This document shows, in pieces, positions 1-64,000 of a stretch of DNA of 64,000 bases. The translations under genes and the position numbers were made by a program. How positions within the stretch are numbered: the stretch's first letter is position 1; each line of letters opens with the position of its first letter. The notes under the pieces are model-generated. The model saw only the letters and a program-made list of their open reading frames with translations, did not search any database and was not told where the DNA came from. The stretch is from Brachybacterium faecium DSM 4810 (GTDB lineage Bacteria > Actinomycetota > Actinomycetes > Actinomycetales > Dermabacteraceae): positions 496,001-560,000 of the forward strand of contig CP001643.1 of assembly GCA_000023405.1 (NCBI GenBank). The letters are read 5' to 3'.

Positions 1-269
1 TCGCGTACGAGGAGCTCGCGATCACCGCCGAGCCCGGCCGCGCGGTCATCGTCTACACCGCCGAGCCCGGCTCCACGAGCGCCGAGCGCCTGCGCCTGCT
101 CGCCAGCTGGCAGGCGAGCCGTCGCGCGGAGGCCGTCGAGGCTGACGGGCCCGCTGAACCCGCCGAAGCCGCCGAGACCAGCGTGTCAGGGGCGGGGCAG
201 GGGGAGGATCCTCGGGAGGGTGCGGGCCCTGCAGAAGGCCCTGCGCGCCCCTCCCACGACCCGCGCTGA
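1..269 (+). CDS. XRE-family regulator with MmyB-like domain, C-terminal part only
   Basis: The reading frame is open from the window edge (codons in phase with base 3) to TGA at 267-269, and the start lies outside the window. The visible 88 residues begin with the stretch AYEELAITAEPGRAVIVYTA followed by EPGSTSAERLRLLASW. This matches the end of the MmyB-like ligand-binding domain found after an N-terminal HTH in many actinobacterial XRE regulators, which usually ends in VVYTAEPGSPSAEALRLLA. A low-complexity Ala/Glu/Pro/Gly tail of about 45 residues follows and is not part of the domain. Such proteins are predicted DNA-binding regulators, often next to oxidoreductases. The neighbour on the right is transcribed convergently. 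The family call rests on a short C-terminal segment. Confidence 0.6.
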   Translation, partial: AYEELAITAEPGRAVIVYTAEPGSTSAERLRLLASWQASRRAEAVEADGPAEPAEAAETSVSGAGQGEDPREGAGPAEGPARPSHDPR

Positions 270-279
270 CGGGCCCGGA

Positions 280-1233
280 TCAGCCCCGGGCGTCGAGGCG
301 GGCCTTGCGCCAGCCATCGATGATGTCCCACACGGAGACGCCGATGATCGTGATCACGACGATCACGTGGAGCGTCCGCAGCGTCTCCCCGTCCACGCCG
401 TTGCTGCGCAGCGCCAGGTCCACGAACTCCTCGTTCACCAGCGCCGAGCGACCCAGCAGCGTGAGCGCCCAGCTCATGAACAGCACCGCGAGGGCGGTGT
501 TCACGGTGGCGAGCGCCGGGGACCAGCGGCGGCGCAGCATCACGACCACCGCGAGCACCGCCTCGAGCAGCAGCAGGCCGAGCAGCCCCACGATCCAGGT
601 GGGCCAGAGCTCCGGGTTCAGGAACGGGAGCCTCTCCCCGTCGATGTGGAGGAACCCGCGCAGCTGGTCCCACAGCACCGCGCCGATGCCGAGGCCCGCG
701 AAGATCACCGAGGCGATGGCGTCGGCGCGGCTGGTGGTGCGCGAGTCCAGAGCGGGCAGCCGGTCCAGGTCCCAGGCCGTGCCGGTCTCCGTCCCGGTGC
801 GCTCGAGGATCATGAACACCACGGTGACCCAGAAGGACACGTGCACCACGGCGCCGATGCCCACCGCGATGGCCTGGCCGATAACGGTGCCCAGCGGGGC
901 CTGGACCAGGGCCTGGCCGATCGCGACACCCGCGACGGCGCACGCGGGCACGATCCACAGCAGAAGCCGCAGCAGCCGCCGCCAGGCGAGGTAGTGGCGC
1001 GGCCCGATCAGGTGCAGCGGTCGATCCGCGTACTCGGCGGTGAGGATCGCGGGATCGCCCAGCTCGGTGAGCGCGGCGCGCTCGGCGGAGACAGGGTCCT
1101 CGCCGCGGTCGATGCGGGCCTCGGTCGCGTCCATGATCAGCGCCGTGAGCTCGGCGCGCACGTCCTCCTGAGCCGCTGGGGGCAGCCCGGCGATCGTGGC
1201 GCGGATGTAGCGCTCGGTGAGTTCGGTGTTCAT
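280..1233 (-). CDS. HAAS-domain integral membrane protein, PadR partner
   Basis: A 317-residue protein starting MNTELTERYIRATIAGLPP. The first 75 or so residues form a HAAS/permease-prefix-type helical domain rich in acidic and alanine residues (VRAELTALIMDATEARIDRG, ALTELGDP). This domain is typical of membrane proteins encoded directly behind PadR regulators. About six hydrophobic segments follow (near residues 88-110, 118-140, 170-190, 215-240, 255-280 and 288-305). The start was chosen at the ATG one base after the padR stop codon, so the two genes are translationally coupled; an upstream extension would run through padR. Function is unknown. Known PadR/HAAS pairs are linked to envelope stress or transporter control. 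Its fold and pairing are clear, its role is not. Confidence 0.75.
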   Translation of the reverse strand: MNTELTERYIRATIAGLPPAAQEDVRAELTALIMDATEARIDRGEDPVSAERAALTELGDPAILTAEYADRPLHLIGPRHYLAWRRLLRLLLWIVPACAVAGVAIGQALVQAPLGTVIGQAIAVGIGAVVHVSFWVTVVFMILERTGTETGTAWDLDRLPALDSRTTSRADAIASVIFAGLGIGAVLWDQLRGFLHIDGERLPFLNPELWPTWIVGLLGLLLLEAVLAVVVMLRRRWSPALATVNTALAVLFMSWALTLLGRSALVNEEFVDLALRSNGVDGETLRTLHVIVVITIIGVSVWDIIDGWRKARLDARG

Positions 1234-1234
1234 G

Positions 1235-1582
1235 TCAGGACTCCTCGTCCCTGGGGGTCTCGGCGGTGAGCGAGGTGATCGCGCCGGTGAGCGCGCGCCA
1301 CTCGGTGGTGAGGGTGTCGGCGAGCTGCTCGCCGCGGGCGGAGGTGCGGTAGAACTTCCGCGGCCGGGCCTCCTCGGTGTTCCAGGCGCTGGTGAGCAGC
1401 TCCTGCTTCTCGAGGCGGCGCAGGAGCGGGTAGAGCGTGTTCGCATCCGTGGCGAAACCGTGCTGCGCGAGCTCCTCGAGCAGTCCGTAGCCGTACCCGG
1501 GGGTGCGCAGCAGATGCAGGCACGCGAGCACGACGGTGCCGCGCCGCAGCTCCTGCAGGTGGGTGTCGAAGGAATCGCTCAT
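1235..1582 (-). CDS. PadR-family transcriptional regulator
   Basis: A 115-residue PadR regulator of the short subfamily. The winged helix spans about residues 12-85, with the signature GYGYGLLEELA, TLYPLLRRLEKQELL and the wing RPRKFYRTSARG. The short C-terminal helix would form the dimer interface. Such proteins usually repress their own operon and respond to a small lipophilic or phenolic ligand. The gene lies one base upstream of the HAAS membrane protein gene and surely forms an operon with it. An inverted repeat immediately upstream of the start codon (1587-1600) is a likely autoregulatory operator. Confidence 0.9.
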   Translation of the reverse strand: MSDSFDTHLQELRRGTVVLACLHLLRTPGYGYGLLEELAQHGFATDANTLYPLLRRLEKQELLTSAWNTEEARPRKFYRTSARGEQLADTLTTEWRALTGAITSLTAETPRDEES

Positions 1583-1586
1583 GCGT

Positions 1587-1600
1587 CACACCATAGTGTG
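1587..1600. promoter_or_regulatory. Likely PadR operator palindrome
   Basis: CACAC-CATA-GTGTG is a perfect 5-bp-arm inverted repeat that starts 5 bases upstream of the padR start codon, where a repressor would block transcription or initiation. PadR operators are typically inverted ATGT/ACAT-like repeats, so this fits loosely. Assignment to this PadR is inferred from position. Confidence 0.45.
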
Positions 1601-1728
1601 TGGCGCACAGCGTTGGCAACGGGGCGGTATGAGCTGCTGCGGGCAGGCCGACCGGTCGGCGCTCTGGGACCTGCGGCGCCCGGCTTGTAGCGTCGGACCC
1701 CTCACGATCCGACGATGACGGAGGAACG

Positions 1729-2217
1729 ATGACGAACGACCCCGACACCCTCAGCCAGCAGGACGTCGTGGACACGCTCCGCGACGCGAGCACGGTCATG
1801 CTCACCACCGCGCTGCCCGACGGCACGCTGCTCTCGCACCCGATGGCCATCCAGGGGGTGGGCGACGAGGCCGACATCTGGTTCTTCGTCAGCCTCCAGG
1901 GAGGCCAGGCCGACGCGCTGCGCCACGACCCCCACGTGAACCTCGCGATCGCCGAGGCCGGCTCGTGGCTGTCCGTCGCCGGCCGGGCCCGCTTCGTCGA
2001 GGACCGCGCGCTCGTCGACCAGCTGTGGAACGACCAGGCCACCGACTACTTCCCCGGCGGCAAGGACGATCCCGACCTGGGACTTCTCCAGGTCACCGGC
2101 GACTCCGCCCAGTTCTGGGGCGTGGCCGGCGGCCCCGTCGCCCGCCTCACCCGCTTCGTGACGGCGAAGGCCACCGGCGGCCATCCCCCGGGCGGCACCT
2201 CCACCACCGAGCTCTGA
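1729..2217 (+). CDS. Pyridoxamine 5'-phosphate oxidase-like (general stress protein 26 type)
   Basis: A 162-residue protein of the split-barrel flavin-binding fold. It shows the family pattern at residues 20-60 (VMLTTALPDGTLLSHPMAIQ and IWFFVSLQGGQADALR) and the downstream VNLAIAEAGSWLSVAGRARF segment. The length is usual for the COG3871 group, whose members bind FMN or FAD and are often stress induced, with no firm reaction assigned. The start is the ATG after a good ribosome site (GGAGGAACG). The C-terminus ends in a low-complexity tail. It runs divergently from padR and only 14 bases upstream of the TolB-like gene, so the two may be co-transcribed. Confidence 0.85.
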   Translation: MTNDPDTLSQQDVVDTLRDASTVMLTTALPDGTLLSHPMAIQGVGDEADIWFFVSLQGGQADALRHDPHVNLAIAEAGSWLSVAGRARFVEDRALVDQLWNDQATDYFPGGKDDPDLGLLQVTGDSAQFWGVAGGPVARLTRFVTAKATGGHPPGGTSTTEL

Positions 2218-2231
2218 GCGGATCTTCCGCC

Positions 2232-3458
2232 ATGCCCTCCCGCGAGCATCCCCAGCGCACGGAGGACGGCCGGCACCTCGTCATCCGGGGACGGCGCTGG
2301 CGCGCCGCGGACCCTGAGCTGCCGCAGGAGATCGCCGATGCGCTCCGCTCCGAGCTCGGCCGGGCCCGCTCCGCCCTGCGCACCGCGCGCGAACCCTCGG
2401 AGATCGCGCTCTGGCGCGACCGGGTCCAGCTCGCGAAGGAAGGACTGGGGGAGCGGGGCACCCCCTGGTGGGAGATGATGGAGGCCGACCGCCGCCGTCG
2501 CGCCCGGGAGCGCCTCCTCGCCCTCCGCGGCACCGAGGCGCCCGGCACCGAGCGGCCCGACGCCGAGAGGAAGGCTCCCATGCCCCGCAGTCTCGCCCCC
2601 GGCCAGCGCTCCCGGATCCACATCCTCGACGTCGAGACCGGGCAGGACGTCATCGTCCACGACTCCGCCGAGGTGCTGTACGAGGCGCCGAACTGGTCCT
2701 ACGACGGCGACTGGCTGATCGTCAACGGCGACGGGCACCTCTTCCGCGTGCCCGTCGGGGGCGGGGAGCCGCAGCAGATCGACCTCGGCGACCTCCCCGA
2801 CCTCAACAACGACCACGTCCTCGCCCCCGACGGGCAGGACGTGTACGTCTCCGCCGACGACGGCCGCATCCACCGCGCCCCGCTCGCCGGCGGCGAGACC
2901 ATCCCCGTCACGGAGGACGACGGCCACCTGCACTTCCTCCACGGCGTGAGCCCGGACGGCACCACCCTCGCCTACATCGGGGTGCAGCGCCTCGAGGACG
3001 GCACCTGGCTGCCGCCGAAGGTCTTCACCGTCCCGTCCTCGGGCGGCGCACCGACCCCGCTCACCGAGGACGAGTTCCCCGATGACGGCGCCGAGTACTC
3101 GCCCGACGGGGCCTGGATCTACTTCAACTCCGAGCGCGCCCGCACCGTCCCCGGCCATGCGCAGCTGTTCCGCATGCGCCCCGACGGCAGCGGCGTCGAG
3201 CAGCTCACCGACGACGAGCGCGTGAACTGGTTCCCGCACCTCTCCCCGGACGGCCGCCGCGTGGCCTACGTGAGCTTCCCGCCCGGCACCCTCGGGCATC
3301 CCGCGGACCGCGACGTCATCCTGCGCCTGTGCGCGCCCGACGGCACGGGCATCCGCGACCTGGTGCGCCTCCACGGCGGGCAGGGCACGATGAACGTGAA
3401 CAGCTGGGCCCCGGACTCCCGCCGACTGGCCTACGTCGACTACCCCGTCGACGCCTGA
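2232..3458 (+). CDS. TolB-like beta-propeller protein with N-terminal charged domain
   Basis: A 408-residue protein with two parts. Residues 1-115 are a charged helical domain (GRHLVIRGRRWRAADPELP, LGERGTPWWEMMEADRRRR) of the kind that stands alone in many actinobacteria and is mislabelled biopolymer transporter Tol. Residues 117-408 are PD40/WD40-like TolB propeller repeats, recognisable by blades such as SPDGTTLAYIG, SPDGAWIYFNSE and SPDGRRVAYVSFP. There is no signal peptide, so it is probably cytoplasmic. An internal ATG at 2581, behind AGGAAG, begins with the usual start of the propeller family (MPRSLAPGQRSRIHILD). The gene may therefore make a second, shorter product or be a recent in-frame fusion. 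The role is unknown. Confidence 0.8.
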   Translation: MPSREHPQRTEDGRHLVIRGRRWRAADPELPQEIADALRSELGRARSALRTAREPSEIALWRDRVQLAKEGLGERGTPWWEMMEADRRRRARERLLALRGTEAPGTERPDAERKAPMPRSLAPGQRSRIHILDVETGQDVIVHDSAEVLYEAPNWSYDGDWLIVNGDGHLFRVPVGGGEPQQIDLGDLPDLNNDHVLAPDGQDVYVSADDGRIHRAPLAGGETIPVTEDDGHLHFLHGVSPDGTTLAYIGVQRLEDGTWLPPKVFTVPSSGGAPTPLTEDEFPDDGAEYSPDGAWIYFNSERARTVPGHAQLFRMRPDGSGVEQLTDDERVNWFPHLSPDGRRVAYVSFPPGTLGHPADRDVILRLCAPDGTGIRDLVRLHGGQGTMNVNSWAPDSRRLAYVDYPVDA

Positions 3459-3474
3459 CCACCACCAGCCGCAG

Positions 3475-3495
3475 TGCGCCCCGGGGCCGGCGCAC
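3475..3495. terminator. Stem-loop after the TolB-like gene
   Basis: GTGCGCC and GGCGCAC form a 7-bp GC stem with a 7-base loop, 17 bases after the stop codon. No T-run follows, but the position fits a factor-assisted terminator. It abuts the first 67-bp palindrome. Confidence 0.4.
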
Positions 3496-3496
3496 T

Positions 3497-3563
3497 AACT
3501 TCTTGTCGCTGGCGTGGAACGAACCCCTCTGCGGAGTTGAGGTCACGCCACCGACAAGAAGTT
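3497..3563. repeat. 67-bp dispersed palindrome, copy A
   Basis: It begins AACTTCTTGTCG and ends CGACAAGAAGTT, with inner arm sequence GGCGTGG / GGTCACGCC around a 19-base loop that ends in GTTG. It has exactly the same length and arm sequence as four other copies at 8309, 28664 (split), 30730 and 32518. This copy has the most degenerate left inner arm (GGAAC instead of GACCT). It lies between the convergent tolB-like gene and the broken methyltransferase gene, and is followed by a three-unit tandem repeat. Confidence 0.9.
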
Positions 3564-3577
3564 TGTCCCGCCCTGTG

Positions 3578-3656
3578 CATCCCGCGCCGCCTGCCCAGCC
3601 TGCTGGCCGCGCGAGGAGCTCATCCCGCGCCGCCCGCTCATCCCGCGCCGCCTGCC
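3578..3656. repeat. Short tandem/near-tandem repeat beside palindrome A
   Basis: An 18-base unit, CATCCCGCGCCGCCTGCC or close to it, occurs at 3578, 3621 and 3639, the last two directly in tandem. No gene is supported in 3564-3685; the stretch is C-rich low-complexity sequence. Confidence 0.7.
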
Positions 3657-3685
3657 CGCGCGGGTGCTCAGCCTGTGCCGTCTGT

Positions 3686-4417
3686 TCAGCGCGCGCGGCG
3701 GGCGGAGAAGCGGTGCTGCAGCTGCGGGGAGTGGCCGGGGGCGGTGCCGTGCGCGCGGTCCAGCTCGAGCACCTCATCCAGCGCGGTGACCTGCACGTCC
3801 ACGAAGCCGGCCTCCTCCCAGGCGGCACGGATCCCATCGGCCCCTGCGCGGGCGAGGTCCAGCCGCGCGAAGGCGGCCGGGTCGTAGGCGGTGGCGAAAT
3901 GGTCCTGCCGCGCGGTCTCACGAGGCAGCTCCTCCTCCTCCTGGGTGAACTAGGGCCCGTCCACCGCGACCAGCGTGCCGCCCGGTCGCAGCAGCTCGTG
4001 CCAGCGCTGCAGGGCCGAGGCGGCGTCCCGCAGCGTCCACAGCACGTACCGGGAGACGATCGCGTCGAAGGAGCCGGGCGGGAACGGCGGCTGCACGGCG
4101 TCGCCGCGCAGGAACGTCGGCGGCGCGGGATGGCCTGCGCACTTGGCGCGGGCGCGCTCGAGCATGCCCTCGGAGAGGTCGATGCCGGTGACCTCGTAGC
4201 CGTCGGCCGCGAGCTGCAGCGCGACGTTCCCGGTGCCGGTGCCGACGTCCAGCACCGATCGGGTGCCGATGGGCAGGGCATCTGCCCAGATCCGGGACCA
4301 GGTCGCGCGCTCGTCGGCATGGGCGAGGCGGGAGAGCTGGTGCTCGTCGTACTCGAACGCGTACCGGGTCCAGTACTCGTTCCAGCGGTCCTGGTCCTGG
4401 GCGGCGGAGCGGGTCAT
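3686..4417 (-). pseudogene. SAM-dependent methyltransferase with one in-frame TAG
   Basis: The frame starts with MTRSAAQDQDRWNEYW, whose ATG overlaps the ATPase stop codon by 4 bp. It carries a class I methyltransferase core: SAM motif I LDVGTGTGN at residues 55-63, then GIDLSEGMLERAR, and LLRPGGTLVAVDGP. A TAG at 3950-3952 ends translation after 155 residues. The same frame then stays open for 87 further codons, with family-like sequence (FTQEEEELPRE, WEEAGFVDVQVTALDEV), to TGA at 3686-3688. The total of about 243 codons is the usual family length. The simplest reading is a TGG to TAG nonsense change, because such enzymes often have W after DGP. Selective readthrough or a base error in the sequence would look the same. 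Position at the end of a siderophore-type ABC operon gives no substrate. Confidence 0.8.
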
Positions 4418-5271
4418 CGGAGGGGCTCCTCGGAGGACGGGGCGGCGACCGGGGCGGTGTCGTCACCGGCGGCACCCGTCGGGGCGGCGGCGTCGGGCGG
4501 AGCGGCGGTGCGGCCGCGGAACAGGAACTGCACCACGCCGTCGTCGGCGGAGGCGCGCTGCGCGGCGACGTCATAGGTGCTGCTGACCAGCGGTGCGGCG
4601 AGGGCATCGGCCGGCGGTCCCTCCGCGAGCACGCGCCCGTGATCCAGCACCATCACGCGGTCGCAGTAGCGGGCGGCGAGGTTCAGGTCGTGCAGCACCA
4701 CGATCGTGGCCAGGCCCCGCCCGCGCACGATCTGCAGCACGTGGTGCTGGGAGCCGATGTCGAGGTGGTTGGTGGGCTCGTCCATGAGCAGCAGGCGGGG
4801 CTGCTGGGCGAGGGCGCGCGCGATGAGCACCCGCTGCTTCTCCCCGCCGGAGAGCAGCCCGAACTCGCGCCGCGCGAGAGGCAGGGCGCCGGCGCTGTCC
4901 AGGGCCTCGGCCGCGATCCGCTGGTCCTCCTCCGAGGTCGCACCGAAGGCGCCCGAGTGGGGGACCCGGCCCAGCAGCACGACGTCCGCCGCGGTGAGCG
5001 GCACCTCCCCGGAGAGCTCCTGCGCCATCACCGCGATCCGTCGGGCGCGTTCCCGGCCGGAGAGCTCGGCCAGGTCACGGCCCTCGAGCCGCACCTCGCC
5101 CGCATCGGGCACGAGAGCGCGGTGCAGGATCCGCAGCGCGGTGGTCTTGCCGCTGCCGTTCGGCCCCACCAGGCCGAGGATCTCGCCCTCGCCCACGGTC
5201 ACGTCCAAGCCATGGAGCACCTGCCGTGCGCCGAAGGCATGGCGCAGACCGCGCGCCTCCAGCAGCGGCAC
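4414..5271 (-). CDS. ABC transporter ATPase, FecE/HmuV type
   Basis: A 285-residue ATPase of an iron-siderophore, heme or cobalamin importer. Walker A GPNGSGKTT lies at about 36-44, the signature LLSGGEKQR precedes Walker B LLLMDEPTNHLD, and the switch histidine is in IVVLHDLNL. The C-terminal 35 residues are an Ala/Pro-rich tail beyond the usual end. The start is the GTG of VPLLEARGL, 5 bases after the binding-protein gene and behind GAGGG; no ATG fits. It would energise the permease encoded at 6468-7637. The stop overlaps the start of the broken methyltransferase gene by 4 bp. Confidence 0.92.
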   Translation of the reverse strand: MPLLEARGLRHAFGARQVLHGLDVTVGEGEILGLVGPNGSGKTTALRILHRALVPDAGEVRLEGRDLAELSGRERARRIAVMAQELSGEVPLTAADVVLLGRVPHSGAFGATSEEDQRIAAEALDSAGALPLARREFGLLSGGEKQRVLIARALAQQPRLLLMDEPTNHLDIGSQHHVLQIVRGRGLATIVVLHDLNLAARYCDRVMVLDHGRVLAEGPPADALAAPLVSSTYDVAAQRASADDGVVQFLFRGRTAAPPDAAAPTGAAGDDTAPVAAPSSEEPLR

Positions 5272-5276
5272 GCCCC

Positions 5277-6317
5277 TCAGCCCTCCCGCGCGAGCAGCCA
5301 CTCGTGGATCCTCTCCAACCCGTCCACCACCAGCGGGGAGGCGGGCTCGGCGAAGTTGAACAGCAGCGGGAGCAGCGCCCCCTGCTGGACGGCGCGCAGG
5401 CTCGCGAGCTGATCCTGCGCGGTGACCTCCTCGACCACGGCGCCGCCGTCCCCCTCGCCCTGGTAGAGCACGATGAGCACGTCGGGATCGGCGTCCAGCA
5501 GCGGCTCCGCGCTGATCTCGACCACGCGCTCCGCGGAGCCGGCGAAGACGTTCTCCAGGCCCAGCGCGTCCAGCTGCGCGGTGACCATGGAGCCTGCGCC
5601 GTAGGTGTACAGCGGCCCGCCGCCGACGGAGGGATAGAGCACCGCCGCGGTCGCGACGCCGAGGTCGCCGGAGGCGTCGGAGACCGCCTGGACCCGGTCC
5701 TGCAGCGAGGCGGTGAGGGCCTCGGCCTCGTCGGCGCGGTCGAAGATCTCCCCGTAGGTGGCGATCGTGGCGTGGAGGGTCTCGAAGCTCGCCCGCTCCC
5801 CGCCGGTGCCGCAGTAGATGTCCTGCACCACCACCTGCGCGCCCGCATCGGCGAGCGCCTCGCGGGTCACCCCGTCGGGCAGCCCGAAGACGATGTCCGG
5901 GGTGAGCGCGATGACCATCTCCTGGCTGATCTGCAGGTGCCCGGAGGCGTCGATGTCCTCGGACAGCGCTGGGATCGCCTCGATGCGGTCCGCCAGCTCG
6001 TCCTCGTAGTAGCCGGGAGGGAAGACGCCGGCGCGGCCCACCACCCGGTCCAGCACCCCGATGCCGTCCAGCGTGGTCACCGGCGCGGATTCCAGCAGCA
6101 CGATCCGCTCCGGCGGTGCATCGAAGCGCAGCGTCGCCTCGCAGTTCGCGATCTCGAGCGGGAAGCCGCCCGGCGCCGAGCCCGGGCCCGCCGCGCCGCC
6201 GGTGCCCTCGCCGCCGGAGGTGCACGCGGTGGTGAGGCCGACGAGCCCGGCCAGTGCGCGGAGGGCGCGGCGGCGGGTCAGGGCGGGGGCCTCGCGGGGA
6301 GCGGGGGGCTGCGGCAT
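5277..6317 (-). CDS. Iron-siderophore-type ABC substrate-binding lipoprotein
   Basis: A 346-residue class III binding protein. The N-terminus has twin arginines/arginine clusters (LTRRRALRALAG) and a lipobox ending LTTAC near residue 32, then a Gly-rich linker, as expected for an exported lipoprotein anchored outside the cell. The mature part has the FecB/BtuF pattern: PPERIVLLESAPVTTLDGIG, then TPDIVFGLPDG, a long linking helix and DADPDVLIVLYQG. Ligand class is not resolvable by eye; siderophore, heme and corrinoid are all possible. It is followed closely by the ATPase gene and preceded, after 150 bases, by the permease gene. Confidence 0.88.
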   Translation of the reverse strand: MPQPPAPREAPALTRRRALRALAGLVGLTTACTSGGEGTGGAAGPGSAPGGFPLEIANCEATLRFDAPPERIVLLESAPVTTLDGIGVLDRVVGRAGVFPPGYYEDELADRIEAIPALSEDIDASGHLQISQEMVIALTPDIVFGLPDGVTREALADAGAQVVVQDIYCGTGGERASFETLHATIATYGEIFDRADEAEALTASLQDRVQAVSDASGDLGVATAAVLYPSVGGGPLYTYGAGSMVTAQLDALGLENVFAGSAERVVEISAEPLLDADPDVLIVLYQGEGDGGAVVEEVTAQDQLASLRAVQQGALLPLLFNFAEPASPLVVDGLERIHEWLLAREG

Positions 6318-6467
6318 GCGGTTCCTTGTCGGGACGGGGTGCGGGGTGGTGGGTCGAGCGGATGGCGGGGTCGGGGTCGAGCGGGTGGTGGGCGAGGAGG
6401 GCCGACGAACGGGGGCGGATGGGGGCGAGCAGGGCCGAGCGGGGCGATGGCCGGACCGGGCAGGTGC
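6318..6467. other. 150-bp G-rich intercistronic spacer
   Basis: No gene is seen. The stretch between permease and binding-protein genes is G-rich on the plus strand, with many GGGG runs and loose repeats of GTCGAGCGG and GGGCGAGCAGGG. Such a gap inside an otherwise tight operon may hold a processing site or a second promoter for the binding protein, but nothing specific is recognisable. Confidence 0.4.
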
Positions 6468-7637
6468 TCAGCCCCGTCGGGCGTGGAGGCGGCGGACGAG
6501 CAGGAGCAGGAAGGGCGCACCGATCGCGGCGGTGATCACCCCGATCGGCAGCTCCTGCGGCTGCATGACGATGCGGGCGAAGGCGTCGGCCCACAGCAGG
6601 AACAGCGCGCCGAGCAGGGCGCTCGCCGGGATGAGCACCCGGTGGCGGGCGCCGACCAGCCGGCGTGCCAGGTGTGGGAGCACGAGGCCGACGAAGCCGA
6701 TCGCGCCGGCACCGGCGACCGCGGCGGCCGTGCACAGGGAGACCAGCAGCAGGAAGCCGATCCGGGCGCGGTCCGGGGAGATGCCCAGCCCGTGCGCGAT
6801 CTCGTCGCCCGCGCTGAGCGCGTCGAGCACCCGGGCGCCGGCGAGCATCAGCACCGTCCCGGCGATCGCGGCGAGCACCGCGATCAGCAGGAAGGCGTTC
6901 CAGCGGGCGAGGGAGAGCGAGCCCAGCATCCAGAACATCACCGAGCGCGAGCCCTCCGCGGAGTCCGAGGAGAAGATGAGCAGGTTCGTCACCGCCGTCA
7001 GCGCGTACCCCACGGCCACCCCCGAGAGCAACAGGCGCAGCGAGGTGACACGACCACCGCTGCGCGCGATGACGAAGACCAGCAGCGCGGCGCCGAGCGC
7101 GCCGAGGAAGGCCAGCAGCGACTGCGCGTACTCGCCGAGCGCGGCACCGATCCCGAAGAGGATCGCCGCCGCGGCGCCGGTCGAGGCGCCTCCGGAGACG
7201 CCGAGGATGTACGGATCGGCGAGCATGTTGCGCACCATCGCCTGCAGCGCGGCGCCGCTGATCGCGAGGCAGGCGCCGACGGCCGCGCCCATCAGCACCC
7301 TGGGCACGCGCACGGACCAGACGATCGCGTCGGCCGCGGGCGCCGCGGCGCCGCCGGTGACGGGCAGGCCCAGGTGGTCGCTGATGACCTGCACCGTCGT
7401 GGCGGGCGAGAGGGGCACCGGGCCGATGCCCACGCACAGCAGCAGGCTGAGCACCAGGAAGATGCTCAGAGCGGCGAGGACGAGGATGCCGCGGCGGGCG
7501 CGGGAACGCAGTCCCAGCGGGTCTCGCGGATCGTGCCGCTCCCCCTGCTCGTGCAGAGCCCGCTGTGCTCGCCGATCCCGCGGCTCAGGCGGCGGGGCGG
7601 GGACCGGTGGTGCGAGGGCGCGCTGCGCGATGGCCAT
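6468..7637 (-). CDS. FecCD-family ABC permease
   Basis: A 389-residue permease of the FecCD/BtuC family with about nine to ten membrane segments after a 50-residue basic cytoplasmic N-terminus. Family motifs are RVPRVLMGAAVGACLAISGA, MVRNMLADPYILGVSGGAS, GAGAIGFVGLVLPHLARRLVG and ELPIGVITAAIGAPFLLLLV. The start at ATG 7637 (MAIAQ) is preceded by GGAAGGGGG; a longer frame to 7673 exists but has no ribosome site. As one permease gene is present, it likely forms a homodimer. It is the first gene of the importer operon, behind a palindromic site. Confidence 0.92.
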   Translation of the reverse strand: MAIAQRALAPPVPAPPPEPRDRRAQRALHEQGERHDPRDPLGLRSRARRGILVLAALSIFLVLSLLLCVGIGPVPLSPATTVQVISDHLGLPVTGGAAAPAADAIVWSVRVPRVLMGAAVGACLAISGAALQAMVRNMLADPYILGVSGGASTGAAAAILFGIGAALGEYAQSLLAFLGALGAALLVFVIARSGGRVTSLRLLLSGVAVGYALTAVTNLLIFSSDSAEGSRSVMFWMLGSLSLARWNAFLLIAVLAAIAGTVLMLAGARVLDALSAGDEIAHGLGISPDRARIGFLLLVSLCTAAAVAGAGAIGFVGLVLPHLARRLVGARHRVLIPASALLGALFLLWADAFARIVMQPQELPIGVITAAIGAPFLLLLVRRLHARRG

Positions 7638-7656
7638 GGCGCCCCCTTCCCGATCG

Positions 7657-7674
7657 CTTGCACAACCGTACAAG
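7657..7674. promoter_or_regulatory. Palindromic operator candidate upstream of the importer operon
   Basis: CTTGCAC-AACC-GTACAAG is an inverted repeat with six of seven positions paired, 20 bases upstream of the permease start. It does not resemble the DtxR/IdeR iron box. The ArsR-type gene beginning at 8109 and ending at 7711 lies just upstream in the same direction, so this may be its site. That link is inferred from position only. Confidence 0.45.
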
Positions 7675-7710
7675 TATCGGGGAGCTGAGGCGAGCCGGCC
7701 GGGCGGACGG

Positions 7711-8109
7711 TCAGGGGCGGTCGTGGCTGTGGTGGACCCCGGGCAGGTGGTCGGAGCCCAGGTCGTGCAGCAGATCGTGGACGAAGGCGTCGGCCAGCTC
7801 GTAGCGCACCTCGCGGCCCACCCGGCGGGCTCGCACCCAGCCGGCGTCGCGCAGCAGGGCGAGGGCGTGGGAGGTGGTGGACTCGTGCGCGTCGATCACC
7901 CGGGCCACGTCCGAGCTGCGCACACCCGGATGCGCGTGCAGGCAGAACAGGATCCGCAGCCGTCGCTCGTCGGAGAGCAGCGCCATCCGCTCGGCGAGCT
8001 CCGCGAAGCCGTCGACCTCGGCGAGCAGGCCGGTGAGCTCCGCGACGAGCTGATCATCGTCCGGATCGTCGTCCGCGGCGCGCACATGCGTCGGATGGGC
8101 GGGGCTCAT
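7711..8109 (-). CDS. ArsR-family (SmtB-like) regulator
   Basis: A 132-residue winged-helix regulator. The core spans about residues 35-110, with ALLSDERRLRILFCLHAHPG, the recognition helix in SDVARVIDAHESTTSHALALL and the wing RRVGREVRYEL. The C-terminus is histidine rich (DHLPGVHHSHDRP), a feature of several metal-sensing members such as nickel/cobalt sensors, so metal sensing is plausible but not shown. The start is ATG 8109 (MSPAHPTHVRA); the longer frame to 8211 has an improbable Cys/Gly-rich leader. It lies 73 bases upstream of the importer operon in the same direction and may control it. Confidence 0.88.
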   Translation of the reverse strand: MSPAHPTHVRAADDDPDDDQLVAELTGLLAEVDGFAELAERMALLSDERRLRILFCLHAHPGVRSSDVARVIDAHESTTSHALALLRDAGWVRARRVGREVRYELADAFVHDLLHDLGSDHLPGVHHSHDRP

Positions 8110-8192
8110 CCCGCCACCGTACCGGTCACCGCCCCAAGGCACCTCGGGGCACCGCCCGCCCTGCCAGAGCCAGCCGCAGCAGCAACCGTCGA

Positions 8193-8244
8193 GGCCAGCT
8201 GCCGAGACCATCCGTTAGGGCCAGCTGCCGAAACCATCCGTCAG
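8193..8244. repeat. 26-bp tandem repeat, two units
   Basis: Two units of GGCCAGCTGCCGARACCATC plus CGTYAG follow one another with two differences, and a shorter degenerate unit follows. It lies in the gene-free gap 8110-8483, just left of palindrome B. Confidence 0.85.
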
Positions 8245-8308
8245 AGCCGGCTGTCAGGGCGAGCTGTCAGGGCCAGCCGCCAGGACCGTGCCGCCCTCCC
8301 GGCGAGCA

Positions 8309-8375
8309 AACTTCTTGTCGGTGGCGTGACCTGAAGACGTATAGGGGGTTGAGGTCACGCAGGCGACAAGAAGTT
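8309..8375. repeat. 67-bp dispersed palindrome, copy B
   Basis: The left arm AACTTCTTGTCGGTGGCGTG plus ACCT pairs with the right arm, except at bases 13-15 of the arm (GTG against AGG). The loop is 19 bases and contains TATAG and a final GTTG. The arm triplets GTG and CCT are swapped relative to copy C. It lies between the arsR gene (leading away) and the end of the carotenoid operon. Confidence 0.92.
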
Positions 8376-8383
8376 CGTTCCGT

Positions 8384-8428
8384 GCTGGGCAGGAGCCGGC
8401 TGGGCAGGGGCCGGCTGGGCAGGAGCCA
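8384..8428. repeat. 15-bp tandem repeat, three units
   Basis: GCTGGGCAGGAGCCG, GCTGGGCAGGGGCCG and GCTGGGCAGGAGCCA follow one another, starting 8 bases after palindrome B. No gene is supported between here and the crtEb stop codon at 8484. Confidence 0.85.
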
Positions 8429-8483
8429 GCCGGACAGGGGGCGGCTGGGTGGGGCCTGCTGGGCAGGACCGGCCGGGGCGGGG

Positions 8484-9368
8484 TCACGACCGGAGGGTGA
8501 GCCAGATCAGCAGCTGGGTGAGCAGGAAGCCGGTGACCAGGTTCAGCCACAGGAAGCGGCGCCAGCCGCGGTGGGCCTGCTCGGCGCGGTCGTCGCAGAC
8601 GGCGCGGAACGGCCAGATGCTCACCAGGTAGGGCAGGGCGAGCAGCCCGGCCAGCGCCGCCGGCCAGCCCGCCAGGAGCATCACCAGCCCGGCCGCGGCG
8701 TACAGGGCCATCGACAGGCGCACCGTGCGCGCCGCCCCGATCACCGTCGCGATGGAGCCGATGCCGGCGGCGCGATCCGGCTGGACGTCCTGCACGGCGC
8801 CGAAGGCGTGCGAGGCCATGCCCCACAGGAAGAACGCCACGAGCGAGGCGACCGCGGTGAGCCCCACCGGGGCGCCGCTGAGCGCGAGGCCGAACACCGC
8901 CGGGCCCACGAAATGGGTGGAGGAGGTCAGCGAATCCAGCACCGGGCGCTCCTTGAGCCGCAGCCCCGGAGCGGAGTAGCCCACCACCGCGGCGAGCACC
9001 ACCAGCAGCACGATGCCGGAGACGGCATCGCCGATCACCAGCAGCGCGAGGGCGAAGGGGAGCGTGCTCAGCCCGGCTGACCACAGGGTGAGGCGGTGGA
9101 GGCGATGGTCCAGCACGATGCCCTCGACCCCGCCCTTGCGCGGGTTGCGCAGATCGGACTCGTGGTCGAACACATCGTTCACGCCGTACATCAGCAGGTT
9201 GTACGGGATCAGGAAGAACACCGTCCCCACCACCAGCGTCACGTCCACGCCGCCGCCGGCCAGCAGGTATGCGGCGGCGAAGGGGTAGGCGGTGTTGATC
9301 CAGCTCAGCGGGCGCGAGGTGCCCAGCAGCTGGCGCACCGCGGCCGGTGCCGTCGTCGCAGCGGTCAT
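8484..9368 (-). CDS. crtEb: UbiA-family prenyltransferase, lycopene elongase type
   Basis: A 294-residue integral membrane prenyltransferase with about eight to nine membrane helices. The first Asp motif is NDVFDHESDLRNPRKGG near residues 68-83 and the second is DVQPDRAAG. In C50-carotenoid producers, CrtEb adds two dimethylallyl units to lycopene to make flavuxanthin-type C50 products. Placement at the end of a crt operon behind crtYe/crtYf, as in corynebacteria and micrococci, supports this over a menaquinone or heme role. The start is ATG 9368 behind GGAGGAGG, overlapping the previous stop by 4 bp. Confidence 0.88.
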   Translation of the reverse strand: MTAATTAPAAVRQLLGTSRPLSWINTAYPFAAAYLLAGGGVDVTLVVGTVFFLIPYNLLMYGVNDVFDHESDLRNPRKGGVEGIVLDHRLHRLTLWSAGLSTLPFALALLVIGDAVSGIVLLVVLAAVVGYSAPGLRLKERPVLDSLTSSTHFVGPAVFGLALSGAPVGLTAVASLVAFFLWGMASHAFGAVQDVQPDRAAGIGSIATVIGAARTVRLSMALYAAAGLVMLLAGWPAALAGLLALPYLVSIWPFRAVCDDRAEQAHRGWRRFLWLNLVTGFLLTQLLIWLTLRS

Positions 9369-9673
9369 CCCTCCTCCTTCGGGGTCAGCAGCAGCCAGAG
9401 GGAGGGCAGCAGCACGCCGGCGGCGACCGGCCAGGCGAGATCCTCCACCGGGGCCAGACCGATCCGGATCCCCAGCAGATCCTCCTCCGCGAAGCGGAAC
9501 AGATCCACCGCGATCATCAGCGAGTCGACGCCGATCGTGAGAGCGACCAGCGCGAGCACGGTCACCGCGGTGCTCGCCCACCAGCGGCGGTCGGGCCGGC
9601 GCAGCATCGCGGCGAGCACGAGGGCCAGCAGCGGCGCCAGCAGGAACAGCCCGGCCAGGGCGGCGTAGCTCAT
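9365..9673 (-). CDS. crtYf: Carotenoid cyclase subunit, CrtYf-like
   Basis: A 102-residue membrane protein with three hydrophobic segments (about residues 5-25, 33-55 and 80-98). It carries the lycopene-cyclase-domain pattern RIGLAPVEDLAWP near residues 70-82. Heterodimeric cyclases of C50 pathways are made of two such small proteins, CrtYe and CrtYf. They cyclise the ends of the elongated carotenoid to give epsilon or gamma rings (decaprenoxanthin or sarcinaxanthin type). Ring type cannot be told from sequence by eye. Both junctions are 4-bp overlaps. Confidence 0.85.
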   Translation of the reverse strand: MSYAALAGLFLLAPLLALVLAAMLRRPDRRWWASTAVTVLALVALTIGVDSLMIAVDLFRFAEEDLLGIRIGLAPVEDLAWPVAAGVLLPSLWLLLTPKEEG

Positions 9674-10062
9674 GGCACCTCCCGGGGCGGGGCCGAGGCG
9701 GGACCGGCGCGTCGCCCGCCGGGGCGCGGCCCCACCCGGCCCGCCCCCAGGCGGCCCAGGCCGAGGTGCACCAGGCCCCACAGCACGAGCGCGTGGTAGC
9801 TGAGGAAGGCGATGAACACCAGCTCCTCGAGCGGCAGCTCGGGCCCGAGCAGGATGCCCGTCATCAGAGGGCTCTGCCCCATCCGGTAGTGGCCCGCGGC
9901 GATCGCCGCGAGGTCCCACAGCAGGAAGAGGCCGATCCCGGCCGCGAGCACCACCGCGCCGCGGCGGGGCGCCCGCCACAGCACCAGGCGGAAGCGCCTG
10001 TCCAGCACGGCCATGCACACCAGCGGCACCAGCAGGCACAGCAGGTACACCAGGCCCGTCAT
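9670..10062 (-). CDS. crtYe: Carotenoid cyclase subunit, CrtYe-like
   Basis: A 130-residue membrane protein, the partner of the downstream cyclase subunit. It has three hydrophobic stretches, near 3-20, 37-57 and 80-102, with the family motif ELPLEELVFIAFLSYHALVL. This parallels the PxE(E/D) motif of bacterial and fungal heterodimeric lycopene cyclases. A Gly/Arg/Pro-rich tail of about 25 residues follows. It must act with CrtYf in the membrane. It overlaps crtI and crtYf by 4 bp each. Confidence 0.85.
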   Translation of the reverse strand: MTGLVYLLCLLVPLVCMAVLDRRFRLVLWRAPRRGAVVLAAGIGLFLLWDLAAIAAGHYRMGQSPLMTGILLGPELPLEELVFIAFLSYHALVLWGLVHLGLGRLGAGRVGPRPGGRRAGPASAPPREVP

Positions 10063-11705
10063 GCGGGGACCGCCGGGGAGGGCTCGGGCAGCGGCGCGGA
10101 GGAGCGGTCCCCGCGCATCCGTTTGGCGACCAGCTCGGCGCTGATCAGGCACATCGGCAGGCCGATGCCGGGCAGGGTGCTCGAGCCGGCGTAGAGGAGT
10201 CCGTCCACGCGGCGCGAGGCGTTGCCGGCGCGGAAGAAGGCGCTCTGGCGCAGGGTGTGGGCGGGGCCGAGCATGCTGCCCTGCCAGGCTCCGAGGTCGG
10301 TCGCGAACTCGCCCGGACCGATCGTGCGGCGCACCACGATGCGTTCGGCGAGGTCGGGGATGCCGGCCTCCGCGGCGATGCGGGCGATCGCCTCGTCGGC
10401 AATGCGCTCCACCGCCGCTGCGCCGGCGCCGTCCTCGCCGCCGCGCCCGAGGCCGGGGTCCGCGGGGACGGGGACCAGCACGAACAGGTTCTCGTGGTCG
10501 GCGGGCGCGACGGAGGGGTCGGTCGCCGAGGGCCTGCACACGTAGCTCGAGGCGGGGGAGGGCACGCGCCCCTCGCGCAGCGCCCCGAAGTTCTCCGCCC
10601 AGTCCCGGGTGAAGAACAGGGTGTGGTGGGCCAGCTGCGGCAGCCGGCCGCGCACGCCCAGCAGCACGAGCACTGCGCCGGGGCCCGGGGTGCGGCGCCG
10701 CCACCAGGAGGCCGGGTAGGTCTGCAGCTCCTGCGGCAGCAGCGTGGTCTCGACGTGGTGGAGATCGGCGGTGGCCACGACGGTCCGGGCCGGGAGGGTG
10801 CGGAGCGTCCCGTCGGCCGCCTGCACCTCGACCCCGCGCACCGCCGCACCGCGCCGAGGGCCGCGACCGTTCGGGCGGCGGCTCTCACCGGGGGCGGTGA
10901 GCAGGGCGGTGGCGCGCGTGCCCGTGTGCAGGCGCACCCCCTCGTGCTCGGCGAGGCGCACGATCGCCTCGATGAGGCGGGTGAAACCGCCCTGCGGGTA
11001 GCGCACCCCGCCTGTCAGGTCGAGCGCGCTCATCAGGTGATACATGCTCGGGGTGCGGTCCGGGGAGGAGCCCAGGAACACCGCCGGGTAGCCGAGCAGC
11101 TGGCGCAGCCGCGGGTCCCGGAAGCGGCGGGCCACGAAGCGGTCGAGCGGCTCCGCGAGCAGGGCCAGCAGCCGCGGCGCCTGCGTCAGCACCGTAGGGG
11201 AGAGGAACGCCCGCGGCGTGGTGTACGAGGTGTAGAGGAAGCGTTCGAGCGCGACGTCGTAGGTGCGGGCGGCGGAGTCGAGATAGCGGGCCAGACGCAG
11301 CCCGGCCCCGCGCTCGACCTGCTCGAACAGGTCGGCGTTGCGGGCCGCGGAGGCGCTCACGTCCCACGCCTCCTCGCAGCCCTCGAACCGCACCCGGTAC
11401 CCGGGATCCAGCGGGCGCAGGTCGAGCTGTTCGTCGGCGGAGGTGCCCAGCAGGCGGAAGAAGTGGTCGAAGACCTCCGGCATCAGGTACCAGGAGGGGC
11501 CGGTGTCGAAGCGGAAGCCGTCGCGCTCCCAGGTGCCGGCACGGCCGCCGAGCTCCTCCCGCGCCTCGACCAGGTCCACCTCGTGGCCGTCGCGGGCGAG
11601 CAGCGCGGCGGTGGCGAGGCCGGAGATCCCGCCGCCGATCACCACCACCGGGTCGCTCCCCGCGGGCACATCCCGGCTTCGGCGCGGGCCGCGTGCCGGG
11701 CTCAT
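10059..11705 (-). CDS. crtI: Phytoene desaturase
   Basis: A 548-residue FAD enzyme that converts phytoene to lycopene. The dinucleotide-binding motif VVVIGGGISGLATAALLA lies near residues 20-37, followed by the arginine-containing GGRAGTWERDGFRFDTGPSW region. The C-terminal FAD motif is LLYAGSSTLPGIGLPMCLIS, the bacterial CrtI signature. The length is typical. A Ser/Arg/Pro/Gly-rich insertion lies near residue 285 (ESRRPNGRGPRRG). The start is ATG 11705, overlapping the crtB stop by 4 bp. Confidence 0.95.
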   Translation of the reverse strand: MSPARGPRRSRDVPAGSDPVVVIGGGISGLATAALLARDGHEVDLVEAREELGGRAGTWERDGFRFDTGPSWYLMPEVFDHFFRLLGTSADEQLDLRPLDPGYRVRFEGCEEAWDVSASAARNADLFEQVERGAGLRLARYLDSAARTYDVALERFLYTSYTTPRAFLSPTVLTQAPRLLALLAEPLDRFVARRFRDPRLRQLLGYPAVFLGSSPDRTPSMYHLMSALDLTGGVRYPQGGFTRLIEAIVRLAEHEGVRLHTGTRATALLTAPGESRRPNGRGPRRGAAVRGVEVQAADGTLRTLPARTVVATADLHHVETTLLPQELQTYPASWWRRRTPGPGAVLVLLGVRGRLPQLAHHTLFFTRDWAENFGALREGRVPSPASSYVCRPSATDPSVAPADHENLFVLVPVPADPGLGRGGEDGAGAAAVERIADEAIARIAAEAGIPDLAERIVVRRTIGPGEFATDLGAWQGSMLGPAHTLRQSAFFRAGNASRRVDGLLYAGSSTLPGIGLPMCLISAELVAKRMRGDRSSAPLPEPSPAVPA

Positions 11706-12598
11706 CGCCGGCCTGCCAGCACGGCGCGGGCGAGCACGAACGCCTTCTCGGGGTCGCTGACCCGCACCCGGGCGCGGCGGATCTGCGCGGCGGGCGTGGC
11801 GCGCAGCCGCCGCGAGAGCGCCGCGTAGAGGCCGTGGGCGGCGCCGACGGCACGGCGGCTCGAGGCCGGCAGCTGCGGCAGGGCGCTCGCGGCGTGGGCG
11901 AGGTCGGCGTCGATGTCGTCGAGCAGCCGGTCGCGATGCGCATCGTCGAAGGCATCGGGATCCAAGCCCGGGAAGTAGGTGCGGCCCAGCTCGTCGTGGT
12001 CCTCGGCGAGGTCGCGCAGGAAGTTCACCTTCTGGAAGGCGGCGCCGAGGGCGCGCGCGGCGGGGGCGAGGCGATCGTGCTCCGCATCGGAGCCGTCCAC
12101 GAACACCCGCAGGCACATCAGCCCCACCACCTCCGCGGAGCCGTGCACGTACTGGGCGAGGCTCACCGGATCGTGGGCGCAGACGGTGAGATCCGCCCGC
12201 ATCGAGGCGAAGAACGGGTCGATGAGCTCGGCGCCGATCCCGTACCTCCGGGCGGTGACGGCGAAGGCCTGCACCACGAGGTTCGTCGAGCGCGCCCCCG
12301 CGACCGCCCGCGCCGTCTCCGCGGCGAGCTCCTCGAGCAGACGGGACCGCTCCTCGGCCGGGAAGGCGGGATCGGGACCGTCGACCGTCTCGTCGGCGAT
12401 CCGCACCAGCGCGTAGATGCTCCGCACATGGGTGCGCACGGGCTCCTCGAGCAGGCGCGAGGCCCATCCGAACGAGGTCGAGTAGCCGGCGATCACGCAG
12501 TCCGCGCTGCGCTGCGCGACCCGGTCGTACCGGCTGCCGGCGGCGCGGCCGGCAGCACGGTGTCCGATCGCGCCGCGGAGCGCGCCCAGGGCGGTCAC
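11702..12598 (-). CDS. crtB: Phytoene synthase
   Basis: A 298-residue squalene/phytoene synthase family enzyme that joins two GGPP molecules to phytoene. Asp-rich motif I DETVDGPD lies at residues 69-76 and motif II NFLRDLAEDHDELGRTYFP near 195. The signature YVHGSAEVVGLMCLRVF is also present. The start is GTG at 12598 within GTGA, overlapping the tspO stop by 4 bp; no nearby ATG has a ribosome site. The product feeds CrtI directly downstream. Confidence 0.93.
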   Translation of the reverse strand: MTALGALRGAIGHRAAGRAAGSRYDRVAQRSADCVIAGYSTSFGWASRLLEEPVRTHVRSIYALVRIADETVDGPDPAFPAEERSRLLEELAAETARAVAGARSTNLVVQAFAVTARRYGIGAELIDPFFASMRADLTVCAHDPVSLAQYVHGSAEVVGLMCLRVFVDGSDAEHDRLAPAARALGAAFQKVNFLRDLAEDHDELGRTYFPGLDPDAFDDAHRDRLLDDIDADLAHAASALPQLPASSRRAVGAAHGLYAALSRRLRATPAAQIRRARVRVSDPEKAFVLARAVLAGRR

Positions 12599-13500
12599 CG
12601 CTGCCCGCCTGGTCGGCGATCCCGCCCGACGGGCCTCGCGGCCGACGCGTTCTGGGCCGACGGGTTCTGCGCCGATGAGCGCAGGGCCGACGGGTTCTGG
12701 GTCGACGCGTGCAGGGCCGACGGGGTCCGCGCCGACGGGCGCCGCAGCGCGAGCAGCGCGGCGACCACGATCACGGCCGCGGCCGCGGCCGCGGCCGCGC
12801 CGATCGCGACGGCGGGGGAGTGCGGCGCATCGCTCGCCCGGCCGACGGCGATCCAGACCAGGCCCCACACCATCGCCAGCGGCGCCGCGACGGGGCGGTG
12901 CCCCGCCCGGGTCAGGGCGATGCCGATCACGGCCACGACCGCCAGCACCGCGAGGGCGAGCGCGGCCGGCGCCCCGAAGCCCTCGAACCCGGCACCCTTG
13001 AGCACGGCGGCGATGTTTGCGCAGGTCGCGACGCTCACCCAGCCCAGGTACAGCCCGAAGGTGCCGTCCACCACGAGCCGCTCGAGCAGCCCGCCGGCGG
13101 GGCGGGTGGTGGTGCGGTGGAAGAGCAGCCCGAGGACAGCGAGCAGCGCCGCGATCACCAGCACGCTGAGCCACAGCAGCCCGGCCTGGATGGTGAGCAG
13201 CCAGGCCGCGTTCAGCAGCAGCGAGGCGATCGCCGGCACCGCGATGCCGCGGGCGTCGGCCGGATCCCACCACTGCCACAGGCAGTACGCGCCGAGCCCC
13301 ACGTAGATGACGCTCCAGAGCATGAACGCGGGGGTCGCCGGCGCGAGGTGGGTGGCGTCGGCGGCGAGCAGACCGCCGGCGGCCTCCTGCATCGGGGTGC
13401 CGCCGAAGGCGCCGACGCCGACGGCGGTGCCCAGCATCGCCACGGCGAAGCTGACGGTCACGGCGAGGCGACGCAGGATCGGACGGGGACGGGTGTTCAT
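12595..13500 (-). CDS. TspO/MBR-related membrane protein
   Basis: A 301-residue membrane protein with about eight to nine hydrophobic segments, longer than the 5-helix TspO proteins of about 160 residues. The region around FMLWSVIYVGLGAYCLWQWW, and LNAAWLLTIQAGLLW near residue 100, resembles the TspO/MBR (tryptophan-rich sensory) pattern. Bacterial TspO proteins bind porphyrins and are linked to light and oxidative stress control of pigment genes. The C-terminal 45 residues are repetitive (Ser/Ala/Asn/Pro units such as SAQNPSAQNASA) and are encoded by a degenerate tandem repeat at about 12640-12730. Membership in the crt operon is secure; function in it is unknown. Confidence 0.75.
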   Translation of the reverse strand: MNTRPRPILRRLAVTVSFAVAMLGTAVGVGAFGGTPMQEAAGGLLAADATHLAPATPAFMLWSVIYVGLGAYCLWQWWDPADARGIAVPAIASLLLNAAWLLTIQAGLLWLSVLVIAALLAVLGLLFHRTTTRPAGGLLERLVVDGTFGLYLGWVSVATCANIAAVLKGAGFEGFGAPAALALAVLAVVAVIGIALTRAGHRPVAAPLAMVWGLVWIAVGRASDAPHSPAVAIGAAAAAAAAVIVVAALLALRRPSARTPSALHASTQNPSALRSSAQNPSAQNASAARPVGRDRRPGGQR

Positions 13501-15008
13501 GCGCTCTCCTCGTGACGGGGCGGATCGGCGGATTCGGCGGCGCGGGCGATGTTGCGCTGCATCCCGCCGAAGACGATCCCGTGGAACGGCAGCACCGCCC
13601 ACCAGTACAGGTCGCCCAGCAGCCCGCGGGGGTGGTAGATCGCGCGCTGGTGGAGCACGGCTCCGTCGTCGTCGGCCGCGTCGACTCCGAGCTCGAGCCA
13701 GGCCTGCCCGGGCACGCGCATCTCGGCGCGCAGCCGCAGGGTGCGCCCGCGCTCGAGACGCTCCACCCGCCACCAGTCCAGCGCCTCGCCGGCACCGAGG
13801 CGGTGCGGGTGGCGGCGGCCGCGGCGCAGGCCCGGCCCGCCGAGCGCCCGGTCCATCAGGCCGCGCGTGACCCATCCCAGGCGCCACGAGTACCAGCCGT
13901 GCTCACCGCCGATCCCCTCGATCACCGCCCACAGGGTCTCGGGGGAGGCGTCCACGTGCCGGCTGCGCTCGTCCATCCGCACGATCCCGCCGGACCACTC
14001 CGGGTCCTCGGGCAGCGGGGCGGAGGGCGCACCGGCGGGGGTCGCCGAGTGCCAGGCGGTGGCGACCTCCAGGTCGCGCACACGCTGCAGGGCGAGCTCG
14101 ATCGCCCGGTCCACGCCGGTCAGGCCGCCCTCGGGAGCGGGCATCAGGGCGTCCAGGTCCGATTCGGCGGCGACCGCCTCGTGCACGAGCGATTCCACCA
14201 GCGGGCGCGCGATCGAGGTGGGCACCGGGGTGACCAGCCCGATCCAGTGGCTGGCCAGGCGCGGGGTGAGCACGGGGACGGCCTGGATGCGGCGCGGCGG
14301 CAGGCCGGCTGCCCGGGCATAGGCCTGCAGCAGCTCCGCGAAGGTGAGCACGTCCGGGCCGCCGATGTCGAAGGTGCGGTTCGGGGCGCCCTCGAGCCGG
14401 GCGGCGGCGACGAGGCGGTGCAGCACGTCCCGCACGGCGATCGGCTGCAGGCGATTGCGCACCCAGCGGGGAGCGACCATGACCGGGAGGCGTTCGGCGA
14501 GGTGGCGCATGATCTCGAAGGAGGCGCTGCCCGAGCCGAGGATCACCGCGGCCCGCAGCACCACCGCCGGGACCGGCCCGGCCAGCAGGATGTCGCCCAC
14601 CTCCTTGCGGGAGGCCATGTGGGCGGAGAGCTCCACCCCGGCGGGATGGATCCCGCCGAGGTACACGATGCGCCGGATCCCGGCCCGCGCGGCGGCTCCC
14701 GCGAAGGCGTGCGCCCCGTCGCGGTCCCGCTGCGCGAAACGGTCCCCGCCGCCCATCGCGTGGATCAGGTAGTAGGCGACGTCGATCCCGTCCAGGGCGG
14801 CGTCGAGGCTCGCGGGATCGGCCACATCGGCCTCCACCACCTCCACCTGGTCGCGCCAGGGGCGGTCGGCGAGCCGGTCGGCGTGACGCGCCATGGCCCG
14901 CACCCGCAGCCCGGCCTCGAGCAGCGCGGGCACGAGACGCCCGCCGATGTAGCCGCTGGCCCCGGTGACCAGCACGAGCGGCGCGTCTGCGGAGCGGGCT
15001 GGGCTCAT
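13497..15008 (-). CDS. SDR/NAD(P)-binding protein with DUF2867 domain
   Basis: A 503-residue two-domain protein. Residues 10-300 form an atypical short-chain dehydrogenase with nucleotide motif VTGASGYIGGRLVPALLEAG and the segment YYLIHAMGGGDRFAQRDRDG. Residues 330-490 match the DUF2867 domain (HVDASPETLWAVIEGIGG, GWYSWRLGWVTRGLMDRALG, LGAGEALDWWRVE). The enzyme type recurs in actinobacteria without a fixed assignment. In this crt operon it may modify or channel a carotenoid, or act in repair of the photo-oxidised pool; both are guesses. It overlaps both neighbours by 4 bp. Confidence 0.85.
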   Translation of the reverse strand: MSPARSADAPLVLVTGASGYIGGRLVPALLEAGLRVRAMARHADRLADRPWRDQVEVVEADVADPASLDAALDGIDVAYYLIHAMGGGDRFAQRDRDGAHAFAGAAARAGIRRIVYLGGIHPAGVELSAHMASRKEVGDILLAGPVPAVVLRAAVILGSGSASFEIMRHLAERLPVMVAPRWVRNRLQPIAVRDVLHRLVAAARLEGAPNRTFDIGGPDVLTFAELLQAYARAAGLPPRRIQAVPVLTPRLASHWIGLVTPVPTSIARPLVESLVHEAVAAESDLDALMPAPEGGLTGVDRAIELALQRVRDLEVATAWHSATPAGAPSAPLPEDPEWSGGIVRMDERSRHVDASPETLWAVIEGIGGEHGWYSWRLGWVTRGLMDRALGGPGLRRGRRHPHRLGAGEALDWWRVERLERGRTLRLRAEMRVPGQAWLELGVDAADDDGAVLHQRAIYHPRGLLGDLYWWAVLPFHGIVFGGMQRNIARAAESADPPRHEESA

Positions 15009-16153
15009 GCCGGAAGTCCTTCGCGGGCGGCCGACGGGTGGGAGGGGCGCTCCGCCTCCTCGAGCGGCTGTGCCGTCTCCTCGAGGGGCAGCAGGGACTG
15101 TGCGGCGGTGCGGCGGATCTCCAGCGCGGCGCGCCCCAGCGCGTCGACCAGAGGCGCAGGCAGCGCATGGCGCTCGGCGGCCTCGACGGCGCTGTCCAGG
15201 TGCCAGTGCGCGAGGTCCTCGACCCAGGTGCGGGACCCGGCGGCGGTGAGCAGCCGGCGCGCTTCCCGGGCCTGCTCGGCATCGAGCGCGTCGCGGCCGA
15301 CGAGCGGGCGCAGCCGGGGCCAGGACGCGGTGGTCGAGGCGTGGGCGATGAGCGCGGTGCGCTTGCCCTCCCGCAGGTCGCCGAGGGCGCTCTTGCCGGT
15401 GCGCTGCTCGTCCCCGAAGACGCCGAGCAGGTCGTCGATCAGCTGGAACCCGATGCCGAGCAGCGCGCCGACCTCGTCCAGGGCGGTCAGCTGCGCGGGG
15501 CGTGCGCCGGCCAGCAGGGCCCCGGCGTGCAGCGGAAGCTGGAAGGAGTACGCGGCCGTCTTCAGCTCGGCGACCGCGAGCGCGTCCCGCAGCGCTGCGG
15601 GCTGCTCCGCGGGGGTCAGCTGGAGGCGCACATCGGCCAGCTCTCCGGCGGCCGAGGTGTGCAGGGTGCTCTCGAACAGGTCCAGCAGACGGTCGACGAC
15701 GGGGCCGGGGGCGTCGCAGCGGGCGACGGCGCGCAGCGCGGCGACCAGGCCCAGATCGCCGGCGAGGATCCCGGCCGCGACGCCCAGGCGGCGCGATCCC
15801 GCGGGCGAGGCGCCCTGCTCCCGGGCCTCGGCGGCGACGCTGCCGGGAAGGTTCGGTGCGCCGCGGCGCGTCTCGTCCCCGTCGATGACGTCGTCCTGGA
15901 TCACGAAGGAGGTGTGCAGCAGCTCGAGGGCGGCTCCCACCTGGACCGCCGCCTCGTGCCGCCCGCCGCCGAAGGCCTCGTGCGCGGCCAGCAGCAGCAC
16001 GGGCCGGGCCCGCTTCCCGCCCTCGGTCGCGCGGGCGAAGGCCTGCCACAGGTCGCCATGGGCGAGGGCGGGCAGAGCACCCGGCAGGGTGCTGCCCCGG
16101 CCCAGCAGGCGCTGGATCTCGCGGTCGACGGCGGTGCGCTGCGGGCGGCTCAT
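15005..16153 (-). CDS. crtE: Geranylgeranyl diphosphate synthase
   Basis: A 382-residue trans-polyprenyl synthase. The first Asp-rich motif is DDVID at residues 87-91 (in FVIQDDVIDGDETRRGAPN) and the second is FQLIDDLLGVFGDE. GGKRARPVLLL supplies the KxxR diphosphate site. It would condense DMAPP and IPP to GGPP for CrtB. The C-terminus has a Glu/Pro-rich extension. The stop overlaps the SDR gene start by 4 bp and the start (ATG 16153) overlaps the idi stop by 4 bp. Confidence 0.93.
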   Translation of the reverse strand: MSRPQRTAVDREIQRLLGRGSTLPGALPALAHGDLWQAFARATEGGKRARPVLLLAAHEAFGGGRHEAAVQVGAALELLHTSFVIQDDVIDGDETRRGAPNLPGSVAAEAREQGASPAGSRRLGVAAGILAGDLGLVAALRAVARCDAPGPVVDRLLDLFESTLHTSAAGELADVRLQLTPAEQPAALRDALAVAELKTAAYSFQLPLHAGALLAGARPAQLTALDEVGALLGIGFQLIDDLLGVFGDEQRTGKSALGDLREGKRTALIAHASTTASWPRLRPLVGRDALDAEQAREARRLLTAAGSRTWVEDLAHWHLDSAVEAAERHALPAPLVDALGRAALEIRRTAAQSLLPLEETAQPLEEAERPSHPSAAREGLPA

Positions 16154-16752
16154 GAGCCGCCCGCAGCCGTGGGGAGCGGTCCCGGCGGGTGGATGCTCCG
16201 GGTGAGGGTGAGCTCGCCGCGCATCCGGGGCACCTGTTCGACCGCCCAGGGGCTGAGCGTCCACGGGGCGAGGTCCACCAGGGCGGTGAACTCCTCGGGA
16301 GCGACCCAGCGCAGGTCCATGACCTCCTCGGGATTCGGTGCCGGTGCGCCGTCGGTCGTGGCGATGAAGACGGGGCAGACCTCGTTCTCAACGATCCCCG
16401 AGGCGTCCACCGCCCGGTAGCGGAAGTCCGGCAGCACGCTGCGCACGTCGCGGATCTCCAGGCCGAGCTCGTGGCGGGCATGGCGGGCGATCGCCTCCGG
16501 GAAGCTCTCGCCCTGGCGGGGATGGCCGCAGAAGGAGTTCGTCCACACGCCCGGCCAGGTGCGCTTGCCCAGGGCCCGCCGGGTGAGCAGCACCTGCCCG
16601 TCCGGGCGCCGCAGATGGCAGGAGAACGCCAGGTGCAGGGGCGTGGTGGCGGAGTGGACGGTCGCGCGCGGAGCGAGACCGCAGGGCGAGCCGTCCTCGC
16701 ACAGCAGGACCACGTGGTCCTCGCCGGCGGCGGCATCAGCGGCGTCGGTCAC
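16150..16752 (-). CDS. idi: Isopentenyl-diphosphate delta-isomerase, type I
   Basis: A 200-residue Nudix-type isomerase interconverting IPP and DMAPP, the precursors for CrtE and CrtEb. The catalytic cysteine is in TNSFCGHPRQGES (Cys75), with the Nudix helix after it, and the second catalytic site is ENEVCPVF, as in the E. coli enzyme. The start is GTG 16752, 4 bases after GGAGGAGA. It is the first gene of the nine-gene carotenoid operon; the divergent regulator gene starts 57 bases away. Confidence 0.93.
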   Translation of the reverse strand: MTDAADAAAGEDHVVLLCEDGSPCGLAPRATVHSATTPLHLAFSCHLRRPDGQVLLTRRALGKRTWPGVWTNSFCGHPRQGESFPEAIARHARHELGLEIRDVRSVLPDFRYRAVDASGIVENEVCPVFIATTDGAPAPNPEEVMDLRWVAPEEFTALVDLAPWTLSPWAVEQVPRMRGELTLTRSIHPPGPLPTAAGGS

Positions 16753-16809
16753 GATCTCTCCTCCAAAACACTTAGCCTGTCTATGTAAATGGACTGTACC
16801 ATCCGGGGC
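16753..16809. promoter_or_regulatory. Divergent promoter/operator of the carotenoid operon and marR gene
   Basis: This 57-base gap separates idi and the MarR gene and is locally AT-rich (around 16766-16792). It must hold promoters for both directions, and thus likely the MarR operator. No clean palindrome is visible; a weak GTC-N10-GAC symmetry is present. In corynebacteria a MarR-type CrtR represses divergently transcribed crtE from the same position. Confidence 0.55.
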
Positions 16810-17352
16810 ATGACCGACCCCACCCCAGGTGTGGACGCGAGGCAGGGAAGCTCGTACTGGTACGAGGAGGACGACTCCGCCGTCGAGCTGCTCTCCGCCC
16901 TGCGCCGCTTCCGTCGCGCCGACCACGAGATGCGCCGACGGATGAGCGCCGGCATGGACATGAACACGACCGACCTCGCCGCCCTGCGGTTCGTCATCGC
17001 CCACGAGCTCGCCGACGATCCGGTCACCCCGCTCCGGCTCGCGAAGCACCTCGAGATCTCCGGCGCCTCGACCTCGAAGCTGCTGGACCGACTCGCCGCC
17101 TCGGGGCACCTCGAACGGGTGCCCCACCCCCGCGACGGGCGCTCCCGGATCGTGGTCGCCACGGACCACGCCCATGCGCAGGTGCGCGAACGGCTCAGCG
17201 GCATGCACGCCCGCATGCTCGAGACCGCCCGCACGGTGCCCGCCCCCGCCCGCCGCGCGGCCACCGCCTTCCTGCTCGCCATGGCCGATCAGCTCGAGAC
17301 CGAGGCGGCGCCCGAGGAGCTCACCCACCTGAGGAGTGAACCCGCGGACTGA
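16810..17352 (+). CDS. MarR-family regulator, CrtR-like by context
   Basis: A 180-residue MarR regulator with the winged helix at about residues 40-130. Recognisable parts are MNTTDLAALRFVIAHELA, VTPLRLAKHLEISGASTSKL and the wing motif RVPHPRDGRSRIVVATDH. It is divergent from the carotenoid operon. In Corynebacterium the MarR-type CrtR sits in the same place and responds to GGPP-type prenyl diphosphates, so repression of the crt operon is likely here; this is by analogy. The start was taken at ATG 16810 after GGGG; an in-frame ATG at 16789 would leave only 36 bases for the promoters. Confidence 0.85.
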   Translation: MTDPTPGVDARQGSSYWYEEDDSAVELLSALRRFRRADHEMRRRMSAGMDMNTTDLAALRFVIAHELADDPVTPLRLAKHLEISGASTSKLLDRLAASGHLERVPHPRDGRSRIVVATDHAHAQVRERLSGMHARMLETARTVPAPARRAATAFLLAMADQLETEAAPEELTHLRSEPAD

Positions 17353-17541
17353 GCACGCGGAGTCGTCTCGAGGAGGGAGGTCGAGGGGCCAACGCATCTC
17401 GTGGGGCCGAGCGTCCCGAGGGGCCAGCACGTCCAGTGGGGCCACTGCTCCCTGAGGGGCCGGCAGCCGGGCGCCGGGCGCCAGCTCAGGCCCGCTTTCG
17501 AGGGGTGTGGTCGAGGACACCTCGGAAAGGGTCGTTCTGGC

Positions 17542-17570
17542 TTGACGGGGTGCCGCGGGGTGCGTAATGT
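17542..17570 (+). promoter_or_regulatory. rrn promoter P1
   Basis: TTGACG at 17542-17547 and TAATGT at 17565-17570 are separated by 17 bases, close to the housekeeping sigma consensus. It lies about 340 bases upstream of the 16S gene. Confidence 0.75.
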
Positions 17571-17695
17571 TCTTCCTCGTGCCCCGGCAGAACGGGAACG
17601 AGGAACGGCCACCGTGTCGGACTGAGTTTCCAGGACTGACCAGGGTGGAAGGATCTTCGAGATGAGGATCGCGGCGCGGATCACACCGCCCCGAT

Positions 17696-17724
17696 TTGAC
17701 TCGGAGAACTGGAAGCCGTAAGTT
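17696..17724 (+). promoter_or_regulatory. rrn promoter P2
   Basis: TTGACT at 17696-17701 and TAAGTT at 17719-17724 have a 17-base spacer. It is a second housekeeping promoter in the rRNA leader, about 155 bases downstream of the first. Confidence 0.75.
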
Positions 17725-17778
17725 AGAGGGGTTGCCTCGGAGCGAAGGCCCGGAAGGGTTCGGAGCGCTGAGTGCGCG

Positions 17779-17910
17779 TGTTGCTTGATATCTCAATAGC
17801 GTGTCTGTTTGTTGATGCCATTATTTTGAATGGCAATTTTGAAACGGATGATACAGCAGTTTAATTTGCTGGTTGTTTGTTTCTGTTGTCAGGATACTGT
17901 TTTTCATGTT
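17779..17910 (+). other. AT-rich rRNA leader with boxA-like element
   Basis: The leader switches from GC-rich to AT-rich. GTTGCTTGATATCTCAATAG at 17779-17798 resembles the TTGTTTGAGAACTGCATAG-type boxes seen before actinobacterial 16S and 23S genes, which act in antitermination and in RNase III processing stems. Confidence 0.5.
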
Positions 17911-22866
<4,956 letters not shown>

Positions 22867-23000
22867 CAACATTCTTTGTGTGTGTTGGTTGTTTGCTGTG
22901 TTTGCGTCCACTGTGCGGTTCTCTTGGAACAACCCCGCCGCGTTGTCCGTCCCGTTCCGGGGTGGGTGGCGTGTTGGGGGCTGGTTGAGAGTCTCGTTGT

Positions 23001-23119
23001 GTTACGGCGGTCATAGCGTCGAGGAAACGCCCGGTTCCATTCCGAACCCGGAAGCTAAGCTCGATTGCGCCGATGGTACTGCACTCGGGAGGGTGTGGGA
23101 GAGTAGGTCGCCGCCGGAC
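23001..23119 (+). rRNA. rrf: 5S ribosomal RNA
   Basis: About 119 bases from TTACGGCGGTCATAGCGTCG to GTCGCCGCCGGAC. The 5' GCGGT and 3' CGCCGC segments pair as helix I. The conserved CCGAACCCGGAAGCTAAGC core is present. It is the last rRNA gene, 134 bases after 23S. Confidence 0.95.
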
Positions 23120-23128
23120 ATCTTCATT

Positions 23129-23184
23129 GGGAGTGGAGGAGTGCTGAGCCCCTGCGGGGTGTTCGCCTCTTCCACTCCCTTTTT
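23129..23184 (+). terminator. rRNA operon intrinsic terminator
   Basis: GGGAGTGGA (23129-23137) pairs with TCCACTCCC (23171-23179), extended by GGA/TCT, and is followed by TTTTT. It is a strong intrinsic terminator 10 bases after 5S, and also shields the convergent flavin monooxygenase gene. Confidence 0.9.
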
Positions 23185-23266
23185 CATGCCCGAAAACAAC
23201 GCGGGGCCTGGGCCCGGTGCCGCATGTCGCGCCATGCCACAGGCGCTCTCCACGCTGCCGGCACGC

Positions 23267-24640
23267 TCAGCGCTGGAGGTCCGTCCACCCCATCGAATAC
23301 AGCCAGGCGAGCAGCGTCCTCGCCGGGCTCCGCAACACGACCACCAGAGCGGCAGCCCGCACACCGCACAGCACCCCGGGTGCCGGCCGGCCCAGCACCG
23401 TGTTCACTCCGGCGATCCACCCGGCCCAGCGCGCCCGCCGCAGAATCCTCCGCTCCACACGAGCCCACTCGGGAGCCGTCGCAAAGTCCATGATCGGTCG
23501 GGAACGAAGAACCCGGACGATCAAGGGAGCGACCTCCAGAGCGTCCAGCCAGCCGAGCGTCATCCCCTGGCCGCCGATCGGGCTGACCTCATGCGCGGCA
23601 TCCCCCACGAGCATGCACCGCGCGGTGCAAAGACGTGCCGCGCGGCGCTGAGCCACCGTGAACGCGCTGAGCATCGTCGCGGTCTCCGGATCCGGGCCCG
23701 CCCCGAGACGCTCCTTCACCAGCGAGGTGAGACGAGGCGCCGAGGCCGGGCGGGGAACAGCGCCGCGGCGTGACGCCGTGCCGGTGCATCCCGTGTGCAC
23801 CACCCAGCGCCGTCGGCCCTCGGGCATCGGGAACGACTCGACCACCCCGCCACGCTCGAGATGGATCCGCGCCCGGCGAGGGCCACGCCCCGCATCGGCG
23901 AAGTCGCCCATGAGATAGCTGTCGCGGTATCCGCGGCCCCGCATCGGGATCCCCAGCCGCGTGCGTGTCCCCGACCGGGACCCGTCTGCGACGACCACCA
24001 GCTCCGCACGCCACCGTCCGGGCGCGCCCTCCTCCTCGCCGAGCGCCCTGCGCTCCGCTCTCTGACGCCCCGCATCGTCGGGGGAATCGAGGGATGGGAC
24101 GGAACGAACGGGATGGTCGGAGCCGTCGGCGCCGGCCGGGTCGGTGTGCTCGGGAGCCGTGGCAGGAACAGCGTCGGTGCGTCGCGCGGTCACCTCCACG
24201 CCGCTGGGGTGCTCCTCGACCGCGGTGACGGTCCAGCCGCGGTGCAGAGCCTGGGGAGCGAGCGCGCCGAGCCGCTGCGTGAGGAGCTCCTCGGTGCGCG
24301 TCTGGGGGAGGGAGAGCACGTACGGGGACGCGGTGCGTCGGCCGCCGAAACGCACCTCGCCCAGCGGCCGATCGCCCGCCAGCGCGGATCCTCGGTCCAG
24401 GCGCACCCCGGCCTCGCTCGCCGCCCGCTGCAACCCCAGCTCCCGCAGCGCCCGCAGGGCCGGGGGATGCAGACCGATCGCCCGCGAATGCCGGGAGGGC
24501 ACCGCACGCCTCTCGAGCACCACCACATCCACGCCCCGTCGGGCGAGCAGCGCCGCGAGGAACAGGCCCGTCGGCCCGCCCCCGACGATCAGCACTTCGC
24601 ACCGCCCCTGCTCCGCCGCGGCCCCTGGCAGCTCGCTCAT
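23267..24640 (-). CDS. FAD-dependent aromatic hydroxylase (UbiH/PHBH type)
   Basis: A 457-residue group A flavin monooxygenase. The Rossmann motif VLIVGGGPTGLFLAALLARR lies near residues 16-35, DGSRSGTRTRLGI is the DG motif, and LVGDAAHEVSPIGGQGM is the FAD ribityl-binding GD motif. A Pro/Asp/Ser-rich insertion near residues 160-205 is atypical. It is the last gene of a type III PKS operon, so hydroxylation of an alkylresorcinol or alkylpyrone ring to a quinol or quinone is likely, as for SrsC in Streptomyces griseus. The start overlaps the methyltransferase stop by 4 bp. Confidence 0.85.
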   Translation of the reverse strand: MSELPGAAAEQGRCEVLIVGGGPTGLFLAALLARRGVDVVVLERRAVPSRHSRAIGLHPPALRALRELGLQRAASEAGVRLDRGSALAGDRPLGEVRFGGRRTASPYVLSLPQTRTEELLTQRLGALAPQALHRGWTVTAVEEHPSGVEVTARRTDAVPATAPEHTDPAGADGSDHPVRSVPSLDSPDDAGRQRAERRALGEEEGAPGRWRAELVVVADGSRSGTRTRLGIPMRGRGYRDSYLMGDFADAGRGPRRARIHLERGGVVESFPMPEGRRRWVVHTGCTGTASRRGAVPRPASAPRLTSLVKERLGAGPDPETATMLSAFTVAQRRAARLCTARCMLVGDAAHEVSPIGGQGMTLGWLDALEVAPLIVRVLRSRPIMDFATAPEWARVERRILRRARWAGWIAGVNTVLGRPAPGVLCGVRAAALVVVLRSPARTLLAWLYSMGWTDLQR

Positions 24641-25350
24641 CGGCGCGGAGGCGCGCCGGCGGCGAGGGTGGCCAGCACGCGGAACGGGCGCTGCGTCTCG
24701 ACCCGCCAGGGGGAGGGGAGACGGCCCCGCAGCTCGGAGGGGAGGTAGCTGCGACGGATCGAGGTCAGGCCGTCCTCCCGGATGAAGGTGCGGGGGAACA
24801 GCGGCCAGGTGGCGAGGGAGAACAGCGCATAGGCGAGTCGGCCGCGACGGATGTCGCTGTGCACGCAGGCACGGCGCGCGAGGGCGCGGGAATCCTCGAG
24901 CACGCCGCGCAGCTCCTCCTCGCTCAGATGATGCAGCAGATGGTTCGAGACGACGAGGTCGAAGCGCTGCCCCTCCTCGACCAGGTCCCCGGTCGCCGCC
25001 CGGCGGAAGCGCACACCGGCGACCGGAGGCCGGCTCCGCGCCCACGCGATCGCGCGCGGATCCGGGTCGATCCCGGTCACCCGCAGATCGGCGCCGTCCC
25101 GGTGAGCCCAGCGGGCCAGCGCCCGGCTGAGGTCCCCGCCGCCGCAGCCCACGTCCAGCAGGGCCGTCGGCCCGTCGGGCCGCAGACGCGGCCGCAGCTG
25201 CTGCGCATAGGTGGCGCGCCAACCCGCGACCGCCGCGTTCACCACCCGGAACGCGGCATAGGTGCGGTCCAGCCGCAGCGGGTCGCAGTCCGGGGCGTCC
25301 ATCCGCTCGGTGGCATCGACGTCCCGGACGGTCAGCGGAGGGAGGATCAC
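24637..25350 (-). CDS. Class I SAM-dependent methyltransferase of the PKS operon
   Basis: A 237-residue methyltransferase. Motif I is LLDVGCGGGDLSRALARW near residues 67-84, the acidic ribose-binding loop is TGIDPDPRAIAWA, and the later segment VVSNHLLHHLSEEEL is typical of methyltransferase fold proteins acting on lipids or aromatics. The start is GTG 25350, inside GTGA and overlapping the PKS stop by 4 bp. It sits between the PKS and the hydroxylase, so O- or C-methylation of the polyketide ring is inferred. Confidence 0.85.
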   Translation of the reverse strand: MILPPLTVRDVDATERMDAPDCDPLRLDRTYAAFRVVNAAVAGWRATYAQQLRPRLRPDGPTALLDVGCGGGDLSRALARWAHRDGADLRVTGIDPDPRAIAWARSRPPVAGVRFRRAATGDLVEEGQRFDLVVSNHLLHHLSEEELRGVLEDSRALARRACVHSDIRRGRLAYALFSLATWPLFPRTFIREDGLTSIRRSYLPSELRGRLPSPWRVETQRPFRVLATLAAGAPPRR

Positions 25351-26495
25351 CGCTGCTCGTTCGCCGGGGCGCCGATCGCGGTCAGCAGCGCAGTCTCCAC
25401 GGTCAGGCCCGGGCCGAACGCCATCGAGCACACCTGCTCCTCCGCCCCCGGTCGCGCGGCCTCGAGGATCGCCTTCAGCACGAACAGCACCGTCGCGCTG
25501 GACATGTTCCCGTAGTCGCGCAGCGTCTCGCGGGCGGGGACCAGCTGCGCCGCCTCGAGAGCCAGCTTCGCCTCGACCTTGTCCAGGATGCTGCGTCCAC
25601 CGGGATGGATCGCCCAGTGCGGGATCTCCCGGTACGGGCGCTCGGCGAGGGACGGGTCGTGGGCGAGCAGCGGCGCCAGGGCGCCGGTGATGTGCTCGTC
25701 GATGATGTGCGGGACATACGTGCCCAGCACCATCTCGAAACCGTTGTCGCCGATGTTCCACGCCATCGCCTCCTCACCCACCGGGGTCAGGACCGTCTCG
25801 AAATGGTCGATCCGCAGCAGGGCGCTGGTGGCCGGCAGCTCCTTCCCGGTGATGACGGCGCCGGCCGCCCCGTCGGCGAACAGGGAGGAGCCGACGATGG
25901 TGTCGGGATCGTTCGAGGTGCGCACGTGCAGGGTGCACAGCTCGACCGACGCCACGATCACCACCGCCTCCGGATCGGCGCGGCAGATGGTCTGGGCCTG
26001 GCGCAGCGCCGGCAGCGCCGCATAGCAGCCCATGAACCCCAGGTGGTAGCGCTGCACGGAGGGGTCCAGGTCGAGGTCGCGCACGATCCGGTAATCGGGC
26101 CCGGGGGCGAAGAACCCGGTGCAGGAGACGGTGATGACGTGCGTGACGTCCGCCGCCTCGATCCCGTCCGCCGCGGCGAGCGCCTCCCGGGCGACCTGCG
26201 TGTAGAGCCGCGTCGCCTCCCGCTCGTACACCCGGTTGCGGGCCCCGGTGGTGGGGTTGAGGAAGCGGCCCGTCCCGGCTTCGAAGAACACCGGCTCGCC
26301 CTCGTCGGGCGAGCCCTCCCATTCCGTCAGCGCGCTGTAGCGGTGCTCGATCCCGGAGGAGTCGAAGGCCGTGGAGACCAGCCGCTTGCCGAGCCTGCTG
26401 AGATCCGGCTGCGCGGCGAGCACATTGCGCACGGTCTCCTGCCGCAGCGCTGTGGCGGGGACCGCGGTCTCGAGCGAACGCAGGGTGACGCTCAT
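25347..26495 (-). CDS. Type III polyketide synthase
   Basis: A 382-residue chalcone-synthase-fold enzyme with the full catalytic triad: Cys157 in GFMGCYAALPAL, His297 in HWAIHPGGRSIL and Asn330 in DYGNMSSATV. Bacterial relatives extend fatty acyl starters with malonyl-CoA to alkylresorcinols or alkylpyrones. With the downstream methyltransferase and flavin hydroxylase, the operon resembles srsABC, which makes phenolic membrane lipids. The start is ATG 26495. The starter unit cannot be inferred from the sequence. Confidence 0.9.
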   Translation of the reverse strand: MSVTLRSLETAVPATALRQETVRNVLAAQPDLSRLGKRLVSTAFDSSGIEHRYSALTEWEGSPDEGEPVFFEAGTGRFLNPTTGARNRVYEREATRLYTQVAREALAAADGIEAADVTHVITVSCTGFFAPGPDYRIVRDLDLDPSVQRYHLGFMGCYAALPALRQAQTICRADPEAVVIVASVELCTLHVRTSNDPDTIVGSSLFADGAAGAVITGKELPATSALLRIDHFETVLTPVGEEAMAWNIGDNGFEMVLGTYVPHIIDEHITGALAPLLAHDPSLAERPYREIPHWAIHPGGRSILDKVEAKLALEAAQLVPARETLRDYGNMSSATVLFVLKAILEAARPGAEEQVCSMAFGPGLTVETALLTAIGAPANEQR

Positions 26496-26880
26496 GCGCT
26501 CGCCTCCCCGCCACCGGGACGCGGGGACCGCTGAGGATGTGCTGCGGCGTGGAGCGGGGTGCGTGCGGGGGTGTCGAGTCCCATGGGGCCTCCTGTCGTC
26601 GGGCGCACCGACGGGGCGATCACCCCGTCGGCGCCGGAGCGGCCGGGAACCGAGGCGGCTCACCGGTCCGGGGAAGGTGCGAGGTGCGTGCGCTGCCTCA
26701 CAACGTACGCGCGTGCCCGCCGGAAGCCCACGCCTTCGACCGCTCGTATGGCCGGCGGGCGCGGGCGCTGAGCACGGCATGAACCCTGGAGAGCCGCGGC
26801 GCGGCTCCGGGGCGGGGCCGACGGGACCAGGTCAGGGCAGACGAGAACAGGTCGGGGCCGACGCCGCGGCCGAGCGCGGA
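26496..26880. other. Intergenic region upstream of the PKS operon
   Basis: About 385 bases without a supported gene. It must contain the PKS operon promoter (reading left) and the 3' end region of nothing on the other side, as the GAF-ANTAR gene also reads left and ends at 26881. Frames here have no family features. Confidence 0.5.
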
Positions 26881-27705
26881 TCAGGAGTCGAAATGGACCC
26901 GCGGCGGGCGCCGGGAGAAGGACTCGACGACCTCCGAGGCGACCTCGCGCAGCAGGACGTTGCGGTGCTGGGAGGCGCGCCTGAGCAGGGCGACGGCCTC
27001 GTCCTGGCCGCAGCGGTTCTGCGCCATGAGGATGCCGACGGCGAGGTCGATCGTCGTGCGGGTGCTCAGGGCGGTGCGCAGATCCTGCTCCAGGGCGCGG
27101 TAGCGGGCCAGACGCACCGCGAGGCGCAGCACCTTCGAGGCCTGGCGGACCGGCTGCCCGGTGCTCTCGATCATCTCGGGGCCGAAATCGTGGGCCCGGG
27201 TGGAGAAGAGGGTGAGGACGCCCTGCGCGTCGTCGCCCAGCTCGAAGGGGAGGACCAGCACGGAGAGGATCCCGTGGTCGGCGGCGGCCGCGAGGTAGTC
27301 CGGCCAGCGGTGATCGATGCGGGCGTCACCCACGCGCACCATCGTCTGCTGGCGCAGAGCCGTGGTGGCCGGCCCCTCGGGGAACCGTTCACCCGTCTCG
27401 TCCAGGGCGCGGGCGGCAGGACCGGAGGCGGCGTGGAGCGCGGGGCACCGCGCACGCAGGAGGGTGACGGCGGCGGGGATCTCCGCCCGTTCGCCGAGCA
27501 GCCGGGTGGTGAGCAGGGGCGTCAGAGCGCGGAGGAAGCTCTCGGTGCTCTCGCTCCTGAGCAGCAGGTCGATGAGCACGTCCGCGAGATCCGGGCGCTG
27601 GGGAGGGTGGTCGAAGATGGTGGGCCGTCCGGGGAAGGTCGGGCGGAGAGCCGTTGCGGCTCTCGGGCGGCGGGCACGGGACCGGCGCGGGCAGCGCGGT
27701 CTCAT
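26881..27705 (-). CDS. GAF-ANTAR regulator (RNA-binding antiterminator type)
   Basis: A 274-residue protein. Residues 35-190 look like a GAF sensor domain (LRALTPLLTTRLLGERAEIP, GILSVLVLPFELGDDAQGVL). Residues 205-260 are an ANTAR helical domain (ALSTRTTIDLAVGILMAQNR, CGQDEAVALLRRASQHRN). ANTAR proteins bind paired hairpins in leader RNAs and prevent termination. The ATG at 27705 lacks a clear ribosome site and the first 30 residues are Arg/Pro-rich, so the true start may be internal. No paired target hairpins were recognised nearby. Confidence 0.85.
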   Translation of the reverse strand: MRPRCPRRSRARRPRAATALRPTFPGRPTIFDHPPQRPDLADVLIDLLLRSESTESFLRALTPLLTTRLLGERAEIPAAVTLLRARCPALHAASGPAARALDETGERFPEGPATTALRQQTMVRVGDARIDHRWPDYLAAAADHGILSVLVLPFELGDDAQGVLTLFSTRAHDFGPEMIESTGQPVRQASKVLRLAVRLARYRALEQDLRTALSTRTTIDLAVGILMAQNRCGQDEAVALLRRASQHRNVLLREVASEVVESFSRRPPRVHFDS

Positions 27706-28155
27706 GCAGGGGCGAGGTCTCGGCGGCCTCGTCGGGGCGTGGCCGGGAAACGAGGGCGCGGCGCAGGCCTAGACGGCGCGGGGCGCGGGCTGAAGGCGGG
27801 CCGACGGCGCGAGGGTGACGGCAGGCTGCGCGGGCCCGGATGCTTCAACCACGGGGGAGCTCCTCTATGCGTTCTGATGTGTAGAGATGCAGGGTACTGA
27901 GGGTTCGGCAGGTTCCCGTGATCGACGGACCGTTCGGTCCGGGCACCGCTCGCAGCAGCGGCCGACGAGAGCTCGCGACGGGGCGTCGGGCATGCGCGCG
28001 GCGCGCATCTTGGCCCGACGTCACGAGGCGCGCAAGACGGTGCGACCGGACGGATCGGATCGTTGCCGGAGGGGGCGAGGCGGTTCTAGCGTCGACGGCA
28101 CGAGCAGATGGCTCGGCCGGGTACGGCGACCGGCGAACACGAAGGGAGTTCCACA
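27706..28155. other. 450-bp gene-free region before the KGG protein
   Basis: It holds the divergent control regions of the GAF-ANTAR gene and the KGG-repeat gene. No convincing gene, tRNA or standard promoter is seen. GTTCTAGC near 28084 may be part of a -10-like element of the KGG gene, but this is weak. Confidence 0.4.
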
Positions 28156-28515
28156 ATGGCGGACAAGAACAACCCCGGGCAGTTCGGGAACCGGAACGAT
28201 ACCGAGGATCAGGCGCAGAAGGGCGGCCAGGCCAGCTCCGGCAGCTTCGGTGAGCGCAACGCCGCGGATCCGAGCCAGGCGGGTCAGCAGGGCGGCCAGG
28301 AGAGCTCCGGCAGCTTCGGCCAGTCCAACGCCGCCGACCCCAGCCAGGCGGGTCAGAAGGGTGGTCAGGAGAGTTCGGGCAGCTTCGGTGAGTCGAATGC
28401 TGCGGATCCGAGCCAGGCCGGCCGCAAGGGTGGTCAGGAGAGTTCGGGCAGCTTCGGCGAGAAGAATGCCGCCGACCCGAGCCAGGCTGGCCGCAAGGGC
28501 GGTCAGAGCTCCTGA
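28156..28515 (+). CDS. KGG-repeat stress protein (Con-10/GsiB-like)
   Basis: A 119-residue very hydrophilic protein starting MADKNNPGQFGNRND behind GGGAG. After residue 22 it consists of four 23-residue repeats: GGQxSSGSFGExNAADPSQA followed by GxK. It ends in GGQSS. The KGGQ[AE]S and GSFGE elements match the KGG / stress-induced acidophilic repeat motif found in GsiB-like and Con-10 proteins, which are desiccation- and stress-related and probably disordered in solution. No membrane segment or signal peptide is present. The DNA repeats are 69 bp long and nearly identical, so copy number may vary between strains. Confidence 0.88.
   Translation: MADKNNPGQFGNRNDTEDQAQKGGQASSGSFGERNAADPSQAGQQGGQESSGSFGQSNAADPSQAGQKGGQESSGSFGESNAADPSQAGRKGGQESSGSFGEKNAADPSQAGRKGGQSS
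28222..28497 (+). repeat. Four 69-bp in-frame tandem repeats in the KGG gene
   Basis: Four 23-codon units occupy residues 23-114 of the KGG protein. Units two to four share most third-codon bases, which points to recent amplification. Confidence 0.9.
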
Positions 28516-28549
28516 ACGACTGCACGCGCGGCCCCGGTGCCGCGAGCAC

Positions 28550-28585
28550 GAGAAGGGGGACGGCCCGACGGCCGTCCCCCTTCTC
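28550..28585. terminator. Strong hairpin after the KGG gene
   Basis: GAGAAGGGGGACGGCC and GGCCGTCCCCCTTCTC form a perfect 16-bp stem with a CGAC loop, 35 bases after the stop codon. The U-tract is weak, but the stem is strong enough for a terminator in either direction. Confidence 0.85.
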
Positions 28586-28663
28586 CGTGCCCGTCTGAGC
28601 GTCGCGGGGTGCGCCCGAGAACCTCCCCGCCTGAGTGAGCATCGCGGGGCGCGCGCGAGAACG

Positions 28664-28704
28664 AACTTCTTGTCGCCTGCGTGACCTGAGCGTCCTATAG
28701 CTGT
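28664..28704. repeat. 67-bp dispersed palindrome, copy C, left part
   Basis: The left arm (28664-28687) and most of the loop end at the IS insertion point. The last 15 bases, 28690-28704 (GCGTCCTATAGCTGT), are repeated after the element as the target-site duplication. Two imperfect units (GCGTCGCGGGGTGCGCCCGA-like and GCATCGCGGGGCGCGCGCGA-like) lie just to the left. Confidence 0.92.
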
Positions 28705-30183
28705 TGTTATGTCGCAGGACATCGGTGACAGTTCTGTATCAGGACATCGGTGACAGTTCTGGGGCTCTTGGTGGTGACACTTCAGGGCTGAGACTGCGGG
28801 ATGAGCAAGAATCAGCCCGTAGATCCTCGCGTCCGTTTGGCGATCTCTCGCTGGCCCGAGGACGCTCCGAGAGGGACCGTGACCAGCTTCTGTGTTGAGC
28901 ACGGGATCTCGCGGAAGACGTTCTATGTCCTGCGTGCTCGGTTGCGTGAGGAAGGCCCGGCGGCGGTGCTCGAACCGAAGAGCCGTCGGCCGTCCAGCAG
29001 TCCTACCCGCATTGGTGAGGACGTGAAGGACCAGGCGGTGGCGGTGCGGGCGGCCCTGGAGGCGTCGGGTTTGGACCACGGCCCGATCAGTGTGTTCGAC
29101 CGGATGGGGGCGATGGGCTTGGAGTCTCCGTCGGTCGCGGCGCTGGCGAGGATCTTTCGTGAGCGGGGCGTGGCTCGAGCGGACCCGAAGAAGAAGCCAC
29201 GATCGGCGTATCGCCGGTTTGTCTATCCCGCGCCCAACGCGTGCTGGCAGCTGGACGCCACCGGCTACGTGCTGATCGATGGGCGTTCCTGCACCATCTT
29301 CCAGCTCCAGGACGACCATTCCCGGCTCGCAGTCGCCTCTCTGGTCGCGCCGGCAGAGACCACGCAGGCTGCTCTGGACGTGTTCCTCAAAGGCGTCGCC
29401 CGGTATGGGGTTCCACAACGCCTGTTAACGGACAACGGCGCGGCGATGAACCCGACTCGGCGTGGTTGGCCGAGCCCGTTGGTCACTCACGCCACCGGGC
29501 TCGGAGTCCAGGCGATCACCGGCAAACCCTTCAAGCCCACCACCCAGGGCAAGAACGAACGGTTCCACCAGACCTTGTTCCGCTGGCTGGATCAGCAGCC
29601 GCTGGCTGAGACGATCTCGCAGCTCCAAGCGATGGTGGACAACTTCGACATCATCTACAACCAGCAGCGACGTCACCAAGGCCTGCCCGGCCGGATCACT
29701 CCTCAGCAGGCTTGGGACGCCACGCCCGTGGCAGAAGCACCGAAGCCACCAGCAGCACCGATCGACGTACTGCTGCCAGCGCCGCTGGACGAAGTTCTCC
29801 ACCCCGGCGAAGAGCCTCAGGCACTGGACTACACCGCCTGGGGCGATCCCTTCGACAAGGAAGCCGGACAACGAGTCCTGCGGACCGGTTCAAACGGTTC
29901 CATCGTGCTGCGAAGGATCACGTTCTATCTCTCCAAACGGCGGGCCGGCGAACACGTCCGAGTCATCTGGGACGCCACCGGGCTCGTCGTGATCGACGTT
30001 CACGGCGAAGTCCTCATCAAGCATCCCTGGCCCCCGGCAGGCACCACTTACGTCGGTAACGAGAAGCCTCGAGGACGCCCTCGAAAGACCCCACGACCGG
30101 AGTAACTGTCACCGATGTCCTGAGACATCAACCGTCACCGATGTCCTGATGCAAAACTGTCACCGATGTCCTGAGACATCACA
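28705..30183 (+). mobile_element. IS481-family insertion sequence, 1479 bp
   Basis: Terminal inverted repeats are TGTTATGTCGCAGGACATCG at the left and, in reverse complement, TGTGATGTCTCAGGACATCG at the right, both continuing GTGACAG. The motif CAGGACATCGGTGACAG occurs twice inside the left end and three times inside the right end, as multiple transposase-binding sites. It carries one intact transposase gene. It is flanked by 15-bp direct repeats (28690-28704 and 30184-30198) and sits in the loop of a 67-bp palindrome. The element looks complete and recently mobile. Confidence 0.95.
28801..30105 (+). CDS. IS481-family transposase
   Basis: A 434-residue DDE transposase. An N-terminal HTH region (GTVTSFCVEHGISRKTFYVL) precedes an rve integrase-type core, with the catalytic acidic residues in WQLDATGYVL, LLTDNGAAM and KNERFHQTLFRWL. 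A C-terminal beta-rich domain of about 110 residues (residues 320-430) follows, ending in a basic Arg/Pro/Lys tail. The frame is intact from ATG 28801. It recognises the terminal repeats described for the element. Base composition is lower in GC than the flanking genes. Confidence 0.95.
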   Translation: MSKNQPVDPRVRLAISRWPEDAPRGTVTSFCVEHGISRKTFYVLRARLREEGPAAVLEPKSRRPSSSPTRIGEDVKDQAVAVRAALEASGLDHGPISVFDRMGAMGLESPSVAALARIFRERGVARADPKKKPRSAYRRFVYPAPNACWQLDATGYVLIDGRSCTIFQLQDDHSRLAVASLVAPAETTQAALDVFLKGVARYGVPQRLLTDNGAAMNPTRRGWPSPLVTHATGLGVQAITGKPFKPTTQGKNERFHQTLFRWLDQQPLAETISQLQAMVDNFDIIYNQQRRHQGLPGRITPQQAWDATPVAEAPKPPAAPIDVLLPAPLDEVLHPGEEPQALDYTAWGDPFDKEAGQRVLRTGSNGSIVLRRITFYLSKRRAGEHVRVIWDATGLVVIDVHGEVLIKHPWPPAGTTYVGNEKPRGRPRKTPRPE

Positions 30184-30224
30184 GCGTCCTATAGCTGTTG
30201 AGGTCACGCCACCGACAAGAAGTT
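30184..30224. repeat. 67-bp dispersed palindrome, copy C, right part
   Basis: This part contains the second copy of the 15-bp target duplication (30184-30198), the loop end GTTG-like sequence and the right arm AGGTCACGCCACCGACAAGA plus AGTT. Joining left and right parts and removing the IS plus one duplication restores exactly 67 bp. Confidence 0.92.
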
Positions 30225-30243
30225 CGTCAGCGCCGGGGCGGCA

Positions 30244-30624
30244 TCAGCTCTTCAGCCGGGCCACCAGGTCGATCTCCACCAGGATGTTGGCCAGCTGCGA
30301 GCCGACGGTGGTGCGCACCGGGAACGGCTCGGAGAAGAACTCGCGGTAGGCCTCGTTGAACTCCTGGAAATCCGCGAGGTCGGCGAGATGGACGGTGGTC
30401 TTCAGCGCGTCGTCGAGCGTGGCACCGCGCTCGGCGAGCACCGCCTGGAGAGTGCGCAGCACCTGCCGCGTCTGCTCCGCCACGGACTCGGCGACCTCGC
30501 CGGTGGCCGGGTCCTGCGGGCCGAAACCGGCGGTGAACAGCAGATCCCCGCTCACGATCGCCTGGCTGTACGGGCCTGCGGGCTGCGGGGCGTTCTCGGT
30601 GCGGAGGGCTTCCTTGTGGGTCAT
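30244..30624 (-). CDS. ridA: RidA-family reactive imine deaminase
   Basis: A 126-residue RidA/YjgF protein. It has the family pattern PQPAGPYSQAIVSGDLLFTA near residues 13-32, the catalytic arginine in FPVRTTVGSQLAN (about Arg103) and the C-terminal VEIDLVARL. RidA hydrolyses 2-aminoacrylate and related imines made by PLP-dependent deaminases. This fits its place behind a D-amino-acid deaminase and a D-aminoacylase. The start is ATG 30624 behind AAGGAGAACG and overlaps the D-aminoacylase stop codon by 4 bp. Confidence 0.92.
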   Translation of the reverse strand: MTHKEALRTENAPQPAGPYSQAIVSGDLLFTAGFGPQDPATGEVAESVAEQTRQVLRTLQAVLAERGATLDDALKTTVHLADLADFQEFNEAYREFFSEPFPVRTTVGSQLANILVEIDLVARLKS

Positions 30625-32483
30625 CGTTCTCCTTGATGCGGTGGGTGAGGGAATCGGTGATGGTGGCTGGTGGCTGGTGGCTGGTGGCTGGTGGCTGGTG
30701 GCTGGTGGCTGACGGTGGGAGGGCGAACGAAGTTCTTGTCGTCTGCGTGACCTGAACGCTCCATAGCGGTTGAGGTCTTGTCAGCGACAAGAAGTTCGTC
30801 GGGCGGATGAGCGGGATGGGACGAGTGAGCGGGATGGGACGAGTGAGCGGGATGGGACGAGTGAGCGGGATGGGGCGGGTCAGCAGGGTGGTGCGGGGAG
30901 GCGCGGAGCCCGCGGCCGGGCAGAGCACCGGTGAGGCGGCCGCCGGCGAGCACGGGCCGGCCCGCGACGAGCACGTCCTCGATCCCGACCGCGAGCTCGA
31001 GCGGATGCTCGTAGGTGGCGCGGTCGCTCACGGTCTCCGGGTCCACGAGCACGAGATCGGCGATGCACCCCTCGGCGACGACGCCGCGCTCGCCGAGCTG
31101 GAAGCGTGCGGCCGCACCGGTGGAGAGATGCTGCGCCGCCTGCGCCCAGTCCAGGAACCCGTGCTCGCGCACGTAGGTGCCGAGAATCGAGGCGAAGGTG
31201 CCGCGCGCCCGGGGATGCGGGTGCGCGCCCACGAAGATCCCGTCGGACCCTCCCAGATGCTGCGGATGCGCCAGCAGCCGTCCCAGATCCTCCACCGGGC
31301 GCTGATCGCGCACCGCCATCACCACGTTCACCTCGAGCGCGGAGGCGGCCAGCAGATCCAGCGCCGCGTCGACCGGATCCGTGCCGCGCCGCGCGGCGAC
31401 CTGGGCGAGGGTGAGGCCGTGCGCCCAGTTGAACTCCTCCGCGGCGATGTGGCCGAGCGTGATCAGCTCCGGCCACTGCGGGCCGAGGCTCGGATGGTGC
31501 TCCACGCCCGGGAACCACTCTCGGCGCAGCTGTTCCCGCTGCGCCGGGTCGCGCAGCAGGGCGCTCGCCGCGGCGGGGGCCATCGCGTTCAGCGCCGGCG
31601 GCAGCAGCGTCATGCCCAGCAGGGAGCAGCCGCGGGTGTACGGATAGGCGTCGAAGCTCGCCTCCACTCCCTCGGCCGCGAGCCAGGCCATCAGCCGTTC
31701 GGCCTCCTCGGCCCGGGTGTGGAAGTGGGAGATGTGGATCGGGACCCCTGCGGCGCGGCCGATGCTCGCCGCCTCCTCGATGCCCACCTGCGAGTTCTCC
31801 TCGTAGCCGCCGCGCATGTGCGTCACGTACGGCAGGCGCGCCGCCGCGAGCGGACGGCACAGCGCCGCGATCTCCTCGGCATCCGCGAACAGGCCCGGGG
31901 TGTAGTCCAGGCCGGTCGAGAGCCCCACCGCTCCGTCGGCCACGGCCTGCGCGACCAGGGCCGTCATCGCCTCGCGCTGGTCGGGAGACGCGGGTGCCTC
32001 GGTGCTGCCCATGACCTGGTGGCGCACGGTCCCGGCGGGGACGAGGCAGGCGACGTTCACCGGCACGGCGCCGTCATAGGTGGACAGCAGCTGCGCCATC
32101 GACCCGCCGCGGAAGGTGGGGTGCGGGCCGTTGATCGCGGCGAAGTACTCGCTCGCCCAGGCGCCGTCGCCCGGTGCGTAGGAGACCCCGTCCTGACCGC
32201 CGATCACGCTGGTCACGCCCTGACGCAGCAGGGCCAGCTGCACCTCGGGATCGAACACCGCGCCCTCGGCGTGCGAGTGCGCGTCGATGAATCCGGGCAT
32301 CACCAGGCGCCCCTCGGCCTCGAGGACCTGCGCGTCCGTGCGGTGGTCGGGATCGAGGCCACCAGCATCGTCGCGGGGGAATCGGCCGACGGCGGTGATC
32401 CGCTCGCCCTCGACGAGCACGTCGGCCTCGCGCACACCATCGGCGGTGACCACGCGGCCGCCGCGGATCAGCACTGCATTCAT
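30621..32483 (-). CDS. N-acyl-D-amino-acid deacylase with a repeat-derived C-terminal tail
   Basis: A 620-residue amidohydrolase. Metal-binding segments are GFIDAHSHAEG near residue 66, then THMRGGYEE, HISHFHTRAEEAERL and GSDGIFVG near 405. It would release the D-amino acid from N-acyl-D-amino acids. The usual family sequence ends near residue 525 (ALPGRGLR). The remaining 95 or so residues come from repeats: four HPAHSS units, then the reading of 67-bp palindrome D (DELLVADKTSTAMERSGHAD), then SHQPPAT units. The stop overlaps the ridA start by ATGA, which suggests that the whole frame is translated. The start is ATG 32483 behind AGGAG. Confidence 0.85.
   Translation of the reverse strand: MNAVLIRGGRVVTADGVREADVLVEGERITAVGRFPRDDAGGLDPDHRTDAQVLEAEGRLVMPGFIDAHSHAEGAVFDPEVQLALLRQGVTSVIGGQDGVSYAPGDGAWASEYFAAINGPHPTFRGGSMAQLLSTYDGAVPVNVACLVPAGTVRHQVMGSTEAPASPDQREAMTALVAQAVADGAVGLSTGLDYTPGLFADAEEIAALCRPLAAARLPYVTHMRGGYEENSQVGIEEAASIGRAAGVPIHISHFHTRAEEAERLMAWLAAEGVEASFDAYPYTRGCSLLGMTLLPPALNAMAPAAASALLRDPAQREQLRREWFPGVEHHPSLGPQWPELITLGHIAAEEFNWAHGLTLAQVAARRGTDPVDAALDLLAASALEVNVVMAVRDQRPVEDLGRLLAHPQHLGGSDGIFVGAHPHPRARGTFASILGTYVREHGFLDWAQAAQHLSTGAAARFQLGERGVVAEGCIADLVLVDPETVSDRATYEHPLELAVGIEDVLVAGRPVLAGGRLTGALPGRGLRASPHHPADPPHPAHSSHPAHSSHPAHSSHPAHPPDELLVADKTSTAMERSGHADDKNFVRPPTVSHQPPATSHQPPATSHHHRFPHPPHQGER
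30661..30709. repeat. 7-bp tandem repeat, seven units
   Basis: Seven units of TGGTGGC lie in the 3' end of the D-aminoacylase frame, where three units encode one SHQPPAT heptad. They are 20 bases left of palindrome D. Confidence 0.9.
30730..30796. repeat. 67-bp dispersed palindrome, copy D
   Basis: It begins AAGTTCTTGTCG (one change from the consensus) and ends CGACAAGAAGTT; the right inner arm is changed to CTTGTC. The loop contains CATAG and ends GGTTG. It lies in frame inside the D-aminoacylase gene and is flanked by tandem repeats on both sides. Confidence 0.9.
30810..30881. repeat. 18-bp tandem repeat, four units
   Basis: The unit AGCGGGATGGGACGAGTG is repeated three times, with a fourth variant unit. 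Each unit encodes HPAHSS on the minus strand in the D-aminoacylase tail. Confidence 0.9.
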
Positions 32484-32517
32484 GAGGTGCTCCTGGTCGT
32501 CATCGAAAGCTCGCACC

Positions 32518-32584
32518 AACTTCTTGTCATATGCGTGACCTCACCACGCTATAACCGTTGAGCCCACGCAGGCGACAAGAAGTT
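32518..32584. repeat. 67-bp dispersed palindrome, copy E
   Basis: It begins AACTTCTTGTCA and ends CGACAAGAAGTT, with inner arms GCGTGACCT and GCCCACGC and a loop containing CTATAAC and ending GTTG. It lies in the 251-bp gap between the D-amino-acid deaminase gene and the D-aminoacylase gene, both read leftward, so it could affect coupling of the two. Confidence 0.9.
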
Positions 32585-32592
32585 CGTTCTCG

Positions 32593-32638
32593 CTGGTGCT
32601 GGTGCTGGTGCTGGTGCTGGTGCTGGTGCTGGTGCTGG
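32593..32638. repeat. 6-bp tandem repeat beside palindrome E
   Basis: About seven units of CTGGTG, followed by diverged CAGCGGCTGGTG-type units to about 32712. No gene is supported between 32585 and 32734. Confidence 0.85.
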
Positions 32639-32734
32639 GTGGGAGACGGAGGCAGCGGCTGGTGGTGGCGCCGGGCGGGGAATGGCGGCAGCGGCTGGTG
32701 CTGGTGCTGCCGGGTGGGTGGGGGAGCGGGTGGG

Positions 32735-33994
32735 TCAGAAGAAGGTCTCCACCGCCTCGCGCACCGTCCCCGTGGCGGCATCGACCACCGGGATCAGCCG
32801 CCACTTGTCGAAGGCCGTGCACGGATGGGACAGCCCCAGCGTGACCACGTCTCCGATCGCGAGCTGCGCCGTGCCGGCGGGGCGCAGGAAGGCGTGCTGA
32901 TCGTTCAGCGCCGTGATCTCCCCGTCCAGCGGCTGCTCCGGGCCGCCGAGCGTGGGAGAGACGCCGAGCGGGGTGGGCAGGCCCTCGTCGTAGGGGACGT
33001 CCCGCTTGCCCGCATCGAGCAGCGCCAGGCCCGGCTCCGGCAGCGACACCACCCGGGCATAGGCCCGCATCCCCGGTGCCAGCGCCTGCTCCTCGGCGAC
33101 GTCCCGCGTCGTGTCCAGCGGCGAGATGCCGCGGTAGAAGCCGGAATCGTGCACGATGTACGCGCCCGAGCGGAGGATCGCGCGCATATCGGTGAGCGGG
33201 GCGAAGGCGTCGGCGACCAGGTCGAAGTAGGCGCTGCCGCCCGCGCTCACCCAGGGGGTGGCGTCGATGAGCGGCCGCAGCGACTCGGCGAACGCGGCGA
33301 GGCGCCGGCAGTACGTCGAGACGGCCTCGAGCGCCTCGGGGGAGCGGTCGTGGGCGAGCGCCCCCTCGTAGCCGGCGGCGCCGCGCAGCTCGAGGACCCC
33401 CGAGGCGGCGACGCGTTCGGCGATCTCGCGGGCGGTGGCCTCGTCGCGGGCGCCGGTGCGGGCGCCGTCGGCCCCGAGCTCCACGAGCACGCCGAGCCGG
33501 GCGCCCGGGGGCAGTTCGCGTTCGAGCAGGTCGATGGTGGAGAGGCTGTCCGCCCAGCACACCAGCTCCTGCTCGGGATGGGCGGCCAGGTGCGCGGCGA
33601 GCCGGCGCAGCAGTGCGGGGTCGGCGCAGGCGTTCGCCAGCTGCACGGTCGGGATGCCGGCGCGCAGCGCGAGATCGGCCTGCCAGCCGGTGGCGAGGGT
33701 GATCCCGGTGCAGCCCGCCGCGAGCTGGCGCCGCCACAGCACCGGCGCCATGGTCGTCTTCCCGTGCGGCATCAGCTCGAGGCCCCGCTCGGCGGTCCAG
33801 TCGGCCATGACCTGGAGGTTGTGCGCCATCGCCTGCTCGTCGAGCACCAGCAGCGGGGTGGAGAAATCGCTGAGCGGCGCGTCGAGCGCGGTGATGGGGC
33901 GGCCGAGGAGGCAGGCGGGGAAGGACTTGTCCTCGGCGCGCACGGCGCGCTCGGAGGAGCGGTGGCGTGCGGCGGAGGGGACGGGCTCGGGCAT
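32735..33994 (-). CDS. PLP-dependent D-amino-acid deaminase/aldolase (DSD1-like, alanine-racemase fold)
   Basis: A 419-residue fold-type III PLP enzyme. The PLP lysine is in LELMPHGKTTMAPVLW near residue 78, and the D-serine dehydratase-like C-terminal domain has metal-binding candidates in LGLSHPCTAFDKW. Related proteins are D-threonine aldolases, D-serine dehydratases and amino-acid deaminases; the exact substrate is not decidable. It is the first gene of an operon with D-aminoacylase and RidA. The latter would clear the imine made by a deaminase, which favours a dehydratase/deaminase. The start is ATG 33994. Confidence 0.83.
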   Translation of the reverse strand: MPEPVPSAARHRSSERAVRAEDKSFPACLLGRPITALDAPLSDFSTPLLVLDEQAMAHNLQVMADWTAERGLELMPHGKTTMAPVLWRRQLAAGCTGITLATGWQADLALRAGIPTVQLANACADPALLRRLAAHLAAHPEQELVCWADSLSTIDLLERELPPGARLGVLVELGADGARTGARDEATAREIAERVAASGVLELRGAAGYEGALAHDRSPEALEAVSTYCRRLAAFAESLRPLIDATPWVSAGGSAYFDLVADAFAPLTDMRAILRSGAYIVHDSGFYRGISPLDTTRDVAEEQALAPGMRAYARVVSLPEPGLALLDAGKRDVPYDEGLPTPLGVSPTLGGPEQPLDGEITALNDQHAFLRPAGTAQLAIGDVVTLGLSHPCTAFDKWRLIPVVDAATGTVREAVETFF

Positions 33995-34071
33995 CGGTGA
34001 CCTCGCTCGGTGAGGGGACGGCAGCACTGCGAGTCTTCCCCGTGGGGCGCGAGTGTTCAAGGCGGGCCCGC

Positions 34072-34845
34072 TCAGGGCGCGATCGCGAGCACCGCCTCGG
34101 TCACCTGCTCGGTCATCTCCGCATCCTCGATGCTCGCCGTGCCGTCGCCGTCCTGGGGGCCGTAGTCGCCGAAGCTCGCGTGGCTCGCGCCGGGGATCTC
34201 GAGCATCCGTGCATCGTCCGGGAGCAGGTCGCGGGCGTCGTCGATCTTCTGCGGCGTGGACAGGCCGTCCTCGCTGCCGGAGATGCTCAGCACCGGCAGG
34301 TCCGTGGCGGAGAGGTCGTTCGCGCAGTAGGAGCCCAGCAGCACCAGCGCGTCGGCGTCCGCGGCGAGCTGGCAGGCCCGCACCCCGCCCAGCGAGTGCC
34401 CGCCCACCATCCATGTCTCGACATCGTCCGCGGCGGCGGTGAAGGTCTCCAGATCGCGGCGGTCCAGCAGGGCGAGGCCCAGCCACGGTTTCGCGATCAC
34501 CACCGTGATCCCGTCCTCGGCGACGAGATCGGCCAGCCGCGCCGCGTAGGCGGCCGGTTCCACCTTCGCGCCGGGGAAGAACACCAGACCTGTGCCTTCC
34601 GATCTGGTGCCCTCCGCGCCGGTGCCGTCCGCGCCGGTGCCGTCCGGGCGCAGCACCAGTGCGGTCGCGTCCTCGCTCACGGTGATCCCGGGGCGGTCCT
34701 GCACCGCCTGCCAGGGGGCGTCCTCAGCGGCCATCACCCCGGTCTTCGCCCACGCCACGAGGCCCACCACCGCCACCAGCACGAGCACCAGCACGACGAG
34801 CAGGGCGCGCACGCTCCAGCGGGCGAGACGACGGGCTGCAGGCAT
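34072..34845 (-). CDS. Membrane-anchored alpha/beta hydrolase
   Basis: A 257-residue protein with one N-terminal membrane anchor (residues 13-35, LLVVLVLVLVAVVGLVAW) and an extracytoplasmic alpha/beta hydrolase domain. The nucleophile elbow GGHSLGG lies near residue 150, and the acid and histidine are in SGSEDGLS and GASHASFGDYG. The sequence DGTGADGTGAEGTRSEGTG near residue 70 is encoded by a 15-bp tandem repeat. The substrate is unknown. It is divergent from the alcohol dehydrogenase gene. Confidence 0.85.
   Translation of the reverse strand: MPAARRLARWSVRALLVVLVLVLVAVVGLVAWAKTGVMAAEDAPWQAVQDRPGITVSEDATALVLRPDGTGADGTGAEGTRSEGTGLVFFPGAKVEPAAYAARLADLVAEDGITVVIAKPWLGLALLDRRDLETFTAAADDVETWMVGGHSLGGVRACQLAADADALVLLGSYCANDLSATDLPVLSISGSEDGLSTPQKIDDARDLLPDDARMLEIPGASHASFGDYGPQDGDGTASIEDAEMTEQVTEAVLAIAP
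34591..34650. repeat. 15-bp in-frame tandem repeat, four units
   Basis: Units GGTGCCGTCCGCGCC (three, with changes) and a diverged fourth (TGTGCCTTCCGATCT) encode the Gly/Thr/Glu/Asp repeats of the hydrolase. Confidence 0.8.
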
Positions 34846-34984
34846 GGCAGGACTGTACTGGGCGACGCCCGGGAGCGCTGCGCGGTGCTCCCGCCGCACC
34901 CCTGGCCAGACGCGCTCGGCGATGCCACCCTGGAGGGAGCGATCCCGCCGCCGGTTCACACCCCACGAGCCCGGGAGGCCCGCG

Positions 34985-36208
34985 ATGACAGCGACCCCCT
35001 TCCCATCGTCCCCACGGATTCCCGCCACCATGCAGGCGGTCCAGCTGATCGGCCACGGAGGCCTCGAGCAGCTGGTCCATTCCCCTGATGTGCCCACCCC
35101 TGCTCCCGCCGCGGGCGAGGTGCTGATCGACGTGCACGCCTGCGGGATGAACAACACCGACATCTGGGTGCGGGAGGGCGCCTACGGCTCGGACACGGAT
35201 CCGGGCGCGATCTCCACCTGGCGGCGCGGCCGCTCCACGCTCACCTTCCCCCGCATCCAGGGCGCGGACATCGTCGGCGTCGTCGCGGCGGTCGGTGAGG
35301 GCGTGCCCGCGGAACGCCTCGGCGAACGGGTGATGGTCGACTTCTCGCTCTACCACCGCCCCGAGGGCGACGACTCGCTCGCGGACATCGACTACATCGG
35401 CCACGGCCGCGACGGCGGCTACGCCGAGTACGTCACCGTGCCCGCCGAGAACGCCCACCCCGTCACCAGCGAGCTGCCGGACGCCGCCCTGGCCACCTTC
35501 TGCTGCGCCTATCTCACCGCCGAGCACATGCTCGACCGCGCCCGCGTCACCACGGGGGAGCGGGTCCTGGTCACCGGGGCCTCCGGCGGCGTCGGCTCGG
35601 CGCTGCTGCAGCTGGCACGGGTGCGCGGCGCGATCCCCTACGCGGTGACCAGCCCCGGGAAGGAGGCGGCGCTCCTGGCCATCGGGGCCGAGAGCACGAT
35701 CCTGCGGGACGCGCCGGATCTCGTCGGGGAGACCGCCCGCACCGTCGACGGACCGGTCGACGTGGTCGCCGATCTCGTCGCCGGGCCGCTGTTCGGGGAC
35801 CTGCTGCGCATCCTCCGCCCCGAGGGCCGCTACATCACCGCGGGCGCGATCGGCGGGCCGGTGGTGGAGCTCGACCTGCGCACCGTCTACCTCAAGCACC
35901 TCGAGCTGCACGGCTCCTCCCAGGGCACCCGCACCGCCTTCCGGCGCCTGCTCGGCCACATCGAGAGCGGCGCGATCCGTCCGCTGCTGGATCGCACCTT
36001 CCGCCTCTCCGAGCTCCACGACGCGCAGCGCGCCTTCCTCACCCGCACCCACATCGGCAAGCTCGTGGTGGTCCCGGACCGGCACTGGGACGCGGTGGGC
36101 GCGCCCCACGCCGGGGGCCGCGGCGCCGAGACCGGCAGCCCGGCACCGAGCGACGCCGCGCCCGGCGCCCCAGGACCGCATGGCTCAGGGGTGCCTGATG
36201 CGCCGTGA
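34985..36208 (+). CDS. Zinc-type alcohol dehydrogenase / quinone oxidoreductase family protein
   Basis: A 407-residue MDR-superfamily reductase. The N-terminal GroES-like domain has ACGMNNTDIWVREGAYG and FPRIQGADIVGVVAAVGEGV. The nucleotide-binding domain has the motif VLVTGASGGVGSALLQLA near residue 190. The family is NAD(P)H dependent; many members reduce quinones or oxidise alcohols. The C-terminal 40 residues are a Gly/Ala/Pro tail that overlaps the next gene. The start may be ATG 34985 or ATG 35030 (MQAVQLIGHGG); the latter matches the usual family start. Confidence 0.85.
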   Translation: MTATPFPSSPRIPATMQAVQLIGHGGLEQLVHSPDVPTPAPAAGEVLIDVHACGMNNTDIWVREGAYGSDTDPGAISTWRRGRSTLTFPRIQGADIVGVVAAVGEGVPAERLGERVMVDFSLYHRPEGDDSLADIDYIGHGRDGGYAEYVTVPAENAHPVTSELPDAALATFCCAYLTAEHMLDRARVTTGERVLVTGASGGVGSALLQLARVRGAIPYAVTSPGKEAALLAIGAESTILRDAPDLVGETARTVDGPVDVVADLVAGPLFGDLLRILRPEGRYITAGAIGGPVVELDLRTVYLKHLELHGSSQGTRTAFRRLLGHIESGAIRPLLDRTFRLSELHDAQRAFLTRTHIGKLVVVPDRHWDAVGAPHAGGRGAETGSPAPSDAAPGAPGPHGSGVPDAP

Positions 36209-37229
36209 ACGCAGCCTCGAGCTGATCGACGCCCAGTCCGGCGGGGACGTCAGCCGCGTGGTCACCGCCGGCATCGAGCCCCTGCCCGGCATCAGCGTGC
36301 TGGAGAAGGCCCGCTTCCTCGAACGGGAGGGGGACGGGCTGCGCCGCCTGCTGCTGTCCGAGCCGTACGGCGACCCGGCGATGTCGGTGGATCTGCTGGT
36401 CGAGCCCGGCCACCCCGAGGCGCAGGCCGGCTACATCATCATGGAGGCGATGGGGTACCCGCTGTACTCCGGCTCGAACACGCTGTGCGTCGCGACGGTG
36501 CTGCTCGAATCCGGGATGCTCCCGATGGCCGACGGACCCCAGCAGCTGGTGCTCGAATCCCCGGCCGGGCTGGCACGGATCACGGCGGTCACGGCCGACG
36601 GGCGGGTCGAGTCGGTCACCACCCAGGGCGAGCCCGCCTACGTCGCCGAGCGGGGGCTGAGCGTCGACGTGCCGGAGTACGGCCCGGTCGGCTTCGACCT
36701 GGTGTGGTCCGGGGCGTACTACGCGATGATCGACGCCGCCGCGCACGGCTTCGCCCTCACGGCCGACGAGCAGATCGCGCTCTCCGCCTTCGGGGACGCG
36801 TTCGTGCGCACCGCCCGGCCCGGCCTGCGCCAGGAGCATCCCTCGCTCGGGGACCTGGGACCGCTGCCGTTCGTGCACGTCATGGGCCCGGTGGAGGTCA
36901 CGGCCGACGGGCGGCGCGTCTCCCGCTCGGCCACCTACGTGCATCCGGGGGTGATCTGCCGCAGCCCCACCGGGACCGGCACCTCCGCCCGGCTCGCGCT
37001 GCTGGCCGGGCAGGGGGAGATCGGCCCCGGCGACACCCTGGAGACGGTCTCCCCGCGCGGCAACCGCTTCATCGGCACCCTGGGGGAGGTCGCGCAGGTG
37101 GGGCCGTTCCCGGCCTGGCATTCCCGGATCACCGGCTCGGCCCGGCTGATGGCCCGCTCCCGGCTCACGGTCGACCTCGACGACCCGCTCGTGGACGCCT
37201 CGGACCTCGAGGCCCTGCTGAGCGGGTGA
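36198..37229 (+). CDS. Proline-racemase-family protein with Ser/Thr in place of catalytic Cys
   Basis: A 343-residue member of the proline racemase / hydroxyproline epimerase / trans-3-hydroxyproline dehydratase family. The first catalytic motif reads LYSGSNTLCVATVLLE, with Ser where racemases have Cys (M-C-G-H). The second reads SPTGTGTSARLALL, with Thr where racemases have PCGTGTS. Loss of both cysteines argues against racemase activity; dehydratases of this family carry Thr at the second site. Its reaction is therefore uncertain. The gene overlaps the dehydrogenase gene by 11 bases in another frame; ATG 36198 was preferred to 36180 because it has AGGGGTG before it. Confidence 0.83.
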   Translation: MRRERSLELIDAQSGGDVSRVVTAGIEPLPGISVLEKARFLEREGDGLRRLLLSEPYGDPAMSVDLLVEPGHPEAQAGYIIMEAMGYPLYSGSNTLCVATVLLESGMLPMADGPQQLVLESPAGLARITAVTADGRVESVTTQGEPAYVAERGLSVDVPEYGPVGFDLVWSGAYYAMIDAAAHGFALTADEQIALSAFGDAFVRTARPGLRQEHPSLGDLGPLPFVHVMGPVEVTADGRRVSRSATYVHPGVICRSPTGTGTSARLALLAGQGEIGPGDTLETVSPRGNRFIGTLGEVAQVGPFPAWHSRITGSARLMARSRLTVDLDDPLVDASDLEALLSG

Positions 37230-37249
37230 ACCGCCGCCCGGCCCCGGGC

Positions 37250-37309
37250 GAGCCGGTCCCAGACGAGCCGGTCCCAGACGAGCCGGGCCCAGACGAGCCG
37301 GTCCCGTCG
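37250..37309. repeat. 15-bp tandem repeat, four units
   Basis: Units of GAGCCGGTCCCAGAC lie between the converging proline-racemase-like and enoyl-CoA hydratase genes. No gene is present in 37230-37348. Confidence 0.9.
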
Positions 37310-37348
37310 GCGCCTGCCCGCGGGCCGTGAGCCGTCGTGCTCGCCGGT

Positions 37349-38185
37349 TCAGCGCCCCTCGAAGTCGGGCGGGCGCTTGCCGAGGAACGCGGCGGTGCCC
37401 TCGGCCTTGTCCTGCGTCGTGTACAGCAGCGTCTGCGCCAGCTGCTCGAGCAGCAGCCCGGTGCGCTGGTCCGTGTCGCCGCCCGGGCCGATGATCATCT
37501 TCGCCAGCCGGATCGCCAGGGGGCCGCGGCGCAGCACCCCGGCCATGATCTCGTGCGCGGTGGGCAGCAGCTCCGCGGCGGGCACCACGGTGGTGACCAG
37601 CCCGTACTGCTCGGCCTGGGCGGCGGTGAGAGCCCTGCCGGTGAGGACCATCTCGAGCGCCCGGCCGGCACCGACCAGGCGGGAGAGCCGCTGGGTGCCG
37701 CCCGCGCCGGGGAGCACCCCGAGCCCGGTCTCGGGCAGCCCGAGGCTCGCGTGCTCGGCGGCGATGCGCAGATCGCAGCTCATCGCGAGCTCGAGCCCGC
37801 CGCCGAGCGCCGCCCCGTTGAGCGCCGCGAGCGTGGGCTTCGGGCAGGCCTCGAGCCGGTCGTTCAGGCGCTGCATCGTCGCGGCGAGCCCGTCGTGGAG
37901 GGTCCAGCGCGCCACCTCGGAGATGTCGGCCCCGGCGGCGAAGGCCTTGTCCCCGCTGCCGGTGAGCACGATCCCGCGCACGGCCTCCTCCGCCTCCCAG
38001 TGCTCGAGCACCTCCTCGATCTCGCGGAGCATCACGGCGGTCAGGGCGTTGCGCTGCGCGGGGCGGGACAGGGTGAGGGTGCCGATCCCGTCCTGCACCG
38101 CGACCTCGAGTGTCGCGACGTCCGGGGCTCGGCCGACGGGATGGGCTCGGCCGACGGGGCGGGAGGGGTGCTGCGGATCCGTCAT
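37349..38185 (-). CDS. Enoyl-CoA hydratase/isomerase
   Basis: A 278-residue crotonase. The oxyanion-hole motifs are AFAAGADISEVA and ALNGAALGGGLELAMSCDLR. Both catalytic glutamates of true hydratases are present (in GGGLELAMSCD and GLPETGLGVLPGAGGTQRL). The N-terminus carries a small repeat (PVGRAHPVGRAP). It is the third gene after an acyl-CoA dehydrogenase and a BadH-like dehydrogenase. The set fits hydration of a cyclic or branched enoyl-CoA, similar to BadK in alicyclic acid breakdown. Confidence 0.88.
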   Translation of the reverse strand: MTDPQHPSRPVGRAHPVGRAPDVATLEVAVQDGIGTLTLSRPAQRNALTAVMLREIEEVLEHWEAEEAVRGIVLTGSGDKAFAAGADISEVARWTLHDGLAATMQRLNDRLEACPKPTLAALNGAALGGGLELAMSCDLRIAAEHASLGLPETGLGVLPGAGGTQRLSRLVGAGRALEMVLTGRALTAAQAEQYGLVTTVVPAAELLPTAHEIMAGVLRRGPLAIRLAKMIIGPGGDTDQRTGLLLEQLAQTLLYTTQDKAEGTAAFLGKRPPDFEGR

Positions 38186-38236
38186 GATCTCCTGCTCTCT
38201 GCGCGGGGCGCGGCGGGGTGGGGACGGGCTGCCCGG

Positions 38237-39022
38237 TCAGGCCATGGTGAGCCCGCCGGAGACGGAGAGGGTCTGGCCGGTGATGTAGCGCGAGGCGGGG
38301 GAGGCGAGGAAGGCGACCGCGTGGGCGAGGTCCTCGGGCTGGGCGAGGCGGCGCAGCGGGATCGCCCGCTCCAGGGAGGCGCGCAGCTTCGGGTTCTCCT
38401 CGGAGAGGGAGGCGAACAGCGGGGTGTCGGCCGGGCCGGGGCACACGGCGTTCGCGGTGATCCCGTGGCGTGCGGTCTCCCGCGCGAGGGTTTTGGTGAA
38501 CGCGACGACCCCGCCCTTGCATGCGGAATACACCGCTTCCCCGCTCGAGCCCACGCGGGCCGCGTCCGAGGCGATGTTGACCACCGTGCCGTGGCCCTGC
38601 TGCACCATCACCCGCACCACCGACTGGCTGCAGTGCAGGGTGCCGCAGAGGTTGATCCCGATGATGCGGTCCCACACCTCGTGATCCTGCTCGAGGAACG
38701 GGCCCACGGTGTCCCAGCCGGCGTTGTTCACGAGCACGTCGATCCGCCCGAAGCGGTCCATGACCTGCGCGGTCATCGCATCGACGCGCTCGCGGTCGCT
38801 CACATCCACGCCGACGGCGAGGGCTGGGCGGCCGAGCTGCTCGGCCACGGCGCGGGCGGCCTCCTCGTCGAGGTCGGCGACCACCACCACGGCCCCCTCG
38901 GCGGCGAGGCGGGTGGCGATGCCGCGGCCGATGCCGCTCGCAGCGCCGGTGACCACGCAGATCCGCCCGGTGAGGTCGTGAGCGGTGAGCTCGGCGGGAT
39001 CGGGGGTGTGGGGGCTGTTCAT
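38237..39022 (-). CDS. SDR dehydrogenase resembling BadH (2-hydroxycyclohexanecarboxyl-CoA dehydrogenase)
   Basis: A 261-residue classical short-chain dehydrogenase. The cofactor motif is VVTGAASGIGRGIATRLA and the catalytic tetrad includes VNIASDAARVGSSGEAVYSA followed by CKGG (Tyr and Lys of YxxxK). The segments VDxVLVNNAGWDTVGPF-like, ARHGITANAVCPGPADTPL and ITGQTLSVSGGLTM resemble BadH of Rhodopseudomonas from memory. With an acyl-CoA dehydrogenase and a hydratase on either side, it likely oxidises a 2-hydroxyacyl-CoA of a cyclic acid. The start is ATG 39022. Confidence 0.85.
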   Translation of the reverse strand: MNSPHTPDPAELTAHDLTGRICVVTGAASGIGRGIATRLAAEGAVVVVADLDEEAARAVAEQLGRPALAVGVDVSDRERVDAMTAQVMDRFGRIDVLVNNAGWDTVGPFLEQDHEVWDRIIGINLCGTLHCSQSVVRVMVQQGHGTVVNIASDAARVGSSGEAVYSACKGGVVAFTKTLARETARHGITANAVCPGPADTPLFASLSEENPKLRASLERAIPLRRLAQPEDLAHAVAFLASPASRYITGQTLSVSGGLTMA

Positions 39023-39051
39023 GGCGGGGCTCCTGGGATCGGGTCGCGGGG

Positions 39052-40194
39052 TCACGGGGCGCACTCGCGGGGCACGCTGTGGCGGCTGATGACGAGCTTC
39101 ATGATCTGGGCGGTGCCGTCGCCGATCTGCAGCCCGAGCACGTCGCGCAGGCGCTGCTCGATCGGCCGGTCGGTGAGGTAGCCGGCCTGGCCATGGCTGA
39201 GCAGGCACTGGTGGATCACGTCGTACGCCGTCTTCGGCGCCCACCATTTGCACATCGCCGCCTCCTTCGTGTGCGGCAGGCCGGAGTCCTTCAGCCACAG
39301 CGTCTTCTGGCACAGCAGCCGGGCGGCGGCCAGCAGGGTCTCGGCCTCCGCGAGCGGGAAGGCGAGGCCCTGGAAGGTGCTGAGCGGGCGGTCGAAGGCG
39401 GTGCGGGTGCTGGTGTACTCCCACGTCTCCTCGAGCGTGACCTGCGCGGCGCCGAGCACCTGCAGCCCGATGAGCGCGCGCGAGAAGTCGAAGCCCTGCA
39501 TCACCTCGGTGAACCCGGCGCCGCGAGCCCCGAGGCGGTTCCGGGCCGGGATCCAGGTGCCGTGGAAGTCCACCGCCCCGCGGCCCACGGCCCGGGTGCC
39601 GAGGTCCGGGAAGGGGCGGCGCTGGATGCCGTCCCGGTCCAGCTCGACGAGGAAGGCGGTGATGCCACGGCCGCGGCCCTCCGGGGTGGTGCGCGCGAAG
39701 ACGATCGCGGCGGAGGCATGCATCGCGAAGGACATCGACTTGGTGCCCTCGAGCACCCAGCCGTCGTCGGCCTCCCGCGCCGTCATCGAGGGATTGCCGG
39801 CGTCGGAGCCGTTGCCGGGCTCGGAGAGCCCGATCGCCACCAGATCCTGCCCGCTCGTGATCCGCGGGGCCCAGCGCGCCGCCACCTCGGCGCGGGCGGT
39901 GCGGGCCAGGATCTGGCCGACGAGCGAGCCGATCACCTGCACGTACGCGACGGTCATGTCGCCGCGGGCGATCTGCTCGGTGATCATGCCGGTGGTCAGG
40001 GCGCGCTCGCCCCGCCCGCCGAGCTCGTGCGGCAGCTCCGGGGCGATGAGGCCGCGGGATCCCATGAGCTCCCGCAGCTCCGGCTCGATGCACCCGCGCT
40101 GCTCGCGCTGCGGGTAGTCGGGGGCGATCTGTGCCGCGATCTCCGCCGCCGCGTCGATGGCGCGCCGCATCTCCTCGTCGGGGGCGAAGTCCAT
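39052..40194 (-). CDS. Acyl-CoA dehydrogenase, possibly alicyclic (AliB/BadJ-like)
   Basis: A 380-residue flavin acyl-CoA dehydrogenase. Recognisable segments are VAIGLSEPGNGSDAGNPSMT near residue 118, GWVLEGTKSMSFAMHASAAI, and RTAFDRPLSTFQGLAFPLAE near residue 265. The late segment GLQIGDGTAQIMKLVISR contains the FAD-binding and C-terminal motif. It starts a three-gene set (dehydrogenase, BadH-like SDR, hydratase) behind a TetR regulator. The likely substrate is a cyclic or branched acyl-CoA such as cyclohexanecarboxyl-CoA; ring hydrolase and CoA-ligase genes are not in the window. Confidence 0.88.
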   Translation of the reverse strand: MDFAPDEEMRRAIDAAAEIAAQIAPDYPQREQRGCIEPELRELMGSRGLIAPELPHELGGRGERALTTGMITEQIARGDMTVAYVQVIGSLVGQILARTARAEVAARWAPRITSGQDLVAIGLSEPGNGSDAGNPSMTAREADDGWVLEGTKSMSFAMHASAAIVFARTTPEGRGRGITAFLVELDRDGIQRRPFPDLGTRAVGRGAVDFHGTWIPARNRLGARGAGFTEVMQGFDFSRALIGLQVLGAAQVTLEETWEYTSTRTAFDRPLSTFQGLAFPLAEAETLLAAARLLCQKTLWLKDSGLPHTKEAAMCKWWAPKTAYDVIHQCLLSHGQAGYLTDRPIEQRLRDVLGLQIGDGTAQIMKLVISRHSVPRECAP

Positions 40195-40315
40195 GGCGTC
40201 TCCTGTCGCGGGGGAGGGCGGGTCTCGGGCGGTCCGCTGCGCGGGGCGGGGCGCCGGGGATCCGGTGGTCGCTCCGCCGTCGGCCGGGCGGCGAGGTCAG
40301 CAGCGGGGAGGGAGG

Positions 40316-40993
40316 TCAGCGATCGTCGGCGAGGCCTCCCAGCAGGTCGGCGTAGCGGGCGCGGTGCGGGGGAGGGATCGCGGTGGACAGCAGCAGCGCC
40401 GTCTGGGTGCGCACGAACTCCTCGAAGCTGCGCCGGGGCGAGAAGTACCAGTGCTTGAGCGCCCAGGAGTGGGCGACGGTGAGCAGGTCGTAGCAGTAGA
40501 TCTCGGCATCCAGCGGTCGCAGCAGCCCCTGCGCGACCGCGGCGTCGACGGCGCTGCGCAGCGGCGCGACGGTGCGCACCTCGAGCTCCTTGGTGACGCG
40601 CCGGCCCTCCTCGTCCAGGAGGTTCGATTCGCGGTAGGTCAGCAGCACCGCCTGGCGGTTGTCCCGGATCACGGTGCAGTAGGCGGCGAAGGCGCCGGCG
40701 ATCTGCCGCACCGGATCCTCCTCCGGCTCGAGCGCCGCGGCGATGAGCTGCCCGATCTCCTCGAGCACCCCCTCGGTCACCGCGCGCACCAGCTCCTGCT
40801 TGCCGGCGAAGTAGCGGTAGATCAGGCCGACGGAGACCCCGGCCTCGGCCGCGATCGACTGCATGGAGACCTCGTGCGAGCCCCGCCGCTCCAGCAGCGG
40901 CACGGCGGCGTGCAGGATCTGCGCCCGGCGCGCATCGGACCGTGCGGCCCGTGCGGCGTCCTCCGGGGCGATGCCCGCAGCGGTGCGCAGCAC
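40316..40993 (-). CDS. TetR-family regulator
   Basis: A 225-residue TetR regulator. The HTH at residues 22-68 reads ARRAQILHAAVPLLERRGSH, then MQSIAAEAGVSVGLIYRYFA. The ligand domain is of the acyl-CoA-degradation type (FAAYCTVIRDNRQAVLLTYRE). It lies just upstream of, and in the same direction as, the acyl-CoA dehydrogenase operon and probably represses it and itself. A palindromic pair upstream (41024-41048) is the probable operator. Confidence 0.9.
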   Translation of the reverse strand: MLRTAAGIAPEDAARAARSDARRAQILHAAVPLLERRGSHEVSMQSIAAEAGVSVGLIYRYFAGKQELVRAVTEGVLEEIGQLIAAALEPEEDPVRQIAGAFAAYCTVIRDNRQAVLLTYRESNLLDEEGRRVTKELEVRTVAPLRSAVDAAVAQGLLRPLDAEIYCYDLLTVAHSWALKHWYFSPRRSFEEFVRTQTALLLSTAIPPPHRARYADLLGGLADDR

Positions 40994-41023
40994 ACCCGCT
41001 CCTCTCGACGATGAGAAGACCGC

Positions 41024-41048
41024 TCACCGGAAGTGAACGGTGATTCAC
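41024..41048. promoter_or_regulatory. Likely TetR operator (two overlapping palindromes)
   Basis: TCACCG-N8-CGGTGA (41024-41043) overlaps GTGAA-N6-TTCAC (41033-41048). Both are perfect and start about 30 bases upstream of the tetR start, as expected for an autoregulatory operator. Confidence 0.6.
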
Positions 41049-41097
41049 CGACGAGTGTGGCGCGGCTCACCCGGGGCGTCAAGGGGTGCGGCTCACC

Positions 41098-41151
41098 GAC
41101 GGGGCGGGGCACCGCGACGGGGCGGGGCACCGCGACGGGGCGGAGCTCCGC
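41098..41151. repeat. 18-bp tandem repeat, about three units
   Basis: Units of GACGGGGCGGGGCACCGC occur twice exactly and a third time with changes, between the tetR promoter and the end of the MFS gene. Confidence 0.85.
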
Positions 41152-41173
41152 CGCCGGGGAGCCGTGCCGGGGG

Positions 41174-42442
41174 TCAGCAGGCGGCCGGCACCTCGGCGGG
41201 GCTCTCCTGCGCTGCAGCATGGGCGGCGCGCGCCTGCTGCCGGCGGTGGATCGCGAAGGACCATCCGGCGATCCCGAGGCCGAGCACCGCGAGCACCACA
41301 CCGGTCCACGACGGGGCCGCGAGTCCCCAGCCGGCGGCGAGCACGGCCGCGCCGAGCGCCGCACCGAGGGAGTTGCCGATGTTCAGCGCCGAATGGTGCA
41401 GCGCGGCGGCGAGCGAGGGGGCGTCCGGGGAGGCGTCCAGCAGGAACAGCTGCAGCGAGGGGCCCATCAGCTGGGAGGTCACCGCGACCGCCAGCAGCAG
41501 CACCATCCCGGCGATCGCGTTCTGGGCCACCAGGGCGAAGATCGCCAGGCTCAGCGCCATGCCGGTCAGGCCCAGGAAGATCGTGCCGTAGATGCTGCGA
41601 TCCGCGAGCCGGCCGGCGAGGATGTTGCCCGCCGTCATGCCCACGCCGAACACGAACAGGGCCACCGGCACGGCGCGCTCGCCGAGGCCCATCAGCCCCG
41701 GCACGATCTCGCCGATGTAGCTGTACACGGCGAACATGCCGCCGAAGCCGATCGAGCCGATGCCGAGGGCGAACCACACCTGGGCGCGGCGCAGGGCGCG
41801 CAGCTCGCCGCGGATCGAGCCGGTGACCCCGCCGTTCTCCGGCTCGGGCACCAGGCGCCAGATCGCCAGCGTGCTCACGGCGGCCACGAGCACCACGATG
41901 ATGTACGCCGAGCGCCAGCCGACGATCTGCCCGAAGGCGGTGGAGGCGGGGACGCCGAGCATGGTCGCGATCGTGAGCCCCAGCATCACCAGGGACACCG
42001 AGCGGGCGCGCTGCCCGGGCGGGGACAGGCGCGCGGCGACCAGCGAGGCGACGCCGAAGAACGCGCCGTGCGGCAGGCCGGAGACGAAGCGGGCGGCGGC
42101 CAGGATGGTGAAGTCCGGGGCCATCGCCGAGAGCAGGTTCCCCACGCCGATCAGCGCGATGAGCAGCATCAGCAGCCGGGCCCGGGGCAGGCGCACCGCG
42201 GCGATCGTCACCAGCGGGGCGCCGATCACCACGCCGAGCGCGTAGAGGGTGATGAGCATGCCGGCCTGCGGGATCGACACCTCGAGGTCGCGGGCGATCT
42301 GGGGGAGCAGGCCCATGCTCGCGAACTCGGTGGTGCCGATCGCGAAGGCGCCCAGCGACATCGCGAGGATGACCAGCCGCAGACGGCCGGCGGGCAGCGG
42401 GGCCTGCGGCGTCGTCGGCCGGGGTGTCGAGGGGTGCGACAT
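41174..42442 (-). CDS. MFS transporter, DHA1/AraJ-type exporter
   Basis: A 422-residue 12-helix permease. The N-terminal segment AIGTTEFASMGLLPQIARDL is typical of the AraJ/NepI branch of drug:H+ antiporters, followed by the motif A region GAPLVTIAAVRLPRARLLM. The substrate cannot be told. The start is ATG 42442 behind GGAGG; the track-like longer start at 42460 lacks a ribosome site. The C-terminus is an Ala-rich tail. Confidence 0.9.
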   Translation of the reverse strand: MSHPSTPRPTTPQAPLPAGRLRLVILAMSLGAFAIGTTEFASMGLLPQIARDLEVSIPQAGMLITLYALGVVIGAPLVTIAAVRLPRARLLMLLIALIGVGNLLSAMAPDFTILAAARFVSGLPHGAFFGVASLVAARLSPPGQRARSVSLVMLGLTIATMLGVPASTAFGQIVGWRSAYIIVVLVAAVSTLAIWRLVPEPENGGVTGSIRGELRALRRAQVWFALGIGSIGFGGMFAVYSYIGEIVPGLMGLGERAVPVALFVFGVGMTAGNILAGRLADRSIYGTIFLGLTGMALSLAIFALVAQNAIAGMVLLLAVAVTSQLMGPSLQLFLLDASPDAPSLAAALHHSALNIGNSLGAALGAAVLAAGWGLAAPSWTGVVLAVLGLGIAGWSFAIHRRQQARAAHAAAQESPAEVPAAC

Positions 42443-42722
42443 GCGGTGAGCCTCCAGCACGGGTCGGGTGGGGGTGGAACGCTGCCGACGCTGGAAGCGA
42501 TGAATGCCTCTCGATCCTAAGGAGCTGCGCAGGGGCGTGCCAAGGGGCGCTACTGGCCCGTGTGGGCAACCGAACGGCGGGCCGACCGGAAGGACGGCGT
42601 ATGAACCGCCCGTGGCAGGTCACGCGGTTCCCGGTACTGTGCTGAGGAGACGGCCGCAGACGCCCGGCCGATGACAGTGCAGTCGCTCCGCGCGCCTCTT
42701 CTCGACACGTTGGGACATCCTC

Positions 42723-43034
42723 ATGGAACACATCACCGTCGCCGGCAGCCCCGATCCCGTGCCCACCTCGGCCGTGGCGGAGAAGCTCCTGCGAGACCGG
42801 CTCGACGCCACCCGCCAGAAGCGCGGTGACGAGGCGGCCGAGCGCCTCGAGACCCTCGTCGGCGAACGGATCGCCACCCTGCTCGAGGCCGGCACGCCCA
42901 GCATCGACTTCGCGACCATGCGCTCGATCGTCGACTACATCGAGCTGCCGGACGAGGACGAGAACACCACGGGCATCGGCCGCGCGCTGCAGAACGTCAA
43001 GGACAAGCTGGCGCAGCGCGGCGGACCCCGCTGA
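42723..43034 (+). CDS. Small hydrophilic protein of unknown function
   Basis: A 103-residue soluble, acidic protein, largely helical by appearance, with a helix-rich part SAVAEKLLRDRLDATRQKRG and ERLETLVGERIATLLEAG. There is no signal peptide or membrane segment. A conserved family is not recognised. Coding potential is supported by third-position GC and by clear separation from neighbours; a 280-base gap, with the divergent MFS promoter, lies upstream. Confidence 0.6.
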   Translation: MEHITVAGSPDPVPTSAVAEKLLRDRLDATRQKRGDEAAERLETLVGERIATLLEAGTPSIDFATMRSIVDYIELPDEDENTTGIGRALQNVKDKLAQRGGPR

Positions 43035-43097
43035 GCAGCCCCTCGGCGCGCGAGCTCCCGCAGCCGCAGGGGCCCCGCGCCCGGTTCGCCCGCCGGC

Positions 43098-43478
43098 TCA
43101 CCCGCCGGCAGCGGCGCGGTGCTCGCGCGCGGGGCGAGCCGGCGCCGGCAGCACGCGCCGCGGCGATGTCGCCGGCAGCACCGGGGACTCGAGCGGGCAG
43201 GCGGGCAGCTCCTCGGGGAGGTCCACGCGCAGCGCGCGGCGATGGGTCAGCGGATCCCGGGCGGCGTGCTCGTGCAGCACGTCGACGGCGCGCGGCTCGA
43301 TGTGCTGCGCGCCGGTGAGGTCCACCCGGATCGGGCTGGCGGGGTCGAGCATCCTCGCTCTGGCGATCTGCTCGAGCAGCGCCGTCACGGACTGCTCGGT
43401 GAGGCAGCCGGTGACGACCAGCTCGATCGCGTCGAGATCGATGTCGGCTCGGATCAGCAGCGAGATCTTGTGCGTCAT
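43098..43478 (-). CDS. STAS-like protein of unknown function
   Basis: A 126-residue protein. Residues 1-72 have a STAS-like alpha/beta pattern (KISLLIRADIDLDAIELVVT, VRVDLTGAQ-type strand RVDLTGAQHIEPRAVDVLHE). The rest is a Pro/Ala/Arg-rich tail of doubtful structure. The start is ATG 43478 (MTHKISLL) behind GAAGGAC; a GTG/ATG at 43496 is possible. A CIRCE-like operator lies 130 bases upstream. Confidence 0.6.
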   Translation of the reverse strand: MTHKISLLIRADIDLDAIELVVTGCLTEQSVTALLEQIARARMLDPASPIRVDLTGAQHIEPRAVDVLHEHAARDPLTHRRALRVDLPEELPACPLESPVLPATSPRRVLPAPARPAREHRAAAGG

Positions 43479-43777
43479 GACATGTCCTTCGGTCACCGCG
43501 CCGACTCGGCGCGGCAGGCGTCCCGACGGCCGGCGGGGCCGACGGGGTGGGCGCAGCGGTGCGCCCGGGTGACAGCGGGGGAGCGTGGACTCCCGTACGG
43601 AAAAAAATTAGCACTCCCGACCGGAGAGTGCCAGATCCTGTTCGCTGAGAGCGAGAGAGCGGTTCGCGGGGGCGGGCGAGGTGGGCGGCGCCTCGCGTTC
43701 CGTGGTGGCGGTGCGCGTGTGACGCGCTCGTTCATGAACTGTTCCTCTTATGACGCTCATTAGTTAGCGTGGCCCGC
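43479..43777. other. Divergent intergenic region of the STAS-like gene and tsuA
   Basis: A 299-base gap without a gene. It contains the CIRCE-like site (43608-43634), an AAAAAAA run at 43601-43607 and the perfect palindrome GTTCATGAAC at 43730-43739, 39 bases before the tsuA start. The last may be an operator for the sulfur-uptake genes. Confidence 0.6.
43608..43634. promoter_or_regulatory. CIRCE-like element (HrcA operator candidate)
   Basis: TTAGCACTC-N9-GAGTGCCAG matches 16 of 18 positions of TTAGCACTC-N9-GAGTGCTAA. CIRCE normally precedes groES/groEL or dnaK, but no chaperone gene is nearby. Read on the minus strand it is also a short hairpin followed by seven T bases, so a terminator or attenuator is an alternative. 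Confidence 0.7.
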
Positions 43778-44857
43778 ATGATTCTCACCGGCCTCCTCCT
43801 CGGCGCCGCGCTCGGCTACGTCCTGCAGCGCTCCCGGTTCTGCGTCACCGGCGCGTTCCGCGACCTGTACCTGGCCCGCTCCACGCGCTACTTCACCCCG
43901 TTCCTGCTCGCCATCGCGATCCAGGCGGTCGGCGTCGCCGCGCTCACCGGCGTCGGCGTCATCGCCCCCGAACCCGCCTCCTTCGCCCCGCTGGCCGTGA
44001 TCGGCGGCGGCCTCCTCTTCGGTGTCGGCATCATCATGGCCGGCGGCTGCGCCACCGGCACCTACTACCGCGCCGGCGAGGGCCTCATCGGCTCCTGGGT
44101 CGCGCTGATCTTCTACGCCCTGTTCGCCGCGGTCATGAAGTACGGCCCGCTGGGCTCGTTCACCGAGGCCGCCCGCGCCCGCACCGTCGCCGACGCCACC
44201 CTCCAGGAGACCCTCGGCGTGAGCGTGTGGGTTCCCGTGATCGCCTTCAGCGCCCTGGTGGGCGTGCTCGTGGTGCGCCAGGTGCGCGCCAGCGCCGCCC
44301 GCAGCACCGGCCGCACCGCCGTGCGGCTGCCCGCCCGCCGCACCGGGCTCGGCCACTACCTCGCCGACATCCCCTGGAACCCCTGGGTGGGCGGCGTGCT
44401 GCTGGGGATCATCGCGATCGCCGCCTGGGTGCTGTCCACCGCGGCCGGCCGCAACGGCGGGCTCGGGATCACCACCCCGTCGGCCAAGATCGCCACCTTC
44501 CTCACCACCGGGGACGTCACCCTCGTGGACTGGTCGGTGATGCTCGTGCTCGGGATCCTGCTCGGCTCGTTCATCGCCGCGAAGCTCGCCGGCGAGTTCC
44601 GCTGGCGGGTGCCGGATTCCGGCACCATCCTCCGCAGCGCCGGCGGCGGCATCACGATGGGGGTGGGGGCCGCGCTCGCCGGCGGCTGCACCATCGGCAA
44701 CTCGCTCGTGGAGACCAGCCTGTTCAGCTATCAGGGCTGGGTCTCGCTGATCGCGATCATGCTCGGCACCTGGGGCGCCGCCTGGTTCTTCCTGGTGCGG
44801 CCGCAGAAGGCCGCCGCCGCGAGCCGACCCGCCCCGGTGCTCACCCCCGCCGCCTGA
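43778..44857 (+). CDS. tsuA: YeeE/YedE-family thiosulfate importer
   Basis: A 359-residue membrane protein with about nine membrane helices. The conserved cysteines of TsuA occur in LQRSRFCVTGAFRD, GGCATGTYYRAGEG and GGCTIGNSLVE, and these line the thiosulfate path in known structures. The start was set at ATG 43778; a GTG at 43769 lacks a ribosome site. The next gene encodes a TusA-like partner, as in the tsuA-tsuB (yeeE-yeeD) pair, so it likely feeds thiosulfate into cysteine synthesis. Confidence 0.9.
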   Translation: MILTGLLLGAALGYVLQRSRFCVTGAFRDLYLARSTRYFTPFLLAIAIQAVGVAALTGVGVIAPEPASFAPLAVIGGGLLFGVGIIMAGGCATGTYYRAGEGLIGSWVALIFYALFAAVMKYGPLGSFTEAARARTVADATLQETLGVSVWVPVIAFSALVGVLVVRQVRASAARSTGRTAVRLPARRTGLGHYLADIPWNPWVGGVLLGIIAIAAWVLSTAAGRNGGLGITTPSAKIATFLTTGDVTLVDWSVMLVLGILLGSFIAAKLAGEFRWRVPDSGTILRSAGGGITMGVGAALAGGCTIGNSLVETSLFSYQGWVSLIAIMLGTWGAAWFFLVRPQKAAAASRPAPVLTPAA

Positions 44858-44924
44858 GCCGGCTCCCGAGACCAGATCCCCGCTCCCACGATCGACCCTG
44901 TTCCCACGACCGGAAGGACCAGCC

Positions 44925-45155
44925 ATGTCCACCTACACCCTCGAGACCAACGGGGCCGTCTGCCCCTTCCCGCTGATCGACGCGAAGAACGCCATGCAGC
45001 AGCTCACCACCGGCGATGACCTCGTGATCGGCTTCGACTGCACCCAGGCCACCGACTCCCTGCCCCAGTGGGCCGCGGAGGACGGCCACGAGGTGGTCGC
45101 CTTCGACCGCGTGGGCGAGGCGGGCTGGACGATCACGGTGCGCAAGGGCGCCTGA
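44925..45155 (+). CDS. TusA/TsuB-like sulfurtransferase carrier
   Basis: A 76-residue TusA-fold protein with the motif CPFPLIDAKNAM; the first Cys is the persulfide carrier. TsuB (YeeD) proteins take thiosulfate sulfur from TsuA. It lies 67 bases after tsuA in the same direction, preceded by GGAAGGACC, and is followed by a hairpin over its stop codon. Confidence 0.9.
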   Translation: MSTYTLETNGAVCPFPLIDAKNAMQQLTTGDDLVIGFDCTQATDSLPQWAAEDGHEVVAFDRVGEAGWTITVRKGA

Positions 45156-45182
45156 GCCCGCCGCGGCGCATGCTCAGGCGCC
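45147..45182. terminator. Bidirectional hairpin across two stop codons
   Basis: GGCGCCTGAGC and GCTCAGGCGCC form an 11-bp perfect stem with a 14-base loop. The left arm includes the stop codon of the TusA-like gene and the right arm the stop codon of the convergent alkyltransferase-like gene. Confidence 0.75.
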
Positions 45183-45467
45183 GCCCGGGACGCTCCCGCG
45201 CAGGGCGCGCAGATCCACGCGGCCCCCGACGAACGGCACGTGCTCCCGCGCCAGCAGCGCGGGAGCCGTGCCGTCGTGGCATGTCGCAGGAGTGCCGTCG
45301 GCACGGATCACCCGCCACCAGGGGATGTCCTCGGAGATCCGCGCGACGATCCGCCCCACCTGGCGCGGAGGCAGGCCGGCCTCCACGGCGATGTCGCCGT
45401 AGGTCATCACGCTGCCGGGCGGGATCCGCGCCGCGATCGCACGGACCGCCTCCTCGGGCTCTCGCAT
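45174..45467 (-). CDS. Alkyltransferase-like protein (ATL)
   Basis: A 97-residue protein of the O6-alkylguanine-DNA alkyltransferase fold. It has the HTH-like segment GSVMTYGDIAVEAGLPPRQV and the motif IPWWRVIRADG, where methyltransferases have the reactive IPCHRV. With Trp in place of Cys it cannot accept alkyl groups; ATL proteins bind O6-alkylguanine and hand it to nucleotide excision repair. The length is normal for actinobacterial ATLs. It is convergent with the thiosulfate genes. Confidence 0.88.
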   Translation of the reverse strand: MREPEEAVRAIAARIPPGSVMTYGDIAVEAGLPPRQVGRIVARISEDIPWWRVIRADGTPATCHDGTAPALLAREHVPFVGGRVDLRALRGSVPGGA

Positions 45468-45585
45468 GGTGCCGCCCTTCCTCGGAGCTGATCGGCCGAG
45501 CCCCGGAGCCGCCGCGCCGAGCCCGCGCCGGGGGTGCTCGTGCTGGGCACGATATCCCGCAGCACGCGGCGCCGGGCCGTGCGCG

Positions 45586-45718
45586 CAGGCGCGCCGGCGC
45601 GAGCGACGAGGAGATCATGGAGGCGATCTGGGTGGCCGCCGAGATGCGCGCCGGAGGGGCCTACGCCCACTCGACGGTGGCGCTGGACGCGCTGGGCGGG
45701 CACCAGCACGGGGAGTGA
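45586..45718 (+). pseudogene. C-terminal remnant of a carboxymuconolactone-decarboxylase/AhpD-family gene
   Basis: The frame ending at TGA 45716-45718 reads RAGASDEEIMEAIWVAAEMR followed by AGGAYAHSTVALDAL, which is the usual C-terminal third of CMD-family proteins. Upstream, the expected catalytic CxxC helix is missing. A neighbouring frame around 45550-45600 reads TRRRAVRAGA, hinting at frameshifts. No start codon with a ribosome site is present. Confidence 0.6.
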
Positions 45719-45818
45719 GGCCGGGCGCGCATCAGGGTCGAGCGCGGACGCCGTGCGGGCCGGCGTGATCGGCGGCCGGTGTGACGGCGGCGCATCGGGC
45801 TCCAGCGGAGCGCGGCAC

Positions 45819-46586
45819 TCACTGCTTGCCGAGCACGCCGTCCCCGCCGTCCACGTTCAGGAGCGTCCCGGTGACGAATGCCGCCTCGTCGGAGCACAGC
45901 CAGACCGCAGCGTCCGCCTGCTCCGACGGATCGGCCATCCGCTTCATCGGGATCGCGGCGGTGACCGCCTCGTACTGCTGAGGCGAGGAGTCCTTCCACT
46001 CAGCCAGCGCGGTGGTGAGGGTGGCACCGGGGCAGATGGCGTTCACGCGGATCCCGTGCGCCGCGTACTCCAGCGCCGCGGTCTGCGTCATGCCGTTGAC
46101 CGCCCATTTGGTGGCGTTGTACGGGGACAGCCCTGGGCTGCCGTTCTTCCCGGACATCGATGAGGTGTTCACGATCGCCCCGGAGCCCTGCTGCTCCATC
46201 TGGCGCAGCTCGTGCTTCATGAACCCCATGGTGCCGAAGACGTTCAGCCGGAACATCCGCTCCCACACGCTGCGGTCCTGCTCGGCGAAGGGCGTGGAGG
46301 CGGCGCCGACGCCGGCGTTGTTGTGGGCGAAATCCAGCGCACCCCACAGCTCGACGACCCGGGCGACCATCTGCGCGGCGAAGTCCTCGTCGGAGGCGTC
46401 ACCCACCATCACCTCGGCGACGCCGCCGGCGTCGCGGACGAGCTGCGCCGTCTGTTCGACCCCGTCGGCGGCGATGTCCATGAGCAGCACGCGCGCACCG
46501 GCTCGTGCGAAGGCGAGCGCGCTGGCCCGGCCGATCCCGTCTCCCGCCGCAGTGATGAGGCCGTTCTTTCCCGACATGTCAGGCAT
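45819..46586 (-). CDS. SDR-family oxidoreductase
   Basis: A 255-residue classical short-chain dehydrogenase. The cofactor motif is TAAGDGIGRASALAFARAGA (Ala replaces the first Gly), then NNAGVG, the catalytic YNATKWAV and GIRVNAICPGATLT. Many such proteins are annotated as glucose or hydroxysteroid dehydrogenases, but the substrate is not predictable. The start is ATG 46586 behind AAGGAGA. The C-terminus ends soon after the usual GTLLNVDGG. Confidence 0.88.
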   Translation of the reverse strand: MPDMSGKNGLITAAGDGIGRASALAFARAGARVLLMDIAADGVEQTAQLVRDAGGVAEVMVGDASDEDFAAQMVARVVELWGALDFAHNNAGVGAASTPFAEQDRSVWERMFRLNVFGTMGFMKHELRQMEQQGSGAIVNTSSMSGKNGSPGLSPYNATKWAVNGMTQTAALEYAAHGIRVNAICPGATLTTALAEWKDSSPQQYEAVTAAIPMKRMADPSEQADAAVWLCSDEAAFVTGTLLNVDGGDGVLGKQ

Positions 46587-46895
46587 GGGATCTCCTTGGA
46601 TTCGATGAGCATGGACTGCTGTACTGCACGATAGCGAACGACCGGTTCCCGACGGTCCCGCACCCGCGAGGCTGCACATCGTGGCCGCCCGGCTCGGGCA
46701 CGGCCAGGTTGACTGCTTCCGAGGACGCCGACGGCACCCGCCGCCGGAGAGCGCACCATGGCTTGCTCCCGTGCGCGGAGACGGACGACGAATCCGCCTC
46801 CATCCAGCTCGCCCCCTCCACTGCCATCGAGGCGGGCACCGTCGTCTGAGCACCTCCGCCCCGGGGTCCCGGGGACCCCGGGGCGAGCGCCGAGC
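46587..46895. other. 309-bp gap between the SDR and sulfatase genes
   Basis: No intact gene is supported. The plus frame ending at TGA around 46849 reads ESASIQLAPSTAIEAGTVV, which looks like a protein C-terminus, possibly a remnant, but no family is recognised. A strong hairpin follows at 46857-46885. Confidence 0.4.
46857..46885. terminator. Terminator hairpin of the sulfatase gene
   Basis: CGCCCCGGGGTCC and GGACCCCGGGGCG form a 13-bp perfect stem with a 3-base loop, 10 bases downstream of the sulfatase stop codon on the minus strand. Confidence 0.75.
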
Positions 46896-48332
46896 TCAGC
46901 TCTCCTCCGCCCAGGGGTCGCCGGAGGCGTGCTGCCAGGCGACGAGCGAGGCCGCCAGGCGGTCGCGGGTCCGCGCGCGCGCCGCATCGGAGGCGACGTC
47001 CTCCGTCTCGCCCGGGTCCGTTGCCAGGGCGTACAACTCGTCGCGGCGGAACGGTCGCAGGTGGCGGATGAGCTTGTGCTCGCCGTCGGAGGCCATGCGC
47101 GCCCGGTCCACGTAGGCCGCATGCACCACCTCGCGCGGCCCCGGCGTGCCCTCCGGCGCCGTGAGCAGCGAGCCCAGGTCCTTGCCCTGCACGCCCGGCG
47201 GCACCGGTGCCCCGGCGAGGCCGAGCAGCGTGGGCAGCAGATCTGCGTGCAGGCTCAGCGGGTCGAGCACCCGCCCCGCCTCGATGCCGGGGCCGGCCAG
47301 CAGCAGCGGCACGCGCAGGCTGTGCTCGTACAGGCTCTGCTTGCCCATCATCCCGTGCTGGCCGAGGGAGAGCCCGTGATCAGCGGTGTAGACCACGAGC
47401 GTGTTCTCGGCGAGGCCGCTGCGCTCGAGGTGCGCGAGGATCCGCCCGATCCCGTCATCGAGGTGGCTGATCATCCCGTAGTAGTCCGCGAGGTGGCCGC
47501 GCACCTCCTCCGGGTCGCGCGGCGCGGCGGCGAGGTTCTCGTCCCGCTCGCCGAAGTTCGTGGCCTCCACCGGGTCGGTGCGGAAGTTCTCCGGCAGCGG
47601 CACCGCCGCAGGATCGGTGCGGTCGTAGAGCCGCGCGAACTCCTCCGGCGGTGTGCGCGGATCGTGCGGTGCGGTGAACGCGGCCCAGAGGAAGAACGGC
47701 TCCGGACCGTCGGCCCCTGTGTGGTCGTCGGCCCCGGGTCCCCCGCCGGCCCCGGCCCCCGCGTCAGGCGCGGCGCCTCCGCCGGCCGTCCCACCCGCAC
47801 GGTGCTGGTGCGCCTCGAGCAGGTCCGTCACGGCCTGCACGAACACATCGGTGGAGAAGCCCTCGGCGAGGTGCCGCGCCGAGTCGGGGTAGGCGCCAGT
47901 GGGGTCGAAGTCGTGCACCGGCACAGCAGTGTGCTCGCTCATCCCGCCGAAGAAGATCTGCGCCCCGTCGTCGAAGGAGCGGTGGAAGGATTCGGTCCCG
48001 TTGTGCCACTTGCCCACCCCATAGGTGCGGTAGCCGTTCTCGCGCAGCACCTGCGGGAGCGTGGGCGCATCGGGCGCGAGCTCGTGCGCCTCCGAGGTGC
48101 CGATCCCGAGCCCGGCGGTGGCAGCCAGCACCTCCCGCCCCGAGAGGATGCTGGCCCGGCTCGGCGCACAGATCGCGCCGGTCATCCCGCCCTGGCAGTG
48201 GTGCCGGGCGAGGCGCGTCCCCCGGGCGGCCAGAGCGTCCAGCTGCGGGGTGCGCACCGGGGAGCCCGCGGAGCCGAGCACGTCGTGCCGGTGGTCGTCG
48301 GCGATGAGGAACAGGATGTTGGGGCGGGGCAT
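46896..48332 (-). CDS. Type I sulfatase (formylglycine-dependent)
   Basis: A 478-residue sulfatase/alkaline-phosphatase-fold enzyme. Metal-binding begins at NILFLIADDHRHDVLG. The C-x-P-S-R site GAICAPSRASILSG has the cysteine that a formylglycine-generating enzyme would convert. Further motifs are YGVGKWHNG and VVYTADHGLSLGQHGMMGK. No signal peptide is seen, so it is probably cytoplasmic. A Gly/Ala/Asp-rich insertion near residue 200-230 is unusual. The start is ATG 48332 (MPRPNILF). It is divergent from the BBE oxidase gene. Confidence 0.92.
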   Translation of the reverse strand: MPRPNILFLIADDHRHDVLGSAGSPVRTPQLDALAARGTRLARHHCQGGMTGAICAPSRASILSGREVLAATAGLGIGTSEAHELAPDAPTLPQVLRENGYRTYGVGKWHNGTESFHRSFDDGAQIFFGGMSEHTAVPVHDFDPTGAYPDSARHLAEGFSTDVFVQAVTDLLEAHQHRAGGTAGGGAAPDAGAGAGGGPGADDHTGADGPEPFFLWAAFTAPHDPRTPPEEFARLYDRTDPAAVPLPENFRTDPVEATNFGERDENLAAAPRDPEEVRGHLADYYGMISHLDDGIGRILAHLERSGLAENTLVVYTADHGLSLGQHGMMGKQSLYEHSLRVPLLLAGPGIEAGRVLDPLSLHADLLPTLLGLAGAPVPPGVQGKDLGSLLTAPEGTPGPREVVHAAYVDRARMASDGEHKLIRHLRPFRRDELYALATDPGETEDVASDAARARTRDRLAASLVAWQHASGDPWAEES

Positions 48333-48549
48333 GGGGCCTTCCGGGCAGGGGCCGACCGTTCGGCAGGGCGGGACGCGGGGCGCCTCCCATCCCACCAGCT
48401 GACGCGGCCGCCGTCGAGCCGGGACGCTGCGCCGCAGCGTGCCGATCGGTGGTGCGAGACGCCGCGCTGCGCCACCCGTTGCCGGTCCCGACCTGCGCGA
48501 GTACGGTCAGGAGCACGATCAGGTTCGCCGACGCAGGGGGTTCGAGTCC

Positions 48550-49959
48550 ATGGAGACCACAGGCGGACCTCCGGTCCCCGAGGCGAGGCCCGCGCTGGAG
48601 CGGCTGCGCGCACGGGTGGAGGGCAGCTACCTCGAACCCGGCGACGCCGACTACGAGAGCGCCCGCAGTGTGTGGAACGGGATGATCGACCGCTACCCGC
48701 TGGCGATCGTCCGCGCCGCCTCCACGGCGGATATCGCCCCCGTGCTCGAGGCCGCGCGGGAGACCGGCCTGCCGCTCGCGGTGCGCGGCGGCGGCCACAA
48801 CATCGCCGGCCTCGGCACCGTGGACGACGGGATCGTGCTCGACCTCGGCGGCCTGCGGGACGTGCACGTCGACCCCGCCACCCAGCGGGTCACCGTCGCG
48901 CCCGGCGCCCGCTCGGCCGACGTCGACGCCGCCACCGTGCCGCACCGCCTGGCCATCCCCCTGGGCACGGTGTCCCGGCCCGGGATCGCGGGGCAGACGC
49001 TGGGCGGGGGAGTGGGCTGGCTGATCCGCCGCGCGGGCCTGGCCCTGGACCGGCTGGTCAGCGCCGAGGTGATCACCGCCGACGGGACGCAGCGCACCGC
49101 GAGCGCGACCGAGAACCCGGACCTGTTCTGGGGGCTGCGCGGGGGCGGCGGCAACTTCGGCGTGGTCACCTCCTTCACCTTCGAGGCGGTGCCGCTGCCG
49201 GATCCGATGCTCGGCGTGAGCCTCTACTACCGCAGGCCCAGCTGGCGCAGAGCGCTCGCCGCCTTCGAACGCTGGTCGCGGGACCTGCCCGACGGCCTCA
49301 CCTCGATCGTGACGTTCATGCCGGCGCCCGAGACGGCCGGCACCGACGACGAGACCTGGCTGATCATCCGCTGCGCCCACGTGGGCGAGGACGAGCAGCA
49401 GGGGCAGCGGCTGCTGGACCGACTGCGCCGCGCCGCCCCGCCCGACGAGCAGACCACCGGCCCCATCGACTGGATTCGCTGGCAGTGCGCGGTCGACGAC
49501 CTCTACCCCGACGGCTCCCGCGGCTTCTGGCGCAACATCGCGTTCACCGAGATGGACGAGGGGGCGCTGGACACGATCCTCGACATCGCGGCGGCGATCC
49601 CGGGCCGCGGCACCGGCGTGGACATCCACCACCTCGGCGGCGCCTTCGCCCGCGTGCCCGAGGAGTCCACCGCCTTCCCCAACCGCACCGCCCGGTTCTG
49701 GATGACCATCTACGGCTTCTGGCAGGAGGAGGGCGAGGACACGCGCATGAGCGCCTACGCGGATCGCTCCCGCGCCGCGATGCGCCGGCTCGGCGAGCAG
49801 GGCGAGTACGTGAACTTCCGCGCCCGTGAGTACACCCGCCCCGTCACCGACTTCACCCGCGCGATCTACGGCGAGCAGAAGTACCGCCAGCTGCAGCGGG
49901 TCAAGCAGCGTTACGACCCCGGCAACCTGTTCCGCGAGAACTACAACGTGGCGCCGTAA
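48550..49959 (+). CDS. FAD-linked oxidase, BBE-like (PCMH type)
   Basis: A 469-residue oxidoreductase. The FAD-binding PCMH domain spans about residues 40-220, with AVRGGGHNIAGLGTVDDG, whose His is the probable covalent FAD site, and GGGVGWLIRRAGLALDRL. It ends in the berberine-bridge-type QRVKQRYDPGNLFREN. Family members oxidise sugars, aclacinomycin-like compounds or reticuline-like alkaloids; no substrate is inferred. The start at ATG 48550 is weakly supported, but gives the usual length. Confidence 0.9.
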   Translation: METTGGPPVPEARPALERLRARVEGSYLEPGDADYESARSVWNGMIDRYPLAIVRAASTADIAPVLEAARETGLPLAVRGGGHNIAGLGTVDDGIVLDLGGLRDVHVDPATQRVTVAPGARSADVDAATVPHRLAIPLGTVSRPGIAGQTLGGGVGWLIRRAGLALDRLVSAEVITADGTQRTASATENPDLFWGLRGGGGNFGVVTSFTFEAVPLPDPMLGVSLYYRRPSWRRALAAFERWSRDLPDGLTSIVTFMPAPETAGTDDETWLIIRCAHVGEDEQQGQRLLDRLRRAAPPDEQTTGPIDWIRWQCAVDDLYPDGSRGFWRNIAFTEMDEGALDTILDIAAAIPGRGTGVDIHHLGGAFARVPEESTAFPNRTARFWMTIYGFWQEEGEDTRMSAYADRSRAAMRRLGEQGEYVNFRAREYTRPVTDFTRAIYGEQKYRQLQRVKQRYDPGNLFRENYNVAP

Positions 49960-50061
49960 GGGCCGGGCGCCGGCCGACGGAAGGACCGGGGCTCCGGCCG
50001 ACGCGCGCGACCGTGCGCCCGACGGGCCGTGCCCGCGGACGTCGCGCCCGGACCTGCGCGG

Positions 50062-50181
50062 TCAGTCCTCCAGCTCGAGCTCGAAGTCGTCGAGCACGTC
50101 GAGGATGTGGGCCGTCATGCGGGCCTCGAGATCGCGAGGGCTCTCGCGCAGCAGCTCGGTGACCTCGCGGTGCCGGGCCCC
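50062..50181 (-). pseudogene. C-terminal remnant of a GntR/FCD-family regulator
   Basis: The minus frame ending at TGA 50062-50064 reads ARHREVTELLRESPRDLEAR followed by MTAHILDVLDDFELELED. This is the typical last FCD helix of GntR regulators (HxxIxxAIxxxDxxxAxxxMxxHL). Only about 39 codons remain, and the frame runs directly into the remnant of another gene on the other strand. Confidence 0.6.
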
Positions 50182-50182
50182 G

Positions 50183-50281
50183 GCGATCCCGGTGCTGCTC
50201 GGTCTCTTCGAGGACGCGGTCGCCCAGGGGCACGGTCAGGACGACCACGCCTCGGTGCAGGAGATGTTCCTCGAGCACTGA
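50183..50281 (+). pseudogene. C-terminal remnant of a 3-hydroxyisobutyrate-dehydrogenase-like gene
   Basis: The plus frame ending at TGA 50279-50281 reads AIPVLLGLFEDAVAQGHGQD followed by DHASVQEMFLEH, which is the usual C-terminus of NAD-binding 6-phosphogluconate/3-hydroxyisobutyrate dehydrogenases. The remaining 260 or so residues are missing. It abuts the GntR remnant, so a deletion has removed the divergent pair's bodies. Confidence 0.6.
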
Positions 50282-50377
50282 GGCGGAGCCGCGCCGGGTG
50301 CGCGGGCGCGGCTCACGAAGACATCACGAACCAGGGGTGCGGTGAACCGTTCACCGCACCGAGAGAAAGGAAACCCC

Positions 50378-50689
50378 ATGACTGTTGTGGTCACCGCTGT
50401 GTTCCACCCGCTGCCCGGCCGCAAGGAGGAGCTGGCCACCGCGATGCAGGCCGGCATCGAGGCCGTCCACGGAGAGAAGGGCTGCGAGCTGTATGCCATC
50501 CACGACGCGGAGGACGGCACCATCACCATGATCGAGAAGTGGACCACCGCCGAGGACCTCGGCGCCCACGCCGGCGGCGCCGCCGAGGCCATCCTGCGCG
50601 GAGACATCGAGGACCTGCTCGAGAAGGACACCGTGGTCACCCGCATGACCCCGCTCCCGGTCGGCTCGAAGGAGCAGGGCCAGCTCTGA
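50378..50689 (+). CDS. Antibiotic-biosynthesis-monooxygenase (ABM) domain protein
   Basis: A 103-residue dimeric alpha/beta barrel domain. The start MTVVVTAVFHPLPGRKEELA and the conserved CELYAIHDAEDGTITMIEKW are typical of the ABM/YgiN group, which includes quinol monooxygenases. The start is ATG 50378 behind GAAAGGA; an in-frame ATG at 50342 lacks a site. It may help in quinone or oxidative metabolism; no more can be said. Confidence 0.88.
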   Translation: MTVVVTAVFHPLPGRKEELATAMQAGIEAVHGEKGCELYAIHDAEDGTITMIEKWTTAEDLGAHAGGAAEAILRGDIEDLLEKDTVVTRMTPLPVGSKEQGQL

Positions 50690-50814
50690 GCGGTTGAGCC
50701 GGCGGCTCCGGCCGTCGACCAGCCGTAGCCTGCCGGTGCGCCGTTTTCACCTGCGATGCGGCTCGGCGGCAGGTCAACCGGCGCCGCGAGTGAGGCGAAC
50801 CGTCAGAAGCCGAC

Positions 50815-50867
50815 ATCGATCGGCGAGCCCCGTCGCCGCTATGGCCGCGGGGGGCTCGCCGATCGAT
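50815..50867. terminator. Bidirectional terminator between ABM and PIG-L genes
   Basis: ATCGATCGGCGAGCCCC pairs perfectly with GGGGCTCGCCGATCGAT (17 bp) around a 19-base loop, between two converging genes. There is no other feature in 50690-50913. Confidence 0.85.
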
Positions 50868-50913
50868 CCAGCGTCGTGCTGCCGAGCGTGGCCAGGAGCC
50901 GGGCGTCGTGCCG

Positions 50914-53685
50914 TCAGTCGAGCGGACGCGCGGCGGCCGAGACCTGGTCGCCGGACTCGAACGAGGCGATCACCGTCACCTCGCCGTCCTCGATGATCGA
51001 CGGCAGGTCAGGCACGCGGATGTTCACGCGCCGCTCTCCCGCCGGCATGTTCCGCTCCATCTCGGCGAGGACGCTCTCACCGTCCCAGACGAGGACCTTC
51101 GCGGTCCCCTTCACCGGCGACTGGAAGACCGCCGTGATCCGGTCCTTCTTCCGCTCGACCGACGTGATCTCCAGGTGCGGGGCCGTCGGGCTGTGCCCGC
51201 CGAGCGGCACGCGGTCCCCGGCGCTCTGAACGATCGACAGCGGCGAGTCGATGGACCGTGCCGCCGTCGAAGGCAGCACGGCCTCCTTCGGCTCGGAGCC
51301 GGCGTCCTCCATCCCCTCGAGGGAGACCTGTCCCCAGCGCCAGGGGTCGGCGCGCACGCCGGCGAACGTGGACCAGCCGACCCGCACCTGAGCTGCCTGG
51401 TTCTGCGTGTCGGAGTCGTTGATCAGGACGTTGAATCCCATGTGGCTCGGATCGATCGCATCGGGAAGCACCTCGAACGGGATCTTGGCCTCCACGTCAT
51501 AGCCCGTGTAATTGTCCTCGCTCTCAGCCATGCTCACAGCGACCTCCATGCCCGGGGCGGTCTCCTCGGCGACCCCCTGATGGTTGTCCCGGTCCCGCCC
51601 CACTCCGGGCGGTCCAGTCATCGAGCCCATAGAAGGCATGATGCCGGCGATGAAGGTCTCAGCGGTGTTCGCGGCTTTTCCCCTGGGATCGACGTAGATC
51701 TCGATGGAGTCGGTGCGCCGCTGTCGCTTGTTGTCGTCGACCGGCAGGATCGTGCCACGCACGTCGTCGGCGACGGAGACGAAGACGTAGAGGTTCTCGT
51801 CGTCGAAGGTGACCCAAGAGTCGGCCCGTACGGAGTCCGTGGTGCCTCCCGGCGTGCCGATGCCGTCCCAGATGGTCTCGACCGGGATCGGCTCCCCGGG
51901 ATATTCGTCCTCGTGGCGGTTCCCGTCGATCACCGGGGCCGAATCGGCACGTTCGATGGCCCGGCTCGGCACCAGGTTCATGGTCACCGTCCGCTCGGCT
52001 GTGGAGCCGTCCGTGCTCGTGTGCAGGTCCACCGGCCAGGAGCCTTCATTCTCGGCACGGTTCGCGGTGGGGAGCGACTCATCGGTGTTGGCGATCTCGA
52101 CGGAGAGCGACGTGCTGCCGCCAGCGGTGACGGACCCGGTGTCGAGGGCCGGGGGAGCGGCGGTGAACCCTTCGGGAACATCGACCTCGACCGAGCCGCT
52201 GAGTTCCTGGGTGGAGTAGTTGCGGACAGTGATCGCGAGATCTCGGGCGCGACCCTGCCCGACGGCGAAGAGCTCCGGCACCAGAGCATCGAGATGCTTG
52301 AGACCGAGCTCTTCGGTCCATTCGCGGAACTCTCGGATCTCCTCGAGCGGCTCGATGCTCGCCTCGAGGGCTCCTGCGGCGCGGACGGGCCCGCTCGCGG
52401 TCCCGGTCGCACCCCCGGAATCCAGAACCAGGGTCGTCTCGATCCTGGCTGTCGCACCCGGCTCGACCGACGCATCGACAGTGACGTCGAACGCGGCTGA
52501 GTGGCTCTCCCCGGCGGCAAGTGCCGGCACGGGCTGAGAACCGCTGCTGTCCCATCCGTCCGGTCCCGCCAGCGCGACGGTCCCGGCGGGAAGATCTCCG
52601 CTCTGGGGCGCGGTGACGGTCACCGTGACGGTGAGCGGCTCCTCGGCGACGAACTCATAGCGCTCAGGAGCCACCTCCAGGAGGGTCCCGAGCGGCAGGC
52701 CTCCATCGATCGGCAGGGTCGCGCCGCGGAGCGCGGCGTCGTCCCCGCTCGTCGGGTCGCCCAAGGGAGTGCGCGTATGCAGAAGGGTCATCCAGGTGCT
52801 GGCGATCTCCTCCGGGTCCGACGGGCTGCCCTCACGTTCCGCCCAGCCTTGGGTCACGTAGGTCCACATCGCCTCGTCTTTGATCTCGGACCACCGTTTG
52901 CCGTGGGCCTCGCTCGGCGTGCCATCCCAGGCGCCGAAGACGAGATCACTGGTGACCGTCGGTTCGTATCCGCGGGCGACGGCCTCCGGCCCGGTCTCCC
53001 CGGTGCCGTTCGCTCCGCTGCGCAGGATGCGATAAGGCGTCCACGCCGTGAAGCCCTCGTCGAGATGCTCGGGGAATGCGGAGGGGTCTCCCGCCTGGAG
53101 GTAGGCCTCCAACGCGAACATGGCCGCCTGCTGATGGTTGCCGTGGTTGCCCTCGACCGCCGAGGGGTTCATCGTCACGATGACCTCGGGACGGGTCGCA
53201 CGCACCACGCGCACGATGCGTCCGAGCAGCTCGTCCCCTCCCCACACCTGCCGAGACAGCGGTGCGCTCGCCGTGTAATAGAAGTCGAGGGCGTCGAGGT
53301 TGTAGATGTGCTCGATGCCGGCGAGACCGACCGCATCCCGCTCCTCCGCCTCGCGGATGAGCCCGAGAGCCGGCCCCTCCTCGAGGCCGACGGCGTTGCC
53401 GCCGCCTTCCCCGCGGGTCGCGGTGATGACGCCGACCTTCATGTCGTGGAACTCGCCCCACTGCCCGAGGGCGGCCAGAGTGCCGGCTTCATCATCCGGA
53501 TGCGCTCCGATGAACAGGACATTGAGCTTCACGGCGTCTGTTCCTCCGTCAGCCAGGGCGCGTTCGGCAGGGGTGAGGGCGATGTTCGCTCCGGTGAACG
53601 CTGCTGCCAAGCCGATCGCGCCCGAGGCCTGCAGCACCCCTCGGCGTGAAAATTTCGGTGTTGACCTGTGGAGATGATGTTCCAT
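50914..53685 (-). CDS. Tat-exported PIG-L-type deacetylase with C-terminal binding domains
   Basis: A 923-residue multidomain protein. A Tat-like signal with SRRGVLQASGAIGLAAAF lies at residues 14-31. The LmbE/PIG-L deacetylase domain (about 55-330) has the zinc motif GAHPDDEAGTLAA and the second motif NPSAVEGNHGNHQQAA. A long middle part (about 380-600) resembles beta-sandwich NEW3-like domains. The part from about 600-770 looks like a CBM9-type sugar-binding domain (APVIDGNRHEDEYPGE, TDSIEIYVDPRGKA). The family removes acetyl groups from GlcNAc-containing or related compounds. It is divergent from the ROK regulator of the transporter/lyase locus and likely part of the same regulon. Confidence 0.85.
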   Translation of the reverse strand: MEHHLHRSTPKFSRRGVLQASGAIGLAAAFTGANIALTPAERALADGGTDAVKLNVLFIGAHPDDEAGTLAALGQWGEFHDMKVGVITATRGEGGGNAVGLEEGPALGLIREAEERDAVGLAGIEHIYNLDALDFYYTASAPLSRQVWGGDELLGRIVRVVRATRPEVIVTMNPSAVEGNHGNHQQAAMFALEAYLQAGDPSAFPEHLDEGFTAWTPYRILRSGANGTGETGPEAVARGYEPTVTSDLVFGAWDGTPSEAHGKRWSEIKDEAMWTYVTQGWAEREGSPSDPEEIASTWMTLLHTRTPLGDPTSGDDAALRGATLPIDGGLPLGTLLEVAPERYEFVAEEPLTVTVTVTAPQSGDLPAGTVALAGPDGWDSSGSQPVPALAAGESHSAAFDVTVDASVEPGATARIETTLVLDSGGATGTASGPVRAAGALEASIEPLEEIREFREWTEELGLKHLDALVPELFAVGQGRARDLAITVRNYSTQELSGSVEVDVPEGFTAAPPALDTGSVTAGGSTSLSVEIANTDESLPTANRAENEGSWPVDLHTSTDGSTAERTVTMNLVPSRAIERADSAPVIDGNRHEDEYPGEPIPVETIWDGIGTPGGTTDSVRADSWVTFDDENLYVFVSVADDVRGTILPVDDNKRQRRTDSIEIYVDPRGKAANTAETFIAGIMPSMGSMTGPPGVGRDRDNHQGVAEETAPGMEVAVSMAESEDNYTGYDVEAKIPFEVLPDAIDPSHMGFNVLINDSDTQNQAAQVRVGWSTFAGVRADPWRWGQVSLEGMEDAGSEPKEAVLPSTAARSIDSPLSIVQSAGDRVPLGGHSPTAPHLEITSVERKKDRITAVFQSPVKGTAKVLVWDGESVLAEMERNMPAGERRVNIRVPDLPSIIEDGEVTVIASFESGDQVSAAARPLD

Positions 53686-53733
53686 GGATGTTCCTTCCGT
53701 GGTCCGGGCGTCACCTCTGTGTGATGCCATTCA

Positions 53734-53752
53734 TACTTCTTAGCCTGAAGTA
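53734..53752. promoter_or_regulatory. Palindromic operator candidate in the ROK/PIG-L divergent region
   Basis: TACTTC-N7-GAAGTA is a perfect 6-bp-arm palindrome 49 bases upstream of the PIG-L start. A related half-site, AAGTAAGTA, lies just before the rok start, preceded by a TATAAAG -10-like sequence. ROK repressors bind such AT-rich inverted repeats. Confidence 0.55.
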
Positions 53753-53880
53753 AGGGTGCGTAACAAGTGGGTGGCGGGCCGTGACTTCCTGCGGTTTTCC
53801 GGCCAGCGGCGTGTGGTGCTGTGGGAGGCCGGGCCCCGCTGCTGCTTGCCCAGAAGCTTTCTGCACGCTATAAAGTAAGT

Positions 53881-55092
53881 ATGTCGACGGTGACCCCGAG
53901 CACAGCCAATGGCGCGCAGAGCCACAGACGCCTGCAGAGCGTCGTGAGCGCGCTGCTCGAGCACGGAACGATGTCGCGCACGGAGCTCGCTGAGCTCACC
54001 GGCTATTCGCAGTCCTCCATGACCGGCTCCATCCGCAAGCTGATGCGACTCGGGCACGTCATCGAGACAGGCCGGGGCCGCTCGACCGGTGGTCGCCGCC
54101 GCACGATGCTCGAGTTCGACCGGCGCAGCGTGCTGCTGATGCTCGTCTCCGTGGATTCCGGTCATCTCGTCGCACGCCAGGTGGACCTCGCCGGCACCGT
54201 GCACGTCCAGGTTCGGCGCCGCCTGGACCCAGACCAGCCGCTCGCCTCTGTGTTGAACGCGATCGACGCGCTCCAGGGCGTCGCGGAGACGCCGTCGACC
54301 TGTGCGGTCATCTCCCTGCCCGGGGTGGTCTCCGCAGAGGGCGACGTCTCCCTCGCGCCTGCACTGGGGCAGCCCACCGACCGCCGCATCCAGGATGTCG
54401 TCGCAGAGGCCTCCGGCCTCCACACCATCGGTGAGAACGATGTGAACCTCCTGGCGCTGGGGGAGGCGATGGGCGGCGCCGCGAAGGATGTCAGCGATTT
54501 CGGGCTCATCTTCGTCGGCGACGGCATCGGGGGAGCGCTGGTGCTGGACGGCCGAGTGCATCGCGGCGTCTCCGGTTCTGCCGGTGAGATCGGGTTCCTC
54601 CCGTGGAGCGGAGCGCTCAGCAGCGGGGGGAGTGCGGTCGGCCCACTCGAATCCGACTGGTCCGTCTCGGCTCTGCGAGTGAAAGCAGAGCAGATCGGCA
54701 TCGATGCCGATGATGCGCACGTGGTCGAAGCGCTCGAGACCAGCGATGCGCCGGAGGCACGGGCTCTCCTGGACGCCGCCACCGACGCATGGGCCTATGC
54801 GGGTGTTGTGCTCACCTGTGTCATCAACCCCGGTCGCATCGTGTTCGCCGGGGACGCCGCACACCTCTCGGCAGCATCCCGAGCTGCGCTGTCAGCCAAG
54901 GTCCTGGCGGGCAGCCCTTCACCGATCGAGATCTGCTTCGCCGAGCTCGGCGAGAACGCCATCGTCAGCGGGGCGATCGCACATCTGCAGAACGCACCGT
55001 GGATCTTCCTCCCGGAGGACGAGGAGCGTCCCGACACCACTCGTACGACGACGGAGGCCGGTGCAGAACCCCCGTCATACCCCCAGACCTGA
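53881..55092 (+). CDS. ROK-family transcriptional regulator
   Basis: A 403-residue protein. The N-terminal winged HTH (about 15-70) reads LLEHGTMSRTELAELTGYSQ, then SSMTGSIRKL. The ROK kinase-fold domain (about 90-340) has VISLPGVV, LIFVGDGIGGALVLDGRVHR and the ROK signature GVSGSAGEIGFLPW. The zinc-binding Cys cluster of NagC/XylR proteins is not evident. ROK regulators sense sugars or sugar phosphates, which supports a sugar-type substrate for the locus. The start is ATG 53881; it leads the transporter genes 28 bases further on. Confidence 0.9.
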   Translation: MSTVTPSTANGAQSHRRLQSVVSALLEHGTMSRTELAELTGYSQSSMTGSIRKLMRLGHVIETGRGRSTGGRRRTMLEFDRRSVLLMLVSVDSGHLVARQVDLAGTVHVQVRRRLDPDQPLASVLNAIDALQGVAETPSTCAVISLPGVVSAEGDVSLAPALGQPTDRRIQDVVAEASGLHTIGENDVNLLALGEAMGGAAKDVSDFGLIFVGDGIGGALVLDGRVHRGVSGSAGEIGFLPWSGALSSGGSAVGPLESDWSVSALRVKAEQIGIDADDAHVVEALETSDAPEARALLDAATDAWAYAGVVLTCVINPGRIVFAGDAAHLSAASRAALSAKVLAGSPSPIEICFAELGENAIVSGAIAHLQNAPWIFLPEDEERPDTTRTTTEAGAEPPSYPQT

Positions 55093-55120
55093 TCACAGAG
55101 AACACCCCTCAAAGGAGAGC

Positions 55121-56203
55121 ATGATGTTGAACCGACGTAAGTATCTGCAGGGCACGGCACTGATCGGAACGGCCGCAGCGCTCGCTGCCTGCGGCCTCGA
55201 TCAGGGCGGCGGCTCCGGCGGAGGCGAAGGCGGCGGGGACGGCGACGGCGGCCCGGTCCCCTTCACGATCTATACCGCCCGAGACAGCGAGCTCGCTGAG
55301 AAGGTCGTCGCCGATTTCGAAGCCGCCAACCCGGACTGGGAGGGCATGGCCACCATCCTCACGCTCGGGGCGCAGGAGGCTCTCGAGCGAGTGCGTGCGG
55401 AGAAGTCCAACCCGCAGGGAGACCTGTGGTGGGGAGGCACCCGACAGCAGCTCTCCCAGGGAGCTGCCGATGGGGTTCTGGCGCCCGCACCGCAGGAGGT
55501 CATCGACGCCGTGCCCGAGGACTACCGCGATCCCGAGGGCCTCTGGGTCGGCGAGATGCTCCTGGCAGAGCTGTTCATGATCAACACCGAGATGATCAGC
55601 GGGGACGAGATCCCGGCCGATTGGGATGACCTTCTCGACGCGGCGTACAAGGGCGAGGTCGTCATCCGCGACGTCGAGGCGTCAGGCACCATGCGCGCCA
55701 TCTACTGCGCCATGATCGACCGTCTCTATGACGATGCGGGTTCTGCCGAAGCCGGCTACGAGTGGCTGCTCGAACTGGACGCCAACACGGTGACCTATGC
55801 CGCGAACCCGACGGACATGTACCAGCGCGTCAGCCGTCAGGAAGCCGCTCTCTCACTGTGGAACCTCCAGGACATCATGCTGCAGAAGAACGGCGACTTC
55901 CCCATGTTCGATGCCGTCGTCCCCGCCTCGGGCGCACCGATGCTCGTCGACGGTCTCGCCAAGATCGCCGACGGGCCCGGCGGTGCCGGAGCGGATGCTT
56001 TCATCAGCTATCTGATGAGCACTGAGGTCCAGACCTCGATGGCCGAGGAGTATTACCAGATCCCGGCGATCGAGCTCGAACAGGAGCCGCAGTGGCTCGC
56101 CGACCTCGGCCTCGAGGAGATGCAGCTCGACTGGGACCGGATCGCTGAGAACGAAGAGGAATGGATCGGTCACTGGGCCAGCAACATCAAGGGCAAGGGC
56201 TGA
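55121..56203 (+). CDS. ABC transporter substrate-binding lipoprotein (PotD/FbpA class)
   Basis: A 360-residue binding protein with the lipobox LAACG near residue 20 and a Gly/Asp-rich linker. The mature domain is of the extracellular-solute-binding family 1/2-aminoethylphosphonate or iron type (FTIYTARDSELAEKVVADFE, GDLWWGGTRQQLSQGAADG). No Tyr cluster of iron-binding FbpA is obvious. It follows the ROK gene. The start at ATG 55121 has GGAGAGC 5 bases before it; the in-frame ATG 3 bases later is possible. Confidence 0.88.
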   Translation: MMLNRRKYLQGTALIGTAAALAACGLDQGGGSGGGEGGGDGDGGPVPFTIYTARDSELAEKVVADFEAANPDWEGMATILTLGAQEALERVRAEKSNPQGDLWWGGTRQQLSQGAADGVLAPAPQEVIDAVPEDYRDPEGLWVGEMLLAELFMINTEMISGDEIPADWDDLLDAAYKGEVVIRDVEASGTMRAIYCAMIDRLYDDAGSAEAGYEWLLELDANTVTYAANPTDMYQRVSRQEAALSLWNLQDIMLQKNGDFPMFDAVVPASGAPMLVDGLAKIADGPGGAGADAFISYLMSTEVQTSMAEEYYQIPAIELEQEPQWLADLGLEEMQLDWDRIAENEEEWIGHWASNIKGKG

Positions 56204-56220
56204 CCCGCCAGCACGGATCC

Positions 56221-56255
56221 GGCAGGGGCCCGCACCATGCGGTCGGGCCCCTGCC
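56221..56255 (+). terminator. Intercistronic stem-loop after the binding-protein gene
   Basis: GGCAGGGGCCCG and CGGGCCCCTGCC form a perfect 12-bp stem with an 11-base loop. Without a T-run and inside an operon, it may stabilise the binding-protein mRNA or attenuate the downstream genes. Confidence 0.7.
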
Positions 56256-56274
56256 CTCATCTTCGGAGGAACAT

Positions 56275-57366
56275 ATGAACTCAGTCGACCTCGAGAACGT
56301 CACCAAGATCTACAGCGGGAGCACACCTTCCGTCGATGATGTCTCCCTGACGGTCGGGGACGGTGAATTCTTCACGCTGCTGGGCCCGTCCGGCTGCGGA
56401 AAGTCGACCACCTTGCGCATGATCGCGGGGTTCATCAACCCCACATCGGGCAACATCCGCTTCGGCGAGCGCGACGTCACGAACCTCCCGCCGCACAAGC
56501 GCGATACCGGCATGGTGTTCCAGAACTACGCGCTCTTCCCCCATATGGATGTCGCCGGGAACGTGGCCTATGGGCTGTCGATGCGGCGTGTCGCGAAGGG
56601 GGAGAAGCGGACCCGGATCGCAGAGGCCCTCGAGATCGTGGGCTTGACGGGCTACGCGGACCGGCGCATCGATCAGCTCTCCGGCGGACAGCAGCAGCGC
56701 GTCGCGCTCGCCCGCGCACTCGTGATCCAGCCTTCGGTGCTGCTCCTCGACGAGCCTCTCTCGAACCTCGACGCGAAGCTGCGGGAGGAGACCCGCGCTC
56801 AGATCCGACAGATCCAGCAGCGCGCAGGCACCACGAGCGTCTACGTCACCCATGACCAATCCGAGGCGATGGCGATGTCCGATCGCATCGCGGTGATGAA
56901 CGCCGGGGTACTCCACCAGGTCGGGGCACCGCGCGAGATCTACCGCCGTCCCACCACGAGCTTCGTCGCTCGCTTCATCGGTCGCTCGAACGTCCTTCTC
57001 GGCACCGTGGAAGAGACCGGGGCCGAGCAGATCGCCGTCCGCCTCAGCGGTGGTGAGGTCCTGTTGGCGCCCGTGGCGGAGGGGACGCTCTCGGCCGACG
57101 TCGCCGTGGGCGACGACGTCGCTCTGTCGGTCCGGCCCGAGACGATGCGCATCGAACCCGCGCCCGCCGAGAGCGGCACCGACGTGGGAGCGATCCGCGC
57201 GGCAGTCCGGATGACGGAGTTCACCGGTTCGAGCTGCGTGATCTGGTTGCGGTACGGAGACGAAGACCTTCTGGCGACCATTCCGGACACCGACGACCTG
57301 CCGGAGGCTGGCGACGAGGTGTTGCTGCGACCGGACGCGGCCCGTGCCTGGGTGGTGGCACCATGA
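56275..57366 (+). CDS. ABC transporter ATPase, PotA/FbpC type
   Basis: A 363-residue ATPase. Walker A is GPSGCGKSTT near residue 38-47, the signature is LSGGQQQRVALARAL, Walker B is LLLDEPLSNLD and the switch His is in YVTHDQSEAMA. The C-terminal TOBE domain begins near residue 280. It energises the fused permease encoded next. The start is ATG 56275 behind GGAGGA. The stop overlaps the permease start by 4 bp. Confidence 0.93.
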   Translation: MNSVDLENVTKIYSGSTPSVDDVSLTVGDGEFFTLLGPSGCGKSTTLRMIAGFINPTSGNIRFGERDVTNLPPHKRDTGMVFQNYALFPHMDVAGNVAYGLSMRRVAKGEKRTRIAEALEIVGLTGYADRRIDQLSGGQQQRVALARALVIQPSVLLLDEPLSNLDAKLREETRAQIRQIQQRAGTTSVYVTHDQSEAMAMSDRIAVMNAGVLHQVGAPREIYRRPTTSFVARFIGRSNVLLGTVEETGAEQIAVRLSGGEVLLAPVAEGTLSADVAVGDDVALSVRPETMRIEPAPAESGTDVGAIRAAVRMTEFTGSSCVIWLRYGDEDLLATIPDTDDLPEAGDEVLLRPDAARAWVVAP

Positions 57367-59126
57367 CGCTGACCGCTCGCCCCGCCGCAGCTGCCACTCC
57401 CACGATGGGACGCAGCCGCCTCCAGCTGACGGCCTCGGACCGCTTCGTCTATGTGCTGGCGATCCCGCTCGTGCTCGTCCTGCTCATCTACATCGTCTTC
57501 CCGATGATCGCGACGGTGTTCACCTCGGTCGAGGACGGTGGAGCGGCGTACTCCGACTTCGTCTCCGGCAATTCACGCCGGGCTCTCGCCTTGTCCGTCG
57601 GGATCTCGCTGGCCTCGGTGTTCACCGCTGGCGTGGTCGGCACAGGCCTTGCCGTGCTGTTGACCCGATTCAGTTTTCCCGGGCGCTCCGTGCTGAAGGT
57701 CTTCGCACTGCTGCCGCTGGCGCTGCCGCCTCTGATCGGTGCGCTGTCGTTCTATTACCTCTACGGCACGAGCGGCATCATCCCTCGCCTGCTGCATGAG
57801 GTGACGGGAATCCCGGCGGCGACGATGTCCTTCGACGGGGTCGCGGGCGTCATGCTCGTGCACACCCTGACCATGTACCCGTACTTCTACCTCTCGGTGA
57901 CCGCGGGGCTCTCCGGCAGCGATGCCTCTCTCGAGGAGGCCGCGATGAACCTCGGCGCGAGCCGCTCGGCGATGTGGCGCACGGTGCTGCTGCCGATGCT
58001 CACCCCCGCTCTTGTCTCCGGTGCGCTCCTGACGTTCATGGTGTCGATGGCCTCGTTCACGGCCCCGCAGTTCTACAACGTCAACACGCTCACCATGCGC
58101 ATCGTTGCGGCCAAGACCTCCGGGGCCTACGACCTCGCCGCAGCGCAGTCCACGGTGCTCTCGGTGGTCTCGATCCTGTTCCTGCTCCTGATGCGCTGGT
58201 ACCAGAACCGCCGACTGACCCGTTCGATGTCCAAGGGCACTCCGCAGGCGGTCAAGACCGTGCAGGGGATCATCCCCCAGGCCGGGGCTGCGCTCGGCTC
58301 CGCTGTCATCGTGCTCATCCTGGCCGCGCCCGTGGCGGCCATCGTGTTGCTCGCCTTCACGGTGAACGGCACCTGGACCACCCAGATCATCCCGCCCGAC
58401 TACACGTTGCAGAACTTCATCGACATCTTCACCGAGCCTCGCAGCCTCCGACCGCTGCTGGTGTCCTCCCAGATGTCTGCGGTGGCGATGGCCGCGTCGA
58501 TCGTCGTCGGCGTGCTGACGGCCTGGGTGATCGCTCGGTGGAAGGGGAAGGGCGCGGGCATCCTCGATCTGATGATCATGCTGCCGTGGGCACTGCCCGG
58601 CACGGTCGTGGGCATCAACATCGTCACCGCCTTCGCGTCTCCGACACCGTTCAACCTGGGCCAGGTGTTCATCGGCTCGCTGTGGATCCTGCCGCTGGCG
58701 TACTTCATCCGCTTCGTGCCGCTGGTCTTCCGCAACGCGGCTGCGTCTCTCGCCCAGATCGATCCCTCCGTGGAAGAGGCCGCCCAGAACCTGGGTGCCG
58801 GCCCCTTCCGGACATTGCGCACGATCACGCTGCCGCTCATGGCCCGCGGCGTGATCGCGGGTGCCCTGCTCGCGTTCGTCCAGGGCTTCGGGGAGTACGT
58901 GGCCTCCGTGGTCATCTATCCGGCCCGTTTCGTACCGCTCTCGGTGGAGATCTACAACCGTCAGTACGCCAACGATCTCGGATCGGCCTTCGCCTACGGC
59001 TCGCTCCAGGTGCTCGCCATCCTCATAGTCCTGATCATCTCGGAGGTCCTGGAGAAGCCAGGACGCTTCACGCGCCGTCGCCGCACCGGTGACAGCGCCG
59101 CAACCGCCGCAGCCACCGCTGCGTGA
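57363..59126 (+). CDS. Fused two-domain ABC permease (FbpB/ThiP type)
   Basis: A 587-residue permease with about 12 membrane segments in two homologous halves. Each half has the EAA loop that contacts the ATPase: EEAAMNLGASRSAMWRTVLL near residue 190 and VEEAAQNLGAGPFRTLRTIT near 475. The layout is that of ferric iron, thiamine and 2-aminoethylphosphonate importers. Together with the preceding binding protein and ATPase it forms a complete importer. It is followed, 12 bases later, by the lyase-kinase gene. Confidence 0.92.
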   Translation: MTLTARPAAAATPTMGRSRLQLTASDRFVYVLAIPLVLVLLIYIVFPMIATVFTSVEDGGAAYSDFVSGNSRRALALSVGISLASVFTAGVVGTGLAVLLTRFSFPGRSVLKVFALLPLALPPLIGALSFYYLYGTSGIIPRLLHEVTGIPAATMSFDGVAGVMLVHTLTMYPYFYLSVTAGLSGSDASLEEAAMNLGASRSAMWRTVLLPMLTPALVSGALLTFMVSMASFTAPQFYNVNTLTMRIVAAKTSGAYDLAAAQSTVLSVVSILFLLLMRWYQNRRLTRSMSKGTPQAVKTVQGIIPQAGAALGSAVIVLILAAPVAAIVLLAFTVNGTWTTQIIPPDYTLQNFIDIFTEPRSLRPLLVSSQMSAVAMAASIVVGVLTAWVIARWKGKGAGILDLMIMLPWALPGTVVGINIVTAFASPTPFNLGQVFIGSLWILPLAYFIRFVPLVFRNAAASLAQIDPSVEEAAQNLGAGPFRTLRTITLPLMARGVIAGALLAFVQGFGEYVASVVIYPARFVPLSVEIYNRQYANDLGSAFAYGSLQVLAILIVLIISEVLEKPGRFTRRRRTGDSAATAAATAA

Positions 59127-59138
59127 GAGGAGCCCCTG

Positions 59139-61610
59139 TTGACGCAGGAGAACACTGCCCCCGAGCCCGATGCATCCCGCCGGGCCCCGCTGCGCGACCG
59201 CGAGGATCTGTCGATCTACTGGGACAACCATCTGCGAGTCGCGTTCGAGCAGTCTGCACCGCATGACCTGCCTGCAATGGTCGAGGCCAGCCTCGCGCAC
59301 GTGGTCATGCTGCGGGAGACCGGCGCGCTCACCGAGCAGCGCGCGGACCGACTTCTTGGCGGGCTGTTGACGCTCTGGCGGAGATGGGGCGACGCCCAGC
59401 CCGGGGAGGACTGGCGACCGCGAGTCACCTCCCACCCCTTCGACGGCTCGGTGGAAGACCCCTACTACTACCTCGAGCAGCAGCTGGCCGCTGCCTGCGG
59501 GATCAGCACATCGGATCTGGATGTGCAGCTCGCCCGCAGCCGCAATGACCTGGACGCGGGAGTGTTCCGCATGATCCTGCGTCGGGGGATCTTGGACCTC
59601 GCCGAGCTGCTCCTGCAGGCGGTCCGAGACCTGGAGGAGGCTGCTGCCCGCACGGTGGATGCATTGCTCATCGGGCACACGCATCGTCGACCGGCTCAGC
59701 CGACCACGATTGCGCACGTTCTCTCCGGGCTCGCCGAAGCGTTCCTCTCGCAGGCGGAGGAGCTGCTGTCCGTATACGACGAGATGAACGTGTCCCCGCT
59801 CGGCTCGGCCGCGTTCACCGGCACAGACATCGCGATCGACGCGCAGCGCGTAGCGGACCTGCTGGGCTTCTCGAGCTCTTTCACCGCCTCCTACGAAGCG
59901 GTCGCGGGCGCCGAGCACTTCATGCGACTGGCCGGTCTGCATGCCCGCATCGCGTCGACCGGGGCACGATGGGCGCGGGTGCTGCAGGAGTGGATGAACC
60001 TGGGCTGGGTGCGGATGCCCGACGAGTTCACCCAGGGCTCTTCGATCATGCCGCAGAAGAAGAATCCCGTCGTGCTCGAGCACCTCGTCTCGATGTCCGG
60101 CGCCGCGAACGGCGAGACGAACGCCGTGTACACCACGATCGCCGCCGGCTGGTACGAGGACTCGAACAACGCCACCACCGACGTCCAAAAGCATCTGTGG
60201 TCCTCGACCGAACGCATCATCCGCTTCGTGCGCCTGATCGACGGGCTCACCCTCGAGATCGAGCCCGCAGCCCTGCCCTCCGACGAGGACATCGTCCGCT
60301 CCGGCGCCACCACCACGGCGGTCGCTGAAGCGCTCGCGACCCACTCCGTCCCATGGCGCAGCGCACACGACGTGGTGGGCACGCTGTTCCGGCAGGGCGA
60401 TCCGACCACGTGGGATGAGGGACAGGTCGAAGCAGCGCTCGCCGAGGCCGCGATCGACGACGACGGACGCCTGCGCGACCTGGTGCTCTCCTCGGGACGC
60501 GACCCGCGACGGATCCTGGAGCGCGAACAGCCCGGATCCCCGGGACGGCAGGCCATCGCCATCGCGTTGGAGCACGCCGAGCAGCGCGAACGGTCGCTCG
60601 TGAGGCAATTCCAGGAGCGGCGGCGAGCGCTGGACACCGCGCGCGAACAGCTGCTCACGACGGCGACGGACCTGGCCGACATCAGGACCACCGGATGTGC
60701 TCTCAGCGTCATCGGCAATGCGAACCTCGATGTCATCGTGCACGCCGCGACGACGTTCCCACCCGCGGGAACCGAACAGATCGTGCCCGAGATCGAGGTG
60801 CGGCTGGGAGGATCCGCGGCGATCGCCGCACAGCGTGCCGCCCAGCTCGGCCTCGCGACCCGACTCACCGCGAAGGTGGGTGACGATCCTTCAGGGCAGA
60901 TGGTGCGAGCGCTCGCCGAGGTCGACGGGCTCGACCTGGACCTCATCACGGCGCAGTCCGTCAGCTCCGGACTGACGGTCGTCTCCGAGGAACGGGGATG
61001 CGAGCGGTCGTTCCTGTCCTCGCTCGGAGCAATGGGGAGCTTCGCCCCGGAGGACGTTCGCGCCGAAGCATTCGAGGCGAAGTTCGCGCTTTTCAGCGGG
61101 TATTTCCTCTTGCCGGAGCTCCAGGGTGGTGCCGCTGCGGCGCTGCTCCGGAGGGCCCGAAGCAGTGGAGCCACCACTGCGATCGACACGGGTCATCCTG
61201 ACGGCGGGTGGACCGAGCGCACGCGCGCAGAGATCTTCGAGCACGTGCTGCCCCATACCGACATCATCCTGCCCAACGAGAGCGAGCTGCTCGGACTGAC
61301 CGGCGTCGCGGGTGTCGAGGACGCGGCACGTGACCTCTCCGCACGGACCGGAGCACTGGTCGTGGCGAAGCTCGGCGCGGAGGGAGGGCTTGTGTGCACG
61401 GGCGAAGAGGTGCATCGAGCTCCCGCACCCGCAGTGACCGCTCGGGACACCACCGGGGCCGGCGACACGTTCAATGCCGTCTTCTTCTGGGCGCTCAGCC
61501 GCGGCCTGGACGTCGCCGACGCTCTCGATGCGGCGGTCGCCGCTGCCTCACAGCTGGTGGCCTTGGAGCCGCACGCGCGGGCAGCGCATCTGCGCTCTCT
61601 GCGCGTCTGA
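59139..61610 (+). CDS. Fusion of ArgH-like lyase and PfkB-family kinase
   Basis: An 823-residue protein. Residues 20-490 are an argininosuccinate-lyase-like member of the fumarase/aspartase superfamily. It carries LARSRNDLDAGVF at 131-143, GHTHRRPAQPTT near 179-190 and the superfamily signature GSSIMPQKKNP at 300-310. Residues 522-823 are a PfkB/ribokinase domain with VRLGGSAAIAAQRAAQLG-type N-terminal motif and the catalytic DTTGAGDTFNAVFFW near 770. Such lyases eliminate fumarate or similar from a C-N bond; PfkB enzymes phosphorylate sugars or nucleosides. The start is TTG 59139 behind GAGGAG; the next in-frame ATG lies too deep. The fusion order is unfamiliar to me. Its substrate is unknown. 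Confidence 0.88.
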   Translation: MTQENTAPEPDASRRAPLRDREDLSIYWDNHLRVAFEQSAPHDLPAMVEASLAHVVMLRETGALTEQRADRLLGGLLTLWRRWGDAQPGEDWRPRVTSHPFDGSVEDPYYYLEQQLAAACGISTSDLDVQLARSRNDLDAGVFRMILRRGILDLAELLLQAVRDLEEAAARTVDALLIGHTHRRPAQPTTIAHVLSGLAEAFLSQAEELLSVYDEMNVSPLGSAAFTGTDIAIDAQRVADLLGFSSSFTASYEAVAGAEHFMRLAGLHARIASTGARWARVLQEWMNLGWVRMPDEFTQGSSIMPQKKNPVVLEHLVSMSGAANGETNAVYTTIAAGWYEDSNNATTDVQKHLWSSTERIIRFVRLIDGLTLEIEPAALPSDEDIVRSGATTTAVAEALATHSVPWRSAHDVVGTLFRQGDPTTWDEGQVEAALAEAAIDDDGRLRDLVLSSGRDPRRILEREQPGSPGRQAIAIALEHAEQRERSLVRQFQERRRALDTAREQLLTTATDLADIRTTGCALSVIGNANLDVIVHAATTFPPAGTEQIVPEIEVRLGGSAAIAAQRAAQLGLATRLTAKVGDDPSGQMVRALAEVDGLDLDLITAQSVSSGLTVVSEERGCERSFLSSLGAMGSFAPEDVRAEAFEAKFALFSGYFLLPELQGGAAAALLRRARSSGATTAIDTGHPDGGWTERTRAEIFEHVLPHTDIILPNESELLGLTGVAGVEDAARDLSARTGALVVAKLGAEGGLVCTGEEVHRAPAPAVTARDTTGAGDTFNAVFFWALSRGLDVADALDAAVAAASQLVALEPHARAAHLRSLRV

Positions 61611-61612
61611 GT

Positions 61613-61641
61613 GCGAACCTGCGCGATGCGGGGAGGTTCGC
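61613..61641. terminator. Bidirectional terminator between the lyase-kinase and amidase genes
   Basis: GCGAACCT and AGGTTCGC form a perfect 8-bp stem around a 13-base loop in the 36-bp gap between two convergent genes. Confidence 0.65.
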
Positions 61642-61646
61642 TGTTC

Positions 61647-63032
61647 CTAGAAGCGGATATCGGGCAGTTCGACGAGACGCTCCACCACGGCGGCGGCCCG
61701 CAGGACCGCCGCCTCGCCGAGCGCCGGCCCGAGGAACTGGATCCCGACCGGCATCTCATCGACCATCCCGCACGGGACGGACGCCGACGGGATGCCGACG
61801 AGGTTCGACGGGCCGACGAGACGCATCAGCTCACCGTCCCGGTCGCGGCTCTCGCCCGTGACCTGGACGGTGGCCTCGCCGACGCGCGGGGTGCGGATCG
61901 GCAGGGTCGGGGAGGCGATGACATCGACCTCGGAGAAGGCGCGGTGGAACTCGCCCTTCAGACGGGAGCGGATCTGCTGGGCGTGGAGATAGTCGACGGC
62001 GGAGGGCAGCGTGCCGCACTCGACGAGCTGGCGCACGTCCTCGCCGTACTCCTCGCCGCGCCGACGGAACTGGTCGTCGTGGAAGGCCGTGGTCTCGGCG
62101 GTGTCGATCACGGTGAGGGCGAAGGTCGCCTCCGCGAGCGAAGGGAGTGTGAGAGGAACGAGCTGCGCGCCCGCCTCGACCATGGCGCCGAGCGTTCCGC
62201 GCACCACGTCCTCGACCGCGGGGTCGATGCGGTCGAAGAAGAAGTCCTCCTCGATCCCGATGCGCAGCGGAGCCTCCGCCGCCATCTCCTGCGCGGTCAT
62301 CGTCGGTGGCAGCGGCAGCGACGACGGGACACGGGGGTCGTGCCCGCTGATCGCATCCAGGAGAAGCGCCGCATCGGCCGCGGTCTGGGTCAGCACACCG
62401 ACGTGGTCCAGGCTCCACGCCTCCGGGTAGCAGCCGTAGCTGCTCACGCGGCCATAGGTGGGTTTGAGCCCGACGATGCCGCAGGCCGCTGCGGGGATCC
62501 GGATGGAGCCGGAGGTGTCGGAGCCGAGGGCGCCCAGTGCCATCCCGGCGGAGACGGCGACGGCGGACCCGCCGCTCGAGCCGCCCGGTGTCCGCTCGGT
62601 ATCCCACGGGTTGCGGCAGATGCCGAAATGAGGGTTCTCCGTGGTGACGCCGAGCGCGAATTCGTGCAGATTCGTTGCGCCGAGCCGTACGGCGCCGTGC
62701 GTGTCGAGCCGGTCGACCACACCGGCGTTCTCCGCCGGGAGGTGGCTGCGATAGATCGCGGAGCCCATCGTCGTGACTCGGCCGGCGACCGCCAGGTTGT
62801 CCTTGACGGCGAGCGGCAGGCCGTCGAGCGGGCCCCGCACCTGTCCTTCTCGCCGGCGGGCATCGGCCTCGTCGGCTCCGCGCCGTGCCCCGTCCGACTC
62901 GACGGTGATGAAGGCGCGGAGTGCGGAGTCGTGCTCCTCGATGCGCGCGAGGCACGCCTCGGTGAGCTCGCGGGATGTGGTCTCGGCTCGGGCGAGACGC
63001 TGTGCGGCGTCGAGCAGGCTCACTGTCGTCAT
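61647..63032 (-). CDS. Amidase-signature-family amidohydrolase
   Basis: A 461-residue amidase. The Ser-cisSer-Lys triad is visible as LAVKDNLAVAG (Lys near residue 76), GGSSGGSAVAVSAG (cis-Ser near 151) and GSDTSGSIRIPAA (nucleophile Ser near 175). The family includes GatA, AtzE/AtzF and allophanate hydrolases. It overlaps the small AtzG-like gene by 4 bp, a pairing known for AtzE-AtzG. Substrate unknown. Confidence 0.9.
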   Translation of the reverse strand: MTTVSLLDAAQRLARAETTSRELTEACLARIEEHDSALRAFITVESDGARRGADEADARRREGQVRGPLDGLPLAVKDNLAVAGRVTTMGSAIYRSHLPAENAGVVDRLDTHGAVRLGATNLHEFALGVTTENPHFGICRNPWDTERTPGGSSGGSAVAVSAGMALGALGSDTSGSIRIPAAACGIVGLKPTYGRVSSYGCYPEAWSLDHVGVLTQTAADAALLLDAISGHDPRVPSSLPLPPTMTAQEMAAEAPLRIGIEEDFFFDRIDPAVEDVVRGTLGAMVEAGAQLVPLTLPSLAEATFALTVIDTAETTAFHDDQFRRRGEEYGEDVRQLVECGTLPSAVDYLHAQQIRSRLKGEFHRAFSEVDVIASPTLPIRTPRVGEATVQVTGESRDRDGELMRLVGPSNLVGIPSASVPCGMVDEMPVGIQFLGPALGEAAVLRAAAVVERLVELPDIRF

Positions 63033-63217
63033 GTCGTCCTCGTCCTGGGGTCGAAGATCATCGCCGGATGCACTTCATGGAGCTGGTCGCGGTCGACGCC
63101 GTCGCGCAGGGCGGCCAGGTCTTCGGCGTGCGTCTGCAGCGCCTCGGCGTCGGTGTCCGGCGTGGAGGGGAAACGAGCTCGGGCGGTGTCGAGCGGATTC
63201 AGAGCGGGCAGTTCCAT
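63029..63217 (-). CDS. Small AtzG/GatC-like amidase partner
   Basis: A 62-residue protein starting MELPALNPLDTARARF and ending HEVHPAMIFDPRTRTT. GatC- and AtzG-like partners are short helical proteins whose C-terminal segment ending in P-x-x-F-x-P wraps around the amidase. The size, the PAMIFDPR ending and the 4-bp overlap with the amidase gene support this. It starts directly at the end of the permease gene (TGATG overlap). Confidence 0.6.
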   Translation of the reverse strand: MELPALNPLDTARARFPSTPDTDAEALQTHAEDLAALRDGVDRDQLHEVHPAMIFDPRTRTT

Positions 63218-64000
63218 CAGTCGACCTTTCCGACGTCGTCGGGCCCCAGCACGAGCGGGGTGTAGTCCTCGTCCACTCGCGCGCGGTAGATCCGCATCGC
63301 GACCGGGACCAGGGCTCCGATGATGATGTAGGCGATGATCGGCGGCCACGCGTTAGCGGGCAGCAGGGTGACTCCCACGATAGTGATCGCAGCGGAGACC
63401 AGCATGCCGAGCACGAACATCGGCTTCCCGACGGGGGAGCGGAACGAGCGCTCCCAGTCCGGACGCTTGCTGCGCAGGCGGTAGGCGGAGAGACATCCCA
63501 GGAAGTACACCGCGCCGGCGGCGACCACCGAGAGGGAATAGGTGTACTGCACCCAGTTCGTGCTGGTGAAGGCAGCGAAGAAGATGCCGAAGCCGAGCAC
63601 GACGAGGTTGCCGATGTACGGCTGGCCGTGGCGGTTGGTGCGGGTGAACCAGGGCGGCAGCTGACGCAGCTGGGAGGCGCCGTAGAGCACTCGGGCCGAG
63701 GAGGTCCAGAACCCCATCAGGGTGGTGAAGGCGTACAGCAGCCCCGCAGCGATCGCGAGCAGGCCGATGATCGCGGGCATGCCCAGCTGATCCACCAGCT
63801 GGGGCTCCGGCACGCTCAGCCCCGCGATGACGTCGTGCGGGGCGAGGCCGCCGATCGCGAAGGTGGCCAGCATGTACACGAGGGCCGGGATGAACAGGCC
63901 CGCGAGGATCACGATGACCATCTTCTTCGCGGCGAAGCGGGTCTCCTGCACCATCGTCGGCGTCATCGCGAAACCGATGTATTTCAGCACGAGCGCGGAG
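63217..64000 (-). CDS. APC-family amino-acid permease, C-terminal part
   Basis: The 261 or so visible residues carry about six membrane segments, including the motif KYIGFAMTPTMVQETRF at the edge and GFWTSSARVLYGASQLRQLP. The frame is open to the window end, so the start is outside. APC permeases import amino acids or amines. It is the first visible gene of an operon with the AtzG-like protein and amidase, which suggests uptake of an amide or an amine released from one. Confidence 0.85.
   Translation of the reverse strand, partial: SALVLKYIGFAMTPTMVQETRFAAKKMVIVILAGLFIPALVYMLATFAIGGLAPHDVIAGLSVPEPQLVDQLGMPAIIGLLAIAAGLLYAFTTLMGFWTSSARVLYGASQLRQLPPWFTRTNRHGQPYIGNLVVLGFGIFFAAFTSTNWVQYTYSLSVVAAGAVYFLGCLSAYRLRSKRPDWERSFRSPVGKPMFVLGMLVSAAITIVGVTLLPANAWPPIIAYIIIGALVPVAMRIYRARVDEDYTPLVLGPDDVGKVD

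Follow-up and report, generated by a model that had tools for sequence, protein, structure and literature searches.

Members of the aspartase/fumarase superfamily are homotetramers with active sites formed from three subunits, and enzymes of the PIG-L family take an acyl group off the nitrogen of glucosamine (GlcN). In the superfamily, the serine of the SS-loop is the base and a histidine is usually the acid; fumarate is bound selectively, and the leaving group differs among members (PMC13411527). Residues D290 and Y320 of EDDS lyase are among those that lie 4-6 Å from the substrate (PMC12363623). Bacillithiol is Cys-GlcN-malate, and its precursor, GlcNAc-malate, is acted on by the PIG-L enzyme BshB (PMC4360819). 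AfuA is a hexose-phosphate binder that was earlier mistaken for an iron protein (PMC4546632).

The window analysed here (64,000 nucleotides of the 3.61-Mb, single-contig genome of Brachybacterium faecium DSM 4810) contains a gene in which a lyase resembling argininosuccinate lyase (ArgH) is joined to a PfkB sugar kinase. We propose, with a probability of about 0.5 and on sequence comparison, that the fusion protein would catalyze two consecutive catabolic steps for an imported glucosamine conjugate with a succinyl-type (malate or aspartate) group.

The fusion gene and its operon

The fusion and its neighbors in the window are as follows.

50914..53730, minus strand: secreted PIG-L-family deacetylase/amidase, 938 aa (Pfam PIG-L, NPCBM_assoc, CBM9_1)
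53821..55092, plus strand: ROK-family transcriptional regulator, 423 aa, divergent from the deacetylase (Pfam ROK)
55124..56203, plus strand: lipoprotein-type substrate-binding protein, 359 aa, SBP_bac_6 family (Pfam)
56275..57366, plus strand: ABC transporter ATPase, 363 aa, TOBE domain (domain matches)
57363..59126, plus strand: fused double ABC permease, 587 aa, two BPD_transp_1 stretches
59126..59141, plus strand: ribosome-binding region GAGAGGAGCCCCTG and TTG start codon (read directly)
59139-61610, plus strand: lyase-kinase fusion ORF, 823 aa, TTG start, uninterrupted frame
59139..60680, plus strand: lyase half, residues 1-514, ArgH-like, aspartase/fumarase superfamily (Lyase_1 match; TIGR00838 below cut-off)
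60681..61610, plus strand: PfkB (ribokinase-fold) sugar kinase half, residues 515-823, and stop codon (Pfam PfkB)
61647-63032, minus strand: AtzE/GatA-type amidase, convergent to the fusion
63217-63999, minus strand: amino-acid-type permease, convergent to the fusion

The sequence GAGAGGAG ahead of the TTG overlaps the permease stop, and the GAGAGGAGCCCCTG context with TTG also occurs at three other Brachybacterium loci (L014, L015, and L016). Pfam places Lyase_1 at residues 128-323 and PfkB at 523-807. The preliminary description had reported an ArgH-like lyase fused to a PfkB kinase with a TTG start, the catalytic signatures SRND, GSSIMPQKKNP, and DTTGAGD, and a transporter-operon setting; the ORF is present as described, all three signatures are in it, and the substrate-binding protein, ATPase, and double permease lie directly upstream. 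A shallow-alignment AlphaFold2 model of the monomer (pLDDT 75.7) matches EDDS lyase (6g3e) and ArgH (6ig5) in the fold of its first part, EDDS lyase being best, and ribokinase-type kinase folds (3h49, 8cqx, 11bl) in its second.

The secreted PIG-L protein has a twin-arginine-type signal, NEW3 and CBM9 domains, and both zinc-site motifs of its family (HPDDE, as AHPDDE at 76-81; HxxH, as HGNH at 196-199). The CBM9 and NEW3 domains suggest a larger or polymeric target. A PIG-L homologue adjoins nine of the ten fused loci, and none was seen beside the fusion in genome G037. In Helcobacillus massiliensis (L019, 1833-4627), the PIG-L gene runs over two overlapping frames with the rest of the cassette intact, possibly a frameshift or sequencing error. 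The ROK regulator, which is conserved in the cassettes described below, has NagC as its best NCBIfam match, below cut-off. PDB relatives of the substrate-binding protein include AfuA (4r72-4r75), a kinship that fits an anionic sugar ligand; its own structural model is poor (pLDDT 39). The convergent amidase and permease show no conservation with the cassette; they were rejected as members and probably form another operon. A search against an anti-phage defense library gave no match.

The lyase half compared with ArgH

Catalytic and pocket motifs were located in the fusion as follows.

59538..59555, plus strand: S134-R135-N136-D137-L138-D139, SRND superfamily motif with the cassette-specific D139 (alignments)
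59679..59684, plus strand: T181-H182, counterpart of the ArgH substrate-contact T/H pair (alignments)
60036..60065, plus strand: SS-loop G300-SSIMPQKK-N309 with the catalytic serine (GSSxxPxKxN consensus, PMC13411527)
60159..60188, plus strand: D341-S-N-N-A-T-T-D-V-Q350, cassette-specific pocket loop in place of ArgH AYNRDLQEDKE (alignment)
61446..61466, plus strand: kinase catalytic motif D770-TTGAG-D776 (read directly)

Alignment indicates that the lyase half retains the SRND-type region, the T181-H182 pair, and the GSSxxPxKxN SS-loop (G300-N309), which places it in the aspartase/fumarase superfamily. On the ArgH equivalog model TIGR00838 it scores 195.7 bits against a cut-off of 279.5, and a separate ArgH in the same genome scores 566.6 bits. 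The lyase half also has weak matches to the XcbC and CMLE families. The motifs of the ArgH arginine pocket (S/D-R-D and AYN-R/K-D-QEDKE) are lost, and the fusion has AGAEH and YEDSNNATTDVQK. ArgH has tyrosine at the D341 position, lysine at Q350, and arginine at A258, residues that we take, from delta-crystallin structures, to bind arginine. EDDS lyase D290 and Y320 align with V311 and D341 of the fusion, and the leaving-group pocket is therefore altered. In the lyase tree, ArgH forms its own clade (100/99) and the cassette lyases, the fusion among them, fall across a 91/83 branch; the deep branches are long and the internal order among phyla is unsure. Score, pocket, and tree together rule out the canonical arginine-pathway ArgH, and the preliminary view that this is not likely to be the arginine enzyme stands on the separate full-score ArgH, the altered pocket residues, and the catabolic operon.

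An alignment of 61 cassette lyases from Actinomycetota, Alphaproteobacteria, and Deinococcus, in which some genomes are counted twice, shows no variation at seven residues (D139, Y252, V311, H315, D341, N343, and Q350). In the 11 lyases used for comparison (ArgH, EDDS lyase, and four other ArgH-like enzymes), D139, V311, N343, and Q350 occur in none, Y252 with D341 in only one, and H315 in three. The full set D139, Y252, V311, D341, N343, and Q350 is absent from all 11 and is diagnostic in separating the new family from ArgH.

Plasmid matches from Azospirillum, Streptomyces, Haladaptatus, and A. vitis were set aside as other ArgH-like lyases in other contexts that lack the residue set. The Streptomyces and Azospirillum lyases (L028, 7848-9380; L029, 7878-9419) have genes for ATP-grasp, cysteine-synthase-like, and kinase proteins next to them, a setting that appears to be biosynthetic and to have no connection with the cassette. 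Lyases of Haladaptatus and Rhizobium (L036, 9929-11416; L041, 7860-9438), the latter annotated as two overlapping pieces, lie beside mandelate-racemase-family enzymes and transporters, which suggests a further ArgH-like family.

Distribution of the fusion and the cassette

The fusion occurs in ten genomes. The preliminary suggestion to look for split neighbors was decisive: many genomes have separate genes for lyase and kinase. It is present in 5 of 38 Brachybacterium genomes (one copy cut by a contig end) and, outside the genus, in Helcobacillus, Tessaracoccus, a Propionibacteriaceae MAG, genome G188, and the Micrococcaceae-type genome G1064 (Micrococcaceae-type and, below, Micromonosporaceae-like are tentative family labels). 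Fused homologues from other Brachybacterium, Helcobacillus, Tessaracoccus, and the Propionibacteriaceae MAG share 61-85% identity, and that of G1064 is more remote. Because the two-domain protein recurs in other genomes, the fusion is no accident of assembly or frame. In every pair, conservation is higher in the lyase half than in the kinase half (for example, 91 vs. 75% and 68 vs. 49%). In G131 and its relatives, lyase and kinase are encoded by two neighboring genes, which overlap by ATGA in G131; losing one stop would therefore create the fusion. In the tree, a single branch (99% SH-aLRT) sets the fused forms apart, and on these sequences one fusion event from split neighbors is sufficient to account for the tree.

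The pairing of lyase and kinase extends beyond the fusion: at least three phyla share a conserved cassette whose core consists of lyase, sugar kinase, ABC importer, and ROK regulator, usually together with a PIG-L gene; the other fused genomes have the same gene set beside the fusion. Split cassettes of Alphaproteobacteria (Aminobacter, Parasedimentitalea, Roseinatronobacter, and Thalassospira) contain PIG-L, ROK, a CUT1-type importer, lyase, ATPase, and PfkB genes. The Deinococcus cassette has ROK, lyase, a secreted PIG-L, importer, a cytosolic PIG-L closest to MshB (PDB 1q74), and PfkB. In the G606 family the lyase is found in 33 of 251 genomes, and a ROK kinase replaces PfkB at the loci read. 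Some plasmid copies of the cassette (Shinella and D. aetherius) are incomplete. Importer, lyase, and sugar kinase are constant components although the transporter and kinase families vary, an argument for placing lyase and kinase in the same pathway. No signal peptide is obvious in the alphaproteobacterial PIG-L, suggesting that compartment and order vary between groups.

Some Micrococcaceae-type cassettes lack a PIG-L gene in the vicinity and have an Amidohydro_2 gene downstream of the kinase, and Micromonosporaceae-like cassettes have an extra creatininase-family and/or Amidohydro_2 gene. In the G606 family, such a gene lies between permease and lyase; the loci with these additional genes are L044 (7621-9497), L082-L095, and L030 (11909-12952). 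These genes go beyond what a bacillithiol pathway explains, and a larger substrate may be involved.

Proposed pathway and known systems

Neighboring deaminase genes bear on the identity of the sugar. In the Loktanella cassette, nagB lies next to the PIG-L gene and scores 252 bits, above cut-off. The operon of the G131/G301/G1191/G1202 lineage includes a NagB homologue, which in G131 scores 209 bits against a cut-off of 236.9. In Roseomonas, a SIS protein is nearest NagB-II (313 bits, below the 430 cut-off). Deaminases from two unrelated families thus adjoin independent copies of the cassette, which points to glucosamine-6-phosphate (GlcN-6-P) as the kinase product. The kinase half belongs to the PfkB/ribokinase family (PF00294, 141 bits against a cut-off of 25.8; DTxGAGD at 770-776), and its DTTGAGD is kept across fused homologues, with DTVGAGD in L019. 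From the NagB and NagB-II neighbors, glucosamine is its predicted substrate. The window's genome has a full NagB of its own at 1516891. Several observations count against the pathway proposed below: a deaminase is adjacent in three lineages only and most cassettes use one elsewhere; the best curated matches of the kinase half are ribokinase and 5-dehydro-2-deoxygluconokinase, all below cut-off; and the CBM9 and NEW3 domains, the additional creatininase-family and Amidohydro_2 genes, and the alphaproteobacterial PIG-L described above fit it less well. A PfkB protein on S. meliloti pSymB (L047) was considered as the glucosamine kinase SMb21217 (PMC11378808) and rejected, as the record carries no annotation and its gene order is unlike that operon.

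In the proposed pathway, the secreted PIG-L enzyme would remove an N-acyl group from the glucosamine nitrogen and the ABC importer would bring the conjugate into the cell. The lyase half would then eliminate fumarate, with the SS-loop serine as base and a histidine as acid, and free glucosamine, which the kinase half would convert to GlcN-6-P. A GlcN-6-P deaminase, linked in some cassettes and encoded elsewhere in this genome, would yield fructose-6-phosphate. Fumarate would pass straight into the TCA cycle and would therefore require no further enzyme. This proposal is built on observed features, namely the domains and motifs, the conservation of the cassette, the altered pocket, and the neighboring deaminases; from them we infer the fumarate product, glucosamine as the released sugar, the malate linkage, and lyase action before the kinase. 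If PIG-L needs a glucosamine amide and the lyase a succinyl group, O-linked malate is the simplest way to provide both; (acyl-)GlcN-O-malate, the bacillithiol core, is thus the likeliest and most economical candidate substrate. The full form of the idea is an undescribed catabolism of bacillithiol, or of the GlcN(Ac)-malate core within it, with an ArgH-like enzyme splitting a malyl glycoside (C-O) into fumarate and glucosamine; it is put forward tentatively and is doubtful.

The preliminary description had suggested that one reaction feeds the other, for example with fumarate eliminated from a substituted amine and a sugar-like part phosphorylated before or after. The coupling of a fumarate-releasing lyase with a sugar kinase is still the best reading, now joined by split genes in a conserved cassette. 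The sugar-like part is narrowed to an amino sugar, probably glucosamine, and the leaving group may be a sugar oxygen and not an amine.

An amine leaving group would return if the lyase acted on a sugar-bearing N-substituted aspartate, such as the Heyns or Amadori product that aspartate forms; cleavage would yield fumarate and either glucosamine or 1-amino-fructose for the kinase to phosphorylate. This chemistry is nearest that of ArgH and EDDS lyase, which act on N-substituted aspartates; known Amadori pathways use PfkB kinases, the kinase half has a match to fructoselysine 6-kinase (50.6 bits against a cut-off of 247), and a glucosamine product would suit the NagB neighbors. It is nevertheless unlikely: the PIG-L deacetylase would have no role on a secondary amine, and the Roseomonas SIS protein is NagB-II-like and not fructoselysine-6-P deglycase (27 bits).

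The order of steps in the proposed pathway could also be reversed, the kinase phosphorylating the intact conjugate before the lyase frees fumarate and GlcN-6-P. A fusion dictates proximity and not order, and the kinship of the substrate-binding protein to a hexose-phosphate binder means that phosphorylated or anionic sugars would suit the system. Such an order seems rather unlikely, since the interchange of PfkB and ROK kinases is easier with a plain free sugar; the first place of the lyase in the linear ORF is a weak further point.

There is a smaller chance that the lyase acts on another carboxylate. It might, for example, break the glycosidic bond that lies beta to a uronate, so that glucosamine would be freed together with an unsaturated uronate in place of fumarate. 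Superfamily relatives take other acids, as the weak XcbC and CMLE matches recall, and oligosaccharides would suit a carbohydrate-binding deacetylase. However, the residues assigned to both fumarate carboxylates are all retained, and no unsaturated-uronate enzyme is conserved in the cassette. A functional argininosuccinate lyase (for arginine salvage or as a second ArgH) fused to a kinase by chance is very improbable: ArgH is the nearest large curated family and public annotations of relatives are mostly argH, but the score is below the ArgH cut-off with a full ArgH elsewhere, the SRD and AYNRDLQEDKE motifs are gone, and the operon is of sugar type.

The lyase occurs in dozens of genomes of three phyla, and its annotated copies are usually named argininosuccinate lyase; automatic annotation thus assigns an arginine step where sugar-conjugate catabolism is probably encoded. 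The cassette is a directly testable pathway, and the natural lyase-kinase fusion would be useful in coupled-reaction studies. If GlcN-malate does undergo C-O elimination, the aspartase/fumarase superfamily would gain a new reaction, and carriers would scavenge a thiol that others make. If the substrate is the bacillithiol core, this would be, to our knowledge, the first route by which a major bacterial thiol cofactor is degraded. Searches of the open-access literature turned up no description of the fusion or of the cassette, none of fumarate being eliminated from GlcN-malate, and no described route that degrades the GlcN-malate core in this way; as the preliminary description had supposed, no pathway with this fusion was found, an absence that is only suggestive as subscription journals lie mostly outside that literature.

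Compared with known systems, the fusion shares with ArgH (TIGR00838; 6iem, 1tj7) its fold, SRND, the T/H pair, the SS-loop GSSIMPQKKN, and presumably the fumarate product. It differs in falling below the family cut-off and in another clade, in its attached kinase and catabolic sugar-type operon, and in its leaving-group pocket (R to A258, Y to D341, and K to Q350). EDDS lyase of Chelativorans (6g3d, 6rx8), an ArgH-like enzyme specialized for another fumarate adduct, is the best fold match, but its D290 and Y320 are V311 and D341 in the fusion, it has no kinase, and its clade position is different. The PfkB sugar kinases (ribokinase, fructoselysine 6-kinase, and YdjH) share fold and DTTGAGD with the kinase half, which is below every curated cut-off and has a lyase attached. 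The AfuABC sugar-phosphate importer has a substrate-binding protein of the same family as 55124-56203, but its gene context is unlike the window operon. The cassette PIG-L protein resembles BshB/Bca and MshB/Mca of the PIG-L family and probably acts on the same kind of glucosamine amide, whereas those enzymes serve biosynthesis or detoxification.
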